The position numbers were made by a program, and so were the translations under genes. The notes beneath the pieces are model-generated. The model did not search any database. It worked only from the letters and a program-made list of their open reading frames with translations, and had not been told where the DNA came from. Shown piece after piece: positions 1 to 64,000 of a stretch of 64,000 bases of DNA. Every line of letters begins with the position of its first letter. The stretch's first letter is position 1. This DNA is from Bacillus cereus (lineage in GTDB: Bacteria; Bacillota; Bacilli; Bacillales; Bacillaceae_G), in assembly GCF_002584535.1 (NCBI RefSeq), contig NZ_NUOT01000027.1, positions 97,748 through 161,747 on the forward strand. The letters run 5' to 3'.

Positions 1-985
1 CTAAATTATTTAAAATCGACAATACAGTATAAACATGATATTCCCCATGCTCACCTTCTATATTTTTAGAAAATGTTATCTCTTTCCCTAATAACTGAGC
101 GTATTTCTCATTTATCCTAACAATCATTTCTGTCAACTCATGACCTTCTATGTATTCAGAAAGATTTTTATCTAATAAAAGCTTTGATAATCCCGCAAAA
201 ATTCTTTGGTTATCTTTTTTTATTTCATGTACTTCCCCAGCAATTTTCAATGCTTTTTTACTTTGCACTTCTATACCACTAGAACCATTACTAGCTTGTA
301 AATTTCGATATAATTGATATGCTTCTTGTGTAATTAATTCTGCATTTTGAAGTGTCTTTTTTAAATGAACAGATTCCACATATAAATTAGAAAGATGCAT
401 CAACATCTTTTCATTTTCTTTCCGAACTTGCGCTTCTTTTAATTTCGTTTCATATAAACTCATCATATTTAAGAAACCAAGGGCAAAGAAACTTCGAAAA
501 ACTGCGATAATAATCAATTTATTTATTTCGGAAATCATGATCGTTGTACCAAGTACTAAAACATGATAAAAAGCTAGTTCTGACATACTTGCTACAATCT
601 CAATTGTAATCCCAAGACATCCAATTACAATTGGTCTTTGATGGAATTTATTTACCCTACATAACGAAAAAAGACTTCCATAAACAAAATAATAAAAAAA
701 GACTGGATAACGCAAATAAAAAGAATCCATTACCTGAAAAGAACCTTGTAACATCCAATCAATACAAACCCGAAATCCTACTACAGATACTCCAACAAGT
801 AGACCGACTACAGCAGCCGGTATTTTACGTAAAAACAATAGTAAAAAGAAAAAAATTGGTGTTCCAAAACTCACGCGAAATGTATCATTAAACGGGTGAA
901 AATTCAGCTCACCAGCAATAGGAACAACGACCATTAAAATAATTAAAAGGGACATATCTTTTTTCCATAATTGATTCCAATTCAA
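1..985 (-). CDS. Sensor histidine kinase, GlnK/YcbA-like (3' part missing)
   Basis: The gene runs off the left edge, so its ATP-binding domain is missing. The visible part starts with several hydrophobic segments (roughly residues 10-170), continues into a helical linker, then an H-box reading HEIKKDNQRI, and is cut just inside the N-box (LSILNNL). The H-K-K-D pattern around the phospho-acceptor resembles the B. subtilis GlnK (YcbA) type of kinase. I chose a TTG start because GGGAAG lies 8 bases before it; an in-frame GTG at 994 is the alternative. It lies downstream of a dicarboxylate/aspartate gene set whose promoter carries a GlnL-type repeat, so it probably senses a related ligand. That last step is inference. 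Confidence 0.8.
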   Translation of the reverse strand, partial: MNWNQLWKKDMSLLIILMVVVPIAGELNFHPFNDTFRVSFGTPIFFFLLLFLRKIPAAVVGLLVGVSVVGFRVCIDWMLQGSFQVMDSFYLRYPVFFYYFVYGSLFSLCRVNKFHQRPIVIGCLGITIEIVASMSELAFYHVLVLGTTIMISEINKLIIIAVFRSFFALGFLNMMSLYETKLKEAQVRKENEKMLMHLSNLYVESVHLKKTLQNAELITQEAYQLYRNLQASNGSSGIEVQSKKALKIAGEVHEIKKDNQRIFAGLSKLLLDKNLSEYIEGHELTEMIVRINEKYAQLLGKEITFSKNIEGEHGEYHVYTVLSILNNL

Positions 986-1035
986 AGATGTCACTTCCCA
1001 TTTATGAAATATGTTTATTCAAAAATTAAAACAGG

Positions 1036-1064
1036 AAAGCCCGCTTATGATATAAACGGGCTTT
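1036..1064 (-). terminator. Intrinsic terminator after the malic enzyme gene
   Basis: An 8-bp stem (AAAGCCCG/CGGGCTTT) sits directly after the malS stop. The following T-run is weak, so some read-through toward the kinase gene is possible. Confidence 0.55.
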
Positions 1065-1068
1065 ATTT

Positions 1069-2781
1069 CTATATTGTTACCTTTTCTACTGCTTTTACTT
1101 GGCGATATTCAGGTTGCCACATTGCTTCTTTCACAGCTTTTCTGATATCGTTATCACTGAGTTCCTCACGAGCAACCCCTTCAGCAACCGCTGCTTTGGC
1201 TACTTCAACCGCTACTATCTCTGAGATGTTACGCAACTCTTCTACTTCTGGAAGAATTGGTGCTCCTGGCTGACTTGTATCTACCATGCTTGCTACTGCT
1301 TCTGCAGCTGCTGCAAACATACCATCTGTCATTACACTTGCGCGAACAACAATTGTTCCAAGACCAAGACCTGGGAAGATAAGCGCATTATTTGATTGTC
1401 CGATTACATACGTTACACCGTCATATGTCACTGGCTCAAATGGACTACCTGTTGCTACAAGTGCTCGTCCTTCTGTCCAACTTATCAAATCGACCGGCTT
1501 TGCTTCTGCAAGTGGTGTTGGATTCGACATTGGTAAAATGATCGGTCTTTCTACATGAGAAGCCATTTCTTTTACAATTTCCTCTGTAAATGCACCCGCA
1601 ACAGTTGATGTACCAATTAAAATTGTTGGTTTTACATGTTTAACAACTTCTGCAAGTCCAACTACTTCACTTTGTTCCCACTCGTTCACTTCAGATTCCT
1701 TACGCGCATATGGACGCTGGAAATCAAGAAGATCTCCCATATTATCTGTAATTAAGCCGTTACGGTCAATACACCAGAAACGCTCATTTGCTTCCTGCTC
1801 TGATAAACCAGCACGAATCATTGCATCTCGTACTTGATCTGCAATTCCAATTCCAGCTGTTCCAGCACCAAATACTACAACGCGATGTTCACATAAAGGG
1901 ACACTAGAAGCTTTCACTGCTGATAATACAGCTGCAAGTGAAACAGCACCAGTTCCTTGAATATCATCATTAAATGTACATACATGATTACGATATTTAT
2001 CTAAAATTCGACGTGCATTACGTGAGCTAAAGTCTTCCCAATGTAGTAACGCTTTCGGAAACTTATTACATACGGCCTTTACAAATGTATCGATAAATGC
2101 GTCATAAGCTTCACCAGTTACACGAGGGTGACGATTTCCGATATAAAACGGATTATTTAATAGATCCTCACGGTTCGTTCCAACATCTAAAATAACAGGT
2201 AATACCCGACTAGGATCGATTCCAACTGCTGCTGTATAAACTGCTAACTTCCCAATAGCAATATTAATACCACCAACGCCCCAGTCACCAATTCCTAATA
2301 TTCCTTCACCATCAGTTACAACGACTAAGTCGATATTTTCAGCTGTTGCACCAATATTAGAAAACGCTTCTTCTATACCAGAAGGATCATTAATGGATAA
2401 ATACACTCCACGTGGTTTACGATACTCATGACTATATCTTTGAATTGCTACACCAACAGTTGGCGTATACACAATTGGAAGCATCTCACGTAAATGATCT
2501 GTTAGTAAGCGATAAAATAACACTTCATTACGATCATGTAATGCTGTTAAATATACGTTTTTTAATAAATCGTCTGGCTGTGAACAAAACTGCTTATACG
2601 CACGGCGTGCTTGTTCATCCAATGTTAATACCGCAGGTGGTAATAACCCTTTTAATCCTAGTTCTTCTCTTTCTTCTTTCGTGAAAGCGACACCTTTATT
2701 TAAAATTGGCGTTGCTAATACTTCTACTCCTCTTAATGTTGTTTCTAATGTCCCATTAGAGGAAACTGTAAATTTACTCAT
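1069..2781 (-). CDS. malS: NAD-dependent malic enzyme MalS
   Basis: It oxidatively decarboxylates L-malate to pyruvate and CO2 in the cytoplasm, with NAD as the likely cofactor. The 570-residue protein has the large malic-enzyme layout: YTPTVG in the N-terminal malate domain, the metal-binding stretch [10 protein letters not shown], and a Rossmann motif [13 protein letters not shown]. It closely resembles B. subtilis MalS rather than the shorter YtsJ type. The ATG at 2781 was chosen because AGGTAGGG precedes it by 5 bases; an in-frame start 12 codons further upstream lacks a ribosome site. With aspartase and a dicarboxylate transporter upstream it completes a route aspartate to fumarate to malate to pyruvate. 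A terminator hairpin separates it from aspA, so it is probably expressed partly on its own. Confidence 0.93.
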
Positions 2782-2869
2782 ACAATCCCTACCTTTTATC
2801 CCACTATTCACTGGCAAATAAAACCTCTATTGATTAAAGTTTCACCATATACCATTTCTATATTGTAAA

Positions 2870-2895
2870 CAAAAAAGAGGGGAATGTCCCCTCTT
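2870..2895 (-). terminator. Terminator between aspA and malS
   Basis: The stem AAGAGGGG/CCCCTCTT with a 5-base loop is followed on the minus strand by a run of six T. It would end or reduce transcription coming from the aspartase gene. Confidence 0.8.
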
Positions 2896-2898
2896 CTT

Positions 2899-4341
2899 TT
2901 AATTTTTCTTTAGAAGAGTTGCTCCCGCAATCCCCGGATGTGTCATTTCAAACGGATCTAAAATTAAATCTAGTTCTTCTTGCGATAGTACACCATTTTT
3001 CACACAAAGTTCTCTGACAGACTGTCCAGTTGCAATTGCTTCTTTCGCAACACGAGCCGCTGCCTCATATCCAATATGCGGATTAACAGCTGTAATCACT
3101 CCAACACTTTTCTCAACATATTCTTTCAGGCGTTCTTCATTTGCTTCAATACCTTTTAGACAATTATCTGTGAAGGCACGGAAACCGTTATTCATTATGC
3201 TAATCGATTGAAGTAAGTTAAAAACAAGTACTGGCTCCATAACATTTAGTTCTAATTGACCCGCTTCTGAAGCAAGGCAAATTGTATGATCATTACCGAT
3301 TACTTGGAACGCGATTTGGTTAATCACTTCTGGCATAACAGGGTTTACTTTTCCTGGCATAATAGATGAACCTGGTTGACGAGCTGGAAGCATAATTTCT
3401 GCAAGCCCAACACGTGGCCCAGATGCCATTAGACGAAGGTCATTCGCAATTTTAGACATATTCATCATACATACTTTTAGGGCTGCTGACACTTCTGTAT
3501 ATGCATCTGTATTTTGCGTTGCATCTACTAAATCTTCCGCTCCAACAAGAGGTAATCCACTGATTGATGCTAAATGTTTCACTACTGATTCAATGTATTC
3601 AGGATCTGCATTTAATCCTGTACCAACTGCTGTCGCTCCCATATTTACTTCATATAAATGTTGACGTGATTGCTGAATTCGCTTTATATCACGTTCGATT
3701 ACACGAGCGTATGCTTTAAACTCCTGTCCAAGACGAATTGGTACAGCGTCTTGTAAATGCGTACGTCCCATTTTAATCACATGATCAAATTGCTCCGCTT
3801 TTAATTCAAATACATCATGCATATAACCGATTGTTTGTAATAACTCTTCTAGTGCATTTAGTGTCGCAATATGAATTGCTGTTGGGAATGCATCATTCGT
3901 TGACTGCGCCATATTCACGTGACTATTTGGACTAACATAATGATAGTCTCCCTTTTCCATCTCTAATAATTCAAGGGCACGATTAGCAATGACTTCATTT
4001 GCATTCATATTCATAGAAGTTCCTGCTCCGCCTTGGATTGGGTCAACAATAAAATGCTCATGCCATTTTCCGTCCAAAATTTCTTGTGCGGCTTCTGCAA
4101 TAGCACCGCCTTTGTCTAATTCCAATCGTCCTACATCTGTGTTCGCAAGTGCCGCTGCTTTTTTAACAATCGCAAAGGCTTTAATTAAACCTTCATGAAT
4201 TTTATAACCTGTAATTGGAAAGTTCTCTACAGCACGCATTGTTTGAACTCCATAATAAGCATGCATTGGTACTTCTTTTTCACCTAAAAAATCTTTTTCA
4301 ATTCGAACATCTTTTGTAGTTTCAGTTAATGTTGCCACCAT
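2899..4341 (-). CDS. aspA: Aspartate ammonia-lyase
   Basis: It deaminates L-aspartate to fumarate and ammonia. The 480-residue protein belongs to the aspartase/fumarase superfamily: it has the signature [11 protein letters not shown] near residue 325 and the substrate-binding segment [11 protein letters not shown] near residue 190. Its N-terminus (FLGEKEVPMHAYYGVQT) is of aspartase type; the true fumarase at 25693 begins differently, so the two paralogues can be told apart. The start has a GAGGAG site 6 bases upstream. It lies 21 bases downstream of the transporter gene and is probably co-transcribed with it, giving uptake plus first catabolic step. A terminator follows its stop. Confidence 0.93.
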   Translation of the reverse strand: MVATLTETTKDVRIEKDFLGEKEVPMHAYYGVQTMRAVENFPITGYKIHEGLIKAFAIVKKAAALANTDVGRLELDKGGAIAEAAQEILDGKWHEHFIVDPIQGGAGTSMNMNANEVIANRALELLEMEKGDYHYVSPNSHVNMAQSTNDAFPTAIHIATLNALEELLQTIGYMHDVFELKAEQFDHVIKMGRTHLQDAVPIRLGQEFKAYARVIERDIKRIQQSRQHLYEVNMGATAVGTGLNADPEYIESVVKHLASISGLPLVGAEDLVDATQNTDAYTEVSAALKVCMMNMSKIANDLRLMASGPRVGLAEIMLPARQPGSSIMPGKVNPVMPEVINQIAFQVIGNDHTICLASEAGQLELNVMEPVLVFNLLQSISIMNNGFRAFTDNCLKGIEANEERLKEYVEKSVGVITAVNPHIGYEAAARVAKEAIATGQSVRELCVKNGVLSQEELDLILDPFEMTHPGIAGATLLKKN

Positions 4342-4362
4342 AACTCACTCCTCATCCATTTC

Positions 4363-5634
4363 TTATGCTGCTTCTGTTTGTTTGACAGTTTCTACATATT
4401 GTTTTGCTTTCTCATGATCAAATTCGCCTTCCCATTTTGACAATACAATAGCTGCTAATGCATTCCCTAACACATTGACGGATGAGCGAATCATATCTAA
4501 AATACGGTCGATACCAGCAATTAAAGCGATACCTTCAAGCGGTAGTCCCATAGATCCTAATGTTGCAAGTACAACAACAAATGAAGCACCTGGTACCCCT
4601 GCCATACCTTTTGATGTTAACATTAAAACAAATAACAATGTAATTTGTTCCGTTATCGACATGTGTACACCATACATTTGTGCGACGAATAATGCCGCCA
4701 ACGCTTGATAAATTGCTGATCCTGTTAAGTTAAATGTATAACCTGTTGGAATAACGAAAGAAGCAACTGCCTTCGGACAACCGAACTCTTCCATTTTTCT
4801 CATTATATTAGGTAAAACAGCTTCTGAACTTGCTGTCGTAAACGAAAGAATAAGTTCTTCTTTTAAAACTTTCATTAATGTGAAAATGTTTACTCCTACC
4901 ATACGTGCATTAATACCTAATACAACAATAACAAATAGTATAACAGTTACATACACAGCTAGCACTAATTTTCCTAAAGGAAGTAGTGTTGCCACACCGA
5001 ATTTTGCAACCGTAACAGCAATTAATGCAAATACACCGAATGGTGCAAACTTCATAACCTGATTTGTAACCCAAAACATCGCTTCGAGCACACCTTCAAA
5101 GAAATTAAACACCGGTTTTCCTTTTTCTCCAATTGCTGCAACTCCTAAACCAAACAACACAGAGAAGAAAATAATTGGTAATAAATCTCCTTGTGCAATT
5201 GATTCAAATACATTCTTTGGTACAATGTGAACAATCGTTTCTGCAAAACCTTTTTTCTCTGTTGCATCAGCCGTCTGCTTGTATGATGAAATATCAGTTT
5301 GCTGTAAGTTATTCATATCAACGCCCGTTCCTGGATGGAACAGGTTCGCTGCAATTAATCCCATTAAGATTGCAATTGTTGTGATAATTTCAAAATAGAG
5401 AATTGTCTTTCCGCCTAATTTCCCAAGCTTTTTCATATCCCCTACACCAGCTACTGCAACAATCAGTGCAGAAATAACGATTGGTACTACAATCATTTTA
5501 ATTAAATGAATAAATATATCTCCAATTGGTGTGATATAAGAAATTGCTGTTTTATTGCCATAAAAGATTGCCCCTACTACAATCCCTAAAACAAGCGCAA
5601 CAAAAATCTGTGTTGCTAATCCGAATTTTTTCAT
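4363..5634 (-). CDS. Glutamate/aspartate (C4-dicarboxylate) symporter, DAACS family
   Basis: This is a cation-coupled importer of acidic amino acids or dicarboxylates, 423 residues with about eight membrane segments. Recognisable family parts are the serine-rich re-entrant loop LSFTTASSEAVLPNIM (about residue 265), the segment PTGYTFNLTGSAIYQ near residue 297, and the late motif GIDRILDMIRSSVNVLGNA. Relatives are GltP, GltT and DctP; sequence alone does not fix the substrate. Being first in a unit with aspartase, aspartate or a C4-dicarboxylate is the likeliest cargo. Upstream lie a cre site and a GlnL-type repeat, pointing to carbon catabolite control and control by a two-component system. 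Confidence 0.88.
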   Translation of the reverse strand: MKKFGLATQIFVALVLGIVVGAIFYGNKTAISYITPIGDIFIHLIKMIVVPIVISALIVAVAGVGDMKKLGKLGGKTILYFEIITTIAILMGLIAANLFHPGTGVDMNNLQQTDISSYKQTADATEKKGFAETIVHIVPKNVFESIAQGDLLPIIFFSVLFGLGVAAIGEKGKPVFNFFEGVLEAMFWVTNQVMKFAPFGVFALIAVTVAKFGVATLLPLGKLVLAVYVTVILFVIVVLGINARMVGVNIFTLMKVLKEELILSFTTASSEAVLPNIMRKMEEFGCPKAVASFVIPTGYTFNLTGSAIYQALAALFVAQMYGVHMSITEQITLLFVLMLTSKGMAGVPGASFVVVLATLGSMGLPLEGIALIAGIDRILDMIRSSVNVLGNALAAIVLSKWEGEFDHEKAKQYVETVKQTEAA

Positions 5635-5651
5635 ATATTTTCATCCCTTCA

Positions 5652-5665
5652 TGCGAACGCTTTCA
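5652..5665 (-). promoter_or_regulatory. Putative cre (CcpA) site upstream of the symporter gene
   Basis: On the minus strand the sequence TGAAAGCGTTCGCA matches the Bacillus cre consensus TGWAARCGYTWNCW at all but one position. It lies 18 bases before the start codon, where binding would block early transcription. Confidence 0.55.
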
Positions 5666-5708
5666 ATTTGTATTTATAAAAGCTTAATCACATGATATAA
5701 GTAAACCT

Positions 5709-5745
5709 ACAAAATCAGACAAAAACCTACAGGTTCGTCACAAAA
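5709..5745 (-). promoter_or_regulatory. Putative GlnL-type response regulator site (TTTTGT repeats)
   Basis: Read on the minus strand, TTTTGT occurs three times. Two copies form TTTTGT-CTGA-TTTTGT, the direct repeat TTTTGTN4TTTTGT reported for B. subtilis GlnL, 10 bp apart. The third copy lies 21 bp further upstream, which keeps all three on one face of the helix. The site precedes the symporter-aspA unit, and a GlnK-like kinase gene lies at the left edge. Confidence 0.55.
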
Positions 5746-5887
5746 AATTCGAATTTTTTTCTTCATTTTTTCATTGACATCCCTTGAAGATAAAAATGAA
5801 AATAACATTACTGAATTGTCTGGTTTCTTTATATAATCTAAAAGATAAGTTTATTTAACATAACTAATGTGAAAAGGAGTGGATGTT

Positions 5888-6004
5888 ATGAAGAACCATA
5901 CGAAAGGTTTCCTTATAACTCTTCCTTTTCTATTTCATTTTCTCGCAAAGGAGCAAAGGCATTCGCCTCTGCTCTTTTTTTATTACAACTTCATACACTT
6001 CTAA
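5888..6004 (+). CDS. Possible 38-residue leader peptide upstream of the UMP kinase gene
   Basis: An ATG with GGAG 8 bases upstream opens a 38-codon frame (MKNHTKGFLITLPF and so on). A TATAAT hexamer about 50 bases upstream could be its promoter. The coding RNA is pyrimidine-rich and runs into an intrinsic terminator before the frame ends. That layout resembles leader-peptide attenuation, but it may equally be a chance frame. Confidence 0.3.
   Translation: MKNHTKGFLITLPFLFHFLAKEQRHSPLLFFYYNFIHF
5951..5981 (+). terminator. Terminator or attenuator in the UMP kinase leader
   Basis: The stem GAGCA-AGGC/GCCT-TGCTC with one internal mismatch and a 4-base loop is followed by seven T. It lies about 165 bases before the UMP kinase start, with no other gene between, so it either ends a short upstream transcript or works as an attenuator. 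Confidence 0.7.
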
Positions 6005-6144
6005 CATACAGAATAGTGCCACATGAGCAAAACAATTAGGTTAGGAATAAACTACCTATAAGAACCCCATATGATGAGGATGAATTCTCAGTGATGGTTC
6101 CGGACTCACTGAAAAAACTTTGCTTTAAATAAGGAGTGACGATA

Positions 6145-6888
6145 ATGAAACCATACAATCGCGTTTTAATTAAACTCAGCGGCGGCGCTCTAGCTGATCC
6201 AGATGGAAATAGTTTTGGTTCCAAACGTCTAGAACATATCGCAAGTGAGATTTTATCAATTGTCGATTTAGGTATTGAAGTTTCTCTTGTCGTTGGCGGT
6301 GGTAACATTTTCAGAGGCAACTTAGCTGAGGAATGGGGGATTGACCGCGTGGAAGCGGATAATATAGGGACATTAGGGACAATTATGAATAGTTTAATGT
6401 TACGCGGCGTGCTCACAAGTAAAACAGGTAAAGAAGTGCGTGTTATGACATCTATCCCGTTTACAGCGGTGGCAGAGCCCTATATTCGTTTACGGGCCGT
6501 TCACCATTTAGAAAAAGGATATATCGTCATCTTTGGCGGCGGAAACGGGCAACCGTTCGTTACAACAGATTACCCAAGCGTCCAGCGCGCAATTGAAATG
6601 AATAGCGATGCGATTTTAGTTGCAAAACAAGGTGTAGATGGCGTTTTCACAAGTGACCCAAAACGAAATAAGTCAGCAAAAATGTATCGCTATTTAAATT
6701 ATAATGATGTCGTTCGGAATAATATAAAAGTGATGGACCAATCAGCCTTATTACTTGCACGTGACTACCACTTACCTGCTCATGTTTTTAATTTCGATGA
6801 ACCAGGAGTTATGAGGAAAATATGTTTAGGTGAGCATATTGGCACGTTAATTAATCATGAATTAACAGAACTCGTAGACGAAAAATGA
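6145..6888 (+). CDS. pyrH: UMP kinase paralogue (PyrH family)
   Basis: It phosphorylates UMP to UDP with ATP in the cytoplasm. The 247-residue protein has the amino-acid-kinase fold motifs of PyrH: VLIKLSGGALADPDG near the start, VVGGGNIFRG near residue 53, and FGGGNGQPFVTTD near residue 133. It stands alone here and not in the rpsB-tsf-pyrH-frr cluster, so it is probably the second UMP kinase of this group; a B. anthracis homologue (BA1797) has been structurally characterised. ATG at 6145 follows AAGGAG at 6131-6136; an upstream in-frame GTG overlaps that ribosome site and is rejected. A terminator follows the gene. Confidence 0.9.
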   Translation: MKPYNRVLIKLSGGALADPDGNSFGSKRLEHIASEILSIVDLGIEVSLVVGGGNIFRGNLAEEWGIDRVEADNIGTLGTIMNSLMLRGVLTSKTGKEVRVMTSIPFTAVAEPYIRLRAVHHLEKGYIVIFGGGNGQPFVTTDYPSVQRAIEMNSDAILVAKQGVDGVFTSDPKRNKSAKMYRYLNYNDVVRNNIKVMDQSALLLARDYHLPAHVFNFDEPGVMRKICLGEHIGTLINHELTELVDEK

Positions 6889-6925
6889 CTTTTTCTAGAA
6901 TAAACAAAACTTTGACTTTAAAAAT

Positions 6926-6955
6926 AGGTGCGGTCTTTGCCGCACCTTACTCTTT
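6926..6955 (+). terminator. Terminator after the UMP kinase gene
   Basis: The perfect 8-bp stem AGGTGCGG/CCGCACCT with a 6-base loop is followed by a T-rich tract, 37 bases after the stop. The next 200 bases before the neighbouring gene show nothing else. Confidence 0.8.
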
Positions 6956-7147
6956 CTAAAAAGTATTACCTTAACAACATAATAAACAGCATCCTATTAT
7001 CCACTATTCATGAAACGCCCTTCTAATAACCGCTATCAATACCATCGCTACAATCACAAACTTTGAAATACAATATTATTTCATTTACTATTTAAATTCC
7101 GCACCCAACAATAGAACTATTTTACACACATCCCACATTCATCTTTA

Positions 7148-8359
7148 TTATAAATAGTAATTAAACAGCCATGCTATTCTTTCTTTACACTTCTCTAAAA
7201 ATGATAAATGATTAAAAAATGATGAAGTCATTTCTTTTGAATCTTGAAAATCCCGTTCTAACACACGATTCATTTGTTGAATCACCGGACCATCATATAT
7301 ATAGAAATCCACCTCATCATTTATATGAAAACTGCGTGAAGTAAAGTTTGTTGTTCCAATCACCATCGTTTCATTATCAATAAGTATTAATTTCCCATGG
7401 AACATCCCCTTTTTATAACCATATACAATAATTCCGTTCTCTATCGATTTACGAATATACGGATATGCCGCTTCTTTTATAAGTGGAACATCCGGTTTGT
7501 AAGACCATAGTACCTTTACAGAGACACCATGATTTCGCGCCTGGATTAAAGCGTTCATGATTTCTTTATCTCGAGGGATAAAATACGGGGTGGCAATTAC
7601 AATAGAATGTTTGGCCCTCTTTATTAATTCGATGTACTTTGCAACAACTCCATGTCCATTATAACTAGACATAGTATGTAATGTTTTCCCTGTAACAACC
7701 GGCTGAATCGTTCGCTTAATTTCTATCGGAGTATCTCGTTTCCAATCTAACACAAACTGTTCCTCTAAATCTGTTACTCCTTCTCCTTGTAATCGTATAT
7801 GGTAATCTCTCCAATATCCAAAGCGCTTTTCCTCTCCTAAATATTCATTACCTATGTTAAAGCCGCCTGTATACCCTATCTTTCCATCTATCGTTGTAAT
7901 ACGGCGATGATTGCGGTGATGAAGTGAATAAAAAAAGAATGGGAACTCCGGTTTCCTACTGTATGTAAAATGTACGCCACTTGCTTGTAATTCCTTCTTC
8001 AGCTTTCTTTGGAACGATAAATCATTAATCCAATCGACCGATAAGTATACTTGTACTCCTTCTTCAGCTTTTTCTTTTAATAAATTTAAGAAAGTATGGC
8101 TACTTTTATCATCCGAAATAATATAAAAATAAGTAAAAATAGAATGCTTTGCTTCTTTTATATCGGAAAATAACTGATGATATAGCGATCTCCCCTCTAC
8201 ATATAATTGAAAATCACTATAATGAGGAGCATAGTCTTTCCGTTGGTTTTTATCAGCTTCCATTTTCCTTCCCAGTGTTACATCAATATGCATCCAAACA
8301 ATTAGAAAAATTACTATGCTAATGATAATAGAAATAATACGTAATATCTTTTTCACCAT
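7148..8359 (-). CDS. Phospholipase D family protein, ClsB/YwjE-like cardiolipin synthase
   Basis: This 403-residue protein has one N-terminal membrane segment (about residues 5-25) followed by two phospholipase D (HKD) modules. The second module is canonical (FHGKLILID then GTTNFTSRSF). In the first the lysine is replaced by arginine (NHRRITTID then GGFNIGNEYLG). The layout fits a membrane-attached cardiolipin synthase joining two phosphatidylglycerols, like B. subtilis YwjE/ClsB, though other phosphatidyl-transfer activities are possible. The ATG at 8359 has GGAAGG 8 bases upstream; the 6-codon longer form lacks one. It appears monocistronic. Confidence 0.85.
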   Translation of the reverse strand: MVKKILRIISIIISIVIFLIVWMHIDVTLGRKMEADKNQRKDYAPHYSDFQLYVEGRSLYHQLFSDIKEAKHSIFTYFYIISDDKSSHTFLNLLKEKAEEGVQVYLSVDWINDLSFQRKLKKELQASGVHFTYSRKPEFPFFFYSLHHRNHRRITTIDGKIGYTGGFNIGNEYLGEEKRFGYWRDYHIRLQGEGVTDLEEQFVLDWKRDTPIEIKRTIQPVVTGKTLHTMSSYNGHGVVAKYIELIKRAKHSIVIATPYFIPRDKEIMNALIQARNHGVSVKVLWSYKPDVPLIKEAAYPYIRKSIENGIIVYGYKKGMFHGKLILIDNETMVIGTTNFTSRSFHINDEVDFYIYDGPVIQQMNRVLERDFQDSKEMTSSFFNHLSFLEKCKERIAWLFNYYL

Positions 8360-8432
8360 TTTGTTTTCCTTCCGCACAAAATAATTGTCTTCAGATAGTA
8401 TTTCAATAGAGATTATATTTTATGAACAATTA

Positions 8433-8462
8433 CAAAAAAGGATGTGGCATCATGCCACATCC
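8433..8462 (-). terminator. Terminator of the ABC exporter operon
   Basis: The perfect 10-bp stem GGATGTGGCA/TGCCACATCC with a 3-base loop is followed by six T on the minus strand, just after the last permease gene. Confidence 0.9.
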
Positions 8463-8469
8463 CCATTTA

Positions 8470-9615
8470 TTACATAAAATTTCTCGCATCATTATTTCGG
8501 CCAAACTTATAAATGGCAATTAAGAAGAACGCAATTGCAAAGGCGAACAAAATTAAAATGTTTAAATACAAATCAGAAAACGGTGTCCCTTGCTGTAATT
8601 CTCCTATTGTATCTAATAACCAGCGCTGAGGAAGAAAATCAGCTATTTTTTGCACAGATGCCGGCATAATTTCAAATGGAAAGAAGCATCCCGCTAACAA
8701 ACATGTTGGTGTAATAATGATATTCTGCATTGCATTAGCAGAAGCTGAATTCTTAGCAAATGACACAACAGCTAACGATAAACCAATTGCAATTAAACCA
8801 AATATCATCAGTACTCCAATCATAACAAGTAAAGGCATATTTGTATCAATATGAAATACATTAGTCATAAACAGTACCGTTACAATGATTTGTACCATCA
8901 TGATAACCATATTAACAGCAATGTTAGATAATATATATTTCTTCCCATCTATCGGTGTTGATAATAATCGGAAATACGTTCTATTCTCTTTTTCTTTCAA
9001 AATCCGTTCTGAAAAACCCACTGCCGAAACCAACATAAACATAATGAGATAACCAACTGTTTGATTCGTCATATCTTTATTTTTTGAAGTATCTTGAAGT
9101 GTCTCAGCTTTTACCTTAAATGAACTTTTTTGATAACCCGCATACATCTTATCAAACGTACTTTGATCCCTTTGTGCTACTTTACTAATTGCAGTTATAT
9201 TATCAATATAATTATACAAATACGATTTTATAAACTCTGTTACTTGAGCACCTTTAATCGAGAAAATTTGAATATGACTCGGCCTACCATCTCGAACACT
9301 TTGCGAAAAACCTGAATTTAACGTAATCACTCCATCAAGTTTTTTGGAAGTAAGCTTTTCTTTTACTTCTGATTCCTTAATCTTACTTACTTTCACATGA
9401 TTTAGCCCCTCTAGAAACTTTACGGTATCATTTGCTATATAATGATTTTCATTATTTACAACCCCAATACGCAGTGTACCTTGCCCTGCATTTCCGTATA
9501 TTAAAAATGCCATTAACGCCCCTACTATTGGCAATCCAATAATAAGAAATAACCCTTTTTTATTCTTCAAAAGTACAGATATCGTTTTTTGTATGAGCCA
9601 TAAAATATCTTTCAT
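8470..9615 (-). CDS. ABC-2 type transporter permease (second subunit)
   Basis: The 381-residue membrane protein has the ABC-2 exporter layout: one N-terminal membrane helix, a large extracytoplasmic domain (about residues 50-185), then five helices. The segment FSERILKEKENRTYFRLLSTPI after the second helix is typical of this family. The ATG at 9615 has GGAGGGG 7 bases upstream, only 1 base after the stop of the preceding permease gene, so the two are translationally linked and likely form a heterodimer. With the ATPase at 10759 it makes a complete exporter, probably for a peptide, lipid or drug. Substrate unknown. Confidence 0.85.
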   Translation of the reverse strand: MKDILWLIQKTISVLLKNKKGLFLIIGLPIVGALMAFLIYGNAGQGTLRIGVVNNENHYIANDTVKFLEGLNHVKVSKIKESEVKEKLTSKKLDGVITLNSGFSQSVRDGRPSHIQIFSIKGAQVTEFIKSYLYNYIDNITAISKVAQRDQSTFDKMYAGYQKSSFKVKAETLQDTSKNKDMTNQTVGYLIMFMLVSAVGFSERILKEKENRTYFRLLSTPIDGKKYILSNIAVNMVIMMVQIIVTVLFMTNVFHIDTNMPLLVMIGVLMIFGLIAIGLSLAVVSFAKNSASANAMQNIIITPTCLLAGCFFPFEIMPASVQKIADFLPQRWLLDTIGELQQGTPFSDLYLNILILFAFAIAFFLIAIYKFGRNNDARNFM

Positions 9616-9616
9616 G

Positions 9617-10726
9617 TTATAGCCCCTCCCGTCTGCGTAATGCGATAATCGCAATCAATAAAAAGAGTGCAGAAATTCCAAGGTTTAAAAAGATTACCGG
9701 AAGTGCCGCTCCTACTTCATTCGCATAAATAATTTTCATAATCGCTGTATTCGCCCATGTTAATGGTGATAAATTTGTAATCATATTTTCTTCAACTACG
9801 AAATACGCCCCTCCAAAAATAGAAGCTAATTGTACAACAATCATAATAACCGCTTTAGATGCCTCACCTGTTTTCGTAATATATCCAATCCCTAATCCGA
9901 AGCTAATCGCAAGGAATACTTCTGTTAGTAAAATAAGAAAAACTACTCCAAGATGGTCACCCCAATTTGCACCATAAACAAATTTACTAAAGAAAACGAC
10001 GAAAAGCAGACAGAGTGTATTTGCTACAAGACTACCAAGTATCTTTCCAATAAAAATTTCAGCTTTACTAACGGGTGCAGCAATTAAACGATCTCCCGTT
10101 TTTCGTAATCGCTCTCCGCGAATCAGGTAGCTTGCTCCCATCGCTCCATACAAGGCAATCATTGTCGTCATCGCAATTGCATAATAGTCCATAGAACTTG
10201 GCTTCTTAGCAGCTTGTAAAGATGTCTCTTTTATATAATCATCATGATTTCCACTTGAAATAACTGTACTAACTTTCCCTGGGTCTACTTGCGCAACTTC
10301 CACCGCTACGTTGTACTTATCGACGAATGTAGTAAGCATCCCTTCAACGATACTTCCGTCAATACTATTCCGATCACTCTCATATAATTTCACGCCGTTT
10401 TGATTCATTTCTACATAGCCAGCATATTTATTTTGTTTCACTTCTTCTATTCCATCTACATCCTTTGCTGCTTTTTTAAAGTGAATGCCCGATTTTCCTG
10501 TTTCCTTTATCAATGTTTCAAAGGCCTGAGAGAACTTACCACCTACTTCATCTTTGTATAAAATCTGGATATTTTTAACAGAAAGATTATCATTATTAAA
10601 TGCATTGGTTAAAGCAGTACCCAAAATAAGCATAAGCATAACCGGGAATGCTAGCATAGACACTAACGTTTTTATATCTCGAAAGTCACTTTTGATTTCC
10701 TTTATGGCTATATTGAAGATGTTCAA
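9617..10726 (-). CDS. ABC-2 type transporter permease (first subunit)
   Basis: The protein has 369 residues with an N-terminal membrane helix (about 20-40), a long extracytoplasmic loop and five C-terminal helices, including the family stretch YLIRGERLRKTGDRLIAAPVS. It is related to the downstream permease but distinct from it. It lies 32 bases after the ATPase gene and 1 base before the next permease gene, so all three are one operon. The pairing with a NarL-type two-component system upstream resembles yvfRS-yvfTU of B. subtilis. Confidence 0.85.
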   Translation of the reverse strand: MNIFNIAIKEIKSDFRDIKTLVSMLAFPVMLMLILGTALTNAFNNDNLSVKNIQILYKDEVGGKFSQAFETLIKETGKSGIHFKKAAKDVDGIEEVKQNKYAGYVEMNQNGVKLYESDRNSIDGSIVEGMLTTFVDKYNVAVEVAQVDPGKVSTVISSGNHDDYIKETSLQAAKKPSSMDYYAIAMTTMIALYGAMGASYLIRGERLRKTGDRLIAAPVSKAEIFIGKILGSLVANTLCLLFVVFFSKFVYGANWGDHLGVVFLILLTEVFLAISFGLGIGYITKTGEASKAVIMIVVQLASIFGGAYFVVEENMITNLSPLTWANTAIMKIIYANEVGAALPVIFLNLGISALFLLIAIIALRRREGL

Positions 10727-10758
10727 TCGATGAACCTCCCTTTTTTTGCTAATAACTC

Positions 10759-11697
10759 TTATTTATCCCGTAGATTTCTTCCTGTCAATGTCAAGAATAC
10801 TGTTTCTAAGTTAGGTGCTTGCTCTTCAAGTGAACGTATTTCTATATCATTATTGATAAAATGCTGAACGATTTTGTTTAAGTTGTTGACCCCTGTATCC
10901 GAATTCACTTTAATTACGTTTTCTTCTATTTGAATAGCCTTAACACCACTAATTTCTTTTAATTGATTCACATCTATATTTTCAACTGACTTTACTTCAA
11001 CCCAAACATCTTTTGTATCTGTAATAATAGCTTTCAATTGTTCTTTCGTACCTTCTGCAATAATTTTCCCGTGATCCACAATTGCAATTTTCGTACAAAT
11101 CTCTTCTACTTCCTCCATGTAGTGACTCGTATAAATAATGGTGCTACCCATTTCATTTAATTTCCGTACAGACTGAAGAATATAGTTTCTTGACTGCGGA
11201 TCAATTCCAACTGTCGGCTCATCCATAATAATTAACTTCGGATGATGCGCAATGGCACAAGCAATGTTAAGTCTTCGTTTCATCCCACCCGAAAAGTTCT
11301 TTGGATAACTTTTATGTTTATCACTTAGTCCTACAAACTGCAGTGCTTCTTCTACTCTCGCTTTTAATTCTGCCCCTCGTAACCCATACAAACCCGCAAA
11401 GAATTTCACATTTTCATAGGTGGTTAACTCCTCATAGATTGCTATATCTTGCGGTACAATTCCAATATTCATTTTTGCAAATCGATTATGTTTCTCTATA
11501 CTTTTTCCTAGTATACTAATCTCACCTTCATTACTTCTTAACAATCCAGCAATCATATTAATTGTTGTACTTTTACCAGCACCGTTTGATCCTAAAAACC
11601 CAAATATCTCTCCTTCTTTAATAGCTAAAGACATATTATCTACTGCGATGAAATCACCAAATTTTTTCGTTAAATTTTTTATTTCTAATGCGTTCAT
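10759..11697 (-). CDS. ABC transporter ATP-binding protein
   Basis: This ATPase powers the two permeases downstream. The 312-residue protein has Walker A GSNGAGKSTT (about residue 38), the signature FSGGMKRRLNIA, Walker B LIIMDEPTVGID and the switch histidine in TSHYMEE. The C-terminal 80 residues form the extra domain common in drug and lantibiotic exporters. Two ATG codons stand in tandem; I take the second because AGGGG is then 7 bases away. It is the first gene of the exporter operon, with a terminator separating it from the two-component genes. Confidence 0.88.
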   Translation of the reverse strand: MNALEIKNLTKKFGDFIAVDNMSLAIKEGEIFGFLGSNGAGKSTTINMIAGLLRSNEGEISILGKSIEKHNRFAKMNIGIVPQDIAIYEELTTYENVKFFAGLYGLRGAELKARVEEALQFVGLSDKHKSYPKNFSGGMKRRLNIACAIAHHPKLIIMDEPTVGIDPQSRNYILQSVRKLNEMGSTIIYTSHYMEEVEEICTKIAIVDHGKIIAEGTKEQLKAIITDTKDVWVEVKSVENIDVNQLKEISGVKAIQIEENVIKVNSDTGVNNLNKIVQHFINNDIEIRSLEEQAPNLETVFLTLTGRNLRDK

Positions 11698-11734
11698 CAT
11701 TTCACCCCTATCTCAGTTTCTCTGCTGTTATTAT

Positions 11735-11778
11735 AAACAAAAAGAATGAACCTGCTCAGTGCAGAAGTTCATTCTTTT
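11735..11778 (-). terminator. Terminator after the two-component operon
   Basis: The stem AAAAGAATGAAC/GTTCATTCTTTT continues into CTGC/GCAG at its tip, and a T-rich tract follows on the minus strand. It separates the histidine kinase gene from the ABC exporter operon. Confidence 0.85.
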
Positions 11779-11831
11779 CACATGAGAATATTCACTTTTT
11801 TCATATGAGATCCTTCATCTCAATCATGCCA

Positions 11832-12935
11832 TTATTGAATCGGCAATAACATTGTTACCGAAAATCCGCTTGTACCATCTACAATAATCTTCCCGTTTAT
11901 GGATGCTGTTCGTTCCTCCATCCCAATAATACCGAGGCCTTTCTTCACAAGATGCGCTCCTTTTCCATTGTCTTTCACTTGCACCTTTACCACCTTGTTA
12001 AGTACATGAATATCTATTGAAATAACCGTTGCCTCTGCATATTTCATTGCATTTGTTAATGCTTCCGTTACATTTTCTCCAATGACCTTCCATTGAATTG
12101 GAGAAATCGTATCTAAATTCCCTTTATACACAAATGGAATTTTTATTTCATGCTTACTCGCAAATTCATCTATGAATAATTTCATGCGATGAATTCCAAT
12201 CTGCTCAGTTGGCGGTTTCATGTTCTTTAGTGTAATCCTAATACTTTCGATTCCACCCTTAGAAATATCAATAGCATTTTGAAGTAATTCGGTAGCTTTT
12301 TCTTTATCAATTTCCATTAATCTCTTTGCTGCTTCCGTTTGAATTAAAGCTCCTGTCATGGAGTGACCAATCTTATCATGAATTTCTTGTGATAATCGAT
12401 TTCGTTCTTCTAACTTAAATGTGTATTCTGATTGCCTTATGTATTCTTTATTTTCATTTAAACTTTTTGTGAGCCGTTGCATATCTTTTCGCATCTTATC
12501 ATTTTGCATCTCAAACTTTAATAAACGAGCTATGTAAAGATCTGCCATCGTTAAAACAAGAAAACAAAATGCAGTAATGAGTCCATATGTCATTCGAACA
12601 CTTTCATCTGTAAAAACAATAGGGATGATCATAATGAAAAAGAGCGGCCATTTCTTTTCTATGTAATAAGATACAATTTCGTATAAGTTCAAGGGTAAAA
12701 ACAAAATAAAATACGGATGAATCCTCCATGTAAACAAAATTATAATGCCAATTGATATTCCGATTAATATTTTCTTATAAGCATCTTTTTTAAAAATAGA
12801 AATTGTCACGTTTACACAAAAGTACGCAAGCAAAGTAAATATAACCCATGGTAAATTCGTAACATTTGAGTGAATATAACTGAACACTATATATAAGAAG
12901 ACAATTAATTTACTTACAATTAACCAAAACTCCAT
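11832..12935 (-). CDS. NarL-type sensor histidine kinase (HisKA_3)
   Basis: The 367-residue membrane kinase has five or six hydrophobic helices in the first 140 residues with almost no extracytoplasmic domain, which suggests sensing at the membrane. A HisKA_3 domain follows, with the phospho-histidine in EIHDKIGHSMTGAL, then an ATPase domain with NVTEALTNAMKYA and DNGKGAHLVKKGLGIIGMEER. The gene begins 4 bases after the response regulator stop, so they form an operon and a cognate pair. Lying directly upstream of the exporter operon, it likely controls that exporter in response to a membrane-active compound. Confidence 0.88.
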   Translation of the reverse strand: MEFWLIVSKLIVFLYIVFSYIHSNVTNLPWVIFTLLAYFCVNVTISIFKKDAYKKILIGISIGIIILFTWRIHPYFILFLPLNLYEIVSYYIEKKWPLFFIMIIPIVFTDESVRMTYGLITAFCFLVLTMADLYIARLLKFEMQNDKMRKDMQRLTKSLNENKEYIRQSEYTFKLEERNRLSQEIHDKIGHSMTGALIQTEAAKRLMEIDKEKATELLQNAIDISKGGIESIRITLKNMKPPTEQIGIHRMKLFIDEFASKHEIKIPFVYKGNLDTISPIQWKVIGENVTEALTNAMKYAEATVISIDIHVLNKVVKVQVKDNGKGAHLVKKGLGIIGMEERTASINGKIIVDGTSGFSVTMLLPIQ

Positions 12936-12939
12936 AAAA

Positions 12940-13578
12940 TCAGTCTACTTTCCCTGTTAAATAGTAAATCGCAATTTGTGTCCGGTGCTCAAGACCTGTT
13001 TTCCCTAAAATAGACGTAATATAATTTGCAATTGTTCCTTCTGATATGAAGAGTCGCTTTGAAATTTCTTTATTAGAGAACCCTTTTGCAATTAATGCAA
13101 TAATGCTAAGTTCCCTCTCTGTGAAAAGAGTCTTATCTATTTTTGAAGCCTCTTCTTTATTTTCCAGTAAATTAGACTTAATTTTATCTAGTACTACGTC
13201 TTGCATAACAGTTTGCCCGTTATATACTCCCTTTATCGCATCACGAATGCGCTCTGGATCATTATTTTTTAACAAATAGCCTTTCGCCCCGTTCTTTACT
13301 GCCTCCAAAATATACTCATCATCATCAAATGTCGTTAAAATAAGCGGCTTCGTTTTTGTTTCCTCACAAATTAACTTTGTCGCCTCCACGCCATTCATAT
13401 TTGGCATCCGAACATCTAAAAGCGCAATATCTACATCATGTTTTTTACAATAAGATAAAGCTTCTTGCCCATCATTTACCGTTTCTAACACTTCAAACTC
13501 TTCGTATGTACTTAAAATAATCTTCATGCCCTCTCTAATAAACGAGTTATCATCGGCTATTAATATTTTTATTTTCAT
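12940..13578 (-). CDS. NarL/LuxR-type response regulator
   Basis: The 212-residue cytoplasmic DNA-binding regulator has a receiver domain with acidic pair D9-D10, phospho-acceptor D55 in LLDVRMP, and the conserved lysine in GYLLKN. A LuxR-type helix-turn-helix (FTERELSIIALIAKGFSNKEI and onward) fills the C-terminus. It is first in an operon with the kinase at 11832. It probably drives the adjacent ABC exporter genes. Confidence 0.9.
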   Translation of the reverse strand: MKIKILIADDNSFIREGMKIILSTYEEFEVLETVNDGQEALSYCKKHDVDIALLDVRMPNMNGVEATKLICEETKTKPLILTTFDDDEYILEAVKNGAKGYLLKNNDPERIRDAIKGVYNGQTVMQDVVLDKIKSNLLENKEEASKIDKTLFTERELSIIALIAKGFSNKEISKRLFISEGTIANYITSILGKTGLEHRTQIAIYYLTGKVD

Positions 13579-13699
13579 GTTTGTTAGTAGATACCTTCCC
13601 CTCTACTAGCATTCACATCCTTTCATTTCCCATTCTGTACTTCCTTACAGATTGTATTATATATATGAAATAGCTCTACTTAAAAAGAATTATACAAAA

Positions 13700-13734
13700 T
13701 AAGAAAAACACCTTCACGATAAACCGAAGATGTT
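13700..13734 (-). terminator. Terminator after the DUF445 gene
   Basis: The 9-bp stem AACATCTTC/GAAGGTGTT contains one G-U pair and is followed by a T-rich tract on the minus strand. Confidence 0.7.
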
Positions 13735-13759
13735 CTCTTTTTCAATACTACATATACAA

Positions 13760-15007
13760 CTATAAAACCGCCTTTATTCCTTCCAAAACCAATCCAATCA
13801 TAAAACCACAAACAGCACCATTCACACGGATCCACTGCAAATCTTTCCCAACATTATTTTCAATCATTTCAATTAATGTTTTATCATCTAATTTATCAAG
13901 ATTTTCTTGTACAAGCTTTCCAATCTTGGAATGATTGTTTTCAACAAGATTTACAATCTGCTTTTGCAACCAGTTTTCCATTTTTCGAACTGTTACTGGA
14001 TCTTCTTTCACCTTGTTCATTTGTTTTGTTAAAAATGGAAGAAGATATTGATTTGCAAACTCTTCTTTTTTAATAAAAATGACTGCTCTTTCCTGCGCTT
14101 GTCCTAACAATTCTTTTATCTTGTCAGCCGCATCCCAATTTGTGATCCAACTTTCTTTCCAATTCTCTAACTCCTGTAATACCGCTTCATTTTCCTTAAC
14201 ACGAATAAGTTCTTGGCGAATTTTCATTAATATAAGTTGTCTCGTACTATTATCAGGATCCTGTAAACTACTAATATTGCTAATTACAAACTTCTGCAAA
14301 ATGCTGCCGATTTTTTCTTCATCTACAATATTCATGAAGGATTTAAGTGTAAACTGCAAGAAGCCATCCACTTTTATATTTTCCATCGCTTTCATTCCTA
14401 AGCTTCCAAGCTGATATCGAGCCTCATCTTGAGCCGTCCACTCTTTCGCTTTGACTAACATATAATCAAGTGTCTTTTCATCGTATTCTTGTACGACTAA
14501 TTGATCAATAAGGACTTGCAATATATTTCCTGTATTAATCGTATATAAATATGTTTTTAATTCTTTCTCAATGACACTAGCTAACTTTTCAGTATCAATT
14601 TGAAGAATTGCTTTTTCAGCAATTGTAACAATCCCTTTTTTCACGCTATCAGATTGCAGCTCTCTTTCTGCAATCTGTAACACCATTTGTGCTAGCTGCA
14701 TTTCTTTCACTTTACTTGTAATACTGTCCTTCGTCAGCCACTCATTTTCTAAAGTAGTGATGAGTCCTTTTGTTACTCGTTTCCGATTTTTAGGCAATAA
14801 AGCTGTGTGCGGAATTGGAATACCCATCGGATGGCGAAACAGGGCTGTAACGGCAAACCAGTCGGCAAGTCCCCCTACTAACCCCGCTTCAAATCCGCCC
14901 TGTGCAATTGCACCTATCATTGAGCCTTGGAATGGAATAGTTGCTGCAAAGCCAATTCCCATCACCCCAAGTGAAATACCCGCTAAATATTTTGATTGTA
15001 ATGACAT
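13760..15007 (-). CDS. DUF445 family membrane protein
   Basis: The 415-residue protein opens with a glycine-rich hydrophobic region containing GGFEAGLVGGLADWFAVTALFRHPMGIPIPHTA, the DUF445 hallmark. It has a long helical, charged middle (about residues 90-390) and a final hydrophobic segment. It resembles the YheB/YtwF group, whose function I do not know with confidence. The helical middle suggests a membrane-anchored coiled-coil scaffold. It stands alone between terminators. Confidence 0.8.
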   Translation of the reverse strand: MSLQSKYLAGISLGVMGIGFAATIPFQGSMIGAIAQGGFEAGLVGGLADWFAVTALFRHPMGIPIPHTALLPKNRKRVTKGLITTLENEWLTKDSITSKVKEMQLAQMVLQIAERELQSDSVKKGIVTIAEKAILQIDTEKLASVIEKELKTYLYTINTGNILQVLIDQLVVQEYDEKTLDYMLVKAKEWTAQDEARYQLGSLGMKAMENIKVDGFLQFTLKSFMNIVDEEKIGSILQKFVISNISSLQDPDNSTRQLILMKIRQELIRVKENEAVLQELENWKESWITNWDAADKIKELLGQAQERAVIFIKKEEFANQYLLPFLTKQMNKVKEDPVTVRKMENWLQKQIVNLVENNHSKIGKLVQENLDKLDDKTLIEMIENNVGKDLQWIRVNGAVCGFMIGLVLEGIKAVL

Positions 15008-15144
15008 TGTATATACACATCCTCTTGTTATGTAAGCTAAATCTTACTATTTCGAAATAAGCTCCTATTGTTACATCCTGACTGCACAAAATCCTATATC
15101 TATACTATAATGAACTACACTAAAAATAACAAAAAAATTTCAAA

Positions 15145-15176
15145 TAAAAAACACGAGGTGAAACTCTCCTCGTGTT
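15145..15176 (-). terminator. Terminator after dsdA
   Basis: The perfect 9-bp stem AACACGAGG/CCTCGTGTT is followed by T-rich sequence on the minus strand. Confidence 0.85.
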
Positions 15177-15185
15177 AAATGACTT

Positions 15186-16541
15186 CTACTTTTCTTGCTC
15201 TAAATTCAATCCTTTTTGATAGTATTTTGACATCTCATCTTTAGGAACCATGCTTCCACCTGTTCCCCAAATAATATGTGTACCCTTATGCATTTTTTCT
15301 GTTAAATTATGCTTCAGTAAATAATCCGTTCCTTCTTTACATAATTTCATTGGTCCTATCATCCCTGCTAGTGCAGACGGTTCTAAATGAATCCCTACTG
15401 TATCGGCTAGTTTCTTTAACAGTTTATACAACTGTTCATCGCTAATCGTATAATTACCACTTAAAAATGGCTCCATAGTTTTACCAACAAATCCAGATGG
15501 TCTTCCTACAGCAAGTCCATCCGCGTCCGTTACATTATCAATACCAACATCTTGTACAGAGATTTTATCATGAAGTCCAGTCATTAAACCGAGTAGCATA
15601 CAAGGAGAATGAGTAGGTTCTGCGAAGAAAATGTGTACATTATCTTGGTACAATAATTTCAAACCAAAAGCTACTCCCCCTGGGCCACCACCTACTCCGC
15701 ACGGAATATAAACAAACAAAGGTTGATTTTCATCTACTGTTATCTCTAACTCTTCCAATTGTTTTTTCAATCTGGACGCCGCTACTGCGTATCCTAAAAA
15801 TAGGTCATGGGAATTTTCATCATCCACAAAATAACAAGTAGGATCCCCCTCTGCTTGAATTCGGCCTTCCTCTACTGCTTTGCTATAATCAGCTTCATAC
15901 TCAATAACTTTGACATTTTTGCTTCTAAGCAAGTCTTTTTTCCATTGTTTTGCATCAGCTGACATATGAACAGACACATTAAAACCTAACTTTGCACTCA
16001 TGATACCAATGCTAAGCCCTAAATTTCCTGTTGATCCTACTGCAATGGAGTAATTTGAAAAGAATTTACGAAATTTATCACTATCTAAAATGGAATAATC
16101 ATCTTGTTGAGTTAATATGTTTTGTTTAATAGCTAGATCTTCGGCATGTTTAAGAATTTCATAAATCCCGCCCCTTGCTTTAATAGATCCTGATATAGGA
16201 AGGTGGCTATCACACTTTAGCAATAATTCCCCTGATATAGATTGTTGATAATCCTGCTCTAAAGCTTGTTTCATAGAAGGGATTTTCACTAAAGGTGATT
16301 CTATGATACCGTTCATTTCTTTTGTTTCAGGAAAAACTTTGGCGATATATGGAGCAAAACGTTTCAACCTTTCTTCTGCATCCTTTACATCTTCTTGCGT
16401 AAGTGTAGTTTTTTTAATTCCTGTTTGAAATTTTTCGATATTAGGATTGATCCAAAATACTTCCTCCATCGAAATAACCTTGTTTAGTAAAGGATCTTTC
16501 TCTTTCCATGTTTGTATGTCTTTGCTTTCAATCTTCTTCAT
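15186..16541 (-). CDS. dsdA: D-serine dehydratase
   Basis: This PLP enzyme converts D-serine to pyruvate and ammonia and detoxifies D-serine. The 451-residue length and overall sequence fit DsdA. The PLP lysine lies in SGSIKARGG (about residue 120) and the glycine-rich phosphate-binding loop in [10 protein letters not shown] (about residue 285). ATG at 16541 has GGGAGG 9 bases upstream; a longer in-frame start has none. A decayed XRE-cupin regulator gene lies divergently upstream and may once have controlled it. Confidence 0.92.
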
Positions 16542-16675
16542 CTGCCTGATCCTCCCAACATTCTTGTAGCAAGCTGAAAAATAAATTATAATTAAATTTA
16601 TTTTAATACATTTTAACACGAAACCCCTTTTCAGTTAATTTAAATTTACTTTATTTAAATTAAATTTAACACTCT

Positions 16676-16937
16676 ATAAAAGAGAAGCTAGACATCGGTA
16701 AAAAAATTGAGAAGTTCAGAAAAATTAAGTTGTATTTAGATGAAGAAGAATATTTATCAGATTTTACCGAAAGAGTACCCCTACTTCAAACGAAGTTAAG
16801 TAGGGGAGTATTCATTAGAAGCTGGTGATAGTGTAAAAATACCAGCATATTTACAACATAAATGGGAAAACACTTGTAGTCAAAATGCAGTTGTTTTATT
16901 TTCAGTTACTCAACAATCGAGTTCGTTTGTTGAATAA
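16676..16937 (+). pseudogene. Decayed XRE-family regulator with C-terminal cupin domain
   Basis: The 5' end encodes KEKLDIGKKIEKFRKIK, the start of a typical XRE-cupin regulator, but its first codon position reads ATA instead of ATG. The frame then jumps to a stretch resembling the linker (LYLDEEEYLSDF), skipping most of the helix-turn-helix. After a frame change the end reads EAGDSVKIPAYLQHKWEN and closes at 16937, a clear cupin C-terminus. At least one internal deletion, one frameshift and a lost start codon make it non-functional. It is divergent from dsdA. Confidence 0.7.
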
Positions 16938-16944
16938 AAAGTAC

Positions 16945-16984
16945 AAGGAGAATACATCCCTAATATATATTCTCCTTTATTTTA
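16945..16984 (+). terminator. Terminator after the XRE-cupin remnant
   Basis: The 10-bp stem AAGGAGAATA/TATTCTCCTT with T-rich tail lies 8 bases after the remnant's stop. Between here and kdpA (16985-17114) I see no gene, and specifically no start of kdpB on either strand. Confidence 0.8.
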
Positions 16985-17114
16985 AATTAACAAGAGAAAT
17001 ATTCACCTATGTTTTTACTACGCTATCCCGCTATTCAAGAATGATGCTACTAAAAACCTCAACAAAAGCAAAGGTATTCTTTTGGAAACACCCCACACTA
17101 ATTAAAATTCCACT

Positions 17115-18782
17115 TTATGGTATTGCAAGAAATTCAGCAATCGGCCCAAGTGCGAGTACTGGTAAAAATGTTAGAACACCTACTATTAATATAGTACCTA
17201 GTAAAATCCCGCCAAATAACCGATCATCCGTCTGAAAGGTTCCTATGGTCTCAGGTACAACCTTTTTCCTTTTGAGTCCCACCGCGACGGCAAGCATTGT
17301 AATTACACCTAAATATCTACCAATATACATAACAATTCCCGTTGAAAGATTCCAATAAGGTGTGTTATCTCTTAATCCTTCAAACCCAGATCCGTTGTTA
17401 ACAGCAGACGACGTGTATTCATATATAATTTGTGTTAAACCATGAAAACCTGGATTAGAAATTGCATCTGTTCCTAGATTCGTAGAAAATGCAATTGCTG
17501 CAGCTCCAAGAATAAGTAACGGCTGAGACACAATCGTGATTGCTATTAACTTCATTTCTTTTCCTTCTATCTTTTTGTTAAGAAACTCCGGTGTACGCCC
17601 CACCATTAATCCGGCTAGAAACACAGCAATCATTGCATACATGACGACATTCATAAACCCAAGTCCAATTCCTCCAAACACGGTACCTAAAAGCATGTTT
17701 ATAAGTGGAACCATTCCACCAATCGGTGTCAAAGTATCATGCGTTGTATTAACACCGCCTGTTCCAGAGGCGCTTGTAACGGTTGCATATAAAGCAGAAG
17801 ATATGACGCCAAGACGAGTTTCTTTTCCTTCCATATTTCCTTGTGAACTTTCTATCCCTAATTGATTTAACAATGCATTCCCCTTCAATTCAAATATAGC
17901 AAGCGTACAGAATCCAATAATAAACAGAATGAACATCGATATAAAAAACATTCTACCTTGCTTTTGATTACCGACCATTCTTCCGTATACAAATGGAAAG
18001 GCCATTGGGATTAACATTTGTAACATCATTTGTAACACATTACTTATCATATTGGGATTTTCAAAAGGATGAGCAGAAACTGTTCCAAAAAACCCCCCTC
18101 CATTGTCACCAAGTTCTTTAATGGAAAGTAAAGATGCTACTGGTCCACGAGGAATCTCTTGTGTCGTTCCTTCAAACGTTTTCACAACAACTGTTGGATC
18201 CAATGTTTGCGGTGTTCCTAAAACCACAAATATTAACGATGTGACAAATGAAATTGGCAATAATATTCTCGTTATAGCTTGTACAAAATCAACAAAGAAA
18301 TTTCCTATTCTTTTCCCCGCTAGTACACGAATAAACGTAATGCCGATTGCCAATGAAGTTGCAGGTGCTGCAAACATCATAAATGTCACACCTACCATTT
18401 GAGAGAAATAGGATAAACTACTTTCTCCCCCATAGTGTTGTAAATTCGCATTTGTCATAAATGTAATCGCTGTATGAAATGCTAATGTTGGTTCTAATCC
18501 TAAAAAATGATCAGGGTTCAACGGAAGAATTCCTTGTAATCGAAATATTGAATATACAACCAAAATAAAGAAAAAATTTGTTCCTATTAAACAAAACATA
18601 TACCGTTTCCAAGTCTGACTATGCCCTTTAATCCCAGCAACTTTAAATAAGATTTTTTCCAGTGGACCAAATACCTTTTGAAATGCTTCCTTACGCTGAA
18701 AAGCATTGTATACGTAGTCTCCCATTGGTTTTGCAAAAATTACGAATAGGCCAATTGTAATTAGACTTGTAAGCCAGTTCAT
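17115..18782 (-). CDS. kdpA: Potassium-transporting ATPase subunit KdpA (kdpB and kdpC absent)
   Basis: KdpA is the potassium-binding, channel-like subunit of the Kdp pump. The 555-residue protein is full length with about ten membrane helices and the four selectivity-filter loops: TNANLQHYGG, NNGGGFFG, GGVNTTHDTL and NNGSGFEG. ATG at 18782 follows GGGGAAAGAGG. A c-di-AMP riboswitch and terminator precede it. Normally kdpB and kdpC follow at once; here the 3' side holds 130 bases of non-coding sequence and then a decayed regulator. KdpA has no known pump activity without KdpB, so the gene may be a relic, may pair with subunits encoded elsewhere, or may have a new role. Confidence 0.93.
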   Translation of the reverse strand: MNWLTSLITIGLFVIFAKPMGDYVYNAFQRKEAFQKVFGPLEKILFKVAGIKGHSQTWKRYMFCLIGTNFFFILVVYSIFRLQGILPLNPDHFLGLEPTLAFHTAITFMTNANLQHYGGESSLSYFSQMVGVTFMMFAAPATSLAIGITFIRVLAGKRIGNFFVDFVQAITRILLPISFVTSLIFVVLGTPQTLDPTVVVKTFEGTTQEIPRGPVASLLSIKELGDNGGGFFGTVSAHPFENPNMISNVLQMMLQMLIPMAFPFVYGRMVGNQKQGRMFFISMFILFIIGFCTLAIFELKGNALLNQLGIESSQGNMEGKETRLGVISSALYATVTSASGTGGVNTTHDTLTPIGGMVPLINMLLGTVFGGIGLGFMNVVMYAMIAVFLAGLMVGRTPEFLNKKIEGKEMKLIAITIVSQPLLILGAAAIAFSTNLGTDAISNPGFHGLTQIIYEYTSSAVNNGSGFEGLRDNTPYWNLSTGIVMYIGRYLGVITMLAVAVGLKRKKVVPETIGTFQTDDRLFGGILLGTILIVGVLTFLPVLALGPIAEFLAIP

Positions 18783-18848
18783 CCTCTTTCCCCTTTCTGT
18801 TCCCATTACACTATAATTAAATGTAATATTTTTCCACCAAGAGAATAA

Positions 18849-18880
18849 AAAGAAAACACCAGGTTGCACCTAGTGTTTTT
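18849..18880 (-). terminator. Riboswitch expression-platform terminator ahead of kdpA
   Basis: On the minus strand the stem AAAACACTAGGT/ACCTGGTGTTTT (one U-G pair) with loop GCA is followed by CTTTTT. It lies just after the c-di-AMP aptamer and 67 bases before kdpA, so ligand binding would favour termination. Confidence 0.85.
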
Positions 18881-18894
18881 TTACACACAAGTCC

Positions 18895-19030
18895 CCCCTC
18901 TCAAAACGCTGACGAGGTTAGCTGTCGGGTTCGGGCCTTGAGAGTAGCCCTACCTATAAAAGGATTCACCCCTAGTGACGAATGCACAAATTTGGTTCCC
19001 CCGCTCCTGAAGTGGATTAAGCGATTTATT
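18895..19030 (-). ncRNA. Cyclic di-AMP riboswitch (ydaO/yuaA class)
   Basis: On the minus strand the conserved blocks of this class occur in order: CGGGGGAACC, AGGGGTGAATC, GTAGGGCTA, CCCGAACCCGACAGCTAACC and CGTCAGCG. The pairing CGCTGACGAGG with its partner closes the aptamer. A promoter lies just upstream and a terminator downstream. This class switches off potassium uptake genes when c-di-AMP is high, and a similar element is known in front of kdp genes in B. thuringiensis. Confidence 0.93.
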
Positions 19031-19069
19031 ATTTGGCTGTAAAATCTACATTGAGCTATTCTGATTGTT

Positions 19070-19098
19070 AATATACTCCTCTAAATGATGGTTGTAAA
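19070..19098 (-). promoter_or_regulatory. Sigma-A promoter of the riboswitch-kdpA transcript
   Basis: On the minus strand TTTACA and TATATT are separated by 17 bases. Transcription would begin about 35 bases before the aptamer. Confidence 0.65.
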
Positions 19099-19134
19099 GA
19101 GAGAGAAAATAAAAAGAAATCGATTCATACAATC

Positions 19135-19178
19135 TATAAAAATAGCACTGTATGAACAACCGTTCGCACAGTGCTATT
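19135..19178 (-). terminator. Terminator after the Lgt-like gene
   Basis: The 11-bp perfect stem AATAGCACTGT/ACAGTGCTATT is followed by a T-rich tract on both strands, next to the stop of the minus-strand gene. Confidence 0.85.
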
Positions 19179-19179
19179 T

Positions 19180-19866
19180 TTATTTTTTCGGAAGCAATAT
19201 AATACCTATACTAATTGCAATAAAAATAAGTAACTGCTGCACAGACAGACCAAATAATAATGGAACTTGCTCAATTATAAGTGAAATGAATATATGCGCA
19301 ATCCCTTCTACAAGTAGAAAATAACTCATGTATTTTCTAGTTCCTAATTTCTCGTTTTTTAGCCACAGCCATCCCATTAGGCAGATTGCTATCATAATTT
19401 CATACATATATATTGGATGATAGAAAAATTTCGAATCATACACTTTCATTCCCCACGGCATTGTTGTGTTTATACCAACATACTGATGGAATAGAAAATA
19501 AGAAATAATCATACTTCCAATCCCAAAAGGAAGTGCATCTAGTAAAACCAAAAGTGAAAAATTAGCCTTTTTACTTCTCCATACAACATATCCACTAGCA
19601 ATCAAGCAACCCATTATAATGTGTTGGGTACTTCCTACAGCGAGTAACGCTTGCCATGGTGACTGAAAAGCCCACCCTGGATTCAAAATTGTCGGCATAA
19701 ATTTCCATGTTAGTACGATGATAAAAAATCCATTTGTTACTGTATCCATTATTCCCTCATATGGGATACCTTGACTTTTCATCTTTAATTTCATGAGCAC
19801 AAGCCCAAATAAACTTCCCACTATGAGAGAAATAGGCTGTACTTTCACCATCCAGTCCATCATCAT
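19180..19866 (-). CDS. Lgt-like polytopic membrane protein
   Basis: The 228-residue protein has about seven membrane helices. The order of helices and the segment KFFYHPIYMYEIMIA resemble the HPxxxYE region of prolipoprotein diacylglyceryl transferase (Lgt). I cannot find the Lgt signature with its essential arginine (GGRLGY-NL or GRxGNF type), so catalysis on lipoproteins is doubtful. The gene starts 14 bases after the TlpA-like gene, with GGGG 8 bases before the ATG, so they form an operon. A role in handling or anchoring an exported redox protein is possible but unproven. Confidence 0.65.
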   Translation of the reverse strand: MMMDWMVKVQPISLIVGSLFGLVLMKLKMKSQGIPYEGIMDTVTNGFFIIVLTWKFMPTILNPGWAFQSPWQALLAVGSTQHIIMGCLIASGYVVWRSKKANFSLLVLLDALPFGIGSMIISYFLFHQYVGINTTMPWGMKVYDSKFFYHPIYMYEIMIAICLMGWLWLKNEKLGTRKYMSYFLLVEGIAHIFISLIIEQVPLLFGLSVQQLLIFIAISIGIILLPKK

Positions 19867-19880
19867 TAGGATGTCCCCTT

Positions 19881-20435
19881 TTACTTCTCAATTAATTCTT
19901 TAAATTTCTTTTCTAGTTGATCTGGAGGTAATACCCCCCGCGCTTGATCTACAATCACCCCATCTTTATCAACAAAAAACGTTGTTGGCAATGAAACAAT
20001 TTTATAATCAATCCCTGCCTCTCCATCCATATCTAGTAAAACCGGGAACTTAAATCCAAAACGATCCGCAAACGCCTTCGCTTCTTGTACTGGATCTCCA
20101 ACCGTTGCATTCACCGCAAAAATTTCGATTTCTCCTTTATATTTATCGTAAAGACGCACTAAGTCTGGTGCTTCCATTTCACATGGCCCACACCATGATG
20201 CCCAAAAATTAATAATATACGGTTTTCCTTTTGCATCATTTAATGAGTACAGCTTCCCATCTAGTCCTTTAAGTGTAATTTTCGGTGCTTTAAATCCTAC
20301 TTGCGGTAATACTTCTTTCTCTTGTAGTGCCTCTTGTTTTGCTTTCCGTTCTTTTTCTTCTTGCTTTGAATTATAAAAATTAAACCCTGCCCATAGTAGT
20401 GCTCCTGCAAGAATAATGGTAATTAGTTTTTTCAC
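19881..20435 (-). CDS. TlpA/ResA-like membrane-anchored thiol-disulfide oxidoreductase
   Basis: The 184-residue protein has an N-terminal membrane anchor (residues 4-20), a charged linker and a thioredoxin-fold domain with active site WASWCGPC near residue 80, followed by the cis-proline segment in SLPTTFF. It would act outside the membrane, like ResA or StoA, in reducing or exchanging disulfides. The start is GTG with GGGGGAAAG upstream. It sits between a 33-residue peptide gene and the Lgt-like gene in one unit, downstream of a BlaI-type operator. Confidence 0.87.
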   Translation of the reverse strand: MKKLITIILAGALLWAGFNFYNSKQEEKERKAKQEALQEKEVLPQVGFKAPKITLKGLDGKLYSLNDAKGKPYIINFWASWCGPCEMEAPDLVRLYDKYKGEIEIFAVNATVGDPVQEAKAFADRFGFKFPVLLDMDGEAGIDYKIVSLPTTFFVDKDGVIVDQARGVLPPDQLEKKFKELIEK

Positions 20436-20452
20436 TTTCTTTCCCCCTATTT

Positions 20453-20554
20453 TTAAAATCCTGTAAATCCGTCAAATAATTGAATACAAAATGCTGTAAT
20501 TTTCATCATTTGATTAGATACAAATGAAAGAATCCCCGCGCCTACTGCGTCCAT
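20453..20554 (-). CDS. Small 33-residue peptide of unknown function
   Basis: ATG at 20554 has GGGAGG 6 bases upstream and opens a 33-codon frame (MDAVGAGILSF, with a phenylalanine-rich end GFTGF). It ends 17 bases before the TlpA-like gene and follows a BlaI-like operator, so it would be the first gene of that unit. The sequence is weakly amphipathic. I recognise no family. Confidence 0.5.
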   Translation of the reverse strand: MDAVGAGILSFVSNQMMKITAFCIQLFDGFTGF

Positions 20555-20568
20555 TTTATTCCTCCCAC

Positions 20569-20593
20569 AAAACACTACATAAAGTAGTGTTTT
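20569..20593 (-). promoter_or_regulatory. BlaI-like operator (or hairpin) ahead of the TlpA-like unit
   Basis: The perfect inverted repeat AAAACACTAC-N5-GTAGTGTTTT contains ACTAC-N5-GTAGT, the same half-sites and spacing as the operator in front of the blaI-like gene. It lies beside the ribosome site of the small peptide gene. It could also fold as a weak terminator after the M56 gene. Confidence 0.5.
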
Positions 20594-20609
20594 GGGTTAA
20601 AAAAAGAGG

Positions 20610-21425
20610 CTATATGCACTCTCCAATAATAAGTACAAACGAAATGAGAAATAGCCCTATTGTCACATAAACTGAATTTGTATGTAACGGCATACTAAGC
20701 CTTATAGATGACGGACTAACAATTTGCTCAATACGCAAATTGATTGCCGTCTTCGCAAAAGAAGCTGTTATAAACGGATTAGATACTGTTTTTATTTTAA
20801 TTAATTTTAACAATGCACTACCTAATTCAAACGATGATTTCATTTGATCCATCGCATATTTGTCCGCCAATAGCTCCTGATACGTATGGTAACGCTGTAA
20901 CATATCTTTCAATACCGGAATATACATCATTCCTTCAGCTAACACCGTAAAAAGAAACAATTTTAACGGATCACGATTTTTTTGATGATATTCTTCATGT
21001 AATACAATTGCATCAATTTCTTCTTCTGTAAAAGATTGAAATACACCTTCCGAAACAACAATTTTCGGATGAGTGACTCCGATAGTAAATGCTGTAACCT
21101 CTAATGATGGTAGCAAATACAATTGTTTTCCTTTTCGAGTAATCATAACTAAATTTCTCTGTAATTTTCGGCTATAGAAAAACTGTTTCCACACTCTTTT
21201 CCATACAACTAATATAGTAAATAACAATAATCCGCTCATTATGACACGAATGGTTGATAATTCTTTCATATGTTCTTGCAATTCAAAGAGACAAAACTGC
21301 GATAAAAAAAGAGCTTTATTTTCAAAGAAAAATGGATATGTAACGTAGTACACTAACATCCCAAAAAAGAGAATACCAATACTGCTTGCTAACAATATTA
21401 TTTTTCGTATTTGCCACTTCATCAT
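20610..21425 (-). CDS. M56 family peptidase, BlaR1/MecR1-like without sensor domain
   Basis: The 271-residue membrane protein has about four helices and a cytoplasmic zinc-protease motif HEEYHQ near residue 143, followed by the M56 segment LADKYAMDQ. BlaR1 and MecR1 carry a penicillin-binding sensor after the last helix; here the protein ends at that point, so it cannot sense beta-lactams in the classical way. It begins 1 base after the BlaI-type repressor gene and probably inactivates that repressor by proteolysis. The signal is unknown and may involve the neighbouring redox proteins. Confidence 0.85.
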   Translation of the reverse strand: MMKWQIRKIILLASSIGILFFGMLVYYVTYPFFFENKALFLSQFCLFELQEHMKELSTIRVIMSGLLLFTILVVWKRVWKQFFYSRKLQRNLVMITRKGKQLYLLPSLEVTAFTIGVTHPKIVVSEGVFQSFTEEEIDAIVLHEEYHQKNRDPLKLFLFTVLAEGMMYIPVLKDMLQRYHTYQELLADKYAMDQMKSSFELGSALLKLIKIKTVSNPFITASFAKTAINLRIEQIVSPSSIRLSMPLHTNSVYVTIGLFLISFVLIIGECI

Positions 21426-21426
21426 A

Positions 21427-21840
21427 CTAGTCCTCTTTTTTCAGTTGATTAAGTTTTTCTTCTAACTTCTTTATTAAAGCAGGATCAGCTTGGTCTAGTT
21501 CATCTAACATGTGATTCACAACGAAATCACCAAATTCCCCCATTAATTCTTGTGTCATTTTTTTGGTTTGATTTGATAAAAAGGATTCTTTCGTTTGTAC
21601 AGCACGGTATACACCGCTTCTTTTTACCGTTTGTTTTTGCAAGTGTCCTTTTTCAACTAACCGATTCATCACAGTCATCACTGTATTAAAATTCACAGGA
21701 GATTCCTCACTTAGTTTTTGCTGTACTTCTTTAATCGTAATATCCGGAGTACTCCAGATAATCTCCATAATCCTCGCTTCTAATGACCCAAAGAAATGAT
21801 TTAATCCTTGCTCATTTAACTTATAATTTTGAGTGAACAT
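21427..21840 (-). CDS. BlaI/MecI/CopY family transcriptional repressor
   Basis: The 137-residue repressor has the family winged helix (LEARIMEIIWSTPDITIKEV and NFNTVMTVMNRLVEKGHL) and a helical dimer region that ends in a coiled coil. ATG at 21840 has AGGAGG 6 bases upstream; an upstream in-frame start lacks a site. It shares a unit with an M56 protease and has a palindromic operator overlapping its own promoter, so it is autoregulated. A similar palindrome precedes the TlpA-like unit. Confidence 0.9.
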   Translation of the reverse strand: MFTQNYKLNEQGLNHFFGSLEARIMEIIWSTPDITIKEVQQKLSEESPVNFNTVMTVMNRLVEKGHLQKQTVKRSGVYRAVQTKESFLSNQTKKMTQELMGEFGDFVVNHMLDELDQADPALIKKLEEKLNQLKKED

Positions 21841-21856
21841 GCTAATCCTCCTCTGC

Positions 21857-21892
21857 ACTACAAATTGTAGTACACTGAGAATAAAAGGTCAA
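21857..21892 (-). promoter_or_regulatory. Promoter with overlapping BlaI-type operator
   Basis: The palindrome ACTACAAATTGTAGT (21857-21871) contains the TACA-N3-TGTA core of BlaI/MecI/CopY operators. It overlaps a -10 TACAAT that lies exactly 17 bases from a -35 TTGACC (minus strand). Bound repressor would block polymerase. Confidence 0.8.
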
Positions 21893-22035
21893 ATATAGAA
21901 TGATACGAACATGGAAATAAACCCCTTCTTTATTTTAGAACACATTCCCATTTTCATATTTTGTTATAGAAGGAAAGAAACTTCTCTATAGCGAAACTTT
22001 ATCAATAACAAAAATCTATTAGGTGGTGCTTCATT

Positions 22036-22734
22036 ATGAAGTTAGCTGTAATTGGCGGAGGTTACTTTGAACAAACAGATCATTTCCTTATAAATCAACG
22101 ACTTATTGAATTAACTGGGAAACAATCTCCAAAAATATTATTTATCCCAACAGCAAGCAATGACGATGAAGGTTATATAAAAGAATTTAGAGAAACATTC
22201 GAGAAGCAGTTACAATGTGATGTTCACATTCTACGCTGTATAAAAGAAAGCGTTAGCGAAGATAAAATTAGTGAAATGATACATTTTGCTGATTTTATCT
22301 ATCTAGGTGGAGGAAATTATATCAATATGCTTGAAAAGTGGAAGGAAAACAAAATAGACGAAAAGTTGATAGAAGCCGTACACAACGGGACATTCATTGC
22401 GGGATATAGCGCTGGTGCTATGTGCTGGTTTACAACGGGGCTTCGTTCTAATTATAAAGGAGACGGCTATATGGAAAGCGATGGCTGGAATTTAATAAAC
22501 AAACACTTCTGTCCACATTACAATCAATCAGATCGAGCAAACGCTTTTCATTTATTCTTACAAAACCGTGCACGTAATACAGAAGGAATCGCTTTAGAAG
22601 ATAATTGCGCTTTGTATATAACCGAAAACTCCTTTGAAATTATCGGAGATCCAGAGAAAGCCTGGGAGTTCTATATGTTTGATGGAAAACTTATGCGACA
22701 TCATTTTGATGTAACTTTGAAAAGTTATTTATAA
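22036..22734 (+). CDS. Peptidase E-like (S51, class I glutamine amidotransferase fold)
   Basis: The 232-residue cytoplasmic protein has the nucleophile elbow GYSAGAMCWF (serine near residue 126) and the early strand YLGGGNYINML, as in the aspartyl dipeptidase family S51 and its relative YgaJ of B. subtilis. It would cleave Asp-X dipeptides or a related substrate. It stands alone on the plus strand with its own ribosome site (AGGTGGT) and a shared terminator at its 3' end. Confidence 0.82.
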   Translation: MKLAVIGGGYFEQTDHFLINQRLIELTGKQSPKILFIPTASNDDEGYIKEFRETFEKQLQCDVHILRCIKESVSEDKISEMIHFADFIYLGGGNYINMLEKWKENKIDEKLIEAVHNGTFIAGYSAGAMCWFTTGLRSNYKGDGYMESDGWNLINKHFCPHYNQSDRANAFHLFLQNRARNTEGIALEDNCALYITENSFEIIGDPEKAWEFYMFDGKLMRHHFDVTLKSYL

Positions 22735-22754
22735 GTTATTTGTACTCATACAAA

Positions 22755-22783
22755 ATATCCCTAAGCTGAAAACTTAGGGATAT
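22755..22783. terminator. Bidirectional terminator
   Basis: The perfect 11-bp stem ATATCCCTAAG/CTTAGGGATAT lies between two converging genes. Confidence 0.8.
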
Positions 22784-22798
22784 CTTTCACCTTCTATT

Positions 22799-24208
22799 CT
22801 AACTAACAAGTCGCGTAATCCGTTTCTTTTGCCATGAAAGCTTATAGTATCCGTATTGTAACAGTAAGCTCACAATAAATGCTGCCGGATATCCAACCCA
22901 TATACCTTTTATACCAAGACTTGTGTGATACGAAAGGTAGTAGGCAACAGGAACTTCCACAAGCCAAATTGATACAACACTGATAACAGTCGGCCATAGT
23001 ACCGTTCCACTTGCCCGCATTGTCGCACCAATAATTTGCGCATGACCGAAAATTAAATAACTCCATAATGTAATCATGATTAGGCTATGTGCAATTTCAA
23101 TTGTATTCGGACTTGTTAAAAATAGTGATAAAATCTCTCTTGAGAACAAGTAAATGACAGCGATTAATACACCACCAATAATATAGTTCATTATAATTCC
23201 CGCTCGAACAACTTTCTGTAATCGATCAAATTGATTCGCACCAATGGACTGTGCAGCAAAAATGGATACTGTAATTCCAAGACTGACTGCTGGCATTTGT
23301 ACATAACTTGCCACTTGATTCACAACTCCATAGGCTGCGGTCGCGTCAGAACCGAATCGATTTACAAATGCAATAACTGCAATCTCAGATAACGAAACTA
23401 ATATCATATTAATACTTGCTGGAATACCAAGGCGTAGTAATAACTTTAATAGTTCCCAATCCATACGAAGATATTTCCGTACTGTTTCATCCAATTGTAA
23501 TGGATGATTTTTCTTCTTCAAATAAATAAGCATGACAACAAACGTTATAATCGTTGATATGACAGAGGCATAAGCTGCTCCATAAACATCAAGTTTCGGC
23601 ATTCCTAACCAACCAAAGATAAGAACAGGCAATAATATCATGTTCAACACTGTACTAACAATTAAAAAGTAAAATGGCGTTTTGGAATCTCCTGTACCTC
23701 GCATAAATGTTGTATATGCAAAATATAAGAATAAAACTGGCATTGAAATAAATAAAATACGTGCATAGTGGACACTCATACCAATAATGTTTTCCGGTGT
23801 TCCCATAAAACGCAGAATATCCATGGTGAATATGCTGCCTACTACTGCTAAAATAGCTCCTAGTATAAATGTGAAGGTAAGCGTTGTACCAACAACTGCT
23901 TTTACACGATCTTCGTTACGAGCCCCAAATGCTTGCCCGATTAAAATAGAACTACCCGATCCAATTCCAATTACAAATGAAACAAGTAGAAAGAACAACG
24001 GAAAAAACGCAGAAATGGCAGCTAAATCATTTACACCAAGCCATCTTCCTACCACTACCATCCCAAACAATTGTCCAACTGATTGTAATACATTACTTAA
24101 AAGCAAAGGAACTAAGAACATGGACATCGATTTCCATATCGGTTTCCCTTCCTTCTCCTGACTCTGTGATTCTGCATCTTCTTGAATGCTATCTGTCGGT
24201 GATTTCAA
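22799..24208 (-). CDS. MATE family multidrug efflux transporter
   Basis: The 469-residue protein has a charged cytoplasmic N-terminus of about 30 residues and twelve predicted helices in two MatE repeats. The first repeat reads PLLLSNVLQSVGQLFGMVVVGRWLG and the second begins PASINMILVSLSEIAVIAFVNRFG. It probably exports cationic drugs using Na+ or H+. The start is TTG with GGGG 9 bases upstream. It stands as a single gene between the peptidase gene and the GIY-YIG gene. Confidence 0.88.
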   Translation of the reverse strand: MKSPTDSIQEDAESQSQEKEGKPIWKSMSMFLVPLLLSNVLQSVGQLFGMVVVGRWLGVNDLAAISAFFPLFFLLVSFVIGIGSGSSILIGQAFGARNEDRVKAVVGTTLTFTFILGAILAVVGSIFTMDILRFMGTPENIIGMSVHYARILFISMPVLFLYFAYTTFMRGTGDSKTPFYFLIVSTVLNMILLPVLIFGWLGMPKLDVYGAAYASVISTIITFVVMLIYLKKKNHPLQLDETVRKYLRMDWELLKLLLRLGIPASINMILVSLSEIAVIAFVNRFGSDATAAYGVVNQVASYVQMPAVSLGITVSIFAAQSIGANQFDRLQKVVRAGIIMNYIIGGVLIAVIYLFSREILSLFLTSPNTIEIAHSLIMITLWSYLIFGHAQIIGATMRASGTVLWPTVISVVSIWLVEVPVAYYLSYHTSLGIKGIWVGYPAAFIVSLLLQYGYYKLSWQKKRITRLVS

Positions 24209-24227
24209 ATTTCATTTCCCCTTTTTA

Positions 24228-24581
24228 TTAAGAGCTTGCTCGGTTGTACCCGCGCTCTCCATATGGCTGCAATTCCTGTAGCCACTTCTCTTCTAATTTT
24301 TTCAATTCTTCCTTAGCATTAAAATAACCAGTCTCTTTCTTTTTCAAGACTTCTAGCACTTCAAATTCAAAGGCATCTGCACCGTATTGCTTCCAGTCCT
24401 CTTGCAATGCTCTATTTGTATGAGAACCTACATTGAGTTCAAATCGCCTCCCACTTATCGTCTTTAAATTCATCGTACTCTCAACGTACATTTTCTGGTT
24501 TTTTGTATTTATAATACGATAAATACCCGCTTCAATCTCTATCTCTTTGTATTGCTGTTTTAATTCTGCTCTTCTATTCAT
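24228..24581 (-). CDS. GIY-YIG fold protein, degenerate
   Basis: The 117-residue protein begins with the first GIY-YIG strand (GIYRIINTKNQKMYV) and ends with KLEEKWLQELQPYGERGYN, the tail of small GIY-YIG proteins. The second motif, normally YIG, reads YVE here, so the glycine is lost and nuclease activity is uncertain. It follows the DUF2087 regulator gene by 16 bases and is probably co-transcribed. It may bind nucleic acid without cutting it. Confidence 0.75.
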   Translation of the reverse strand: MNRRAELKQQYKEIEIEAGIYRIINTKNQKMYVESTMNLKTISGRRFELNVGSHTNRALQEDWKQYGADAFEFEVLEVLKKKETGYFNAKEELKKLEEKWLQELQPYGERGYNRASS

Positions 24582-24597
24582 TTTCCTTTCCCCTTTC

Positions 24598-25362
24598 TTA
24601 TAACTTCACCCAATATTGACTTCCATCAGGCGTTCGATCTAGAAAACCATATTCAATTAAATACCTTCTTAAAGTTACAAAGTCTGGATATACACTTTCC
24701 AAAACTTCATTCACTTCTTTTTCGGTGTACTTTTCGTTACTATTAAATTTTTTTATTAAATGACGTAATATAATTAATTTACGTTTTTGTTTTTTCGGAA
24801 ATTTCACCAGTGGACCGTCTAATCCTTCTGTAAAATGCAACTTTAAGACTTCATCATTTTCTTCTTCCGTAATATTGTACCGATCGTCCACCATCGTAGC
24901 TGTTCTATGAATGGGTACAAATTTAGATTGCACTTTTGATTTTTCTTCGGACAGTTGCATCAATGCTAAAAATACTTTCGCTTGCTTCATCCTCTCACGC
25001 AATGTGAATCGATGATTACGTATTGTCGACGTGCTTCCCCCATCCAGCTCTTTCACAATTTCTTTATCATTAAATCCCATGTAAAAAAATTGAACCATCT
25101 TCTTTTGCAAATCCGTTAAACCTGTATATTTTTTATCCAGATTCAATAAATAGTCAAACATAGATGTATGCTCATTTTGAATGTGTAATTGTACAAACTT
25201 CTCGGCTTCATATAAAACCTGATTATCTTGATAAATTACACCTTTTATAAAACTTTCTCCGCATGCTAAACAAGTATATTCTTCTGTGTCCTCTTCAAAT
25301 ATATATCCTTTTTTTAGTTCTTTAATGGAAGCATCCCAAAACTTCTCAGAAATATCATTCAT
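24598..25362 (-). CDS. DUF2087 transcriptional regulator with LuxR-type helix-turn-helix
   Basis: The 254-residue protein starts with a small zinc-finger-like part (CLACGES, with a paired histidine in HIQNEHT). A helix-turn-helix follows (TDLQKKMVQFFYMGFNDKEI), and the C-terminal DUF2087 domain includes FPKKQKRKLIILRHL and ends YGFLDRTPDGSQYWV. ATG at 25362 was chosen over an upstream TTG that abuts the ribosome site GGAGG. It forms a two-gene unit with the GIY-YIG protein. The target is unknown. Confidence 0.8.
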   Translation of the reverse strand: MNDISEKFWDASIKELKKGYIFEEDTEEYTCLACGESFIKGVIYQDNQVLYEAEKFVQLHIQNEHTSMFDYLLNLDKKYTGLTDLQKKMVQFFYMGFNDKEIVKELDGGSTSTIRNHRFTLRERMKQAKVFLALMQLSEEKSKVQSKFVPIHRTATMVDDRYNITEEENDEVLKLHFTEGLDGPLVKFPKKQKRKLIILRHLIKKFNSNEKYTEKEVNEVLESVYPDFVTLRRYLIEYGFLDRTPDGSQYWVKL

Positions 25363-25643
25363 ACCAAACAATCCTCCAAACGGTTTATTAAAAACGCAAA
25401 CAAATCACAATATCGTTTACCCTTACTGAATCATCTTATCACAAACAAAATAAACTTTTCAACAAAGGAATGAACTTGTCAAAAGATAAATGCCCAAACC
25501 TGAAAATAATAAATAAATTTATAGTGAAAACCATTTTTGATCACAATAGAAATATAGAATCGTATTTCTATTATGATGCCACTCTCCATCTTCAGAATTG
25601 CATATACTATTAATAATTAAGAGAATAGAAATTCTATTCGAGA

Positions 25644-25678
25644 AAAAAGCCAAGATTCAAATAGAATCTTGGCTTTTT
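25644..25678 (-). terminator. Terminator after fumC
   Basis: The perfect 15-bp stem AAAAAGCCAAGATTC/GAATCTTGGCTTTTT has a 5-base loop and is followed by T-rich sequence. The rest of the 330-base gap up to 24598's gene shows only AT-rich promoter-like sequence. Confidence 0.92.
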
Positions 25679-25692
25679 ATTGTCCACTCTAA

Positions 25693-27081
25693 TTATTCCT
25701 TCGGTGCAATCATTTTCTTTGGATCTACAATCTCATCAAATTGTTTTTCCGTTAATAACCCCGATTGTAATGCTGCTTCTTTTAATGTTAATCCCTCTTT
25801 ATGAGCATGCTTCGCAATTTTCGCCGCATTTTCATAACCGATATGTGGATTTAATGCTGTAACAAGCATTAAAGAACGATTTACGTTTTGGTTAATCACT
25901 TCTTCATTTGCTTCGATACCAACCGCACATTTGTCGTTAAATGAAACTGTCGCATCGGCTAATAAACGAGCAGATTGTAAGAAGTTATATGCGATTACTG
26001 GTTTAAATACATTTAGTTCAAAGTTACCTTGGCTCGCTGCAAATCCGATGGTTGTGTCATTTCCCATAACTTGTGCCACTACCATTGTTAATGCTTCACT
26101 TTGTGTTGGATTTACTTTCCCTGGCATAATAGAGCTTCCTGGCTCATTCGCAGGAATAATAATTTCACCGAGACCACTACGTGGGCCGCTTGCAAGCCAA
26201 CGTACATCATTTGCAATCTTCATTAAATCCGCTGCCAATGCTTTTAACGCACCATGTGCAAACACAACCTCATCATGACTTGTTAATGCATGAAACTTAT
26301 TTGGTGCTGATACAAATTGCTTTCCTGTAAACTGACTAATTTCCTCTGCAACCATCTCACCAAATTTAGGATGTGCATTAATGCCTGTTCCAACTGCAGT
26401 ACCCCCAATTGCAAGTTCTTTCATATATGTATTGCTATCCGCAATCATACGCTCCGTTTTTTCAAGCATACGGTGCCACCCACTAATTTCTTGTCCTAAC
26501 GTTAAAGGTGTTGCATCTTGCAAATGCGTACGTCCGATTTTAATAATATTTTGAAACTCATTTACTTTTTTCTCTAATGTTGCTTTTAACTTTGTAATTG
26601 CCGGTAGCACTTGGTCTTCCACTGCAATCAAACAAGCAACATGAAGCGCTGTTGGGAATGTATCATTTGAACTTTGGGACATGTTCACATCATCATTTGG
26701 ATGAATATGTACAGCAAGTCCTTTCTCTTCTAAAATTTGATTCCCACGGTTGGCGATTACTTCATTCACGTTCATATTCGATTGTGTTCCGCTACCTGTT
26801 TGCCATACAACAAGCGGGAAATGTTCATTCCATTTTCCTGCTAGAATTTCATCAGCTGCTTCTACAATCGCCTGAGCTTTTTCTTCCGATAACTTTCCTA
26901 ATTTGTAATTACTAATGGCTGCACTTTTCTTTAAAATTGCAAATGCTTGTACAATCTCAATCGGCATATGCTCCGTTCCAATTGGAAAGTTTTCTTTACT
27001 ACGCTGTGTTTGTGCGGCCCATAATTTATCAGTTGGAACTTTCATTTCTCCTAATGTATCTCTTTCAATTCTGTATTCCAT
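25693..27081 (-). CDS. fumC: Class II fumarate hydratase
   Basis: It interconverts fumarate and malate in the TCA cycle. The 462-residue protein has the superfamily signature [12 protein letters not shown] near residue 317, the active-site region [17 protein letters not shown], and the N-terminus [25 protein letters not shown] typical of FumC/CitG. ATG at 27081 follows AAGGGGA; the 11-codon longer frame has no ribosome site. It is a monocistronic gene with a strong terminator. Confidence 0.93.
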
Positions 27082-27189
27082 GTTTTCATCCCCTTGATAA
27101 TAAAATAGATACATTTTTATTGTAACAGACTTCCCTTTAAACGATAAGGATTCTCACCTGTATTTATTGATAATTCTATATTTACTAAA

Positions 27190-27975
27190 TTATATTTCAG
27201 ATGAATCAGAAGATAAGAACCAACCACAAACGCCAATCGTAATTAATACGATATAAAAAATAGCTTTCCACGTAGCGGATTGAGGGAAATCCTTATCGAT
27301 TATTCCAACCATAGGGTGCGCCAGTGTTGAAACAATAAGTTTTACGCCGACCCATCCAACAATCATAAAAGCTGCCGTTTCAAGGCCAGGTCTTTCACGC
27401 AATAACTTCACAAAGTAAGTAGCCGCGAATCTCATAATAATTAAACCAATCATTCCACCAGTTAAAATAACAAAAAATCTTCCTGCATCAAGACCACCTA
27501 TCATCCCTTTATTTAGTGGTGTAATGGTTAATGTAAGAGCTACTGCAGCTAAGATTGAATCGATCGCAAATGCAATATCTGTAACCTCGACTTTCAGAAC
27601 TGTTAACCAAAAACTACTTTTCTTTTTCGGAGTATTTTCTTCCATCCCTTTTTCTTGCTCTCCGTGCATTTCTCTTTGCCACTTCTTTTGCCGATATATT
27701 TTAACTAAACTTCTAGCAGAAAGAAACAATAAATAAATCGCTCCTACCGCTTGCATCTGCCATACATTCACAAGAAATGAAATTAAAAATAATGAGACGA
27801 ATCGAAATATAAACGCACCGAATAATCCATAAAACAAAGCTTTTTTTCTATCATCTTCAGATAAATGTCTAACCATAATAGCAAGTACAAGAGCATTATC
27901 TGCAGATAAAACTCCTTCTAATGCAATAAGAATTAATATAACTCCTCCATACTCCAGCAGTAGCGATTCAGTCAT
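27190..27975 (-). CDS. TerC family membrane protein (YceF-like)
   Basis: The 261-residue protein has seven or more helices with the TerC acidic motifs GVLSADNALVLA (about residue 24) and VEVTDIAFAIDSILAA (about residue 125). Members in B. subtilis (YceF, YkoY) have been linked to manganese export for metal loading of secreted enzymes; others are linked to tellurite resistance. ATG at 27975 has AGGAGG 4 bases upstream. I looked for a manganese riboswitch upstream and did not see one. Confidence 0.85.
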   Translation of the reverse strand: MTESLLLEYGGVILILIALEGVLSADNALVLAIMVRHLSEDDRKKALFYGLFGAFIFRFVSLFLISFLVNVWQMQAVGAIYLLFLSARSLVKIYRQKKWQREMHGEQEKGMEENTPKKKSSFWLTVLKVEVTDIAFAIDSILAAVALTLTITPLNKGMIGGLDAGRFFVILTGGMIGLIIMRFAATYFVKLLRERPGLETAAFMIVGWVGVKLIVSTLAHPMVGIIDKDFPQSATWKAIFYIVLITIGVCGWFLSSDSSEI

Positions 27976-28051
27976 CTCTCTCCTCCTGTTTTTGATACTA
28001 TATATTTTGCTTTTTGATAGGGGAAATATACGAATATCACCAGAAACTAAA

Positions 28052-28084
28052 CACCCCATAAGTTCGCATTGAACTTATGGGGTG
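28052..28084. other. Strong hairpin upstream of the TerC gene
   Basis: The perfect 14-bp stem CACCCCATAAGTTC/GAACTTATGGGGTG has a 5-base loop but no clear T-run on either side. It may be a weak terminator for the gene at 28209 or a structure in the TerC leader. Confidence 0.6.
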
Positions 28085-28208
28085 ACTTAGTACTATAGGA
28101 TAAAAATTTCTAACAAATCAACGAAAGAGATAGTTTTATACTTTGCTGAAGTGTTCAGTCTTCACACTCTTCTTACATAATACATATCCTAATTCCTTTA
28201 TTTGCACT

Positions 28209-28556
28209 CTATTTTTCACCTGATGTAGTTTCTAGTGATCTAAACGTTAAACATCCAGAAACAATATATATAACTCCTGGAAACAACAATGCATCATATG
28301 AAAAGAGTATGGAGATGATACCAATAGTAAGCATTACACTTCCATATAACCTATTGTTCATTTTATTGACACAACAAGAAATTACAATAGCTAAAATCTG
28401 TATAAGAAAAACCACGAGCGCCCCATAGGCTTGAGCTTTCCAAGAATCATCAATAACTGACCTAAAACTATACATAATAAAAAGAAAAAATGATATACAA
28501 GCTCCTACTATAGAAGCAACTAGTCCTGTTACCAATTCAACAGTACGTTTTTTCAA
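28209..28556 (-). CDS. DUF4064-like small membrane protein
   Basis: The 115-residue protein has four predicted helices, beginning KKRTVELVTGLVASIVGA, as in DUF4064 proteins. The TTG at 28556 is chosen because GGAGGG stands 8 bases before it; the longer ATG frame has no ribosome site. Its function is unknown. It is a single gene, possibly ending at the hairpin 28052-28084. Confidence 0.65.
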   Translation of the reverse strand: MKKRTVELVTGLVASIVGACISFFLFIMYSFRSVIDDSWKAQAYGALVVFLIQILAIVISCCVNKMNNRLYGSVMLTIGIISILFSYDALLFPGVIYIVSGCLTFRSLETTSGEK

Positions 28557-28850
28557 TCTATACGCCCTCCAATATGGAAAAATTGCAAAATTCCCCAATA
28601 AACATAACAAACTAAATTACAATAATTTGTTATGTTTTGTCGAATAGAAAATAAAAAACACTAATTCCCCCGCAAAATCCTTATAACTTACCAATAATCA
28701 CACCTATAAAAACTAAAAATTCAGCCGTTCAAATTACAACCATATATCATATGAAAGTTTGCTGAAAAAACATATCTTATTTGGCTCTCATTTTACTTTA
28801 CAAATTATAGAGATTTTATTTTTAGTAGTTTATCTATCATATAGTTTATA

Positions 28851-28890
28851 AAAAAAATCATCCTCTGCTATACGCAAAGGATGATTTTTT
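28851..28890 (-). terminator. Terminator after the NhaC-type antiporter gene
   Basis: The stem AAAATCATCCT/AGGATGATTTT is followed by T-rich sequence on the minus strand. The rest of the 28557-28850 gap is AT-rich with no convincing gene. Confidence 0.85.
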
Positions 28891-28896
28891 CTTATC

Positions 28897-30300
28897 TTAT
28901 GATGCTTGTTTTCCTTTTTCAGCATCATCAACATACCAAATGAATTTTCCTGTATATCCATATATAACTGCTAATGCTAAGGATACAAAGCTCATCCACA
29001 TAAATGGAACATATGATAATGTGGAAACACCTAGTATACCAGCCATAAAGATACCATTATCAGACCATGGAACCATACCCGAAGTTAATGTCCCACCTAC
29101 TTCTGAGTTACGCGCTAATATACGGCGATCTAGTTTTAATTTATCATAGCTGTCTTGCATAATTTTTGGCGTTAAAATAAGTGATACGTACATTGCACAA
29201 CCGAATACGTTTGCCAAGAAAGCAACGATTAATGTGGACAACGTTACATTTCCTGCAGAGTTTAGTTTCTTCTCAAATTTTGATACGATTACTTTTAAAA
29301 CGCCGAGTTTTTCAAGTAATCCTCCGAAACCTAATCCGAAAATAATAACAGCTACTGAACTTAGCATACCATTGATTCCACCGCGATTTAGCAACTTATC
29401 AATGAAGTCCACACCTGATTCAATAGAGAAACCGTTATATGCTGTTCCAATTGCATCTCCAAAATTCATACCTTGGAAAAGCGTTGCCCAAATTGCACCG
29501 AGAAGCGCTCCCATTGCAATTGTTGGCATTGATGGTTTTTTCATTGCTAATAGTACAATAACAATAACCGCTGGAACAAGCATCCATATTTTAATATCAA
29601 AGTGCTTTAATAAAGCTTCTTTTAAAAACTCCACTTTATTTAAATCAACATTATCTCCACCATACATCCATCCGGCAACTGTAAACATAATACCAGTAAT
29701 AATATATGCCGGTATATCTAATACAAACATCGCGCGAACGTGTGCAATAACATCTACTTTTGCCATTGAGGCAGCAAGTACTGTACTATCAGAAAGTGGG
29801 GATAACTTATCTCCAAAGTATGCCCCTGAAAGTACCGCTCCAGCAACTAGTGGAAGCGGTAAGCCAAGACCTTCACCGATTGCCATCATGGCAATACCAG
29901 CTGTACCAACTGTTCCCCACGATGTACCTGTTGCAATAGAAGTAATTGAACAAATAATTAAGGTTGCTAATAAGAAGATACTCGGATGAATAAATTCTAA
30001 TCCGTAGTAAATCAATGTCGGTACAACACCGCCAGCAATCCATGTTCCAATTAGTGCTCCTACAGCAACTAAAATAAGAACAGCTTCTAATCCATTGGAA
30101 ATTCCTTTCGTAATTGCATCTTGCAATTCTTGATAACGAAACCCTAACCTTAGTCCAAGCGCAATTACTAAAAACCATGAAATAAATAGCGCTAATTGAA
30201 TCGGCAAATTAAAGATCGTTTGAAAGGAAAAGACAACTGCAAGAAACAGTAATAAAAGAATAATGATTTCTGGAATCGATGGTAATCTTACACTTTTCAT
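28897..30300 (-). CDS. NhaC family Na+/H+ (or malate/lactate) antiporter
   Basis: The 467-residue membrane protein has about eleven helices and the NhaC-family segments GTSWGTVGTAG (near residue 133), AVLSGAYFGDKLSPLSDST (near residue 160) and NSEVGGTLTSGMVPWSDNG (near residue 405). The family includes Na+/H+ antiporters and the malate/lactate exchanger MleN; I cannot separate these by sequence alone. ATG at 30300 follows GGAG. It is a single gene. Confidence 0.87.
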   Translation of the reverse strand: MKSVRLPSIPEIIILLLLFLAVVFSFQTIFNLPIQLALFISWFLVIALGLRLGFRYQELQDAITKGISNGLEAVLILVAVGALIGTWIAGGVVPTLIYYGLEFIHPSIFLLATLIICSITSIATGTSWGTVGTAGIAMMAIGEGLGLPLPLVAGAVLSGAYFGDKLSPLSDSTVLAASMAKVDVIAHVRAMFVLDIPAYIITGIMFTVAGWMYGGDNVDLNKVEFLKEALLKHFDIKIWMLVPAVIVIVLLAMKKPSMPTIAMGALLGAIWATLFQGMNFGDAIGTAYNGFSIESGVDFIDKLLNRGGINGMLSSVAVIIFGLGFGGLLEKLGVLKVIVSKFEKKLNSAGNVTLSTLIVAFLANVFGCAMYVSLILTPKIMQDSYDKLKLDRRILARNSEVGGTLTSGMVPWSDNGIFMAGILGVSTLSYVPFMWMSFVSLALAVIYGYTGKFIWYVDDAEKGKQAS

Positions 30301-30529
30301 TTGCTTCTCTCCTTACAAGTCGATAATATGATATATGTCGCCTAATATGTACTTTTACATACAATGCATAACGACAAACTATAATTTTCACATTATTCCG
30401 ATTTGTTTTTTTAGTATAATAAATATACACCTTTTCTATTGTAAAAGTAGAGCTGATATTTCGCAATGAAAATTATAAAAAATATTGTATTTTTATTTAC
30501 AATTAACAAAAACAAGTAAAAAATCCCTA

Positions 30530-30571
30530 AAAAAAGAAACAGTTGAGCAAAATTGTTCAACTGTTTCTCTT
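30530..30571 (-). terminator. Terminator downstream of the siderophore-type operon
   Basis: The stem GAAACAGTTGA/TCAACTGTTTC is followed by a run of T on the minus strand. It would end the transcript carrying the racemase-like gene. Confidence 0.85.
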
Positions 30572-30591
30572 TTTATCACTTCACGACCTAC

Positions 30592-30702
30592 TTATTGATT
30601 ATGCACTTCTTTTTCTTCTTCAATTAAAACATTTAATATATACGTATATTGTTTTACAAATTCAATATATGTAACACGCGCTCGATTGATGAGAGTTCGT
30701 AA
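30592..30702 (-). pseudogene. Short coding remnant downstream of the racemase-like gene
   Basis: A 36-codon open stretch without a start codon encodes a plausible helical tail (RARVTYIEFVKQYTYILNV then acidic EEEKEVHNQ). A second frame just upstream (GTG at about 30714, TPNNYELSSIERV) could be its start if one frameshift is assumed. I do not recognise the family; it may be a broken small gene. Confidence 0.3.
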
Positions 30703-30732
30703 TTATTGGGGGTCACGAATCAAAATTTCACT

Positions 30733-31830
30733 TTATAGAACAAGCACTTTTTGTAACACATCATCTAATACATATTGTTTGTGTACAAGTGAAGAAACCA
30801 TACCGCTTTGCATCCCTCTATATGCTGGAAGAAACGTAATTATATCGCCTACTCGATATGTCTCACTATCTGTTATATCAATGATTAAATGATCACTACT
30901 TCCGCCAAGAATCTCGATATGCCCATCAAGTGGATATAGCCCACTAATATCAAGATCTTGTCGACCAATCGCAACAATGGCTCGCAATCGTTCTCCTTTT
31001 TCTTCAAAACATGGAACTTGACCGAAAGCGTTTTTTCCAATCACACCTCTAGGCATCGAAGGCTTTCTTTTAACCTCAATAATCTCAGCTTCTACTGAAA
31101 ATATATCTTGGTACATAAAAGGAATGTTCTTCCCATATGCTGTTTCTTTCCCAAGAAAAATAGCCTCACCAATACGAAGAGAATTGACCCGCCCTATTTC
31201 TTTCCTTTGTAAGATAAGCGGTAAGGAACTGGAGTTTCCACCCGAAATAATGGAAAGTGGCTGCGCGATTGTTTCTTCCACTAGCTCAGTCAATTGTGTT
31301 AGCTCTAGCAAAGAAGATTCAGTTGGAATCACACCGCTAAAACAAGTAAAATTGGCTCCAATACCAACAAGCTCTATCCCCTGTATCCCCACTACTCTTT
31401 GGGCAATCTCCACCATTTGCACAGGCAACATACCTTCGCGAAGGTCTCCTAAATCTACCATTAAAATGATCTGATGTATTTTCCCATATTTCGTCGCAGC
31501 CCTTCCCAATGCCTCAATCACGCAGAGTTCAGAATTCAAACTTATATCTGCAGTTAGAACTGTCTCCTCTACTTCTGATAAAGCTGGTGTTCTAATTAAA
31601 AGAAGTTCCGCACTGTTTCCCATCATTTTACGGATTTTATGAAGATGCTGTAATCTTGAATCTGCAAATTTTGTAAATCCAGCTTCTTTCAAAATTCCGA
31701 TTACTTGTGTTGCAGCACTTACTCCTTTTGTAACTGGAAAACATGAAACATTTGCATGCTCACATAATCGTTTTATCATAATGGCATTATGCTTTAGTTT
31801 TGAAAGGTTTATTTTCATGATGGGCCGCAT
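30733..31830 (-). CDS. Ornithine/alanine racemase-like PLP enzyme (SfaC-like)
   Basis: The 365-residue protein is a fold-type III PLP enzyme of the alanine-racemase N-terminal family. The PLP lysine is expected at K35 in CFPVTKG, a form seen in ornithine racemases. The C-terminal part is a beta domain ending in GDIITFLPAYRGMQSGMVS. ATG at 31830 has GGAGG 7 bases upstream. It is 11 bases downstream of an IucA/IucC synthetase gene. In staphylococci SfaC of this family supplies D-ornithine for staphyloferrin A, and I infer a similar role here. Confidence 0.8.
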   Translation of the reverse strand: MRPIMKINLSKLKHNAIMIKRLCEHANVSCFPVTKGVSAATQVIGILKEAGFTKFADSRLQHLHKIRKMMGNSAELLLIRTPALSEVEETVLTADISLNSELCVIEALGRAATKYGKIHQIILMVDLGDLREGMLPVQMVEIAQRVVGIQGIELVGIGANFTCFSGVIPTESSLLELTQLTELVEETIAQPLSIISGGNSSSLPLILQRKEIGRVNSLRIGEAIFLGKETAYGKNIPFMYQDIFSVEAEIIEVKRKPSMPRGVIGKNAFGQVPCFEEKGERLRAIVAIGRQDLDISGLYPLDGHIEILGGSSDHLIIDITDSETYRVGDIITFLPAYRGMQSGMVSSLVHKQYVLDDVLQKVLVL

Positions 31831-31841
31831 TTTTATTCCTC

Positions 31842-33641
31842 CTACATACAAAGTGGATTGGGGAAATTTGTATATAAATACGATTTCGCTTGATCATGTA
31901 TTCTCATCGAAAATAATGCCTTAGTCTCAATACAAGGTGCAAATATTGCTGCTCGTTGCTCTTCTGTTACCCCTACCATAAAATCTTCCACCACAGCTGC
32001 AACAATTCTCCACAACTCTTTTTCCTGTATATCATCAACTGCTCGAGCCAATGTAAATAGCAAATCCCCAAAATGATTTTGCAATACAGAATGAATAAAC
32101 TTGTTATATACTTCAGTCATATTCTCTGTAAATAATGCTGCTTCTTTCATAATCGAGAGGTCTATCAATTCCGCCAATTTCTCTTTATAAATTCTTACTC
32201 CACCAAGATCACGAATGAGAATACGTTGTACTTCACCATTTTTTGTCACAATAATAGAATTTTGCATATGTCCTTCTAGGGCAATCCCATATCGTACAAC
32301 AAGTTCTAACAATGGCAACATCACTTTCTCAGTATAATGAGCAATATAATAGAATATCTCTTTTTTACCGATTTCCTCTTTGTCAAAATATGTACGCATT
32401 ATATCTAAAATGACAGATTCGTTTTCTTTTAATGGATTATCGGCTGTTAAACTTGCACCAACCCATAATAATTCTCCTTCTCTTCTATACTGATTGGGAT
32501 CATCCCGTAAAATAAATGCTAAATTACGTCCTAAATCCCTAGTATTCGGTTTAGAAAAATAGGCTCCTACTCGTTCCCTTACAACAACAATAGACTGCTC
32601 TAAATTTTGTTCCTTTGTATAGATGCCATCTAATACTTTTGATAATAGTGGGCCATTTACTGTTATTTCTGGTGACACGGTACGAACTGCACTCGTTGCT
32701 TGCGCTCGCACTGGAAGTTTCACGTGATATGGTAATTTTAATACATTCATTGTTCGAAATGATAATGTTGCACGTGAAGATAGTTGATATGGCACTGGAA
32801 TAATCCACCCCTCTTCTAACTCTGAACCATATTCTTCTTGTAATACATGTTCATACTGCCATGGGTGAATGAGAAATGGATAATAATCTTCCATTCTTTT
32901 TTCTTTATTTACAAGTAATGTGTGCACTGCTTCATATAACTCTGGTGAATTTTCATATATAAGTGGTTTCTGCATGTGATCTCCGGTTACTTCAGCTACT
33001 TCTTTATGAACGAGAAGAACATGTAACGGAACAACATGTTCAAATTCTGGTGCATACAATTTCACTTCTTCTCTTGATAAACCAAGTTTCGTTTTCGTAG
33101 ATGGATGAAGCGGATGTCCCTCAATAACAAGTGATTCCGTATAAGTAAGCTCATCAAATGGTATACATGCTTGTAAAGCTTTTAAAAATTGATATAAATT
33201 GTTAGGCTTTGTTTTTGTTGCAAACAAAACGTTTGTCTCTAATTGTTGTTTCACCCATTCTTGTTTCCGATTCCATGCTTCGTATGCTAGTGCTAAATTG
33301 GTTACACTGTTTTCCAATTCTTCTTGTAAAGACTGTGAAATATGAATACGAAAGAACGGGGCAACTTCTTCCCAAAACATTGACAATGAATCAATCCACC
33401 GTATATGTCCACGAACTTTAAAACGAATTGGGAATATAAACTCGTATCGTTCAAACGCTCCCTCTTGTTTTACTTCTAACAATAATTCCGCATCGTTCAT
33501 ACTATCTACAATCTCTATGCCATGCTCATGTTTCAATATTGCACAGTTCTCTTGTAGCACTTTCTCTCGAATCAATGCATTGCAAAAACGATTTAAAATA
33601 CTACGTTCTGCTTTTACTCTATTAACTTGTTTTCTTTGCAT
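31842..33641 (-). CDS. IucA/IucC family siderophore synthetase (SfaB-like)
   Basis: This NRPS-independent siderophore synthetase uses ATP to join a carboxylate such as citrate to an amine. The 599-residue protein has the family motifs GHPLHPSTKTKLG (near residue 175), LIHPWQYEH, FRTMNV, and the FhuF-like second half with EGHMQNSIIV and IRDLGGVRI. ATG at 33641 overlaps the end of the exporter gene, so translation is coupled. Position between exporter and racemase genes matches sfaB of the staphyloferrin A locus. Assignment to a particular acyl donor is inference. Confidence 0.85.
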   Translation of the reverse strand: MQRKQVNRVKAERSILNRFCNALIREKVLQENCAILKHEHGIEIVDSMNDAELLLEVKQEGAFERYEFIFPIRFKVRGHIRWIDSLSMFWEEVAPFFRIHISQSLQEELENSVTNLALAYEAWNRKQEWVKQQLETNVLFATKTKPNNLYQFLKALQACIPFDELTYTESLVIEGHPLHPSTKTKLGLSREEVKLYAPEFEHVVPLHVLLVHKEVAEVTGDHMQKPLIYENSPELYEAVHTLLVNKEKRMEDYYPFLIHPWQYEHVLQEEYGSELEEGWIIPVPYQLSSRATLSFRTMNVLKLPYHVKLPVRAQATSAVRTVSPEITVNGPLLSKVLDGIYTKEQNLEQSIVVVRERVGAYFSKPNTRDLGRNLAFILRDDPNQYRREGELLWVGASLTADNPLKENESVILDIMRTYFDKEEIGKKEIFYYIAHYTEKVMLPLLELVVRYGIALEGHMQNSIIVTKNGEVQRILIRDLGGVRIYKEKLAELIDLSIMKEAALFTENMTEVYNKFIHSVLQNHFGDLLFTLARAVDDIQEKELWRIVAAVVEDFMVGVTEEQRAAIFAPCIETKALFSMRIHDQAKSYLYTNFPNPLCM

Positions 33642-34824
33642 GGACAAATTCCTTCACCTTTCCTTTTTGCTGTTTCAGTTTTATAAATTGAAATAAAGAC
33701 GGGATCATACATATAACTCCCATTAAAATAAATGTTTGAGCAATACCAACATATTCAATGGAATAACTAACTAAAATAGAACCAAGTGGTATCATCCCTC
33801 GATCCATCAGTACTACACTAAGCATAAGTCCCCTCTCTTCTTCACGGACATGATGCTGAAAATAGACACGGTTACTTGATCGTAATAACTGACCAAATAG
33901 ACCAATAGAAAATAAAAGAATAAAAAATACATATATATTACTAACAATCAGTAGTGCTAAAGAAATTGAAAATGCAATTAAGCTAACATTATACAGGCGT
34001 ACTTCTGAAATATATGTCAATGCTTTTGGAAGAATCACAGTAGCTATGATTGCACCAATTGCAGCTGATGACATAGCGATTCCAAACACTTCTGCTTTTC
34101 CCGTAAATTGCTTTGAAACAAGCGCTGGTAAAACCGATGTATAGGAAAAACCAAAAGCCATTGTAATAAGTGATGTCACAAAGATATTTCTTCCCATTTT
34201 GTCATAAGAAAAATATGCAGCAATTTGTTCCCAACTCGCTTTTTTCTTTTCTTTTCGCTTTTTCATTTGGTGATCTTTCATTGGTATCACAAGAATCCAA
34301 GCAATAAGTGCACAAACAGCCTGCATCATAAATGTTAATTCGATATGCCCTGCTGCAATAAGAAATCCTGCTAATGCCGGCCCAGTTGATCGACAAACAT
34401 TCATGACAAATGAATGCATGGAAATCAGTTTGCTAATTTGATTATTTGTATCAATATCTGAAAGAAGTGTATTCCGGTTTGGTGTTTCTAATGCACTAAT
34501 GACCCCACGAATAAATGAAAAAAGTAAAAAGATAAAATATGAAGGAGTAACTAAAGCAACATAAACCGCAAGTAAAGTTGTCAATACAAATCCCCATAAG
34601 GAATATGATTTCATTAATTTGACACGTGGATACAAATCACAAAGCTTTCCTGCATAAACACTAAATAATACGATTGGAATGAGTCGTACAAAGTTTAACC
34701 ATCCTAAATATGTCGCGCTATGGTACAAATCATAGACATACCAATTAATAGCAGTCATTCCGAGCCAATTCCCCATAAACAAAAAAAATGAACTACCAAA
34801 AAACAGTTTTCGAATAAGAATCAC
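33622..34824 (-). CDS. MFS exporter (SfaA-like), probable siderophore efflux
   Basis: The protein of about 400 residues has twelve predicted helices and MFS loop motifs (for example GKLCDLYPRVKLMKS and FIRGVISALETPNRNT). It is first in the minus-strand unit with an IucA/IucC synthetase and a racemase-like gene, the place of SfaA, which exports staphyloferrin A. The start is uncertain: the frame stays open to a GTG at 34887 inside the Fur box, a GTG at 34824 has no ribosome site, and an ATT at 34815 has GAGGTGA at ideal distance. I give 34824 as a compromise. Confidence 0.83.
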   Translation of the reverse strand: MILIRKLFFGSSFFLFMGNWLGMTAINWYVYDLYHSATYLGWLNFVRLIPIVLFSVYAGKLCDLYPRVKLMKSYSLWGFVLTTLLAVYVALVTPSYFIFLLFSFIRGVISALETPNRNTLLSDIDTNNQISKLISMHSFVMNVCRSTGPALAGFLIAAGHIELTFMMQAVCALIAWILVIPMKDHQMKKRKEKKKASWEQIAAYFSYDKMGRNIFVTSLITMAFGFSYTSVLPALVSKQFTGKAEVFGIAMSSAAIGAIIATVILPKALTYISEVRLYNVSLIAFSISLALLIVSNIYVFFILLFSIGLFGQLLRSSNRVYFQHHVREEERGLMLSVVLMDRGMIPLGSILVSYSIEYVGIAQTFILMGVICMIPSLFQFIKLKQQKGKVKEFVHAKKTS

Positions 34825-34871
34825 CTCAAATTTTTTGTTGCATTTTTTAATCCACTCTTTATAATTGAAAT

Positions 34872-34886
34872 TGATTATCGTTATCA
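34872..34886. promoter_or_regulatory. Fur box between the divergent siderophore-type genes
   Basis: TGATTATCGTTATCA matches the 7-1-7 Fur consensus TGATAATNATTATCA at 12 of 14 defined positions. It lies in the only gap between the two divergent transcripts, so iron-loaded Fur could repress both. Confidence 0.8.
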
Positions 34887-34952
34887 CTTTAAAGACAATA
34901 TAAAATATTCTCTCTTTTTTGTAAAGAGCTAAAATTGAGGAAGGTGGTTTCT

Positions 34953-36932
34953 ATGCACTTACACAGCATTCATTCATTTGAGGTAGAAGAACAAACATTA
35001 TTTTCTTTTTTACAGCAAAACCATCCACCGCTACATGAAATATATAAGCAAAATTTATATAAAGGTCGGAACGGTATATTAGAACGACTACTATCTTCTG
35101 TCATCCGAGAAAATATAAGCAATCTAATGGATACTGTGGTGACATTTCAAAAGTCAGCGAAGACGTTTGTTTCTATTTCAGCGTACCGTTGTCCAGATTA
35201 TTTACTAGATTATATACATACACACCAGAAGAGTTTTGAAAAATATTCCATAATACAAGCTTTATATTTTAAGAAACAAGACTGCTACTTACTCGTACCA
35301 GTTCAACAAATGTATGCTTTCGAACGTCCAATTGTAAACGGGCCATACATGCTCATATCACTATCTGAGCAAAAAGAAATTACACATCCAAATGAAGTGT
35401 TAGCTTTAATTTTTCAAGAAGGTTGGAAAGGACAGTCTTCTTATTTTCATATGTTCGAAGAGGATTTAGCTAATAGTGCTGCTAATTTATCGCTTGCCTA
35501 TACATTTCATGAACAGTCTACTGAGGTATCAACATTAGAAGCAGCTGCACAAACAGATAATCATTATGCTTTTTTTGAACAGCTTGTTATTGAAGGACAC
35601 CCTTGTCATCCTGGAGCAAAAATGCGAAAAGGCTTAAACCCTGAAGAAACAATTGCGTATTCAGCAGAGTTTAAAAATACGATTCCACTTCGATTTGTAG
35701 CCGTTCATAACAAAGAAGTAAGTACTGCGTTTATGAAATCACAAGATTGGAATCCTATCATCTTTTCTTTAGAACCTGTACTGAAAGCCGAGGCAGAGAT
35801 TAGGCTAGATGATAGAATAGATGATTATCTTCTATTACCTATCCATCCTTGGCAAACGATGCATACATTGCAAGAATTATACAAAACAGAAATTGAACAG
35901 AAAAAAATTATTATTTTTGATTATGAGGCGCCTTATGTAGCTGGTATGTCATTTCGTACCATCTTCCCAGCACAGTATGATACAAGAAAACCTCATTATA
36001 AGTTAACAACGAATGTTCATTTAACAGGAGAAGTGCGAACCTTATCAGAACAAACGATTCATAACGGTCCACTGATGAGTAATATATTACAAAAAATTAT
36101 AAAAGAAGATACAAGTATCGATGAAAGAAGATTTATTCCGATTATGGAATGGGCTGGCGCACATTTTCTCAGTGCAAATGACTCTAATATAGATTTGCAA
36201 ACTTTGAGAAGTGAAAATCTTGCATGTGTCATTCGTGATAATGTATACTCCTATATAAATAAAGATGAATGGGCTATTGTCGGTTCTGCTCTTGTTGCAT
36301 CTGCACACGGAGCGAATCAACCACTTATTGTTGAACTTATCGAACTATATAAAGTAAAGAATTGTCTACCATTACATGATGCAATCGTTTCATTTATTGA
36401 AAAATATGTAGCTAACGCTTTAACTGGATTTATTCCACTTATGGTGAAGTACGGAATCGGCTTAGAAGGCCACTTGCAAAATACAGTACCTGTCTTTAAA
36501 AAAGATGGCACACCAGACCGACTTCTTGTTCGTGATTGGGAAGGCATTCGTGTTCACCGTGGTCGTTTACAACAGGAAGGGCTTGACAGTACAAACTTCC
36601 ATCACAAATCACGCATTTTAGTTGATGATGAAAAGAGCGTACGAAACAAGGTATTTTACTCCGTTATGCAAAATCACTTTGGAGAGTTATTTATTCATGT
36701 AAGCCGTTTCTATAACATAGACGAACAATTGCTTTGGAATATTGTAAAACGAGTCACAAAAAATATCTTTTTAGATTTACAACAAGACTCACGCTATACA
36801 AAAAACGCAACAACTGATTATGATATCTTCTTTGCAGAAAAGGTAGACTATAAAGCCCTGACGCTAATGCGAATGATGGGGGAAGCTCACTCCTATTTTT
36901 ATGTAAAAGTCGATAATCCATTGTATAAATAA
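34953..36932 (+). CDS. IucA/IucC family siderophore synthetase (SfaD-like)
   Basis: This is the second NRPS-independent siderophore synthetase, 659 residues, divergent from the other three genes. Motifs are VIEGHPCHPGAKMRKG (near residue 215), LPIHPWQTMH, FRTIFPAQ, EGHLQNTVPVF and VRDWEGIRVHRGR. An N-terminal extension of about 90 residues distinguishes it from the synthetase at 31842. ATG at 34953 has GAGGAAGGTGG just upstream. The divergent placement is that of sfaD, whose product joins citrate to the side-chain amine of D-ornithine before SfaB adds the second citrate. Confidence 0.86.
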   Translation: MHLHSIHSFEVEEQTLFSFLQQNHPPLHEIYKQNLYKGRNGILERLLSSVIRENISNLMDTVVTFQKSAKTFVSISAYRCPDYLLDYIHTHQKSFEKYSIIQALYFKKQDCYLLVPVQQMYAFERPIVNGPYMLISLSEQKEITHPNEVLALIFQEGWKGQSSYFHMFEEDLANSAANLSLAYTFHEQSTEVSTLEAAAQTDNHYAFFEQLVIEGHPCHPGAKMRKGLNPEETIAYSAEFKNTIPLRFVAVHNKEVSTAFMKSQDWNPIIFSLEPVLKAEAEIRLDDRIDDYLLLPIHPWQTMHTLQELYKTEIEQKKIIIFDYEAPYVAGMSFRTIFPAQYDTRKPHYKLTTNVHLTGEVRTLSEQTIHNGPLMSNILQKIIKEDTSIDERRFIPIMEWAGAHFLSANDSNIDLQTLRSENLACVIRDNVYSYINKDEWAIVGSALVASAHGANQPLIVELIELYKVKNCLPLHDAIVSFIEKYVANALTGFIPLMVKYGIGLEGHLQNTVPVFKKDGTPDRLLVRDWEGIRVHRGRLQQEGLDSTNFHHKSRILVDDEKSVRNKVFYSVMQNHFGELFIHVSRFYNIDEQLLWNIVKRVTKNIFLDLQQDSRYTKNATTDYDIFFAEKVDYKALTLMRMMGEAHSYFYVKVDNPLYK

Positions 36933-36934
36933 CA

Positions 36935-36978
36935 AAAAATCCTTCTTTTCTCATTAGAGTGAAGAAGGATTTTCTTTG
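36935..36978 (+). terminator. Terminator after the SfaD-like gene
   Basis: The stem AAATCCTTCTT/AAGAAGGATTT is followed by TTCTTT, immediately after the stop codon. The remaining 200 bases before 37181 show no convincing gene. Confidence 0.85.
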
Positions 36979-37180
36979 CTTCATGTACAAGATCTTTATT
37001 TTTAAGATTATACAGGCTTAATATGAGAAAAGGTATAAAGTATATCAATAATATACCAACTCCTAAAAGGACAATGTCATGATTTAATATATTTCTCCTA
37101 TTTCAAATTCAACTTATAACTTTCAAAAGTATCTTCTAAAAGCATCGTCTCCAAATAATATGATTAGCTGCTTCACTTCA

Positions 37181-38047
37181 TCATTGCGGCAAAGCATCAT
37201 ACACATATGGATCTTTTGGCTTTTCCATTTTTTCTACTTTACTAACTTTTACAAGTGGAAACAGTACCCCTTTATACGTCGTTTCATCTAATATCCCTGT
37301 AACTTTCACCCACGTTTCTTCTGGAAGAGTGTTTATTTCATTTCCAGAAACAATCATTCCCCACACAGCGGCATCTGCAACACAACATGTAATTCCATAG
37401 CGAGCGACTACTACTTTATCTTCCTTTACTTCTTTATCATGATAAACAAAACCCGTAAAAGTTATCTTTTTCCCTTTAAATCCAAGCACATCTTGACCGA
37501 TTACATTCATCGTTTGAATATAATTTTGATTGTCTACTTGAATTGTATTTTGCTTCAGTATGTTTTTTTCTAATTCTTTTTGTGACTGCTTTTGCGTAGG
37601 AAGGTTTTGAATAGGTTCTTCTTCTTGATCCACTAATAGTTCCCTCCAATCGGAACTTTTGGATTGTTGCTTCGCTCCTGCACTTTGATTCATGCCACGT
37701 TTTGCTGCTACGCTACCATCAAGTGTCACATTAGAAAATAAAAATGCACTCACAATCGGAATTAAAAAAATTGCGTATAGCATACAAATTCCAATTTTTG
37801 ATTTTGGAACTGTATGATTTTTACAGCAGTTACATCCTCTTTTTTTCTCCTCATTCCCATTCCATACTTGTAAGCAGCCTAAAATTAGCGAAAGAAAAAA
37901 CGCAAAATAGATAAACTTTATCATTTTTGGTGCAACAAAATAATCAATATTCCCTGTTACCAATAGTTTAAATAGAAGCATTGCAAATCCAAGTAAAATA
38001 ATCCCCCGAATATATGTATGAAATTCTTGTTTACTTTGCTTTTTCAT
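37181..38047 (-). CDS. TIGR03943/YcgQ-like membrane protein
   Basis: The 288-residue protein has four hydrophobic helices in the first half, with a cysteine-rich cytoplasmic loop RGCNCCKNH after the second, then an extracytoplasmic domain with GITCCVADAAVWG. The paired cysteines and the C-terminal domain fit the YcgQ family, always encoded with a YcgR-type permease. ATG at 38047 has AGGAG 9 bases upstream and starts 12 bases after ycgR ends. The Zur boxes upstream suggest a role in zinc supply, though no transport has been shown that I know of. Confidence 0.8.
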   Translation of the reverse strand: MKKQSKQEFHTYIRGIILLGFAMLLFKLLVTGNIDYFVAPKMIKFIYFAFFLSLILGCLQVWNGNEEKKRGCNCCKNHTVPKSKIGICMLYAIFLIPIVSAFLFSNVTLDGSVAAKRGMNQSAGAKQQSKSSDWRELLVDQEEEPIQNLPTQKQSQKELEKNILKQNTIQVDNQNYIQTMNVIGQDVLGFKGKKITFTGFVYHDKEVKEDKVVVARYGITCCVADAAVWGMIVSGNEINTLPEETWVKVTGILDETTYKGVLFPLVKVSKVEKMEKPKDPYVYDALPQ

Positions 38048-38059
38048 TATCGTCATCTC

Positions 38060-39037
38060 CTAACTCATTGCAAACTGAACAACGATATATACACTAATCG
38101 TGACAATTCCAATAAAGAAGAAAACAAATCTTTTTTGAAAGTAAGCAAATAACATCAATGTATTTTTCAAATCTAACATCGGCCCAAATACTAGGAAAGC
38201 AACGAGTGCTTTTACTGAAAATATATGACCAAATGAAGCTGCGATAAATGCATCTGCTTCTGAACAAAGCGATAGTACATAGCCAAAAGCCATCGTGACA
38301 AAAGGTGAAATTACCTCGCTATTTGCAATTTCTACAAGCAAGTTACGATCTAAAAATGTTTGAAATAAACTTGCTAAGAACGCACCAATTAATAAGTACC
38401 TGCCTGTATCAAAAAATTCATCCACTCCATGACTTATTACATCTCGCCAACTTTTTTTCTTCTCATCATGAGTAATCACTTTTTGTTCTTTTAAAATACT
38501 TTTATTACGGTATACATAATACACAACTAAGCCTATCAATAATGCAACAAATAACGCTAACCCAAAACGAGCATATACAACATTTGGATTCGTTCGAAAT
38601 GCATAATACGTTGATAAAAACACAATTGGATTTAAAATTGGGGTACTTACTAAAATCACCATTCCTACATGGGAGGGTAACCCTTTCTGAATTAGCCTTC
38701 TTACTACAGGAATGATGACGCACTCACACATTGGAAAAATGACACCAACAAAAGCTGCTGGAATCATTGCAACAATTGTTGACCTTGGCAATATTTTTTG
38801 AATCATCTCCTCTGTTACGAATACTTGAATAACCGATGAAACAATAACACCTAATAAAATAAATGGTACTGCTTCAAAGAAAATACTTAAAAAAATTGCA
38901 TTCACATTTAGCCATTCTTTTGGAATACTTTTGTGCAAGTTTGCTAGATTTGTAAAATCTACAAAAAATAATAAAAAAAGAAAGATTGCAATGAGAAGCG
39001 TACCAATTAACTCTTTTGATATTCTATTAAAAACCAA
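38060..39037 (-). CDS. YcgR-like permease (DUF318/ArsP type)
   Basis: The 325-residue protein has about eight helices and the family segments EAVPFILLGVIVSSVIQVF and MIPAAFVGVIFPMCECVIIPVVRRLI, with the CEC pair typical of this permease group. The TTG at 39037 is preferred because GGAGG stands 8 bases before it; an in-frame ATG at 39061 has none. It is the first gene of a two-gene unit with YcgQ and diverges from a COG0523 GTPase gene across two Zur boxes. Confidence 0.83.
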   Translation of the reverse strand: MVFNRISKELIGTLLIAIFLFLLFFVDFTNLANLHKSIPKEWLNVNAIFLSIFFEAVPFILLGVIVSSVIQVFVTEEMIQKILPRSTIVAMIPAAFVGVIFPMCECVIIPVVRRLIQKGLPSHVGMVILVSTPILNPIVFLSTYYAFRTNPNVVYARFGLALFVALLIGLVVYYVYRNKSILKEQKVITHDEKKKSWRDVISHGVDEFFDTGRYLLIGAFLASLFQTFLDRNLLVEIANSEVISPFVTMAFGYVLSLCSEADAFIAASFGHIFSVKALVAFLVFGPMLDLKNTLMLFAYFQKRFVFFFIGIVTISVYIVVQFAMS

Positions 39038-39131
39038 CTTCCTCGCCTCCGTTTTATTCATATTTAATCGTATGCTTGTCCTCTTTTTCTATGACAATCC
39101 CAAACATTTTTCATACTTCATTCCTATTCGT

Positions 39132-39152
39132 AAATCGTAATCATTATGATTT
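39132..39152. promoter_or_regulatory. Zur box 1 (ycgR side)
   Basis: The core TCGTAATCATTATGA matches the Bacillus Zur palindrome TCGTAATNATTACGA with one mismatch. It lies 95 bases before ycgR. Confidence 0.8.
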
Positions 39153-39185
39153 ATTGTTGCATTTCTTTCTAAAGTCATTTATCAT

Positions 39186-39206
39186 AAAGCGTAATGATTA
39201 CGATTT
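39186..39206. promoter_or_regulatory. Zur box 2 (COG0523 GTPase side)
   Basis: The core GCGTAATGATTACGA matches the Zur palindrome with one mismatch. It ends 17 bases before the GTPase start codon and next to its GGAGGT ribosome site. Confidence 0.85.
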
Positions 39207-39223
39207 AACAGGAGGTATATACA

Positions 39224-40411
39224 ATGAAAAAAGTGCCCATTACCGTTTTAAGTGGTTTTTTAGGCTCTGGAAAAACAACATTATTGAATCATATTTTGAC
39301 AAATAGAGAGGGCTTAAAAGTAGCTGTCATTGTAAATGATATGAGCGAAGTAAATATTGATGCCGCACTTGTGAAACAAGGAGGCTTTTCTCGTACAGAA
39401 GAAAAATTAGTAGAAATTCAAAACGGCTGCATCTGTTGTACCCTACGAGAAGATTTAATCATTGAGGTAAACCGTCTTGTAGAGGCAGGAGATATTGACT
39501 ACATTGTGATTGAATCTTCCGGCATTAGTGAACCTATTCCTGTTGCACAAACATTTACGTATATAGATGAAGCACTAGGAATTGATTTAACGAGCAAGTG
39601 TCGTCTCGATACGATGGTTACTGTAGTCGACTCAAATCGATTTTGGGATGACTTTGCCGCTGGGGAAAGTTTACTAGATCGAAAACAAGCAATTGATGAA
39701 ACAGATACACGAGAAGTTATCGATCTACTAATTGATCAGATTGAATTTGCAAATGTAATTCTTTTGAACAAAGTGGATTTACTAGAAAAGGAAGATGTTA
39801 TCGAACTCCATCTTCTATTACAAAAGTTAAATCCTAGTGCAAAAATCATTGAATCTTCATTTAGCGCAGTACCACTAAATGAAATTTTAAATACAAATTT
39901 ATTTAACTATGATGAAGCTAGCCAAGCAGCTGGTTGGATTCAAGAGTTAAATAATGATCACCATACGCCAGAAACAGAAGAATACGGCATTAGTTCCTTT
40001 GTTTATCGCCGCAAACGTCCATTTCATCCTGTTCGACTTATGAATTGGTTAAAAAACTGGCCATTAGATGTCGTAAGGGCAAAAGGTTTTTTCTGGCTCG
40101 CATCTCGTAACCATATGATGGGAATTTTGTCTCAAGCTGGCTCTTCGATTACAATCCAAGGGGCTGGTGAATGGGTTGCAGCATTACCTGCAGCTGAGCA
40201 GCAGCAAATAATTGCAGAAGAACCAGAAGTCTTAAAAAATTGGGATAAACAGTACGGAGATCGAATAACAGAATTAGTCTTTATTGGAGTTGAAATGAAT
40301 CAATATCATATTGAGCGCTCTTTGGATACATGCTTATTAACTGATGAAGAAATGAGACAGGATTGGGATGATTTTGTTGACCCGATCCCACCTTTTACCG
40401 TGGTATCATAA
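39224..40411 (+). CDS. COG0523 (CobW/YciC-like) zinc-related GTPase
   Basis: The 395-residue G3E-family GTPase has Walker [16 protein letters not shown], the metal-binding CxCC motif in [11 protein letters not shown], the segment IESSGISEP, the base-recognition motif NKVD, and a C-terminal CobW domain. B. subtilis YciC, a Zur-regulated zinc metallochaperone, is a close relative. A Zur box lies directly upstream. It probably hands zinc to essential enzymes when zinc is scarce. Confidence 0.9.
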
Positions 40412-40420
40412 TAAAAAGTG

Positions 40421-40464
40421 AAAAAACAAGATGGTTTCCCTAAAAGGTTACCATCTTGTTTTCG
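40421..40464. terminator. Bidirectional terminator
   Basis: The 13-bp stem AAAACAAGATGGT/ACCATCTTGTTTT lies between two converging genes with A and T runs on either side. Confidence 0.88.
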
Positions 40465-40465
40465 T

Positions 40466-40783
40466 TTATTCTTTAGAGTTACTAGACCTATTTATTACAT
40501 TACTCCATATAACAAGTACAATTGTACTTATAACAACAAAAAGTCCATAACCAATCCCCACAGCGTCACCAATTGCTTCTAATCCAAATGGTAATAGAGC
40601 GGTAGTAATTCCTATTACATAAGAAAAAAAACCAGCTATTTTTGCAAGTTTTTCTTTATCCCCTACAAAGGTCTCTTCTTGATATCCTGCTAAGAGAAAT
40701 AATCTCTTTTTTATGTGAATTTGGTATCCCAAAATGATAATGAACATGGCTAAAAGGAAACAAATTATAAACCCACCAATCAT
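40466..40783 (-). CDS. DUF3784-like small membrane protein
   Basis: The 105-residue protein has three predicted helices and a short loop LAGYQEETFVGDKEKLAKIAGFF, similar to DUF3784 members (LLAGYN and so on). The ATG at 40783 is preferred over the adjacent TTG because GGAG is then 7 bases away. Function unknown; single gene. Confidence 0.65.
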   Translation of the reverse strand: MIGGFIICFLLAMFIIILGYQIHIKKRLFLLAGYQEETFVGDKEKLAKIAGFFSYVIGITTALLPFGLEAIGDAVGIGYGLFVVISTIVLVIWSNVINRSSNSKE

Positions 40784-40936
40784 CAAATCACTCCTTTACA
40801 ATATTTTACCACAATTATATCCATTACTCATCTGATTCATTTTAAAAATTCTGTTTATTTTTAATATTACTCATGATATATTACATATTGTATTCGATAT
40901 TTCAATTAAATTTCTTTCTGAAAGGAGAACCTAGCT

Positions 40937-41902
40937 ATGGATTCAGGAAGATTGAAAGGCATTATTATGGTTATTACAGGTGCTAGTTTATGGGGTTTAT
41001 CTGGTACTGCTGCACAACAACTTTTTCAACAAGACAATGTCTCTACAGAATGGTTAGTTACAATCCGCTTACTTATATCCGGAAGTATTTTGCTCTTATT
41101 CTCCTCATTTGGCAATAAAAAATCAGAAGTGCTTGGCATTTGGAAACAAAGGGCCGATGTAAACAGAATGATTCTGTTTGGATTGTTAGGTATGCTCGCA
41201 GTGCAATATACATATTTTGCATCTATTAAGGAAGGCAATGCTGCAGTTGCAACATTATTACAATATTTAGCGCCAATATTTATCACCGTTTACCTTATCT
41301 TCAAATGGAATATTCGTCCTACTAAAATCGATTTTATTTCGATCATACTCTCTTTAATCGGAACCTTTTTCTTACTAACGAATGGATCTATTGATAATTT
41401 AGCTGTTTCAACTCCAGCTATCATTTGGGGCATTTTATCTGGTCTGTCACTAGCATTCTATAGCCTTTATTCAAAGGAATTATTAGAGAAATGGTCTTCA
41501 TCTGTCATTGTTGGGTGGGGAATGATTATTGGAGGCATTGGTGTAACCGTCGTACACTTTCTCTCCACAAATGAATTTATCTTATTATCAGGCATGAAAT
41601 ATTTACAGCCTAATAATCTTTTCCTCATTACATTTGTGGTTATTTTCGGTACACTTATCGCATTCTATTTATACTTAGATAGCATCCGCTACCTTACACC
41701 GAAAGAGACTACACTATTTGGTTGTACGGAACCACTTGCAGCTATTATTTCTTCTGTTCTCATTTTGCATGTTCCGTTTCAATCATTTCAATTATTAGGC
41801 GCTCTCTGTGTTATTGCAATGGTACTTGTACTAAGCAAGAAGCCAGATGAAAGGAAACCGAAACTACAATTTGTTGATACGAGAAAGCAAAATATAAAGT
41901 GA
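40937..41902 (+). CDS. EamA/DMT family transporter
   Basis: The 321-residue protein has ten predicted helices in two EamA repeats: GASLWGLSGTAAQQLF opens the first and IIWGILSGLSLAFYSLYSKELL the second. It probably exports an amino acid or other small metabolite. The next gene, a GntR regulator, begins 17 bases after its stop, so the two are probably co-transcribed. Confidence 0.87.
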   Translation: MDSGRLKGIIMVITGASLWGLSGTAAQQLFQQDNVSTEWLVTIRLLISGSILLLFSSFGNKKSEVLGIWKQRADVNRMILFGLLGMLAVQYTYFASIKEGNAAVATLLQYLAPIFITVYLIFKWNIRPTKIDFISIILSLIGTFFLLTNGSIDNLAVSTPAIIWGILSGLSLAFYSLYSKELLEKWSSSVIVGWGMIIGGIGVTVVHFLSTNEFILLSGMKYLQPNNLFLITFVVIFGTLIAFYLYLDSIRYLTPKETTLFGCTEPLAAIISSVLILHVPFQSFQLLGALCVIAMVLVLSKKPDERKPKLQFVDTRKQNIK

Positions 41903-41918
41903 AAGGAAATGTTTTATC

Positions 41919-42590
41919 TTGCCTATTCCTCAAAATTATCGAAAGCAAGAAAGGGTATCTGCTAAATCACTCGTTTTACATCAATTACAAGATTGGATTA
42001 TCGAAGGTGTTTTACAACCTAATGAGAAAATTAATGATGGAGAGCTGGCCGAAGCTTTAGGTGTGAGTAGAACACCAGTTAGAGAGGCACTGCAAGTATT
42101 AGAGCTTTCAGGACTTGTGGAGATGGTCCCTGGACAAAAAACGAAAATTGCTCCTATAAAACTAGAAGATATATCTGTTATTTATGAAACAATTGCTGGC
42201 CTTCATACGATTATCGGAAAACAGGCAATTCATCAAATAAATGAAAATGATTTGATAAGACTTTCTGAAATAAACTCAGCATTTATAAATGCCATAGATG
42301 AAAAAAATTCGAAACAAGCATTACACTTAGATATCCAATTTCATAATACAATCGTATCAATCGCTAAAAATACATACATCGAACCGTTCTTAGCAAGCAT
42401 CCAACTTCATGTATTACGTCTTGAATACCTATTTTTCCAAAATTTCATTCCTGCGCGTCAATCGATTGAAGAACACAATTTAATCATCGAAGCATTAAAA
42501 AACCAAGATGCAGCACAAATCGAAAAAATCATGTCCAAAAACTGGTTGCGGCCAATGAAAGAAATACAAAAAATAATCTCTGCTAAATAA
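41919..42590 (+). CDS. GntR family regulator with FCD domain
   Basis: The 223-residue DNA-binding protein has an N-terminal winged helix (NDGELAEALGVSRTPVREALQVLE) and an all-helical FCD ligand domain with HLDIQFHNTIV and HNLIIEAL supplying possible metal-binding histidines. The start is TTG with AAAGGAA upstream. It follows the EamA transporter gene, which it may regulate. Confidence 0.88.
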   Translation: MPIPQNYRKQERVSAKSLVLHQLQDWIIEGVLQPNEKINDGELAEALGVSRTPVREALQVLELSGLVEMVPGQKTKIAPIKLEDISVIYETIAGLHTIIGKQAIHQINENDLIRLSEINSAFINAIDEKNSKQALHLDIQFHNTIVSIAKNTYIEPFLASIQLHVLRLEYLFFQNFIPARQSIEEHNLIIEALKNQDAAQIEKIMSKNWLRPMKEIQKIISAK

Positions 42591-42593
42591 ATA

Positions 42594-42640
42594 AAGACCC
42601 CTCCTTGTTTTTTTCCAACTTAGGGGGGTCTTCATTTACT
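42594..42640. terminator. Terminator between the GntR and fbpA genes
   Basis: The stem AAGACCCC/GGGGTCTT lies between two converging genes; a T-rich tract follows on the plus strand. Confidence 0.7.
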
Positions 42641-42651
42641 ATTCTATATGA

Positions 42652-42822
42652 CTATGCGCGAACTTCGGCATATTTTTTAATGTCCCTATACTCTTTTTCT
42701 AGTTCCTCTAAAGAAAGCTCGTATAATTGTCGATCAAGAATTTTAAACACACCAGCTCCAATTAACTGGTCAATTAACTGCCTCCTGCGAATTTCAATAG
42801 CAAAACGGAGTTGACTACTCAT
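42652..42822 (-). CDS. fbpA: Fur-regulated basic protein FbpA
   Basis: The 56-residue protein reads LRFAIEIRRRQLIDQLIGAG, then VFKILDRQLYELSLEELEKE. This is the FbpA pattern (arginine-rich helix, LIDKLI, GVYK, QLYELTLSELE). FbpA belongs to the iron-sparing response, acting with the small RNA FsrA in B. subtilis to lower iron-rich proteins. A Fur box lies 35 bases upstream of its ATG. AGGGG lies 11 bases before the ATG, a rather long spacing. Confidence 0.85.
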   Translation of the reverse strand: MSSQLRFAIEIRRRQLIDQLIGAGVFKILDRQLYELSLEELEKEYRDIKKYAEVRA

Positions 42823-42856
42823 CTTTTTAAAAACCCCTTTCTACAATAACTGAAAA

Positions 42857-42871
42857 TGATAATCCTTATCA
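42857..42871 (-). promoter_or_regulatory. Fur box of fbpA
   Basis: TGATAATCCTTATCA matches the Fur consensus at 13 of 14 defined positions. Confidence 0.87.
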
Positions 42872-42954
42872 ATTACCACTTTGATTATAAAGATGATATT
42901 TTAGAAGTAAAGTAATATGATGAGATATTTACCTTACAACTGTTTGTGGCCACA

Positions 42955-43152
42955 TTATATATATGTATGTTGCAAGAATGAGTTTATGACACTTTTTATC
43001 ATCTTTTTTCTTTCATACTTTGCAAAGTGGTTCTTTACGTATATATCCTCTATTTCTATTTGTCTCGTAATATGTCCTACATAAAACCTATCCTTCAATA
43101 AACGTGTCGCTTCTGCTAGTACGCCTTGTGTCTTCTTATCATTTCCTTTTTC
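42955..43152 (-). pseudogene. Open stretch without start codon, probable gene remnant
   Basis: A 65-codon stretch has a protein-like composition (TQGVLAEATRLLKDRFYVGH, later KNHFAKYERKKMIKSV) but no ATG or GTG at its start, and no ribosome site. It looks like the C-terminal part of a lost gene. I do not recognise the family. It fills most of the gap between fbpA and the BNR-repeat gene. Confidence 0.35.
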
Positions 43153-43230
43153 TCAACCTAAAAATATGACTATTTCTTTTTCTTTCTCATATTGTTTAAT
43201 ACTGTAAGAAATGTAAAGGAGGATATAAAA

Positions 43231-44301
43231 TTGAAGCGATTATTTCTTTGTATGGAACGTGAACTTCTTGTTGTAGAAAAAAGAAATGAAGAGTTTCAAG
43301 TTCAATATCACTTACAAAATATACAACCTACTTGTATTGCGGTTGATCCATTTCAACCAAATCGTATCTATTGCGGCACCTTTGGCCGAGGATTATGGGT
43401 AAGCGATGACCGAGGTGATTCTTGGAGACCAATTGGAGATTCTTACCGCTATTTTGACTTTCCTAAAGAAGATGGTATTTTACATTCTGCTATTACTTCG
43501 ATTGCTATTAGTCCTATTAAACAAGTTAATGGCTACGGCATTGTTTATGTAGGAACGGAACCTAGCGCGTTGTTTTATTCAGAAAATGGTGGTGCAACAT
43601 GGAGTGAGTGTAAGAACATGAAATCATTACTTTCTTCATACACATGGGCATTTCCACCTCGTCCTTTTACACATCATGTTCGCTGGATTACAGTCGATCC
43701 AAATAAACAAGATACAATACATGTATCAATTGAAGCAGGCGCTATCATTCGAAGTAAGGATAATGGCCAAACTTGGGAGGATAAAAAATTCGGCGCTCCT
43801 ATTGATGCTCATCAACTACTTATGCACCCACAGGCCCCGAATCGTCTGTATGCATCATGTGGCGATGGGTTTATGGGCGGACCTGACCGTGCATATCTTG
43901 AAAGTTATAATAGCGGAAGCAATTGGACTTCTTGTAGCGAGGGCTTAGAACACCACTATTTATATAGTATGGCTATCGATCCTGGTGATTGTGATACGAT
44001 ACTGGTCTCTGCTGCACCAAGTGCTGACCTAGCTCACCATCGTATACCTTATGAATCTTATATTTATCGAAAAACAAAAAACACTCCTTTCCAAAAAGTG
44101 CAGCACGGGCTACCTTCAGCAATCGGAACTGTCATCTCTATGCTTGCAACAAATCCTGCCGAACCCCATACATTTTATACTTTAAATAATAATGGTGTAT
44201 TTCAGTCTTTAGATAGCGGGCAAACTTGGGAGCAATTAAACATTCCTTGGAAAGAAGAATACAAAACGCAACATCCACATGCTTTATTGATTACTTCCTA
44301 A
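43231..44301 (+). CDS. BNR/Asp-box repeat protein (sialidase-like propeller)
   Basis: The 356-residue protein is a predicted beta-propeller with Asp-box repeats: SDDRGDSWRP, SENGGATWSE, SKDNGQTWED, SYNSGSNWTS and SLDSGQTWEQ. It has no signal peptide or membrane segment, so it is probably cytoplasmic. Such propellers are related to VPS10/YCF48-type and glycosyl hydrolase folds, but no catalytic residues can be assigned. The TTG at 43231 is chosen because AGGAGG lies 8 bases upstream. Confidence 0.78.
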   Translation: MKRLFLCMERELLVVEKRNEEFQVQYHLQNIQPTCIAVDPFQPNRIYCGTFGRGLWVSDDRGDSWRPIGDSYRYFDFPKEDGILHSAITSIAISPIKQVNGYGIVYVGTEPSALFYSENGGATWSECKNMKSLLSSYTWAFPPRPFTHHVRWITVDPNKQDTIHVSIEAGAIIRSKDNGQTWEDKKFGAPIDAHQLLMHPQAPNRLYASCGDGFMGGPDRAYLESYNSGSNWTSCSEGLEHHYLYSMAIDPGDCDTILVSAAPSADLAHHRIPYESYIYRKTKNTPFQKVQHGLPSAIGTVISMLATNPAEPHTFYTLNNNGVFQSLDSGQTWEQLNIPWKEEYKTQHPHALLITS

Positions 44302-44352
44302 CAGAAATAAAAGGGCTGTCTTATTTTCATAAGACGCCCTTTTATTTCTGTT
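44300..44352. terminator. Long bidirectional terminator
   Basis: The 17-bp perfect stem runs AACAGAAATAAAAGGGC/GCCCTTTTATTTCTGTT, with an inner GTCTTA/TAAGAC stem. It overlaps the last bases of both converging genes. Confidence 0.92.
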
Positions 44353-45451
44353 ATTTCTTTAAATCAATCACAATATCATCTAAAACGATTTTTTTATTTT
44401 TTGCTTCTTTTTTAGGTACTTCAATCTTCTTCTCTTTTCCGTCTCTCATTTCTACCCCGCCATGATTTTCGGGGGTATGAATTCGTAAGTTAACACGAGG
44501 AGTGATAATAAGTTTCGTTGCATTTTCATTGAGCTTTTGAAATGTGTCACTCCAATGAATATTATAGGAATCCTTACCTGATCCACCATTTCCTTCTCCA
44601 GAATAATGATTACCTAAATCATCTTTAACTTCCAACTCAACATCTACAGCATCCCATTCCTTCCTTGTATTTTTAGAAACTTCTTGATTGTAATAAAGAA
44701 TAAACGATATCGGTGACACTGCCACCTTTTCCATATTTACTTTTACGCCTTCTTTTTCGGAACTTCCACTAATTGTTTTTTCTTTACTATCCATTGCCTT
44801 TACAGTAAGAGCAAAATTCCAATTCCCTTTTATTTCTTTCTTTTTATCCGGTATTTCTATTTTGTCTATATTCCATCTAAGGTTTATTTTGTCTTTCTTA
44901 TTACTGCTATGATGTGTCGTTGTCGCCATACCTACATACTTTTTATCTGCAACTTTAGAAATTTGAGAACTTCCTGTTCCTCCACCAGCCTCCATTATCT
45001 CTAACCCACCTAATATAATTGGGTCATCCCCTAAATCTTGCTCACTTTCCATTGAATACGTTATTGATACACTTCGTCCATCAGAAATCACATCATTAAT
45101 CGTAACTTTAATCCCATTATTTTCTCTCGTCATATTTAACTCAGTAGAAAACTCTTTATAATTTTCATAAAGTCCCGTTCTACCATTATCTAAAAACCGA
45201 AAAATATCCCCTACAATTGGAAGCCCCCCAGCGTAAGTAGGAAATCCAATTCCAAGCGTTGCAACTGATAACCCTACTAAAACAGATGCAGCAGCGACAC
45301 TCTTTTTCCAGTTTCTCGTTTTTTTCTTTTTATGTATAACCTGTTTTAAATTTCGTTTCACTTTTTCTTTTTCAAATTCATAGACCTTCATTTCCTCTAA
45401 GTCTTTTTCATCTATATCAACATCATTTAATAATTCATAAATATCTTTCAT
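44351..45451 (-). CDS. DUF4179 anti-sigma factor
   Basis: The 366-residue membrane protein has an acidic cytoplasmic N-terminus (about 48 residues) that would bind the sigma factor, one membrane helix (VAAASVLVGLSVATLGIGF) and a long extracytoplasmic beta-rich domain of DUF4179 type beginning near the segment PIVGDIFRFLDNG. The start codon overlaps the sigma gene stop by 4 bases (ATGA), so the pair is coupled. The signal it senses is unknown. Confidence 0.85.
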   Translation of the reverse strand: MKDIYELLNDVDIDEKDLEEMKVYEFEKEKVKRNLKQVIHKKKKTRNWKKSVAAASVLVGLSVATLGIGFPTYAGGLPIVGDIFRFLDNGRTGLYENYKEFSTELNMTRENNGIKVTINDVISDGRSVSITYSMESEQDLGDDPIILGGLEIMEAGGGTGSSQISKVADKKYVGMATTTHHSSNKKDKINLRWNIDKIEIPDKKKEIKGNWNFALTVKAMDSKEKTISGSSEKEGVKVNMEKVAVSPISFILYYNQEVSKNTRKEWDAVDVELEVKDDLGNHYSGEGNGGSGKDSYNIHWSDTFQKLNENATKLIITPRVNLRIHTPENHGGVEMRDGKEKKIEVPKKEAKNKKIVLDDIVIDLKK

Positions 45452-46014
45452 ATCACACTACCCCCCAGACTAATATTCATAGCATTTTGTTGTAGTTTCT
45501 TTTTCCCACGATAAATTCGATTATCTATCGCAGCCCTCGTTAAACCTAATTTCTCTCCTATCTCCTCCGTTTTTAAACCGAGAAGATATTTCATCATGAA
45601 CACCTTTTGGTCTACGGGATCTAATTGATTAATAAGCTTTATCAATTCTTCTCTATCTTCCATAATAATTAATTCATCTTCTACCGATTTTTCCATGATT
45701 AAATTGAATTCATCTGAAATAATTTCTATTTTCTTATTTGCTTTTCTGTAATAATCAATCGCTTTAAACTTAGCAATCGCTGCAATCCACTTCTTAAAAT
45801 CGTCTGAATCTCCATGAAACTTTTCAGCATTATTCCAAATCGAAAGAAAAATATCATTGATACATTCATCTATCAATCCATCATTTTGAAGCGGAACAAG
45901 AACTTTATGCGTTATGCCCTTTATTAATGGTAAATATATATCGACAATAAACTCTAATGCATCTTCTTTTTGCCGCTGCAACCTTTTTATAAAATTTTTC
46001 TCATTTGATTTCAT
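45448..46014 (-). CDS. ECF RNA polymerase sigma factor
   Basis: The 188-residue protein has region 2 (DECINDIFLSIWNNAEKFHG and WIAAIAKFKAIDYYR) and region 4 with the helix-turn-helix GLKTEEIGEKLGLTRAAIDNRIYRG. The anti-sigma gene follows with a 4-base overlap. It probably directs its own operon, but I could not define an ECF promoter with confidence in the 264-base upstream gap. Confidence 0.88.
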   Translation of the reverse strand: MKSNEKNFIKRLQRQKEDALEFIVDIYLPLIKGITHKVLVPLQNDGLIDECINDIFLSIWNNAEKFHGDSDDFKKWIAAIAKFKAIDYYRKANKKIEIISDEFNLIMEKSVEDELIIMEDREELIKLINQLDPVDQKVFMMKYLLGLKTEEIGEKLGLTRAAIDNRIYRGKKKLQQNAMNISLGGSVI

Positions 46015-46230
46015 CTCACAATTCCCCTTATTTTGTTGTAAAAGCTTTTACACCCTATATAACGTACAGGAAAATTTTTTCTCTCACATTTATCATCATT
46101 TTCTTAATTTCAAAGGGTAATTATATTTTTTCATATACAGCAAACCTTCAATATATGAGAAATCCACCGAAGGCTCGTTCGAATTAAATTATATAAATTC
46201 CACGCTGATTCTCATCTATGTAAGAAAAAT

Positions 46231-46262
46231 AAAATAAGCTTAGAATGTATCTATCCTAAGCT
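46231..46262 (-). terminator. Terminator after the PP2C-like gene
   Basis: The stem AGCTTAG/CTAAGCT is followed by TATTTTATTTTT on the minus strand. Confidence 0.75.
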
Positions 46263-46278
46263 CACTTTTTCAAAAATA

Positions 46279-47064
46279 TTATTTTGTACATTCTCTATTT
46301 TCCGTATCAATAGACCACCCAATTATGGTCGCACAATCTCTTCCCTTCCATTCAAGCACGCTTGCTAATGCAGGCTCAATCTGAAGACAATCCCCCCTAT
46401 GCAGCACTTCAAGTAAGGACTGATCATCATGAAACGTTTGCTGATCACACTCTAACATACCGTCTGTTGCCAAAACAATATGATTCATTCCTTTCTCTAA
46501 TCCACGAACTCCTGAAGTGAAACACGGCGTATTAGCAGCAAACACATTTTTTCTTCCAATATACTCGTAGAATTTACGTTTATTTAATCTTCCTTTTCCA
46601 TTCTGTAACTGTTCTGAATGAAATAAATATGCAAAGCACTCTCCTACTGATAACCAATATAGGAACTCACCTTTTCGCAAACAAATTAAACACGCAAGTT
46701 CTTCATTTTCTTGTTCACTTTTCTCAATAAACGATTCATCTGTAAATAACGCTAATAAATACATATGTGTATGATGAAACGCGAGGTGAACTGGATATGA
46801 GAACAATTCCTGTAACTTCTCTTTTCTTTCCGAAATTGCTTCTATTATATAATGTATCTTTTTCGTTTTATGATGAGCATCAAAGATCATAACAAATTCA
46901 AATTCTAATTGCGGGTCCCACCAAGCTAGTACTGCATCTCCTCTTTCATACGCATCACTCTCTTGATTCCCACCATATATACCAACTGAAAGAGGACCAC
47001 ATTTTTCAACATGTATCTGATCTAAATACATCTTTTCATGACTAATCCATTTAAATGTATACAC
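46279..47064 (-). CDS. PP2C-like protein phosphatase, degenerate motifs
   Basis: The protein of 261 residues follows the PP2C fold order: RGDAVLAWWD, MIFDAHHK in place of DGxGG, SVGECFAYLF in place of the SxGDSR motif, ATDGMLE, and GRDCATIIGW in place of DNxT. The key metal-binding aspartates are partly kept (FDA, TDG, RDC) but several glycines are changed, so activity is uncertain. GTG at 47064 gives better ribosome-site spacing (GAGAGG, 9 bases) than the ATG three codons upstream. It is a single gene, not next to an obvious kinase. Confidence 0.65.
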   Translation of the reverse strand: MYTFKWISHEKMYLDQIHVEKCGPLSVGIYGGNQESDAYERGDAVLAWWDPQLEFEFVMIFDAHHKTKKIHYIIEAISERKEKLQELFSYPVHLAFHHTHMYLLALFTDESFIEKSEQENEELACLICLRKGEFLYWLSVGECFAYLFHSEQLQNGKGRLNKRKFYEYIGRKNVFAANTPCFTSGVRGLEKGMNHIVLATDGMLECDQQTFHDDQSLLEVLHRGDCLQIEPALASVLEWKGRDCATIIGWSIDTENRECTK

Positions 47065-47188
47065 TTCAATCATCCTCTCTCTTGCTATTTGTATGCCTTT
47101 ACACTAAGAGTACCGTAAATTTCAAGAAAAATAAACTTTTTCAATTTTTTTATGTGAAATAGAAGGAATTTACTTCTCACAAAAAGAA

Positions 47189-47209
47189 TATATCTTATTA
47201 TACGATATA
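47189..47209. promoter_or_regulatory. Possible MarR operator
   Basis: The inverted repeat TATATC-N9-GATATA lies 23 bases before the MarR gene start and overlaps the likely promoter. Confidence 0.4.
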
Positions 47210-47232
47210 AATAACAAACGGAGGATTTTATC

Positions 47233-47643
47233 ATGAAGAACATCAATCAAAATTGGGAAACCATTTATTATCACTTACGGTATGAATATACAGACAATCT
47301 TTCTCACCAAGCCATTCGGATTCTTCAAATCATTTCTCGAGAAACGGAGACTACAATTGGGAAAGTTGCATCTGAATTAGGCTTATCTCATAATACAGCA
47401 TCAGAGCATGTGAAACGCCTTATCCAAAAAGGATTCGTTATAAAGGAGCGAAATAAACGAGATGAACGAGTCGTTAATCTCGCATTGACCACAGAAGGTA
47501 AAGAAGCTTTAGCAAAACATACATTATTAGATGAAGAAAAATTAAAAATATTAGAAGCTCAATTTTCAGAAGAAGAACAACAATTACTTGAAAAGGCTTT
47601 TTCATTACTAGCAAAGGAGTCAAAATATGCATTTCCTCGTTAA
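47233..47643 (+). CDS. MarR family transcriptional regulator
   Basis: The 136-residue winged-helix protein has its recognition region in IGKVASELGLSHNTASEHVKRLIQKGFV and the wing in KRDERVVNLALTTEGKEAL. It heads a three-gene operon with a small membrane protein and an alpha/beta hydrolase and probably represses it. GGAGG lies 8 bases before the ATG. Confidence 0.88.
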   Translation: MKNINQNWETIYYHLRYEYTDNLSHQAIRILQIISRETETTIGKVASELGLSHNTASEHVKRLIQKGFVIKERNKRDERVVNLALTTEGKEALAKHTLLDEEKLKILEAQFSEEEQQLLEKAFSLLAKESKYAFPR

Positions 47644-47956
47644 GGTAATCGTCTCTGCTTTAATTATTGGCGGTGTAACTGAATTCGCTAAACATTATAG
47701 TACGCTTGGCGGTTTCATAGCTGCCCTTCCACTTATTAGTTTACTTAGCTTGTTTTGGATTTCTGTTGAAGGCGGGAGTAAACAAGATTTAAGTCAATTT
47801 GCTTTAGGGGTATTATATGGATTCCCCGCATCAGCACTACTATTATTTATTGTTTATATTGGATTAAAGAATTCTTTTTCACTCAGTACCTCTGTACTAT
47901 TCGGTGTAGGCATTTGGTGTATCGTATTTGCTTGTCAAAAAACATTTCAATCTTAG
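47627..47956 (+). CDS. Small DUF3147-like membrane protein
   Basis: The 109-residue protein has four predicted helices, including GGFIAALPLISLLSLFW as in DUF3147 proteins. Its ATG overlaps the MarR gene by 17 bases and has AAGGAG 7 bases upstream, so it is translationally coupled. Function unknown. Confidence 0.7.
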   Translation: MHFLVKVIVSALIIGGVTEFAKHYSTLGGFIAALPLISLLSLFWISVEGGSKQDLSQFALGVLYGFPASALLLFIVYIGLKNSFSLSTSVLFGVGIWCIVFACQKTFQS

Positions 47957-47970
47957 TGGAGGATATTACC

Positions 47971-48906
47971 ATGAATCGTTTTGTAGAAGTACGCGGAAAG
48001 AAAATGGAAGTTTGTATAATGGGAAATGGCTCTCAGACTGTTGTGATTCAAACAGGGATAGGATGTTCCTTTTATGATTGGTTCCAAATTGCAGAAAAAC
48101 TTTCTTCAAATTATACCGTAGTTCTATTTCATCGCCCTGGTTATGGGAAAAGTGAACTTGGTAACGAACCACGTACGACACTACAAGCAACAAAAGAATT
48201 GCACGAATTATTACATATATTAGCTATTAGGCAACCCATTATTTTAGTTGGTCATTCTTATGGAGGATTATGTGCACAGCAGTTTGCAATGTTACATTCT
48301 AATCAATTAAAAGCTGTAATTCTTGTTGATTCAACGTCTATGAACTTACATCGATTAGACGATCTTGATTTACCTGTCTCAGATAAAACAGATTCAGATG
48401 ATATGTGGCTACAAAAATATAGAAGTTATTCTAATATGGATTCAGACTCACTTTATGCAGAACTACAATCTATATTAGCAAATCAACATAGTCACTTGTC
48501 ATCACGTAAACAAAAACAATATGTGGATTTTTCTACCTCACCATTATTATACAAAGCAACTACTTCTGAACTTTCAGAATGGAAAAATTGCGCAAAAAGA
48601 ATGAAACAACTTGAAGTAACATTAAAAACTCCACTTGTTATCATCGGGAGGGACCCGAATTACTCCATCGGGGAGATGATTCAAGGTGGAATGCCTAATG
48701 AAGAAGCTACAAAGCTTGAAGAAGTTTGGCAGGAGCTTATTCAAGAGCAACTTATGCTCTCTCAAAATAGCCGATACATCCTCGCCCAAAATGCTAGCCA
48801 CGGAATCGAAAGTGACCGCCCTGATATCATAATTCATGCAATTCATTCTCTACAAGAAGATGATATACATAACGTAAAAAACAGTGAAAATCCCAGAGCT
48901 AAATAA
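47971..48906 (+). CDS. Alpha/beta hydrolase
   Basis: The 311-residue protein has the nucleophile elbow LVGHSYGGLC (serine near residue 98), the oxyanion-region motif HRPGYGKSE and a late histidine in NASHGIES. ATG at 47971 has GGAGG 8 bases upstream; the longer frame overlapping the DUF3147-like gene is rejected. It is third in the MarR operon. The substrate is unknown; control by MarR suggests a small aromatic or toxic ester. Confidence 0.85.
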   Translation: MNRFVEVRGKKMEVCIMGNGSQTVVIQTGIGCSFYDWFQIAEKLSSNYTVVLFHRPGYGKSELGNEPRTTLQATKELHELLHILAIRQPIILVGHSYGGLCAQQFAMLHSNQLKAVILVDSTSMNLHRLDDLDLPVSDKTDSDDMWLQKYRSYSNMDSDSLYAELQSILANQHSHLSSRKQKQYVDFSTSPLLYKATTSELSEWKNCAKRMKQLEVTLKTPLVIIGRDPNYSIGEMIQGGMPNEEATKLEEVWQELIQEQLMLSQNSRYILAQNASHGIESDRPDIIIHAIHSLQEDDIHNVKNSENPRAK

Positions 48907-48918
48907 ACATACAAAAAA

Positions 48919-48947
48919 GGAAAGCAGCCTTCGCTGCTTTCCTCTTT
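48919..48947 (+). terminator. Terminator of the MarR operon
   Basis: The perfect 10-bp stem GGAAAGCAGC/GCTGCTTTCC with a 4-base loop is followed by TCTTTT. Confidence 0.92.
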
Positions 48948-48950
48948 TAT

Positions 48951-49322
48951 CTATGCATAATCTTCCTCGTCTTCATCACCATCATAATACGAGTTCCCAT
49001 TATTCACATATATAGGACCATTTGCAACATCAACACGAAGTACCCATGCCCATGGTACATCTAAACGTTTATGTAATGCGCGCCAGAATCTCATTGACTT
49101 TCTTTCATACTCCTGGAGCTCCTGAAGTATATCTTTATAGGAGGAACCGTCTAACTGAACATTTGCTTCTAATAAACGAGAATAGGCATAGTGCTGTAAT
49201 TCTAGTTCAGCAGCAACTTCCATTTCTTCTGGTGTTGCCATACCAATAATTGTTCCATCTGATGGAGCAATTTCGTATACATTATGAACTTCCATAAGCC
49301 CTTCCTTCTCTTTCTCAAACAT
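48951..49322 (-). CDS. Conserved hypothetical protein, acidic
   Basis: The 123-residue protein is acidic, with a helical middle (ELELQHYAYSRLLEAN, ILQELQEYERKSMRFWRAL) and a tyrosine- and acid-rich tail (YYDGDEDEEDYA). ATG at 49322 has GGAGG 8 bases upstream. I do not recognise the family. No membrane segment or signal is visible. Confidence 0.65.
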   Translation of the reverse strand: MFEKEKEGLMEVHNVYEIAPSDGTIIGMATPEEMEVAAELELQHYAYSRLLEANVQLDGSSYKDILQELQEYERKSMRFWRALHKRLDVPWAWVLRVDVANGPIYVNNGNSYYDGDEDEEDYA

Positions 49323-49411
49323 GTAAACAGCCTCCTTTATCATACTTTTTTTATGGTACAAGAGCATACTTCTCTAACCGCTCTGTTCTTTCCTGCTTTC
49401 TCGATAAAATT

Positions 49412-49984
49412 TTACAAATTATTCACCAGATGACTGGTTTCTATCCTTACAGCAGAAATTAATTTTTCTTCATTAAAAGTTAATTTATATATATCTGGCA
49501 TTTCAAGTGCTTTCCAAAAATTAAAATCATATTTAGAATCAAAATAATTCATAATGAGTACCATAATATTTCCATGCGTTCCAACGACAATGTTTTTCCC
49601 TCTGTAGTCTTTTAAAATTTTCTTGATACATGCACTACCACGCTGTTGTGCACTATTATTTGATTCTCCACCATCGAAAGAAAATGTTGGATTTTCCCAT
49701 ACTTTTGTAATTGTTTCCTCAAAATCTACTACCGGTTCTTTACTTAGTAGTCTCTCACGCAAATCTTCTTCCATATGTATCGGTAATTCAAATTGAACCG
49801 CAACTCCTTGAACAGTTTGAATTGCTCTTTTATATGGACTAGAAATGACAACATCAATTTTCTCTTCTTTTAATAAATCGGCTACACTTTGCGCATCATT
49901 CCGTCCTTTTTCAGATAATGGCCGTTCCCTTTCTTCCGGTGTATATATAGAATGAGCATGGCGAACGAAATATATTGTAGTCAT
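49412..49984 (-). CDS. Histidine phosphatase family protein
   Basis: The 190-residue protein belongs to the phosphoglycerate-mutase-like family: the catalytic histidine is in YFVRHAHS at the N-terminus, the arginine in SSPYKRAIQT, and the second histidine in VVGTHGNI near residue 137. It would remove phosphate from a small molecule. ATG at 49984 is taken over the adjacent TTG. It is a single gene. Confidence 0.87.
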   Translation of the reverse strand: MTTIYFVRHAHSIYTPEERERPLSEKGRNDAQSVADLLKEEKIDVVISSPYKRAIQTVQGVAVQFELPIHMEEDLRERLLSKEPVVDFEETITKVWENPTFSFDGGESNNSAQQRGSACIKKILKDYRGKNIVVGTHGNIMVLIMNYFDSKYDFNFWKALEMPDIYKLTFNEEKLISAVRIETSHLVNNL

Positions 49985-50096
49985 CAATTACTCTCCTTTT
50001 TTGTTAAGGTATTTGAACATTAACAATTTCATTTTTTCTTTAGTTGTAAAAATTTATATTCAATAAAATATAAACGAAATCCTGTTCCTTCATAAC

Positions 50097-50134
50097 AAAC
50101 AAAAAGATGACTTATATAAGTCATCTTTTTGTTT
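50097..50134 (-). terminator. Palindromic terminator after the serine hydrolase gene
   Basis: A perfect palindrome with 19-bp arms centred at 50115/50116 (AAACAAAAAGATGACTTAT and its complement). It ends in T-rich sequence on both strands. Confidence 0.88.
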
Positions 50135-50153
50135 ACATAATAAAATTATATCA

Positions 50154-51170
50154 TTATAACTTCCCTCTAAATTCTTCGCTCGTTACAACATCTCGGATAA
50201 AGTGATTTACATTATTTTCAAGTTTTTTATACGTTATCTTATCTAAATCGTTGGACATAAAGACTATTTCAACCCTGTTTCCTTCTTTATCAGTACCGTA
50301 AAAGCTATTTGTTAATACAAATGCTGTTGAACCTCCTTTTTTACCAGCATGTTCATATATCCTGTCTTTAACAGTTCCCTTAAAAATCCGCTCGATTTCA
50401 TCCTGCATTGCCTTTGGAAACTCATTTCTATTATTGATTTTCCTTATTAAATTCATATAATCTTTAGCAGTTGCGCTTACTAATCTATCAGACCAAATAC
50501 GTTGAAATTCTATATCCGCTTTTAATGGTATATTACGCTTTTTCCATTCTTCTTCGTCTTTCATCCATTCATGTATTTGTAAAGCGTGCTTTCTATATTC
50601 ATCCATGGACATTTTACGTAATACTTCTAATGATTGATCTTCAGAAATATGAAGTTCTTTTTCTGCATATCCCCTCATATACAATGCCGATGTATATGGA
50701 TAGAATGCATCATGACTATTTAATTCTAGTTCCTTTAAACTTTCATTTACTCTTTCCAGTCCCAATCTCTCTAATAAGTAAGTTGTATTTGCATTGGAAC
50801 TAAAGTGAATCATCCCTATAGCTACTTCTTCTAATGAAAGCTTTTCATTTTTTATTGCATTTCTTATTTTTGCATCCTCTAACCATGCAGGATGTGCTCC
50901 AGCATCTGTGTCTGGTACGTAATATTTTTCTAAATCTTGTAATGGAACTTGTTCCTGTGAATTTATCTTTCCTTCTGAAACTTGTTTTGCAAATTCCACT
51001 GCTACTACTATTTTTGCCATACTTGCTAACGGTAATTTTTTATTCTCATTTACAGAGACTAGTACCTCACCGTTTCTTCTAATAACTAGTGAACAAGTTT
51101 GATCATCTTTATGTTCTTTTATGTAATTTAGTACATAATTGGGATCTTCTTTTGAATAGTAATATTCCAT
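50154..51170 (-). CDS. Serine hydrolase, class A beta-lactamase fold
   Basis: The 338 residues from the first ATG include the SxxK motif in PLASMAKIVVAVEFA (near residue 50), SSNANTTYLL as the SxN-like segment and KKGGSTAFV as the KTG-like triad. It resembles beta-lactamase-like or D-Ala carboxypeptidase-related proteins of unknown activity. The reading frame continues upstream through a clear membrane helix to an ATA codon at 51245 that has GGAGG 7 bases before it. The ATG at 51170 has no ribosome site. The intact gene therefore probably began at 51245. Confidence 0.75.
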   Translation of the reverse strand: MEYYYSKEDPNYVLNYIKEHKDDQTCSLVIRRNGEVLVSVNENKKLPLASMAKIVVAVEFAKQVSEGKINSQEQVPLQDLEKYYVPDTDAGAHPAWLEDAKIRNAIKNEKLSLEEVAIGMIHFSSNANTTYLLERLGLERVNESLKELELNSHDAFYPYTSALYMRGYAEKELHISEDQSLEVLRKMSMDEYRKHALQIHEWMKDEEEWKKRNIPLKADIEFQRIWSDRLVSATAKDYMNLIRKINNRNEFPKAMQDEIERIFKGTVKDRIYEHAGKKGGSTAFVLTNSFYGTDKEGNRVEIVFMSNDLDKITYKKLENNVNHFIRDVVTSEEFRGKL

Positions 51171-51326
51171 AATTACAAAAAAAGCTATAATGATTGCTAA
51201 GATGATACAAAGTATTATCCCTATAATCTTTAATATTTTAACTATATTTATCCCTCCAACAACATATTATTTATTATACTAAACAAATTAACAAATATAT
51301 CAAGTGCCATTTTAAATTCCATACAA

Positions 51327-51370
51327 AATAGAGCAACTCTTATCCAAAACAAATAAGAGCTACTCTATCT
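51327..51370 (-). terminator. Terminator overlapping the end of the cupin gene
   Basis: The 14-bp stem AGAGTAGCTCTTAT/ATAAGAGTTGCTCT includes two G-U pairs and is followed by ATTTTG. It includes the last codons of the cupin gene. Confidence 0.75.
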
Positions 51371-51986
51371 CACAAGAAGTCAGCTCTCCATTTAATACAA
51401 CTACTATACCAGGCCGCTGTTCATCCGTAGAACGCTTTAAATGAGGCGGCCCAATCACAACAGATTCCTTAATTGGAGCAAGATCCTTAGCTAAATGTTC
51501 AGCATTCACACCGTAAGCGGCTTGGAATACTTCTGGAGGGGTCATTCTAAGTACGTCTGATCCTTCAGCTGTTTCAAATTGATCATTATTGAAAAAGAGA
51601 TGTAAATGTACTTCTTCTGATACAGCTGTAATCCAGTGCCACCATCCCATTGGAATAAATACTGTTTGCCCAGCTTTTGCCCGATAATTTTGCAGTTGAT
51701 TCGTTTCTGGATTTAAAATAGAAGTAATTGCTTCTCCAGAAACGACGACATCTAACTCCCAAGCATTTGGATGCCAATGTGGTTCCCTCATATGACCTTT
51801 CGTCATAAAAAGATCGACAAACGCTCCTCCAATCATTGCTGGTAATTGTGTTGAAGTCACTTCATAAGCAATATTTTTATCATTCCGTTTAAAAAATACA
51901 TTTTTCCGTGAGTCAAAGAAAAGATTTGGTGTACCAGAACTTTTCTTTAAGTTTTTATTATCTGGAACATATCCAGAATTAGCCAT
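51360..51986 (-). CDS. Cupin domain protein, oxalate decarboxylase-like
   Basis: The 208-residue protein has a single germin-like cupin with metal-binding motif 1 in MREPHWHPNAWELDVVVSGEA and motif 2 in VFIPMGWWHWITA. Oxalate decarboxylases carry two such domains; this has one, so activity is uncertain. ATG at 51986 has GAGGG 5 bases upstream. It is a single gene. Confidence 0.82.
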   Translation of the reverse strand: MANSGYVPDNKNLKKSSGTPNLFFDSRKNVFFKRNDKNIAYEVTSTQLPAMIGGAFVDLFMTKGHMREPHWHPNAWELDVVVSGEAITSILNPETNQLQNYRAKAGQTVFIPMGWWHWITAVSEEVHLHLFFNNDQFETAEGSDVLRMTPPEVFQAAYGVNAEHLAKDLAPIKESVVIGPPHLKRSTDEQRPGIVVVLNGELTSCEIE

Positions 51987-52083
51987 TCGATCCCTCTTTT
52001 CTATTCCCAACATTTCATACTTAACGTTGTATCATATGGAAGAAATGAGACTGATGTGCCTATCTAATATCTTTTTGACATAA

Positions 52084-52117
52084 CAAAAAAACATGCCCAA
52101 AATGCCAGCATGTTTTG
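52084..52117 (-). terminator. Terminator after the 53-residue membrane peptide gene
   Basis: The stem AAAACATGC/GCATGTTTT is followed by T-rich sequence on the minus strand. Confidence 0.75.
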
Positions 52118-52156
52118 TGATACACTTCACATTGTTTAATTAAAAAATAAACTTCT

Positions 52157-52318
52157 TTACTTACCGTGATGTAACATTAAATCACCAAATTCTTCTTCGA
52201 TATGATTTAACTTTGCAATCCCTTCTTTCCATTTATGGATATAACGTGATACTCCAACAACAAATAAAGTAATAATAGTAGAAAGAATAATACCATAGAC
52301 AACAGTTACAGTATTCAT
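52157..52318 (-). CDS. Small membrane protein, DUF4083-like
   Basis: The 53-residue protein has one membrane helix (VYGIILSTIITLFVVGV) followed by a basic then acidic tail (RYIHKWKEGIAKLNHIEEEF). AAGGAA stands 9 bases before the ATG. The pattern resembles DUF4083 proteins. Function unknown. Confidence 0.65.
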   Translation of the reverse strand: MNTVTVVYGIILSTIITLFVVGVSRYIHKWKEGIAKLNHIEEEFGDLMLHHGK

Positions 52319-52474
52319 AAGTTACACTTCCTTGTAATAGGTTATAGAATCATTATATGCCTTTTTTTGATGAAATGGTGGAAATTCAAGTTATTGTAAC
52401 AAAATTGATTTTTCTAATTATACAAATAGTATTCACCTTAATAGGAGAAACCCTAAAAAAAATTAAGATCCCTC

Positions 52475-52503
52475 CTAAAAAAGCCGTCGTAACAAACGAC
52501 AGC
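52475..52503 (-). terminator. Terminator after the lipoprotein gene
   Basis: The stem GCTGTCGT/ACGACGGC with one U-G pair is followed by TTTTTT on the minus strand. Confidence 0.88.
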
Positions 52504-52530
52504 CTCATGCATAACTATTACATTATTACT

Positions 52531-53058
52531 CTATTGATTTTTCTTCGCTTCTATTTTTTCTTTTGCATTTTCAGCCTTATCCAATGCTTCTCCGATTTTT
52601 TTCTGTTTTTCCCTTGCTTCATCAATGCTATCTACAGCCTTTATTACTTTATCAATGCCTTCTTCATCCACTTTTCTTTGCTTCTGAACTCTTTCTTTTT
52701 CTTTTTCTTCAATGTCTTTTGCTTTCTGAAGCATATTTTCTGCATTTGACTTTACAGATTTTTCAAGAGTAGCGTCCTTTTTCTTTTGCAATACTTGATT
52801 GGCATCATCTCTCGCCTCTAAATATTTTCCATCTTTTAACGCTGTTGCCCCGTGATTCATTAGTTTGGCAACTTCTGTATATGATTTCGTCTCATCCGTA
52901 GATTTTTCTTTTCCTGCTTTTTCGAACCACATGATTGCGTCACTATATTTCTCATCTTTTAATGCCTGCATACCTGTTTCAACTTGGATATCATAAGTAT
53001 TGCCGCATCCAGTCATCAGGAAAGACAAAAAAAGCATAACAAAACTTATTTTTCTCAT
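52531..53058 (-). CDS. Lipoprotein with TPR-like repeat and charged coiled coil
   Basis: The 175-residue protein has a lipoprotein signal peptide with lipobox LMTGC (lipidated C18). Two TPR-like helical hairpins follow (ALKDEKYSDAIMWFEKAGK and ALKDGKYLEARDDANQV), then a highly charged coiled coil to the end. ATG at 53058 has GAGGAG 9 bases upstream. It would sit on the outer face of the membrane. Partner unknown. Confidence 0.82.
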   Translation of the reverse strand: MRKISFVMLFLSFLMTGCGNTYDIQVETGMQALKDEKYSDAIMWFEKAGKEKSTDETKSYTEVAKLMNHGATALKDGKYLEARDDANQVLQKKKDATLEKSVKSNAENMLQKAKDIEEKEKERVQKQRKVDEEGIDKVIKAVDSIDEAREKQKKIGEALDKAENAKEKIEAKKNQ

Positions 53059-53158
53059 GATGTTTTTCTCCTCTTTCTTTGTTACACACCTTATATCATT
53101 GAACTTGATTCTATGCACACTTTATTAAATGTATCACACATAAAAAATACTTTCAAAA

Positions 53159-53214
53159 TAAAAAAAGCCAACTTATCCACATTTTTAAACATGTATAAGT
53201 TGGAGCTTTTTTAC
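53159..53214 (-). terminator. Terminator after the MFS gene
   Basis: An imperfect stem joins AAGCTCCAACTTAT and ATAAGTTGGCTT, with a long loop and a T-run on the minus strand. Confidence 0.75.
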
Positions 53215-53230
53215 AAAAGCTTCCTTTTAT

Positions 53231-54502
53231 TTACGCTGACACATCCACTTGTTTTTTCATACCCCACTGCTTCATCCCTAATAGTACTACTAAAAGCAAC
53301 CCAACTCCCAATGTTAACATTACGATACTAGTAGGAAGCATATCTAATAAAAATCCAAACAAAATCATTCCGAGCGGAGCAATTGCTGTAGCAATTGTTT
53401 CGAGAAGTCCAAAAACGCGTCCTAAATATCCTGGATCTGTTGTTTTTTGAATATGTACTTGCATTGGTATATTCACTGCTATCATTGAAACACCACTCAG
53501 AAGCATAAAAACAATATAATAAAGAAAACTTGCTGCCTTTGGAATCGTAACGATTAACGGAAAGACAGTACATAAACTTAAGCTTGCAAATAACAATAAG
53601 CTAATATAAATAGATCGAAACGGGTTATTCATTTCCTTGCGAACAGATAAAACAAATGCCCCAATTAGCATTCCAACCGCTAACATACCTTCTACAGTAC
53701 CCAGTTGCTTAGAAGTTAAATGTAAGTTTTGTACAATAATATACGGAAGTGCAACAAAAAGTGCACTAGAAAAAAAGTTTACCCAAAGAGCAATTTTCAT
53801 GAGTCCATATATTTCTTGTTGCTGTTTCACATATAAAAACCCATCCTTTATACTTGTTAAGAAATGTGCCTTATCTTGCTCTACTTCTTTTTTATACAAA
53901 TCAAATTTGATAAATAATTGTACAATAACAGCCAAGAAAAATGTAATACCATTTAAGAGAAAAAAGGATGTAATGGAAAACAACCCAAATATTATCCCGC
54001 CAATTATCGGCGCTAAAATTCTTGATAATGAATCCGCTGTTTGATTTAAAGCACTCGCTTTTTGAATACGCTCCACATCCACTAAATTTGGAATTGAAGA
54101 AGTGAATGAAACAGAATAGAAACTTGCACATATTGATAATAATGCGGCCGAAATATAAATAAATAGAAGTGATGGCCCAAATATAGTAGAAAGAATAAAC
54201 ATTGTAATCATTGTTAAACTACTTAATAAGTCCATTCCAATAATAAGCCACCGTCGATTTACACGATCTGCTACTGCCCCAGCAATTGGTCCACATACCA
54301 CCCTTGGTATAGATCCGCAAATAAGTGTCATTGCAAATCCTACTCCTGACCCTGTTGTTTTTAAAACATATAAACCCATTGCAAACGTATAAATTCCTGC
54401 ACCTAATAAAGAAGTAATTTTTCCAATCATCATCAAAATGATATTTCTTGTTGCAATTTTGAGTCTTGGATCATTTCCCCTTATACTTACGTCTTCCATC
54501 AT
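53231..54502 (-). CDS. MFS transporter, probable multidrug efflux
   Basis: The protein of about 423 residues has twelve helices with the MFS loop motif PIAGAVADRVNRRWLI and a C-terminal half typical of the Bacillus enterobactin-exporter-like (MFS_3) drug efflux group. ATG at 54502 has GGGAG 6 bases upstream. It is divergent from an XRE-TPR regulator, with twin palindromes between them, and is its probable target. Confidence 0.85.
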   Translation of the reverse strand: MMEDVSIRGNDPRLKIATRNIILMMIGKITSLLGAGIYTFAMGLYVLKTTGSGVGFAMTLICGSIPRVVCGPIAGAVADRVNRRWLIIGMDLLSSLTMITMFILSTIFGPSLLFIYISAALLSICASFYSVSFTSSIPNLVDVERIQKASALNQTADSLSRILAPIIGGIIFGLFSITSFFLLNGITFFLAVIVQLFIKFDLYKKEVEQDKAHFLTSIKDGFLYVKQQQEIYGLMKIALWVNFFSSALFVALPYIIVQNLHLTSKQLGTVEGMLAVGMLIGAFVLSVRKEMNNPFRSIYISLLLFASLSLCTVFPLIVTIPKAASFLYYIVFMLLSGVSMIAVNIPMQVHIQKTTDPGYLGRVFGLLETIATAIAPLGMILFGFLLDMLPTSIVMLTLGVGLLLVVLLGMKQWGMKKQVDVSA

Positions 54503-54518
54503 GTCACTCTCCCTTAAA

Positions 54519-54539
54519 AAGTTAAATTGTGTTAAACTT
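54519..54539. promoter_or_regulatory. Operator copy 1 (AAGTT...AACTT palindrome)
   Basis: A 21-bp imperfect palindrome (AAGTT arms, centre TTGTG) lies next to the -10 TATAAT (54540-54545) of the MFS promoter. It closely matches the second copy at 54574. Confidence 0.65.
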
Positions 54540-54573
54540 ATTATATAACCACTTTTCAAATTTTGACAACAAA

Positions 54574-54594
54574 AAGTTTAATTGTATTTAACTT
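54574..54594. promoter_or_regulatory. Operator copy 2 (AAGTT...AACTT palindrome)
   Basis: This 21-bp palindrome resembles copy 1 (same arms, centre TTGTA). It overlaps the plus-strand promoter: -35 TTGACA at 54563-54568 and a -10-like TATTTA 16 bases on. Confidence 0.65.
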
Positions 54595-54618
54595 TTTTTA
54601 TAATAAAGGAGCAACTAT

Positions 54619-55833
54619 ATGGCTACTCTTGGTGAAAAAATTAAAGCATTGCGAAAAGAAAAGCGTTTTACGCAAACACAATTGGCTGGCTCAGAGCTAA
54701 CAAAAAGTATGCTGAGTCAAATTGAGAATGGGAAAGCGACACCTTCCATGAAGACATTACAATATCTTGCTAGTAAGCTTGAATGTGAAGCAAGCTTTTT
54801 ACTAGAAGACGACAACGAAGAAGTGAAAAAACTGATTCCAAAGATGGAACAGGCAATAAAAAATAATCAATTTGAGGAAGTGTATCGTACACTGCTACCT
54901 ATTGTTCAAAAGGAACTACCGCCCACTTTAAGTACAGCTCGTTTATATAAACAATATATAGGCGCTGCATTTAATATGAAAGATTACGACATACATTCGT
55001 ATATCGAAAAAGCCGTAGCAATTTTTCAAAAATATGCTTTATACCGTGAAAGTACACAAACCAGTTTAAAGCTTTGTTATGTATTATTTGTCCATAAAAA
55101 ATATGAAGAATGCCTAGAACTTCTTACTTCTATTCGAAAAGAATATGAAGCAAGACAATTAGAGATGGACCTTATTATACAAATAGAACTATTCTTATGT
55201 GAAGCAGTTGTTTTACTTGCATATGGTGATTATGACGGGTGCGAAATAATTATCTTACAGGCCCTTGACTTCTCAAAAGAAAATCAAGTGTATTATAAAA
55301 CAGACGAATTTTATCGAATCCTCTCTTATCAAAAGGTAATAGTAGCTGATGAAAATAAATATTTACACTATATAAAGAAATCCGAGCAATTTGCTATTTT
55401 TACAGAAAACACTTTATCCCTTGCTGTTGTAGACATATTAAAAGCTTATTACTATAACACAATCACAACTGAATACACGTTAGCTCTACAGCATCTAGAA
55501 CTGTTTAGAGAAAAACTCCAAGGTGAACAACTCTTTCAAGAAGACGGGGCGTATTACGTAGAAAAGGGAAAATCTTTATACGGTCTCAAACGATACGAAG
55601 AGGCCTTAGAAGCATTAGAACGAGCAACAATTCCGGATTATATGTTCCATCCACTAGACCAAGCATGGATTATAACCGGAGGAGCTTATCGTGCTCTTTG
55701 TTATATGAAACTCCAAAACAAAGAGAAGGCGCTTCAAGAGGCAACCGAAGCCTTTCATGCTATACAAGAATTTCCTGATTCGATATTTACTGTGTTTATT
55801 AAAGAAACGTTACAAATAATACAAAAGTCTTAA
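54619..55833 (+). CDS. XRE family regulator with TPR domain
   Basis: The 404-residue protein has an N-terminal XRE helix-turn-helix (LGEKIKALRKEKRFTQTQLAG, then LTKSMLSQIENGKATPSMKTLQYLASKL) and a long TPR-like helical domain to the end. It has the shape of the Rap/NprR/PlcR group, which bind signal peptides, but no peptide gene is recognisable next to it. It probably controls itself and the divergent MFS gene through the two palindromes. Confidence 0.85.
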   Translation: MATLGEKIKALRKEKRFTQTQLAGSELTKSMLSQIENGKATPSMKTLQYLASKLECEASFLLEDDNEEVKKLIPKMEQAIKNNQFEEVYRTLLPIVQKELPPTLSTARLYKQYIGAAFNMKDYDIHSYIEKAVAIFQKYALYRESTQTSLKLCYVLFVHKKYEECLELLTSIRKEYEARQLEMDLIIQIELFLCEAVVLLAYGDYDGCEIIILQALDFSKENQVYYKTDEFYRILSYQKVIVADENKYLHYIKKSEQFAIFTENTLSLAVVDILKAYYYNTITTEYTLALQHLELFREKLQGEQLFQEDGAYYVEKGKSLYGLKRYEEALEALERATIPDYMFHPLDQAWIITGGAYRALCYMKLQNKEKALQEATEAFHAIQEFPDSIFTVFIKETLQIIQKS

Positions 55834-55901
55834 ATCAACTCTGAAATGGTATATTCCTCCTCTCTTCAAGCAACAATAGTAAAGATGGGAGGAATGTAAG
55901 A

Positions 55902-56081
55902 ATGAATGTACAACGTGCAAAAGAGCTATCCGAGTCATCAGAACAAGCGCATGTTAGTTTTCAAGGCCTGCCTGTTATGATCCAACACGTTGATGAAAGC
56001 AATGAAACCGCCCGAATATATGATGCAACAAATCCAGAACGTGAATTAACTGTTCCGATTAATAGTCTGGAGGAACTATAA
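55902..56081 (+). CDS. sspH: H-type small acid-soluble spore protein
   Basis: The 59-residue protein reads MNVQRAKELSESSEQAHVSF, later GLPVMIQHVDESNETARIY and ERELTVPINSLEEL. This is the SspH family almost from end to end. It is a minor spore coat/core protein made in the forespore. GGGAGG lies 9 bases before the ATG. A sigma-G promoter is expected upstream but I could not fix one with confidence. Confidence 0.95.
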   Translation: MNVQRAKELSESSEQAHVSFQGLPVMIQHVDESNETARIYDATNPERELTVPINSLEEL

Positions 56082-56082
56082 G

Positions 56083-56118
56083 AAATCCCACTTCAGTTTT
56101 ATTTGAAGTGGGATTTTT
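56083..56118 (+). terminator. Terminator after sspH
   Basis: The perfect 13-bp stem AAATCCCACTTCA/TGAAGTGGGATTT is followed by TTCTTATTTTT. Confidence 0.92.
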
Positions 56119-56155
56119 CTTATTTTTGTGTTTGCGTATATGCGATGAATGGCCA

Positions 56156-56248
56156 TCAATTTTCTTTTCCCAATATTTTGACCATCACTGGTACAAATAA
56201 TGCTAATGTTACAAATGCAAACAACAAACCCACTAAAGTGAGATTCAT
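56156..56248 (-). CDS. Possible 30-residue membrane peptide
   Basis: A 30-codon frame encodes a single hydrophobic helix (LTLVGLLFAFVTLALFVPVM) with a short basic tail. There is no good ribosome site, so it may be a chance frame or a degraded gene. Confidence 0.3.
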   Translation of the reverse strand: MNLTLVGLLFAFVTLALFVPVMVKILGKEN

Positions 56249-56412
56249 TACTTTTTCGATAATTCATCCAATACAGTACGTGATATTTCAAACCCGAACA
56301 TTATATGCTTTTTAAAAATCTTATTACAAATAAATCCCATTGTATAATATGAATTTATTTTCAATTCATAACTTTATGATAAAATATATTTTATTATATT
56401 TGGAGGTGTAAA

Positions 56413-56748
56413 ATGGACAATTTATTTTCTGAAAAGCCCTTTTATTACGCAGTTATATTCACTTCCCAGCTTTCGCAAGACACTACTGATTATGACGATG
56501 TTGCAGAAGAAATAGAGAAACGTGCTAAAGAACAACCTGGATTTATAAACGTTGAAAGCGTACGGGATACATCCGGTTTTGGAATTACAATTTCATATTG
56601 GGAATCGCTTGAAGCAATTAAACAATGGAAAGATAATGCAGCACATACTATAGCAAGACAAAGAGGTCGTGAACAATGGTATGAACAGTTCCATGTGCGG
56701 ATTTGTCTTGTTGAAAAAGAATATGTTTTTCATAGGAAGGAGTTTTAA
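56413..56748 (+). CDS. Antibiotic biosynthesis monooxygenase (ABM) domain protein
   Basis: The 111-residue protein has the ABM dimeric alpha-beta barrel pattern: YAVIFTSQL, QPGFINVESVRD, ISYWESLEAIKQWKDNAAH and EQWYEQFHVRI. Members are small monooxygenases or heme/aldehyde-related proteins; the exact activity cannot be read here. GGAGG lies 6 bases before the ATG. It heads a three-gene unit with a DLH-type hydrolase and a small membrane protein. Confidence 0.83.
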   Translation: MDNLFSEKPFYYAVIFTSQLSQDTTDYDDVAEEIEKRAKEQPGFINVESVRDTSGFGITISYWESLEAIKQWKDNAAHTIARQRGREQWYEQFHVRICLVEKEYVFHRKEF

Positions 56749-56751
56749 TTG

Positions 56752-57357
56752 ATGAATCAGAAAGTAGCTCTTATTGCTATACACGAAATATACGGAGTAA
56801 ATGAACATATGCAGGATATCGTTACAAAATTCTCTTCTCAACATGTAGATGTCTTCTGCCCAAACCTTTTACAATTAAACTCTCATTTTCATTATAATGA
56901 CGAACAAAAAGCTTACTCTCATTTTATAAAAAACGTTGGGTTCCAACATGGAAAAGAACAAGTTGAGGAAATAATTACGACACTTTCAAAAAAATATTCA
57001 TGCATAGGACTTATAGGCTTTAGCGTTGGCGCAACCATCTCTTGGCTATGTAGTAAAAATCCAAAAGTTAATTTCGTTATTAGCTGCTATGGCTCTCGCA
57101 TACGAGACTATTCTTATATGATTCCTACATGTCCTACTCTTTTAATTTTTCCAGAAACAGAATTAAACTGTTCAGTTTCCTCTCTTATTGCAACATTGCA
57201 AGAACAAAACAACCCATTTCTACATATACACCAGTTTCCAGGATATCATGGATTTTTGGATCCTTATACTGCAAAATATAACGGAGAATCTACAAAACAA
57301 GCATACGAAATGATAGATTCATTTCTTCAAAAAAATGTAACACAACAAGTATATTGA
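56752..57357 (+). CDS. Dienelactone hydrolase family protein
   Basis: The 201-residue alpha/beta hydrolase has the N-terminal DLH segment ALIAIHEIYGVNEHMQD, a serine nucleophile in LIGFSVGATIS (classic DLH uses cysteine) and the histidine in PGYHGFLDP. It lies 3 bases after the ABM gene and probably acts in the same pathway. Start ATG at 56752; an adjacent TTG is possible. Confidence 0.83.
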   Translation: MNQKVALIAIHEIYGVNEHMQDIVTKFSSQHVDVFCPNLLQLNSHFHYNDEQKAYSHFIKNVGFQHGKEQVEEIITTLSKKYSCIGLIGFSVGATISWLCSKNPKVNFVISCYGSRIRDYSYMIPTCPTLLIFPETELNCSVSSLIATLQEQNNPFLHIHQFPGYHGFLDPYTAKYNGESTKQAYEMIDSFLQKNVTQQVY

Positions 57358-57369
57358 AGGAGTTTTGAT

Positions 57370-57729
57370 ATGCCATTTACATTACTTTTACTCGCTTTCG
57401 TTTTTCTAATCATTACCATAACATTAACTTTCATTTTTATAACTCTTAAAAATCAAAAATATTTAAACCGTCCTTATCGCCATTCCTTTATCGTTATGAC
57501 TTTATTTCTTGGACATTGGATTTTAGTTTTGACTAGTTTCTATACATTACTCCCCAACTATATTAGCGATTTTATTTTTCTACCAATCTGGTATTTTCTT
57601 TGTATTTTAGGATTTATGGTTTTCATAAAAGAATGGAAAAATAACCGAGTTATTTCTGTATCCGTCGGTGCTTTCTCTTTTATTAGTCTACTCTTTGGCA
57701 TACTATTACAAGGAATTTCTAAAATGTAG
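57370..57729 (+). CDS. Hypothetical membrane protein
   Basis: The 119-residue protein has four predicted helices and no recognisable motif. AGGAG lies 7 bases before the ATG and the gene starts 12 bases after the DLH gene, so it is third in that unit. Function unknown. Confidence 0.65.
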   Translation: MPFTLLLLAFVFLIITITLTFIFITLKNQKYLNRPYRHSFIVMTLFLGHWILVLTSFYTLLPNYISDFIFLPIWYFLCILGFMVFIKEWKNNRVISVSVGAFSFISLLFGILLQGISKM

Positions 57730-57740
57730 GTTTGGTTTAC

Positions 57741-57774
57741 AGGAGCTGAATTTTTGGAATTAGCTCCTTTTTTA
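57741..57774 (+). terminator. Terminator of the ABM-DLH unit
   Basis: The stem AGGAGCT/AGCTCCT, extended by AAT/ATT, is followed by six T. Confidence 0.85.
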
Positions 57775-57828
57775 CAGAACGCTCCTCAAAACAGAAATGA
57801 ATAAATGAAAGGGAAGAAAAGTCTACTA

Positions 57829-58008
57829 TTAACTTTTCTTCCCTCTATTTTTATCTTCACTTTTACGGGACTGTACTGTGGTGGATTCACACGGTGTGTA
57901 ATAAATTTGCGGGGTTACTTTTTGAACAAGCATTGTATAAGTCGCAAGGCCAATGATAAAACAAATAAACAATGTAAACAAGATGACACCTATTGTTACA
58001 ATAATCAT
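57829..58008 (-). CDS. Small membrane protein, DUF3951-like
   Basis: The 59-residue protein has one N-terminal helix (IVTIGVILFTLFICFIIGL), then YTMLVQKVTPQIYYTPCE and a charged tail. The shape and the YTP segment resemble DUF3951 proteins. AAGGGG lies 7 bases before the ATG. Function unknown. Confidence 0.65.
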   Translation of the reverse strand: MIIVTIGVILFTLFICFIIGLATYTMLVQKVTPQIYYTPCESTTVQSRKSEDKNRGKKS

Positions 58009-58070
58009 AATACCACCCCTTTGTTAATCATGCTATTACACTTTTCGATACAATATGAGCGAAATCCTTG

Positions 58071-58382
58071 TTATAGGAACAATCGTAACAAAATAATCAC
58101 AATCACACCTGTCAATACCGTTCCTAATAAACTTCGCGTATAGATAGCAACAAAGAATGTCGGGATTGCTGCAATTAAATAATCCCATTGCATTGTTTTA
58201 TTCATAAAGAGTACTTCGGCAAGGAGCGCTGCCAATATAGCAATAGGTATATAACTTAACCATTTTAAGCCCCAATCTGGAATTTGTATTTTACTAAATA
58301 CTATAAGCGGCAATAGGCGTGGGATTAAAGTAACTACACCTGCTCCCATTAAAAGTAATAACACATCGAGTCTTACTTCCAT
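58071..58382 (-). CDS. azlD: Branched-chain amino acid exporter small subunit AzlD
   Basis: The 103-residue protein has three or four helices with the AzlD segment VTLIPRLLPL near the N-terminus. It overlaps the end of azlC by 10 bases, so the two are coupled. AzlCD together export branched-chain amino acids and analogues. Confidence 0.87.
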   Translation of the reverse strand: MEVRLDVLLLLMGAGVVTLIPRLLPLIVFSKIQIPDWGLKWLSYIPIAILAALLAEVLFMNKTMQWDYLIAAIPTFFVAIYTRSLLGTVLTGVIVIILLRLFL

Positions 58383-59098
58383 TTTTCAATCACCACCCCT
58401 ATCGTTGCTGCTGTAAGTGTTGCAATGATAACAGCTACGCTTGCTGGAACAAAAAAATGTAGGCTATATGCGATTACAATTGCCGCAATCGCAACGCTAA
58501 GATGAATTGCCACTTTTGGGTGACTGCCCATTAACTGCAAAACAAATAATCCAATGAACATAGCAGGTAAAGCATAATCCATACCATATGTATGAGGGTC
58601 TGGTATCCATTCACCAAAAATACCACCGATGACATTCGCAATGATCCAGTTTAAGTATGCTGTCACATTTAAACCAAGCATCCATCTTTCGCTTAAATAT
58701 TGCTTTTTTGAAGCTTGCTGAACCGCAAGACCAAATGTTTCGTCTGTAATTTGCGAACCAATGATCATATTTTTCAAAAAAGGAACTTTCATTAAATATG
58801 GTGCGAGCGCAGCACTCATTAACAAATGACGTAAGTTAACAAAAAATACGGTGAAAATGATTGCAGAAGCAGGAGCTCCAGCTGCAAACATACCAGCGAG
58901 TATAAATTGTGAGGAACCAGCATAAATCAAAGTAGACATAAGCGCAATTTCTACTAAAGAAAATCCAGCTGTTTTTTCAATTACACCTGCTGCAATACCA
59001 ATACTTAAATAACCGAGTACAGTCGGTAAACAGTCTTTCACGCCTTGCCGAAATGTTTCATTACCATGCAGCGTCACCTGTGCTTCAGCCCGGTTCAT
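58373..59098 (-). CDS. azlC: Branched-chain amino acid exporter large subunit AzlC
   Basis: The 241-residue membrane protein has the AzlC segments LPTVLGYLSIGIAAGV, STLIYAGSSQFILAGM, FFVNLRHLLMSAALAP and SQITDETFGLA. ATG at 59098 has GGGGG 9 bases upstream. It shares a unit with azlD. Upstream is a broken TrmB-family regulator. Confidence 0.92.
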   Translation of the reverse strand: MNRAEAQVTLHGNETFRQGVKDCLPTVLGYLSIGIAAGVIEKTAGFSLVEIALMSTLIYAGSSQFILAGMFAAGAPASAIIFTVFFVNLRHLLMSAALAPYLMKVPFLKNMIIGSQITDETFGLAVQQASKKQYLSERWMLGLNVTAYLNWIIANVIGGIFGEWIPDPHTYGMDYALPAMFIGLFVLQLMGSHPKVAIHLSVAIAAIVIAYSLHFFVPASVAVIIATLTAATIGVVIEKWK

Positions 59099-59111
59099 TA
59101 TTCTTCCCCCT

Positions 59112-59524
59112 TCATTTTTTCATGAGTCTTTTCCCTGTTACAACGTGAACTAGATCTGCATTACCACGCCATAGTGTATCTAGTTTAATCGGACCGAACT
59201 CTTGTGTAATTTCTTCAATCATAATATCATGACGAACATATTCTGTTGCGACAAGCACTAGTGCTGGATCATATGTTGTCACAGCCCATGATGTGCTATG
59301 CTCTGAAAAGTCAGCAATCAAAACCTCTTTCCCATCGCGTGCAACAACTGTTAAATGTCCCCCATTCGCTCTTTCACAACATCTGGCGTCATATAATTAT
59401 GATGAAAGGTTGTTCCAATTTTTGTTTGAGGTGCCCCAAAAAGAATAGAAAATATATGTACACCCTCCTGCTCTTTTCTCCGAATCAATGACTCAAACTC
59501 AGTTACTTGCTGTTCCCATAATAC
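59112..59524 (-). pseudogene. TrmB family regulator, truncated and frameshifted
   Basis: The two frames together give the C-terminal half of a TrmB-like regulator: WEQQVTEFESLIRRKEQEG, then IFSILFGAPQTKIGTTFHHN, then after the break GGHLTVVARDGKEVLIADFS through FGPIKLDTLWRG to the stop. The break is in a run of five G (59359-59363, minus strand) that needs six to stay in frame. The N-terminal DNA-binding half is missing; a stop lies just upstream at 59525. It is directly upstream of azlCD. Confidence 0.75.
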
Positions 59525-59786
59525 CTACTAATATAAAAAGAAAAAAATGGATAGTCAATAAAATTCTGAATTTTATTTCAATTAACGAAAATAAGCTATC
59601 TTTAAAGAAGATAACCTATTTCACCACTCTATAAATCTATTTTGATTTTTCGACATATCACGCTTCTATGCATGTCCGGATGCTCTCTCCCACCTAAAAG
59701 GAAAGGTTTTATTTCGTTTTTTCAATTTGAATTTATATGATAACAGTACTTAGCCCTCAGTGAAAGTTTTCTTCCTTACTAAAAGC

Positions 59787-60200
59787 TTATTTCAATTTCT
59801 CGTATTCTTTCAAAGCATTTTGTAAAGTTAAAGTTAATCGTTTTGGTAGACGCTCTAACGAAAACCACCCAATTTCACTAATAGCGTGTTGTTCTCGATT
59901 TTCTGCTATCCCGTTTTTTACTTTTGCAATATACGTCGGACATACCCAATGCGCTTCTTCATCAGGTAAAATGTGATTCGTCACACATAATAGCGACGTG
60001 AGTTCGATTTCTAGTCCTACCTCTTCTTCAATTTCCCTAATAACTGTATCTTCCGCTGTTTCCATCCATTCTACTTTCCCACCAGGAAGACTCCAGTGTC
60101 CTTGCTCCGGTGCCTTCTTTCTCTGCACAAGCAATAACTCGCCCTGCCCATTTAAAATAAATGCCCCGACACCGACGCGTGGATGTAATTGTTGGCTCAT
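59787..60200 (-). CDS. Nudix hydrolase
   Basis: The 137-residue protein has a complete Nudix box GGKVEWMETAEDTVIREIEE followed by EVGL, and the N-terminus VGVGAFILNGQGELLLVQR. It hydrolyses a nucleoside diphosphate derivative; the substrate cannot be read from the sequence. GAGGAG lies 8 bases before the ATG. It is a single gene. Confidence 0.9.
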   Translation of the reverse strand: MSQQLHPRVGVGAFILNGQGELLLVQRKKAPEQGHWSLPGGKVEWMETAEDTVIREIEEEVGLEIELTSLLCVTNHILPDEEAHWVCPTYIAKVKNGIAENREQHAISEIGWFSLERLPKRLTLTLQNALKEYEKLK

Positions 60201-60298
60201 ATTAACTTCTCCTCTTAATTTGTAAGTTTTCTTGATTTTAGCATAAAAATAATAGAGCTACTCTCTATCAGTTTCATAAAACCAATAGAAAGCAGCTC

Positions 60299-61204
60299 TC
60301 ATTGTTTCATAGACATCATTTGTTCTTTCGTGTCTATTTTGTTATGATGAAATTTATTTTTCTCCAAATATTGCTTGCATATATTCACAAAAGACGGTAA
60401 TGTTCGAATTTGATCAATATCAGAGCTCTCAATGAAATGATTCATTTGATTTGTCATTTCGTTCATACTAGAAATAAGCTCCTCTTTTTCATGCCTCAAT
60501 CTCTCATTTTCAGCACGAAGATTTTGAAGCTCTTTCTGTATATCTTGTGTATTATCTTCTTTTCTATGCCCAGCTGCCATACTTGAAAGTTTATAAATTC
60601 CTTCCATAAACTGATACAGTTCTTTTTTCTGCCCTTCCGCACCAATTGTTTCAAAATTATCGACAATACCTGATAATATAGTAACTAGATTATTTTCTGT
60701 CTTTTCATTTTGGAGCACTATACTTTTCCCTTCATTCCACTTCTCATTTATATGCTGTTCTGGTTCGTGTTTTTTCTTGCGTCCAGGTGTCCCCTTTTTT
60801 ATATTTTCAAACGGTAACTCTTGTTTTTTTAATTTATAGTACGTATTCTGTAGTTGGCTTTCCGTTTTCGGAAATAAATGTAGATTCTCTTTACTAATCG
60901 CCTTTGAAGTATCTGCAATATTTAAATTATAATGCTGACAAAATTGATACGTAGCATATAAAAATTCCAGCTCTGATTTCAACCACATCATTTGGGATTG
61001 CTCGTATGCAAATACCCCGCCCACTTTTTCAATATCCCTTTGAAAGGCTACCATTTTATGATATAAGTCCATTAACTCTGCATACGTTACATGGAATTTC
61101 CTTTCTATTTCCCTACACTCTTCTTCTATTTTCTGAACATTTTTCATTCCACTCACTATATTTTTCAAAAGATCTAGTACATGAATTGCTGTCTGTTGGT
61201 ACAT
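60299..61204 (-). CDS. Hypothetical protein with coiled coil and basic linker
   Basis: The 301-residue protein is helical. It has a basic central stretch (KKGTPGRKKKHEP, near residue 150) and a leucine-spaced coiled coil (IQKELQNLRAENERLRHEKE, near residue 225). It has no membrane segment. The combination suggests a DNA- or protein-binding regulator. ATG at 61204 is preferred because GGGAG lies 10 bases upstream; the longer ATG has no site. A perfect palindrome lies 68 bases upstream. I do not recognise the family. Confidence 0.6.
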   Translation of the reverse strand: MYQQTAIHVLDLLKNIVSGMKNVQKIEEECREIERKFHVTYAELMDLYHKMVAFQRDIEKVGGVFAYEQSQMMWLKSELEFLYATYQFCQHYNLNIADTSKAISKENLHLFPKTESQLQNTYYKLKKQELPFENIKKGTPGRKKKHEPEQHINEKWNEGKSIVLQNEKTENNLVTILSGIVDNFETIGAEGQKKELYQFMEGIYKLSSMAAGHRKEDNTQDIQKELQNLRAENERLRHEKEELISSMNEMTNQMNHFIESSDIDQIRTLPSFVNICKQYLEKNKFHHNKIDTKEQMMSMKQ

Positions 61205-61271
61205 TTTATATTCACTCCCACTCAGCATTTTTGCAATTTCAACTTCTTCTTTGTCTTTTGTAAAAATAAAA

Positions 61272-61300
61272 AAATATTATAAAAATATTTTATAATATTT
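61272..61300. repeat. Perfect AT-rich inverted repeat upstream of the coiled-coil gene
   Basis: AAATATTATA and TATAATATTT are separated by 9 bases. It lies between two divergent genes and could be an operator or a chance AT palindrome. Confidence 0.4.
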
Positions 61301-61384
61301 CTGAATTATCCGTCAAACAAATGTGAATTGACACATTCTATTTTTATATTAAGATTATTTTATAGTAATGTGAGGGGGATCTAA

Positions 61385-61987
61385 ATGGAACATAATATTC
61401 TAAAAGTCATTGCACTAGCTGAAAAACTAAAGTTTGAAATGAGACACAGTTGGCTATCTAACGGTCGACAAGAGAGTGTTGCTGAACATACGTGGCGTAT
61501 GTCGCTTATGGCTGTTTTAGTTCAGCCTTATTTAGATGAGAAAGTAAACATGGAAAAACTATTAAAAATGGTTATTATCCATGACCTTGTGGAAGCAGAA
61601 GCTGGGGATATTCCTGCTTTTGATACAATGAACAGCGAACAATTACAATTGCAAAAACAAGAAAATGAACAGAAAGCTATTTTAAATATTAAACATACAT
61701 TAAAGGGTTCTCTTGGGGATGAACTATATGATTTATGGATGGAGTTTGAAGCAAAAGAAACATACGAAGCGAAAGTGGCAAATGCTCTTGATAAACTAGA
61801 AGTTAAAATTCAGCATAACGAAGCTGACATCGATACGTGGCTTCCAATCGAACATAAAATGACATTCCAAGTTGCAAAACATACAGATTTTGACTCATTC
61901 TTATCTAAATTACAAAAAATTATTGAACTAGAAGGCGAAAAAAAATTAATTGCTGCCGGCATCGATGTCGAGGCATGTAAACAGTAA
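61385..61987 (+). CDS. HD domain phosphohydrolase, YfbR/HDDC2-like
   Basis: The 200-residue protein has the HD metal site: histidine in VAEHTWRMSLMA, the HD pair in VIIHDLVEAEAGDIP, and the late aspartate in ANALDKLEVKIQH. This set matches 5'-deoxynucleotidases such as YfbR. Substrate is inferred only. GAGGGGG lies 6 bases before the ATG. It is a single gene with its own terminator. Confidence 0.87.
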   Translation: MEHNILKVIALAEKLKFEMRHSWLSNGRQESVAEHTWRMSLMAVLVQPYLDEKVNMEKLLKMVIIHDLVEAEAGDIPAFDTMNSEQLQLQKQENEQKAILNIKHTLKGSLGDELYDLWMEFEAKETYEAKVANALDKLEVKIQHNEADIDTWLPIEHKMTFQVAKHTDFDSFLSKLQKIIELEGEKKLIAAGIDVEACKQ

Positions 61988-62014
61988 CAGCTCATGATTA
62001 ATGAGCTGTTTTTT
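61985..62014 (+). terminator. Terminator after the HD-domain gene
   Basis: The perfect 10-bp stem AACAGCTCAT/ATGAGCTGTT is followed by T5. Confidence 0.9.
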
Positions 62015-62115
62015 CATACTTTCGTATGGGCTATCCCTCATCCTTTTTATCGATTCATTCTAGAAATATATGGATTAAAATAAACTAAAAAATATAAGAA
62101 AGAAGGTATTATTTT

Positions 62116-62580
62116 ATGATTAAAGGATTATATGAAGCACATCTACCCGTTCGTAATCTAGAAGTATCCATACCGTTTTATGAATCATTGGGTTTAAAAC
62201 TATATAATAGATATGAGAATACTGCTTTCTTTTGGATTGTAGAAGAACAAAGTTGGCTAGGTCTTTGGGAGGGGGAAGAATATACAACTCCCTATCATCC
62301 GTCACTGCGACATATTGCATTTCAAGTAGACTTCGAGTTTCTTCATACATCTACTCAATGGCTGAAAGACCGAAGCATTGAACCCGTTCCATTTGGAAAT
62401 CGAATTACCACTGAACCTTTCGTTCGCCCTAACCAGGGCAATGCTTCTATTTATTTTAAAGACCCAGATGATAATAGTATTGAGTTTATTAGTTTTATCG
62501 ATGTTCCAGACGAACTAAAACATATTACAAAAAAACTTTCTTTAGAAGAGTGGAATGCGCTTTCACAATCCTATTTATGA
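62116..62580 (+). CDS. VOC (glyoxalase/bleomycin resistance) family protein
   Basis: The 154-residue protein has the VOC pattern: EAHLPVRNLEVSIPFYESLG at the start, the histidine in LRHIAFQVDFEF, and the glutamate in SIYFKDPDDNSIEFISF as the last metal ligand. It may be a dioxygenase, isomerase or resistance protein; no neighbour helps. GAAGG lies 9 bases before the ATG. A weak hairpin (GACTT/AAGTC, 62703-62718) may end it. Confidence 0.85.
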   Translation: MIKGLYEAHLPVRNLEVSIPFYESLGLKLYNRYENTAFFWIVEEQSWLGLWEGEEYTTPYHPSLRHIAFQVDFEFLHTSTQWLKDRSIEPVPFGNRITTEPFVRPNQGNASIYFKDPDDNSIEFISFIDVPDELKHITKKLSLEEWNALSQSYL

Positions 62581-62772
62581 TTAGATGGCTTTATAGCTAG
62601 ACCCCTCTGGGCAGTATACTTGCTCAAATCATTAGCATGAAACCTTTTTCATTAATCCTATTTCTTTCATCTTTTTGGCATTACATATTTTATAAAGAAA
62701 AATGACTTGTATAAGTCGCTTTTCTACATCAATTTTTTTATTCATGTTAAAAATCCTATTATATCGTAACAA

Positions 62773-62825
62773 AAATACCCCAAACAGAAAAAGAACAAAT
62801 ACATTCTTTTTTCCTTGGGGTATTT
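62773..62825 (-). terminator. Terminator after the GNAT gene
   Basis: The 11-bp stem AAATACCCCAA/TTGGGGTATTT encloses a further A/T-rich stem and is followed by T-rich sequence on the minus strand. Confidence 0.8.
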
Positions 62826-62844
62826 CTTATTTTCTTTATTCAAA

Positions 62845-63666
62845 TTAAAATTGATACTCAAATACGATGTAATCAAACAGGTTTGTAAACCCTAAGCTCT
62901 CCGCTATAGCAATTGAAGGTTTATTCACTTCCATACAGTCCCAATAAGGTACATAGCCTTGTTTGAAACATTCTTGAACAAATGCATGCGCGACTTTCTT
63001 GGCAAGATTCTTCCCTCGATGTTCTAGAATTGTCTCAATATTCACCGTATGCGTATTCTCACTTACAAATCCTGAAAAGCAAAGACTCACCACTTGATTC
63101 TCATACAAAATCACATACCCTATTCCTTTTTCAAAAAATAATTCCACCGAATTCCAAAATGATGTAATCTGTGAAACGAAAAATGATTGTTCGAGCAAAG
63201 AGTATGTTGCAAGATTTTCCCTCGTTACTTTTAATACTGTATATGTCTCATCAATCGTTGGTTCATTATATATTTTATACGCACCCTCATATAATTTGTA
63301 TACTTTTTGATTGGATTCCTCATATGATTGTTCACACAATATTTCTCTAATTGTACGATCCCATCCTACTTGATAACCAAATCCTTCAAACCACTTCAAG
63401 TCCAAACCGGCTGCTTCTTGTGCAATTTGTTCCCTTAAAACTTTTTTTATTTCAAGGTTAAACATTGTATTATTTGCATCACCAATAAATATAAAACCGT
63501 CTAAATTTCCAAGCCAAACTAAACCAGACCGTGGTTCGCTTACATTGTCTACAAATATGCGGCCCGAATTATTACCTTCAATGATAGCTTGCACTTCAAT
63601 TTGCCTTTCCTTGTCTAGAAGATGTTTGCAATTCATAAACTTGTTTTTCTGCAATTCGTATATCAT
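62845..63666 (-). CDS. GNAT family acetyltransferase
   Basis: The 273-residue protein has a C-terminal GNAT domain (VSLCFSGFVSENTHTVNIET, HRGKNLAKKVAHAFVQE with the acetyl-CoA loop, and VNKPSIAIAESLGF). The N-terminal 120 residues (for example PRSGLVWLGNLDGFIFIGD) are shared with the two-domain GNAT_acetyltr_2 group. Substrate unknown. GGAAGGG lies upstream of the ATG. Next to it at the right edge is a broken Nudix gene. Confidence 0.83.
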   Translation of the reverse strand: MIYELQKNKFMNCKHLLDKERQIEVQAIIEGNNSGRIFVDNVSEPRSGLVWLGNLDGFIFIGDANNTMFNLEIKKVLREQIAQEAAGLDLKWFEGFGYQVGWDRTIREILCEQSYEESNQKVYKLYEGAYKIYNEPTIDETYTVLKVTRENLATYSLLEQSFFVSQITSFWNSVELFFEKGIGYVILYENQVVSLCFSGFVSENTHTVNIETILEHRGKNLAKKVAHAFVQECFKQGYVPYWDCMEVNKPSIAIAESLGFTNLFDYIVFEYQF

Positions 63667-63697
63667 CTTTTTTCTTTCCCTTCCTATTTATCAGAGC

Positions 63698-64000
63698 TTA
63701 GGTTTCATCACTTGCTGTACAATCTATAAATCTCTGCAATAACTTTCTATCTTCTAGAAATAAAATGGTAATACCTTCTATCCCTTCACTTCTTTTCCAA
63801 TCCACTTCACAAATTAACTCATCTGGATCACATTTTTCTTTATTTCCTCCAATTATTTCGATCTCATAGTACAAAATATGAACATCCTATCCCGTTTCCT
63901 CTTTTACTTCCCGTATACAACACCCCTCAAAGGTTAGCTTATCTCATTTCCCATCATTATTTTTACATAATGCCGCTGCACCTCGAAATATTCCTCTCTC
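63698..64000 (-). pseudogene. Nudix hydrolase pseudogene (runs off the right edge)
   Basis: One frame encodes a recognisable Nudix protein (RGAAALCKNNDG, then CCIREVKEETG, then DVHILYYEIEIIGG). It carries in-frame stops at 63944-63946 (TGA) and 63887-63889 (TAG). The expected GGxxE-G part of the Nudix box is also disrupted. The 5' end lies outside the window. Confidence 0.7.

What the first reader, a model, noticed from the sequence alone, without database searches (positions are those of the whole stretch)
30733..36932. Staphyloferrin A-type siderophore locus in a Bacillus
Four genes reproduce the gene content and layout of staphylococcal sfaABC-sfaD. An MFS exporter, an IucA/IucC synthetase and an ornithine-racemase-like PLP enzyme form one overlapping minus-strand unit, and a second, longer IucA/IucC synthetase diverges from it. 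B. cereus group organisms are known for petrobactin and bacillibactin; the asb petrobactin genes (asbC-F) are absent here. The simplest reading is a third siderophore made from citrate and a D-amino acid such as ornithine. Seen: motifs, order, overlaps. Known: the Sfa pathway. Inferred: the product.
Basis: partly seen in the sequence, partly recalled or inferred. Interest (0 to 1): 0.88.

Follow-up and report, generated by a model that had tools for sequence, protein, structure and literature searches.

The report
Staphyloferrin A-type siderophore genes outside staphylococci
A Bacillus-like bacterium carries the full four-gene set that staphylococci use to make the iron-scavenging molecule staphyloferrin A, so it probably makes the same or a very similar molecule; this is a new carrier of a known pathway, not a new kind of system.

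Summary
Four open genes lie at 30733-36932: an ornithine-racemase-like enzyme, an NIS synthetase and an MFS exporter (minus strand), and a second NIS synthetase diverging from them. In 18 of these 20, htsABC-like genes follow; the two binding proteins tested match the staphyloferrin A receptor HtsA best. The window's SfaD-like synthetase falls in a clade made only of racemase-linked enzymes (SH-aLRT 100); its SfaB-like one falls in the SfaB clade, which also holds two decarboxylase-linked enzymes. A Fur-like box lies in the shared promoter. Most decarboxylase-linked pairs (probably rhizoferrin-type) branch elsewhere. Verdict: a staphyloferrin A-type locus; product inferred; no importer in the window; source organism not established, though a MogR gene fits the B. 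cereus group or a near relative. New member of a known kind.

The parts
30733..31851 (-). sfaC-like, ornithine-racemase (Orr) family PLP enzyme
   Evidence: Ala_racemase_N E 4.7e-19; racem_Orr 391 bits, cut-off 480; 43-47% identical to SfaC of four loci from larger genomes (L146, L147, L149, L198), 32-37% to 16 Staphylococcus-like loci; 31 positions incl. K42 invariant in 23 aligned rows
31842..33647 (-). sfaB-like NIS synthetase
   Evidence: IucA_IucC + FhuF; 38-43% to SfaB of those four loci, 32-35% to 16 Staphylococcus-like SfaB; SfaB clade SH-aLRT 99, 100/100; all 32 nearly invariant NIS columns kept
33622..34887 (-). sfaA-like MFS exporter (true start probably about 20 codons further in)
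   Evidence: MFS_1/MFS_3; in the SfaA clade of 18 rows (SH-aLRT 100), apart from 10 of the 11 decarboxylase-linked exporters
34866..34886 (.). Fur-like box, two overlapping 7-1-7 motifs, in the divergent promoter
   Evidence: 12 of 14 consensus positions at 34872-34886; 2 of 300 Markov-simulated copies of the 180-base region reach this; 17 of 20 relatives have 12-14 of 14 near the sfaD start (no control was run for the relatives). Window-wide, sites with up to 3 mismatches are not in excess: 18 against 15.6 expected
34935..36932 (+). sfaD-like NIS synthetase (start probably ATG 34953)
   Evidence: IucA_IucC + FhuF; 47-48% to SfaD of L146, L147, L198 and 57% to the partial L148, 34-38% to 16 Staphylococcus-like SfaD; 14-row clade, all racemase-linked, SH-aLRT 100

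Best explanation
This is a staphyloferrin A-type biosynthesis and export locus. The racemase turns L-ornithine into D-ornithine. The SfaD-like synthetase activates citrate with ATP and joins it to the delta-amine. The SfaB-like synthetase adds a second citrate to the alpha-amine, giving N2,N5-dicitryl-D-ornithine (staphyloferrin A) or a very near analogue. The MFS protein exports it. Both transcripts start from one divergent, Fur-repressed promoter and switch on when iron is short. Uptake would need an HtsABC-like importer and an ATPase encoded elsewhere. Shown here: gene content, order, clade membership, kept invariant residues, Fur-like box. Inferred from the staphylococcal pathway: every enzymatic step, the substrate, the product and the regulation.
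For: Layout sfaD <- -> sfaA-sfaB-sfaC recovered in G053, G095, G078 (with htsABC and an ATPase) and in Staphylococcus-like loci. The two adjacent binding proteins that I tested (L146, L149) match HtsA (3eiw, 3lhs and others) best, E 1e-84 and 2.1e-78. NISd clade racemase-linked only. The racemase's nearest rows by path are the four SfaC from larger genomes, and it is 44.5% identical to an Acetoanaerobium homologue that scores 549 bits on racem_Orr. Fur-like box; a better Fur-like box (1 mismatch) beside an FbpA-family gene suggests that this motif is in use in the genome. Roles of SfaA-D and HtsABC in Staphylococcus: PMC3996567 passages; two synthetases plus racemase: PMC7857480 section 11.
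Against: No HtsA, HtsB or HtsC relative lies in the window (the only ATPase match is the ATPase of an ABC-2 exporter at 10759-11700), unlike 18 of the 20 racemase-linked relatives. The racemase is below the curated Orr cut-off, as are the three SfaC tested (347-411 bits) and a Vibrio homologue outside a siderophore locus (376 bits), so its score does not prove ornithine. NISb's place inside the SfaB clade is unresolved, and that clade also holds two decarboxylase-linked enzymes. Identity to the Staphylococcus-like enzymes is only 32-38% for the synthetases and the racemase, so a changed amino-acid substrate is possible. No chemistry.
Confidence: 0.8

Rival explanations
1. The locus makes an analogue: two citrates on another D-diamino acid (for example D-lysine or D-diaminobutyrate), because the racemase or SfaD has shifted specificity.
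For: Only 32-38% identity to the Staphylococcus-like SfaB, SfaC and SfaD; racemase below the Orr cut-off; a lysine analogue, corynebactin, exists in another genus (PMC7857480 section 11).
Against: The racemase groups with the other SfaC rows (SH-aLRT 91, not starred) and next to Orr-family enzymes; two neighbours with the same enzymes carry HtsA-like receptors.
Confidence: 0.12
2. Rhizoferrin-type locus: citrate joined to ornithine or putrescine, with decarboxylation.
For: NCBIfam's best named relative for both synthetases is FslA, far below cut-off; many of the fetched loci carry two related NIS genes with an ornithine-decarboxylase-like gene; two SfaB-clade enzymes sit in such loci.
Against: No decarboxylase in the window (best tblastn E 0.93), a racemase instead; NISd lies outside both decarboxylase-linked clades; grouping NISb with the two decarboxylase-linked SfaB enzymes is disfavoured (p-AU 0.031, group named after the first tree).
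Confidence: 0.05
3. A relic that no longer makes a siderophore, since no importer is nearby.
For: No hts genes in the window.
Against: All four frames are open, all 32 nearly invariant NIS positions are kept in both enzymes, the promoter box is kept; petrobactin uptake genes also lie far from their biosynthesis genes (PMC13293324 passages).
Confidence: 0.03

Closest known systems
Staphylococcal sfaABC-sfaD / staphyloferrin A
   Same: Four genes, order, divergence, Fur-like box; racemase-linked SfaD clade and SfaB clade
   Different: 32-38% identity for the synthetases and racemase, 40-45% for the exporter; htsABC does not follow sfaC.
   Same: Closest relatives (38-57% for the synthetases) with the same core layout
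   Different: These carry htsABC next to sfaC, three of them also an ATPase gene; G487 has no exporter between sfaB and sfaD
Rhizoferrin (FslA/FigA with FigC N-citrylornithine decarboxylase) and decarboxylase-linked NIS pairs
   Same: Two citrates on an ornithine-derived bridge; related synthetases
   Different: Decarboxylase instead of racemase; separate clades, except two SfaB-clade enzymes
Petrobactin asbABCDEF
   Same: NIS synthetases; AsbB is the best PDB match of NISd (115.6 bits)
   Different: Neighbouring genes are others; match only moderate

Membership tests
Staphyloferrin A (sfa) locus | Two different NIS synthetases of the SfaD and SfaB lineages | tested here: met
Staphyloferrin A (sfa) locus | Ornithine-racemase-type PLP enzyme encoded after sfaB | tested here: met
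   family placement only, below the curated Orr cut-off, activity not shown
Staphyloferrin A (sfa) locus | SfaA-lineage MFS exporter between sfaB and sfaD | tested here: met
   the clade also holds one exporter from a decarboxylase-linked locus
Staphyloferrin A (sfa) locus | sfaD divergent from sfaABC with a Fur box between | tested here: met
   sequence motif only
Staphyloferrin A (sfa) locus | htsABC importer next to the locus (usual, not universal: 18 of 20 racemase-linked loci) | tested here: not met
   tblastn of HtsA, HtsB, HtsC of L146 against the window: nothing below E 0.8; it may lie elsewhere in the genome, which is not held. A companion trait, not needed for biosynthesis
Staphyloferrin A (sfa) locus | Product N2,N5-dicitryl-D-ornithine | not testable with these tools
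   Needs enzyme assays or mass spectrometry
Rhizoferrin (FslA/FslC type) locus | Citrylornithine/ornithine decarboxylase beside the synthetase | tested here: not met
Petrobactin (asb) locus | asbC-F directly next to the NIS genes | tested here: not met
   The neighbours are NhaC, a racemase, an MFS exporter, DUF1980, ArsP and CobW; asbC-F were not searched for one by one, nor in the genome

The most novel reading that the evidence does not exclude
The NIS synthetase pairs of Bacillales are a mix-and-match family in which exporter, SfaB-like enzyme and PLP partner (racemase or decarboxylase) are swapped, and this window is one outcome, in or near a lineage known for petrobactin: a dicitrate siderophore with an amino acid other than D-ornithine, read by its own receptor encoded elsewhere.
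Probability: 0.12. Interest if true: 0.6.

Novelty: new member of a known kind. Interest (0 to 1): 0.4.

Why it matters
Staphyloferrin A biosynthesis is described as a core trait of the genus Staphylococcus (PMC12709192 section 6). It also gives comparison enzymes for how racemase-linked and decarboxylase-linked dicitrate pathways diverged.

Tried and rejected
Scan of genome contigs with the SfaD-like protein: 7 stretches matched a pattern, none a relative. Plasmid searches with the SfaB- and SfaD-like proteins: 1721 and 1743 records, all under 60% identity; two megablast searches, of 24.9 and 22.0 kb of the window, against plasmids: no match. Rhizoferrin-type reading: disfavoured by the missing decarboxylase and the clade of NISd. 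Petrobactin-type reading: disfavoured by the neighbours.

In the fumarase loci no run of neighbouring window genes was found, so no empty site could be shown (the one cluster of matches, in L075, is a pair of other NIS genes and an MFS gene). MogR: over cut-off in 3 of 249 order genomes, two more below it; the three belong to the 19-genome family of Ectobacillus panaciterrae; the abstract of PMC7793685, as far as listed, says that outside Listeria MogR is known only from the B. cereus group. So the host is probably near that group, not proven in it. PDB matches for the racemase at E up to 0.001 and for a beta-lactamase-like protein at 1e-10: none.

Literature: eight searches of the held library on this question and one on MogR; several listings were capped (20 of 28, 15 of 16, 15 of 89). 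I opened passages of 13 papers, and whole sections of two of these. No listing title and no opened passage reports a staphyloferrin A locus in a Bacillus; where a producer was named it was Staphylococcus or Staphylococcaceae, apart from one weak region of a kefir metagenome whose best match was an actinomycete (PMC8103080). Papers that were listed but not opened could differ, so this is not proof that none is in print.

Full report
What is there. Pfam gives Ala_racemase_N, IucA_IucC plus FhuF twice, and MFS. NCBIfam's nearest named models are ornithine racemase Orr (391 bits, cut-off 480) and, for both synthetases, the rhizoferrin enzyme FslA far below cut-off (224 and 217 bits of 1000). Flanks look ordinary: NhaC on one side, with a fumarase further out; a DUF1980/ArsP pair and a ZigA-like CobW GTPase (529 bits, cut-off 600) on the other. 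No other NIS gene and no HtsA-, HtsB- or HtsC-like gene was found in the window.

Relatives. I fetched loci for 18 of the 166 and 26 of the 42 (some in both). Of the 42, 16 were not looked at: G418, G453, G515, G534, G581, G598, G606, G622, G630, G677, G701, G708, G724, G740, G748 and G764. So counts of loci are lower bounds. A script labelled ORFs by BLAST against the window genes and against transporter and decarboxylase genes of relatives.

Two kinds of locus appear. (1) Racemase-linked, 20 genomes: sfaD divergent from sfaA-sfaB-sfaC in G053, G095 and G078, each followed by htsA-htsB-htsC and an ATPase (in G078 sfaD runs off a contig edge); in G487 without an exporter in between; and in 16 genomes of 2.0-3.0 Mb that look like Staphylococcus by size and layout (names are not given). 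Three of those 16 (L200, L202, L203) show no exporter gene, which agrees with the sfaA deletions reported for several staphylococci (PMC12709192 section 6). Two of the 16 (L202, L203) lack hts next door, so 18 of the 20 have it. (2) Decarboxylase-linked: two NIS genes in a row, often an MFS gene, and an ornithine-decarboxylase-like gene (Pfam for three of them). These resemble the FigA/FigC rhizoferrin logic, in which FigC decarboxylates N-citrylornithine (PMC7857480 abstract, passages and section 11). A few NIS pairs have neither enzyme in the stretch fetched (L155, L199, L223, L227, L228).

Trees. The 80-row NIS tree holds 70 of 91 collected rows plus 10 further outgroup rows; left out, to save time, were the rows of L202, L203, L205, L206, L209, L211, L212, L217, L218, L222 and one broken row of L219. 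The window's NISd is in a clade of 14, all racemase-linked (SH-aLRT 100; one of them, the partial L148, labelled by hand), next to L146, L147 and L148 (93). NISb is in a clade of 17 (99): 14 racemase-linked, two decarboxylase-linked (G695, G742) and one with neither (G703). The program warned of long outgroup branches. A careful 20-row tree of the SfaB side confirms the clade against six outgroup rows (100/100) but not the order inside it: racemase-linked SfaB plus the window as one clade is not rejected (p-AU 0.263), window plus the two decarboxylase-linked enzymes is disfavoured (p-AU 0.031; both groups were named after the first tree). In the racemase tree (23 rows; L202, L203, L211 left out) the window and the 17 other SfaC rows form a group with SH-aLRT 91, below the star level; its nearest rows by path are L146, L198, L149 and L147. 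The exporter falls in the SfaA clade of 18 (100), which also holds one exporter from a decarboxylase-linked locus, G076.

Function signs. In 89 of the 91 NIS rows (two partial rows left out), 32 columns have one letter in at least 95% of rows, and both window synthetases keep all 32. 31 positions, K42 among them, are invariant in the 23 racemase rows; that K42 binds PLP is my inference. The divergent promoter holds TGATTATCGTTATCA (34872-34886), 12 of 14 positions of the Bacillus-type Fur consensus (recalled), with an overlapping second copy; 2 of 300 simulated copies of that 180-base region reach 12, and 17 of 20 relatives have 12-14 of 14 near sfaD (L200 10, L213 11, L215 11; no control for these). 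Over the whole window, sites with up to 3 mismatches are no more common than chance (18 against 15.6); the one better match, at 42857-42871, lies beside a gene of the Fur-regulated FbpA family.

Uptake. The binding proteins beside sfaC in L146 and L149, the two that I tested, match S. aureus HtsA (3eiw and related entries) best of all PDB chains, at 1e-84 and 2.1e-78; HtsA as ferric-staphyloferrin A receptor is from PMC3996567 passages. That ties the window's nearest kin to staphyloferrin A itself rather than to a distant analogue. The window has no such gene nearby, so uptake is open.

Host. Not established. The window carries a MogR gene (166 bits), a family over its cut-off in 3 of 249 order genomes, all in the Ectobacillus family, and otherwise reported only from Listeria and the B. 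cereus group (PMC7793685, start of abstract).

Verdict. Known kind, new and divergent member.

Noticed in passing
window 42652-42871: A 56-aa gene of the Fur-regulated basic protein FbpA family with a Fur-like box (1 mismatch) just upstream.
   Followed up: partly
window 17115-19033: kdpA behind a c-di-AMP riboswitch (106.7 bits); no ORF of kdpB size stands next to it: apparently an orphan KdpA.
   Followed up: no
window 60299-61228: MogR-type motility repressor, useful for placing the host.
   Followed up: partly
L196, L197 (G695, G742): SfaB-clade synthetases linked to a decarboxylase and to a second NIS of the decarboxylase-linked clade: apparent partner swap.
   Followed up: partly
L153 (G076): Decarboxylase-linked NIS pair with an SfaA-like exporter, 51% identical to the window's over 395 columns.
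   Followed up: partly
L075 15977-20908 (Bacillus sp. RO1): A pair of related NIS genes and an MFS gene about 4.6 kb from the fumarase gene.
   Followed up: no
L209 250-6584: Two htsABC-like sets in tandem downstream of sfaC.
   Followed up: no
L146, L147, L149: A siderophore-type ATPase gene beside htsABC in these three loci; none was labelled in the Staphylococcus-like stretches fetched.
   Followed up: no
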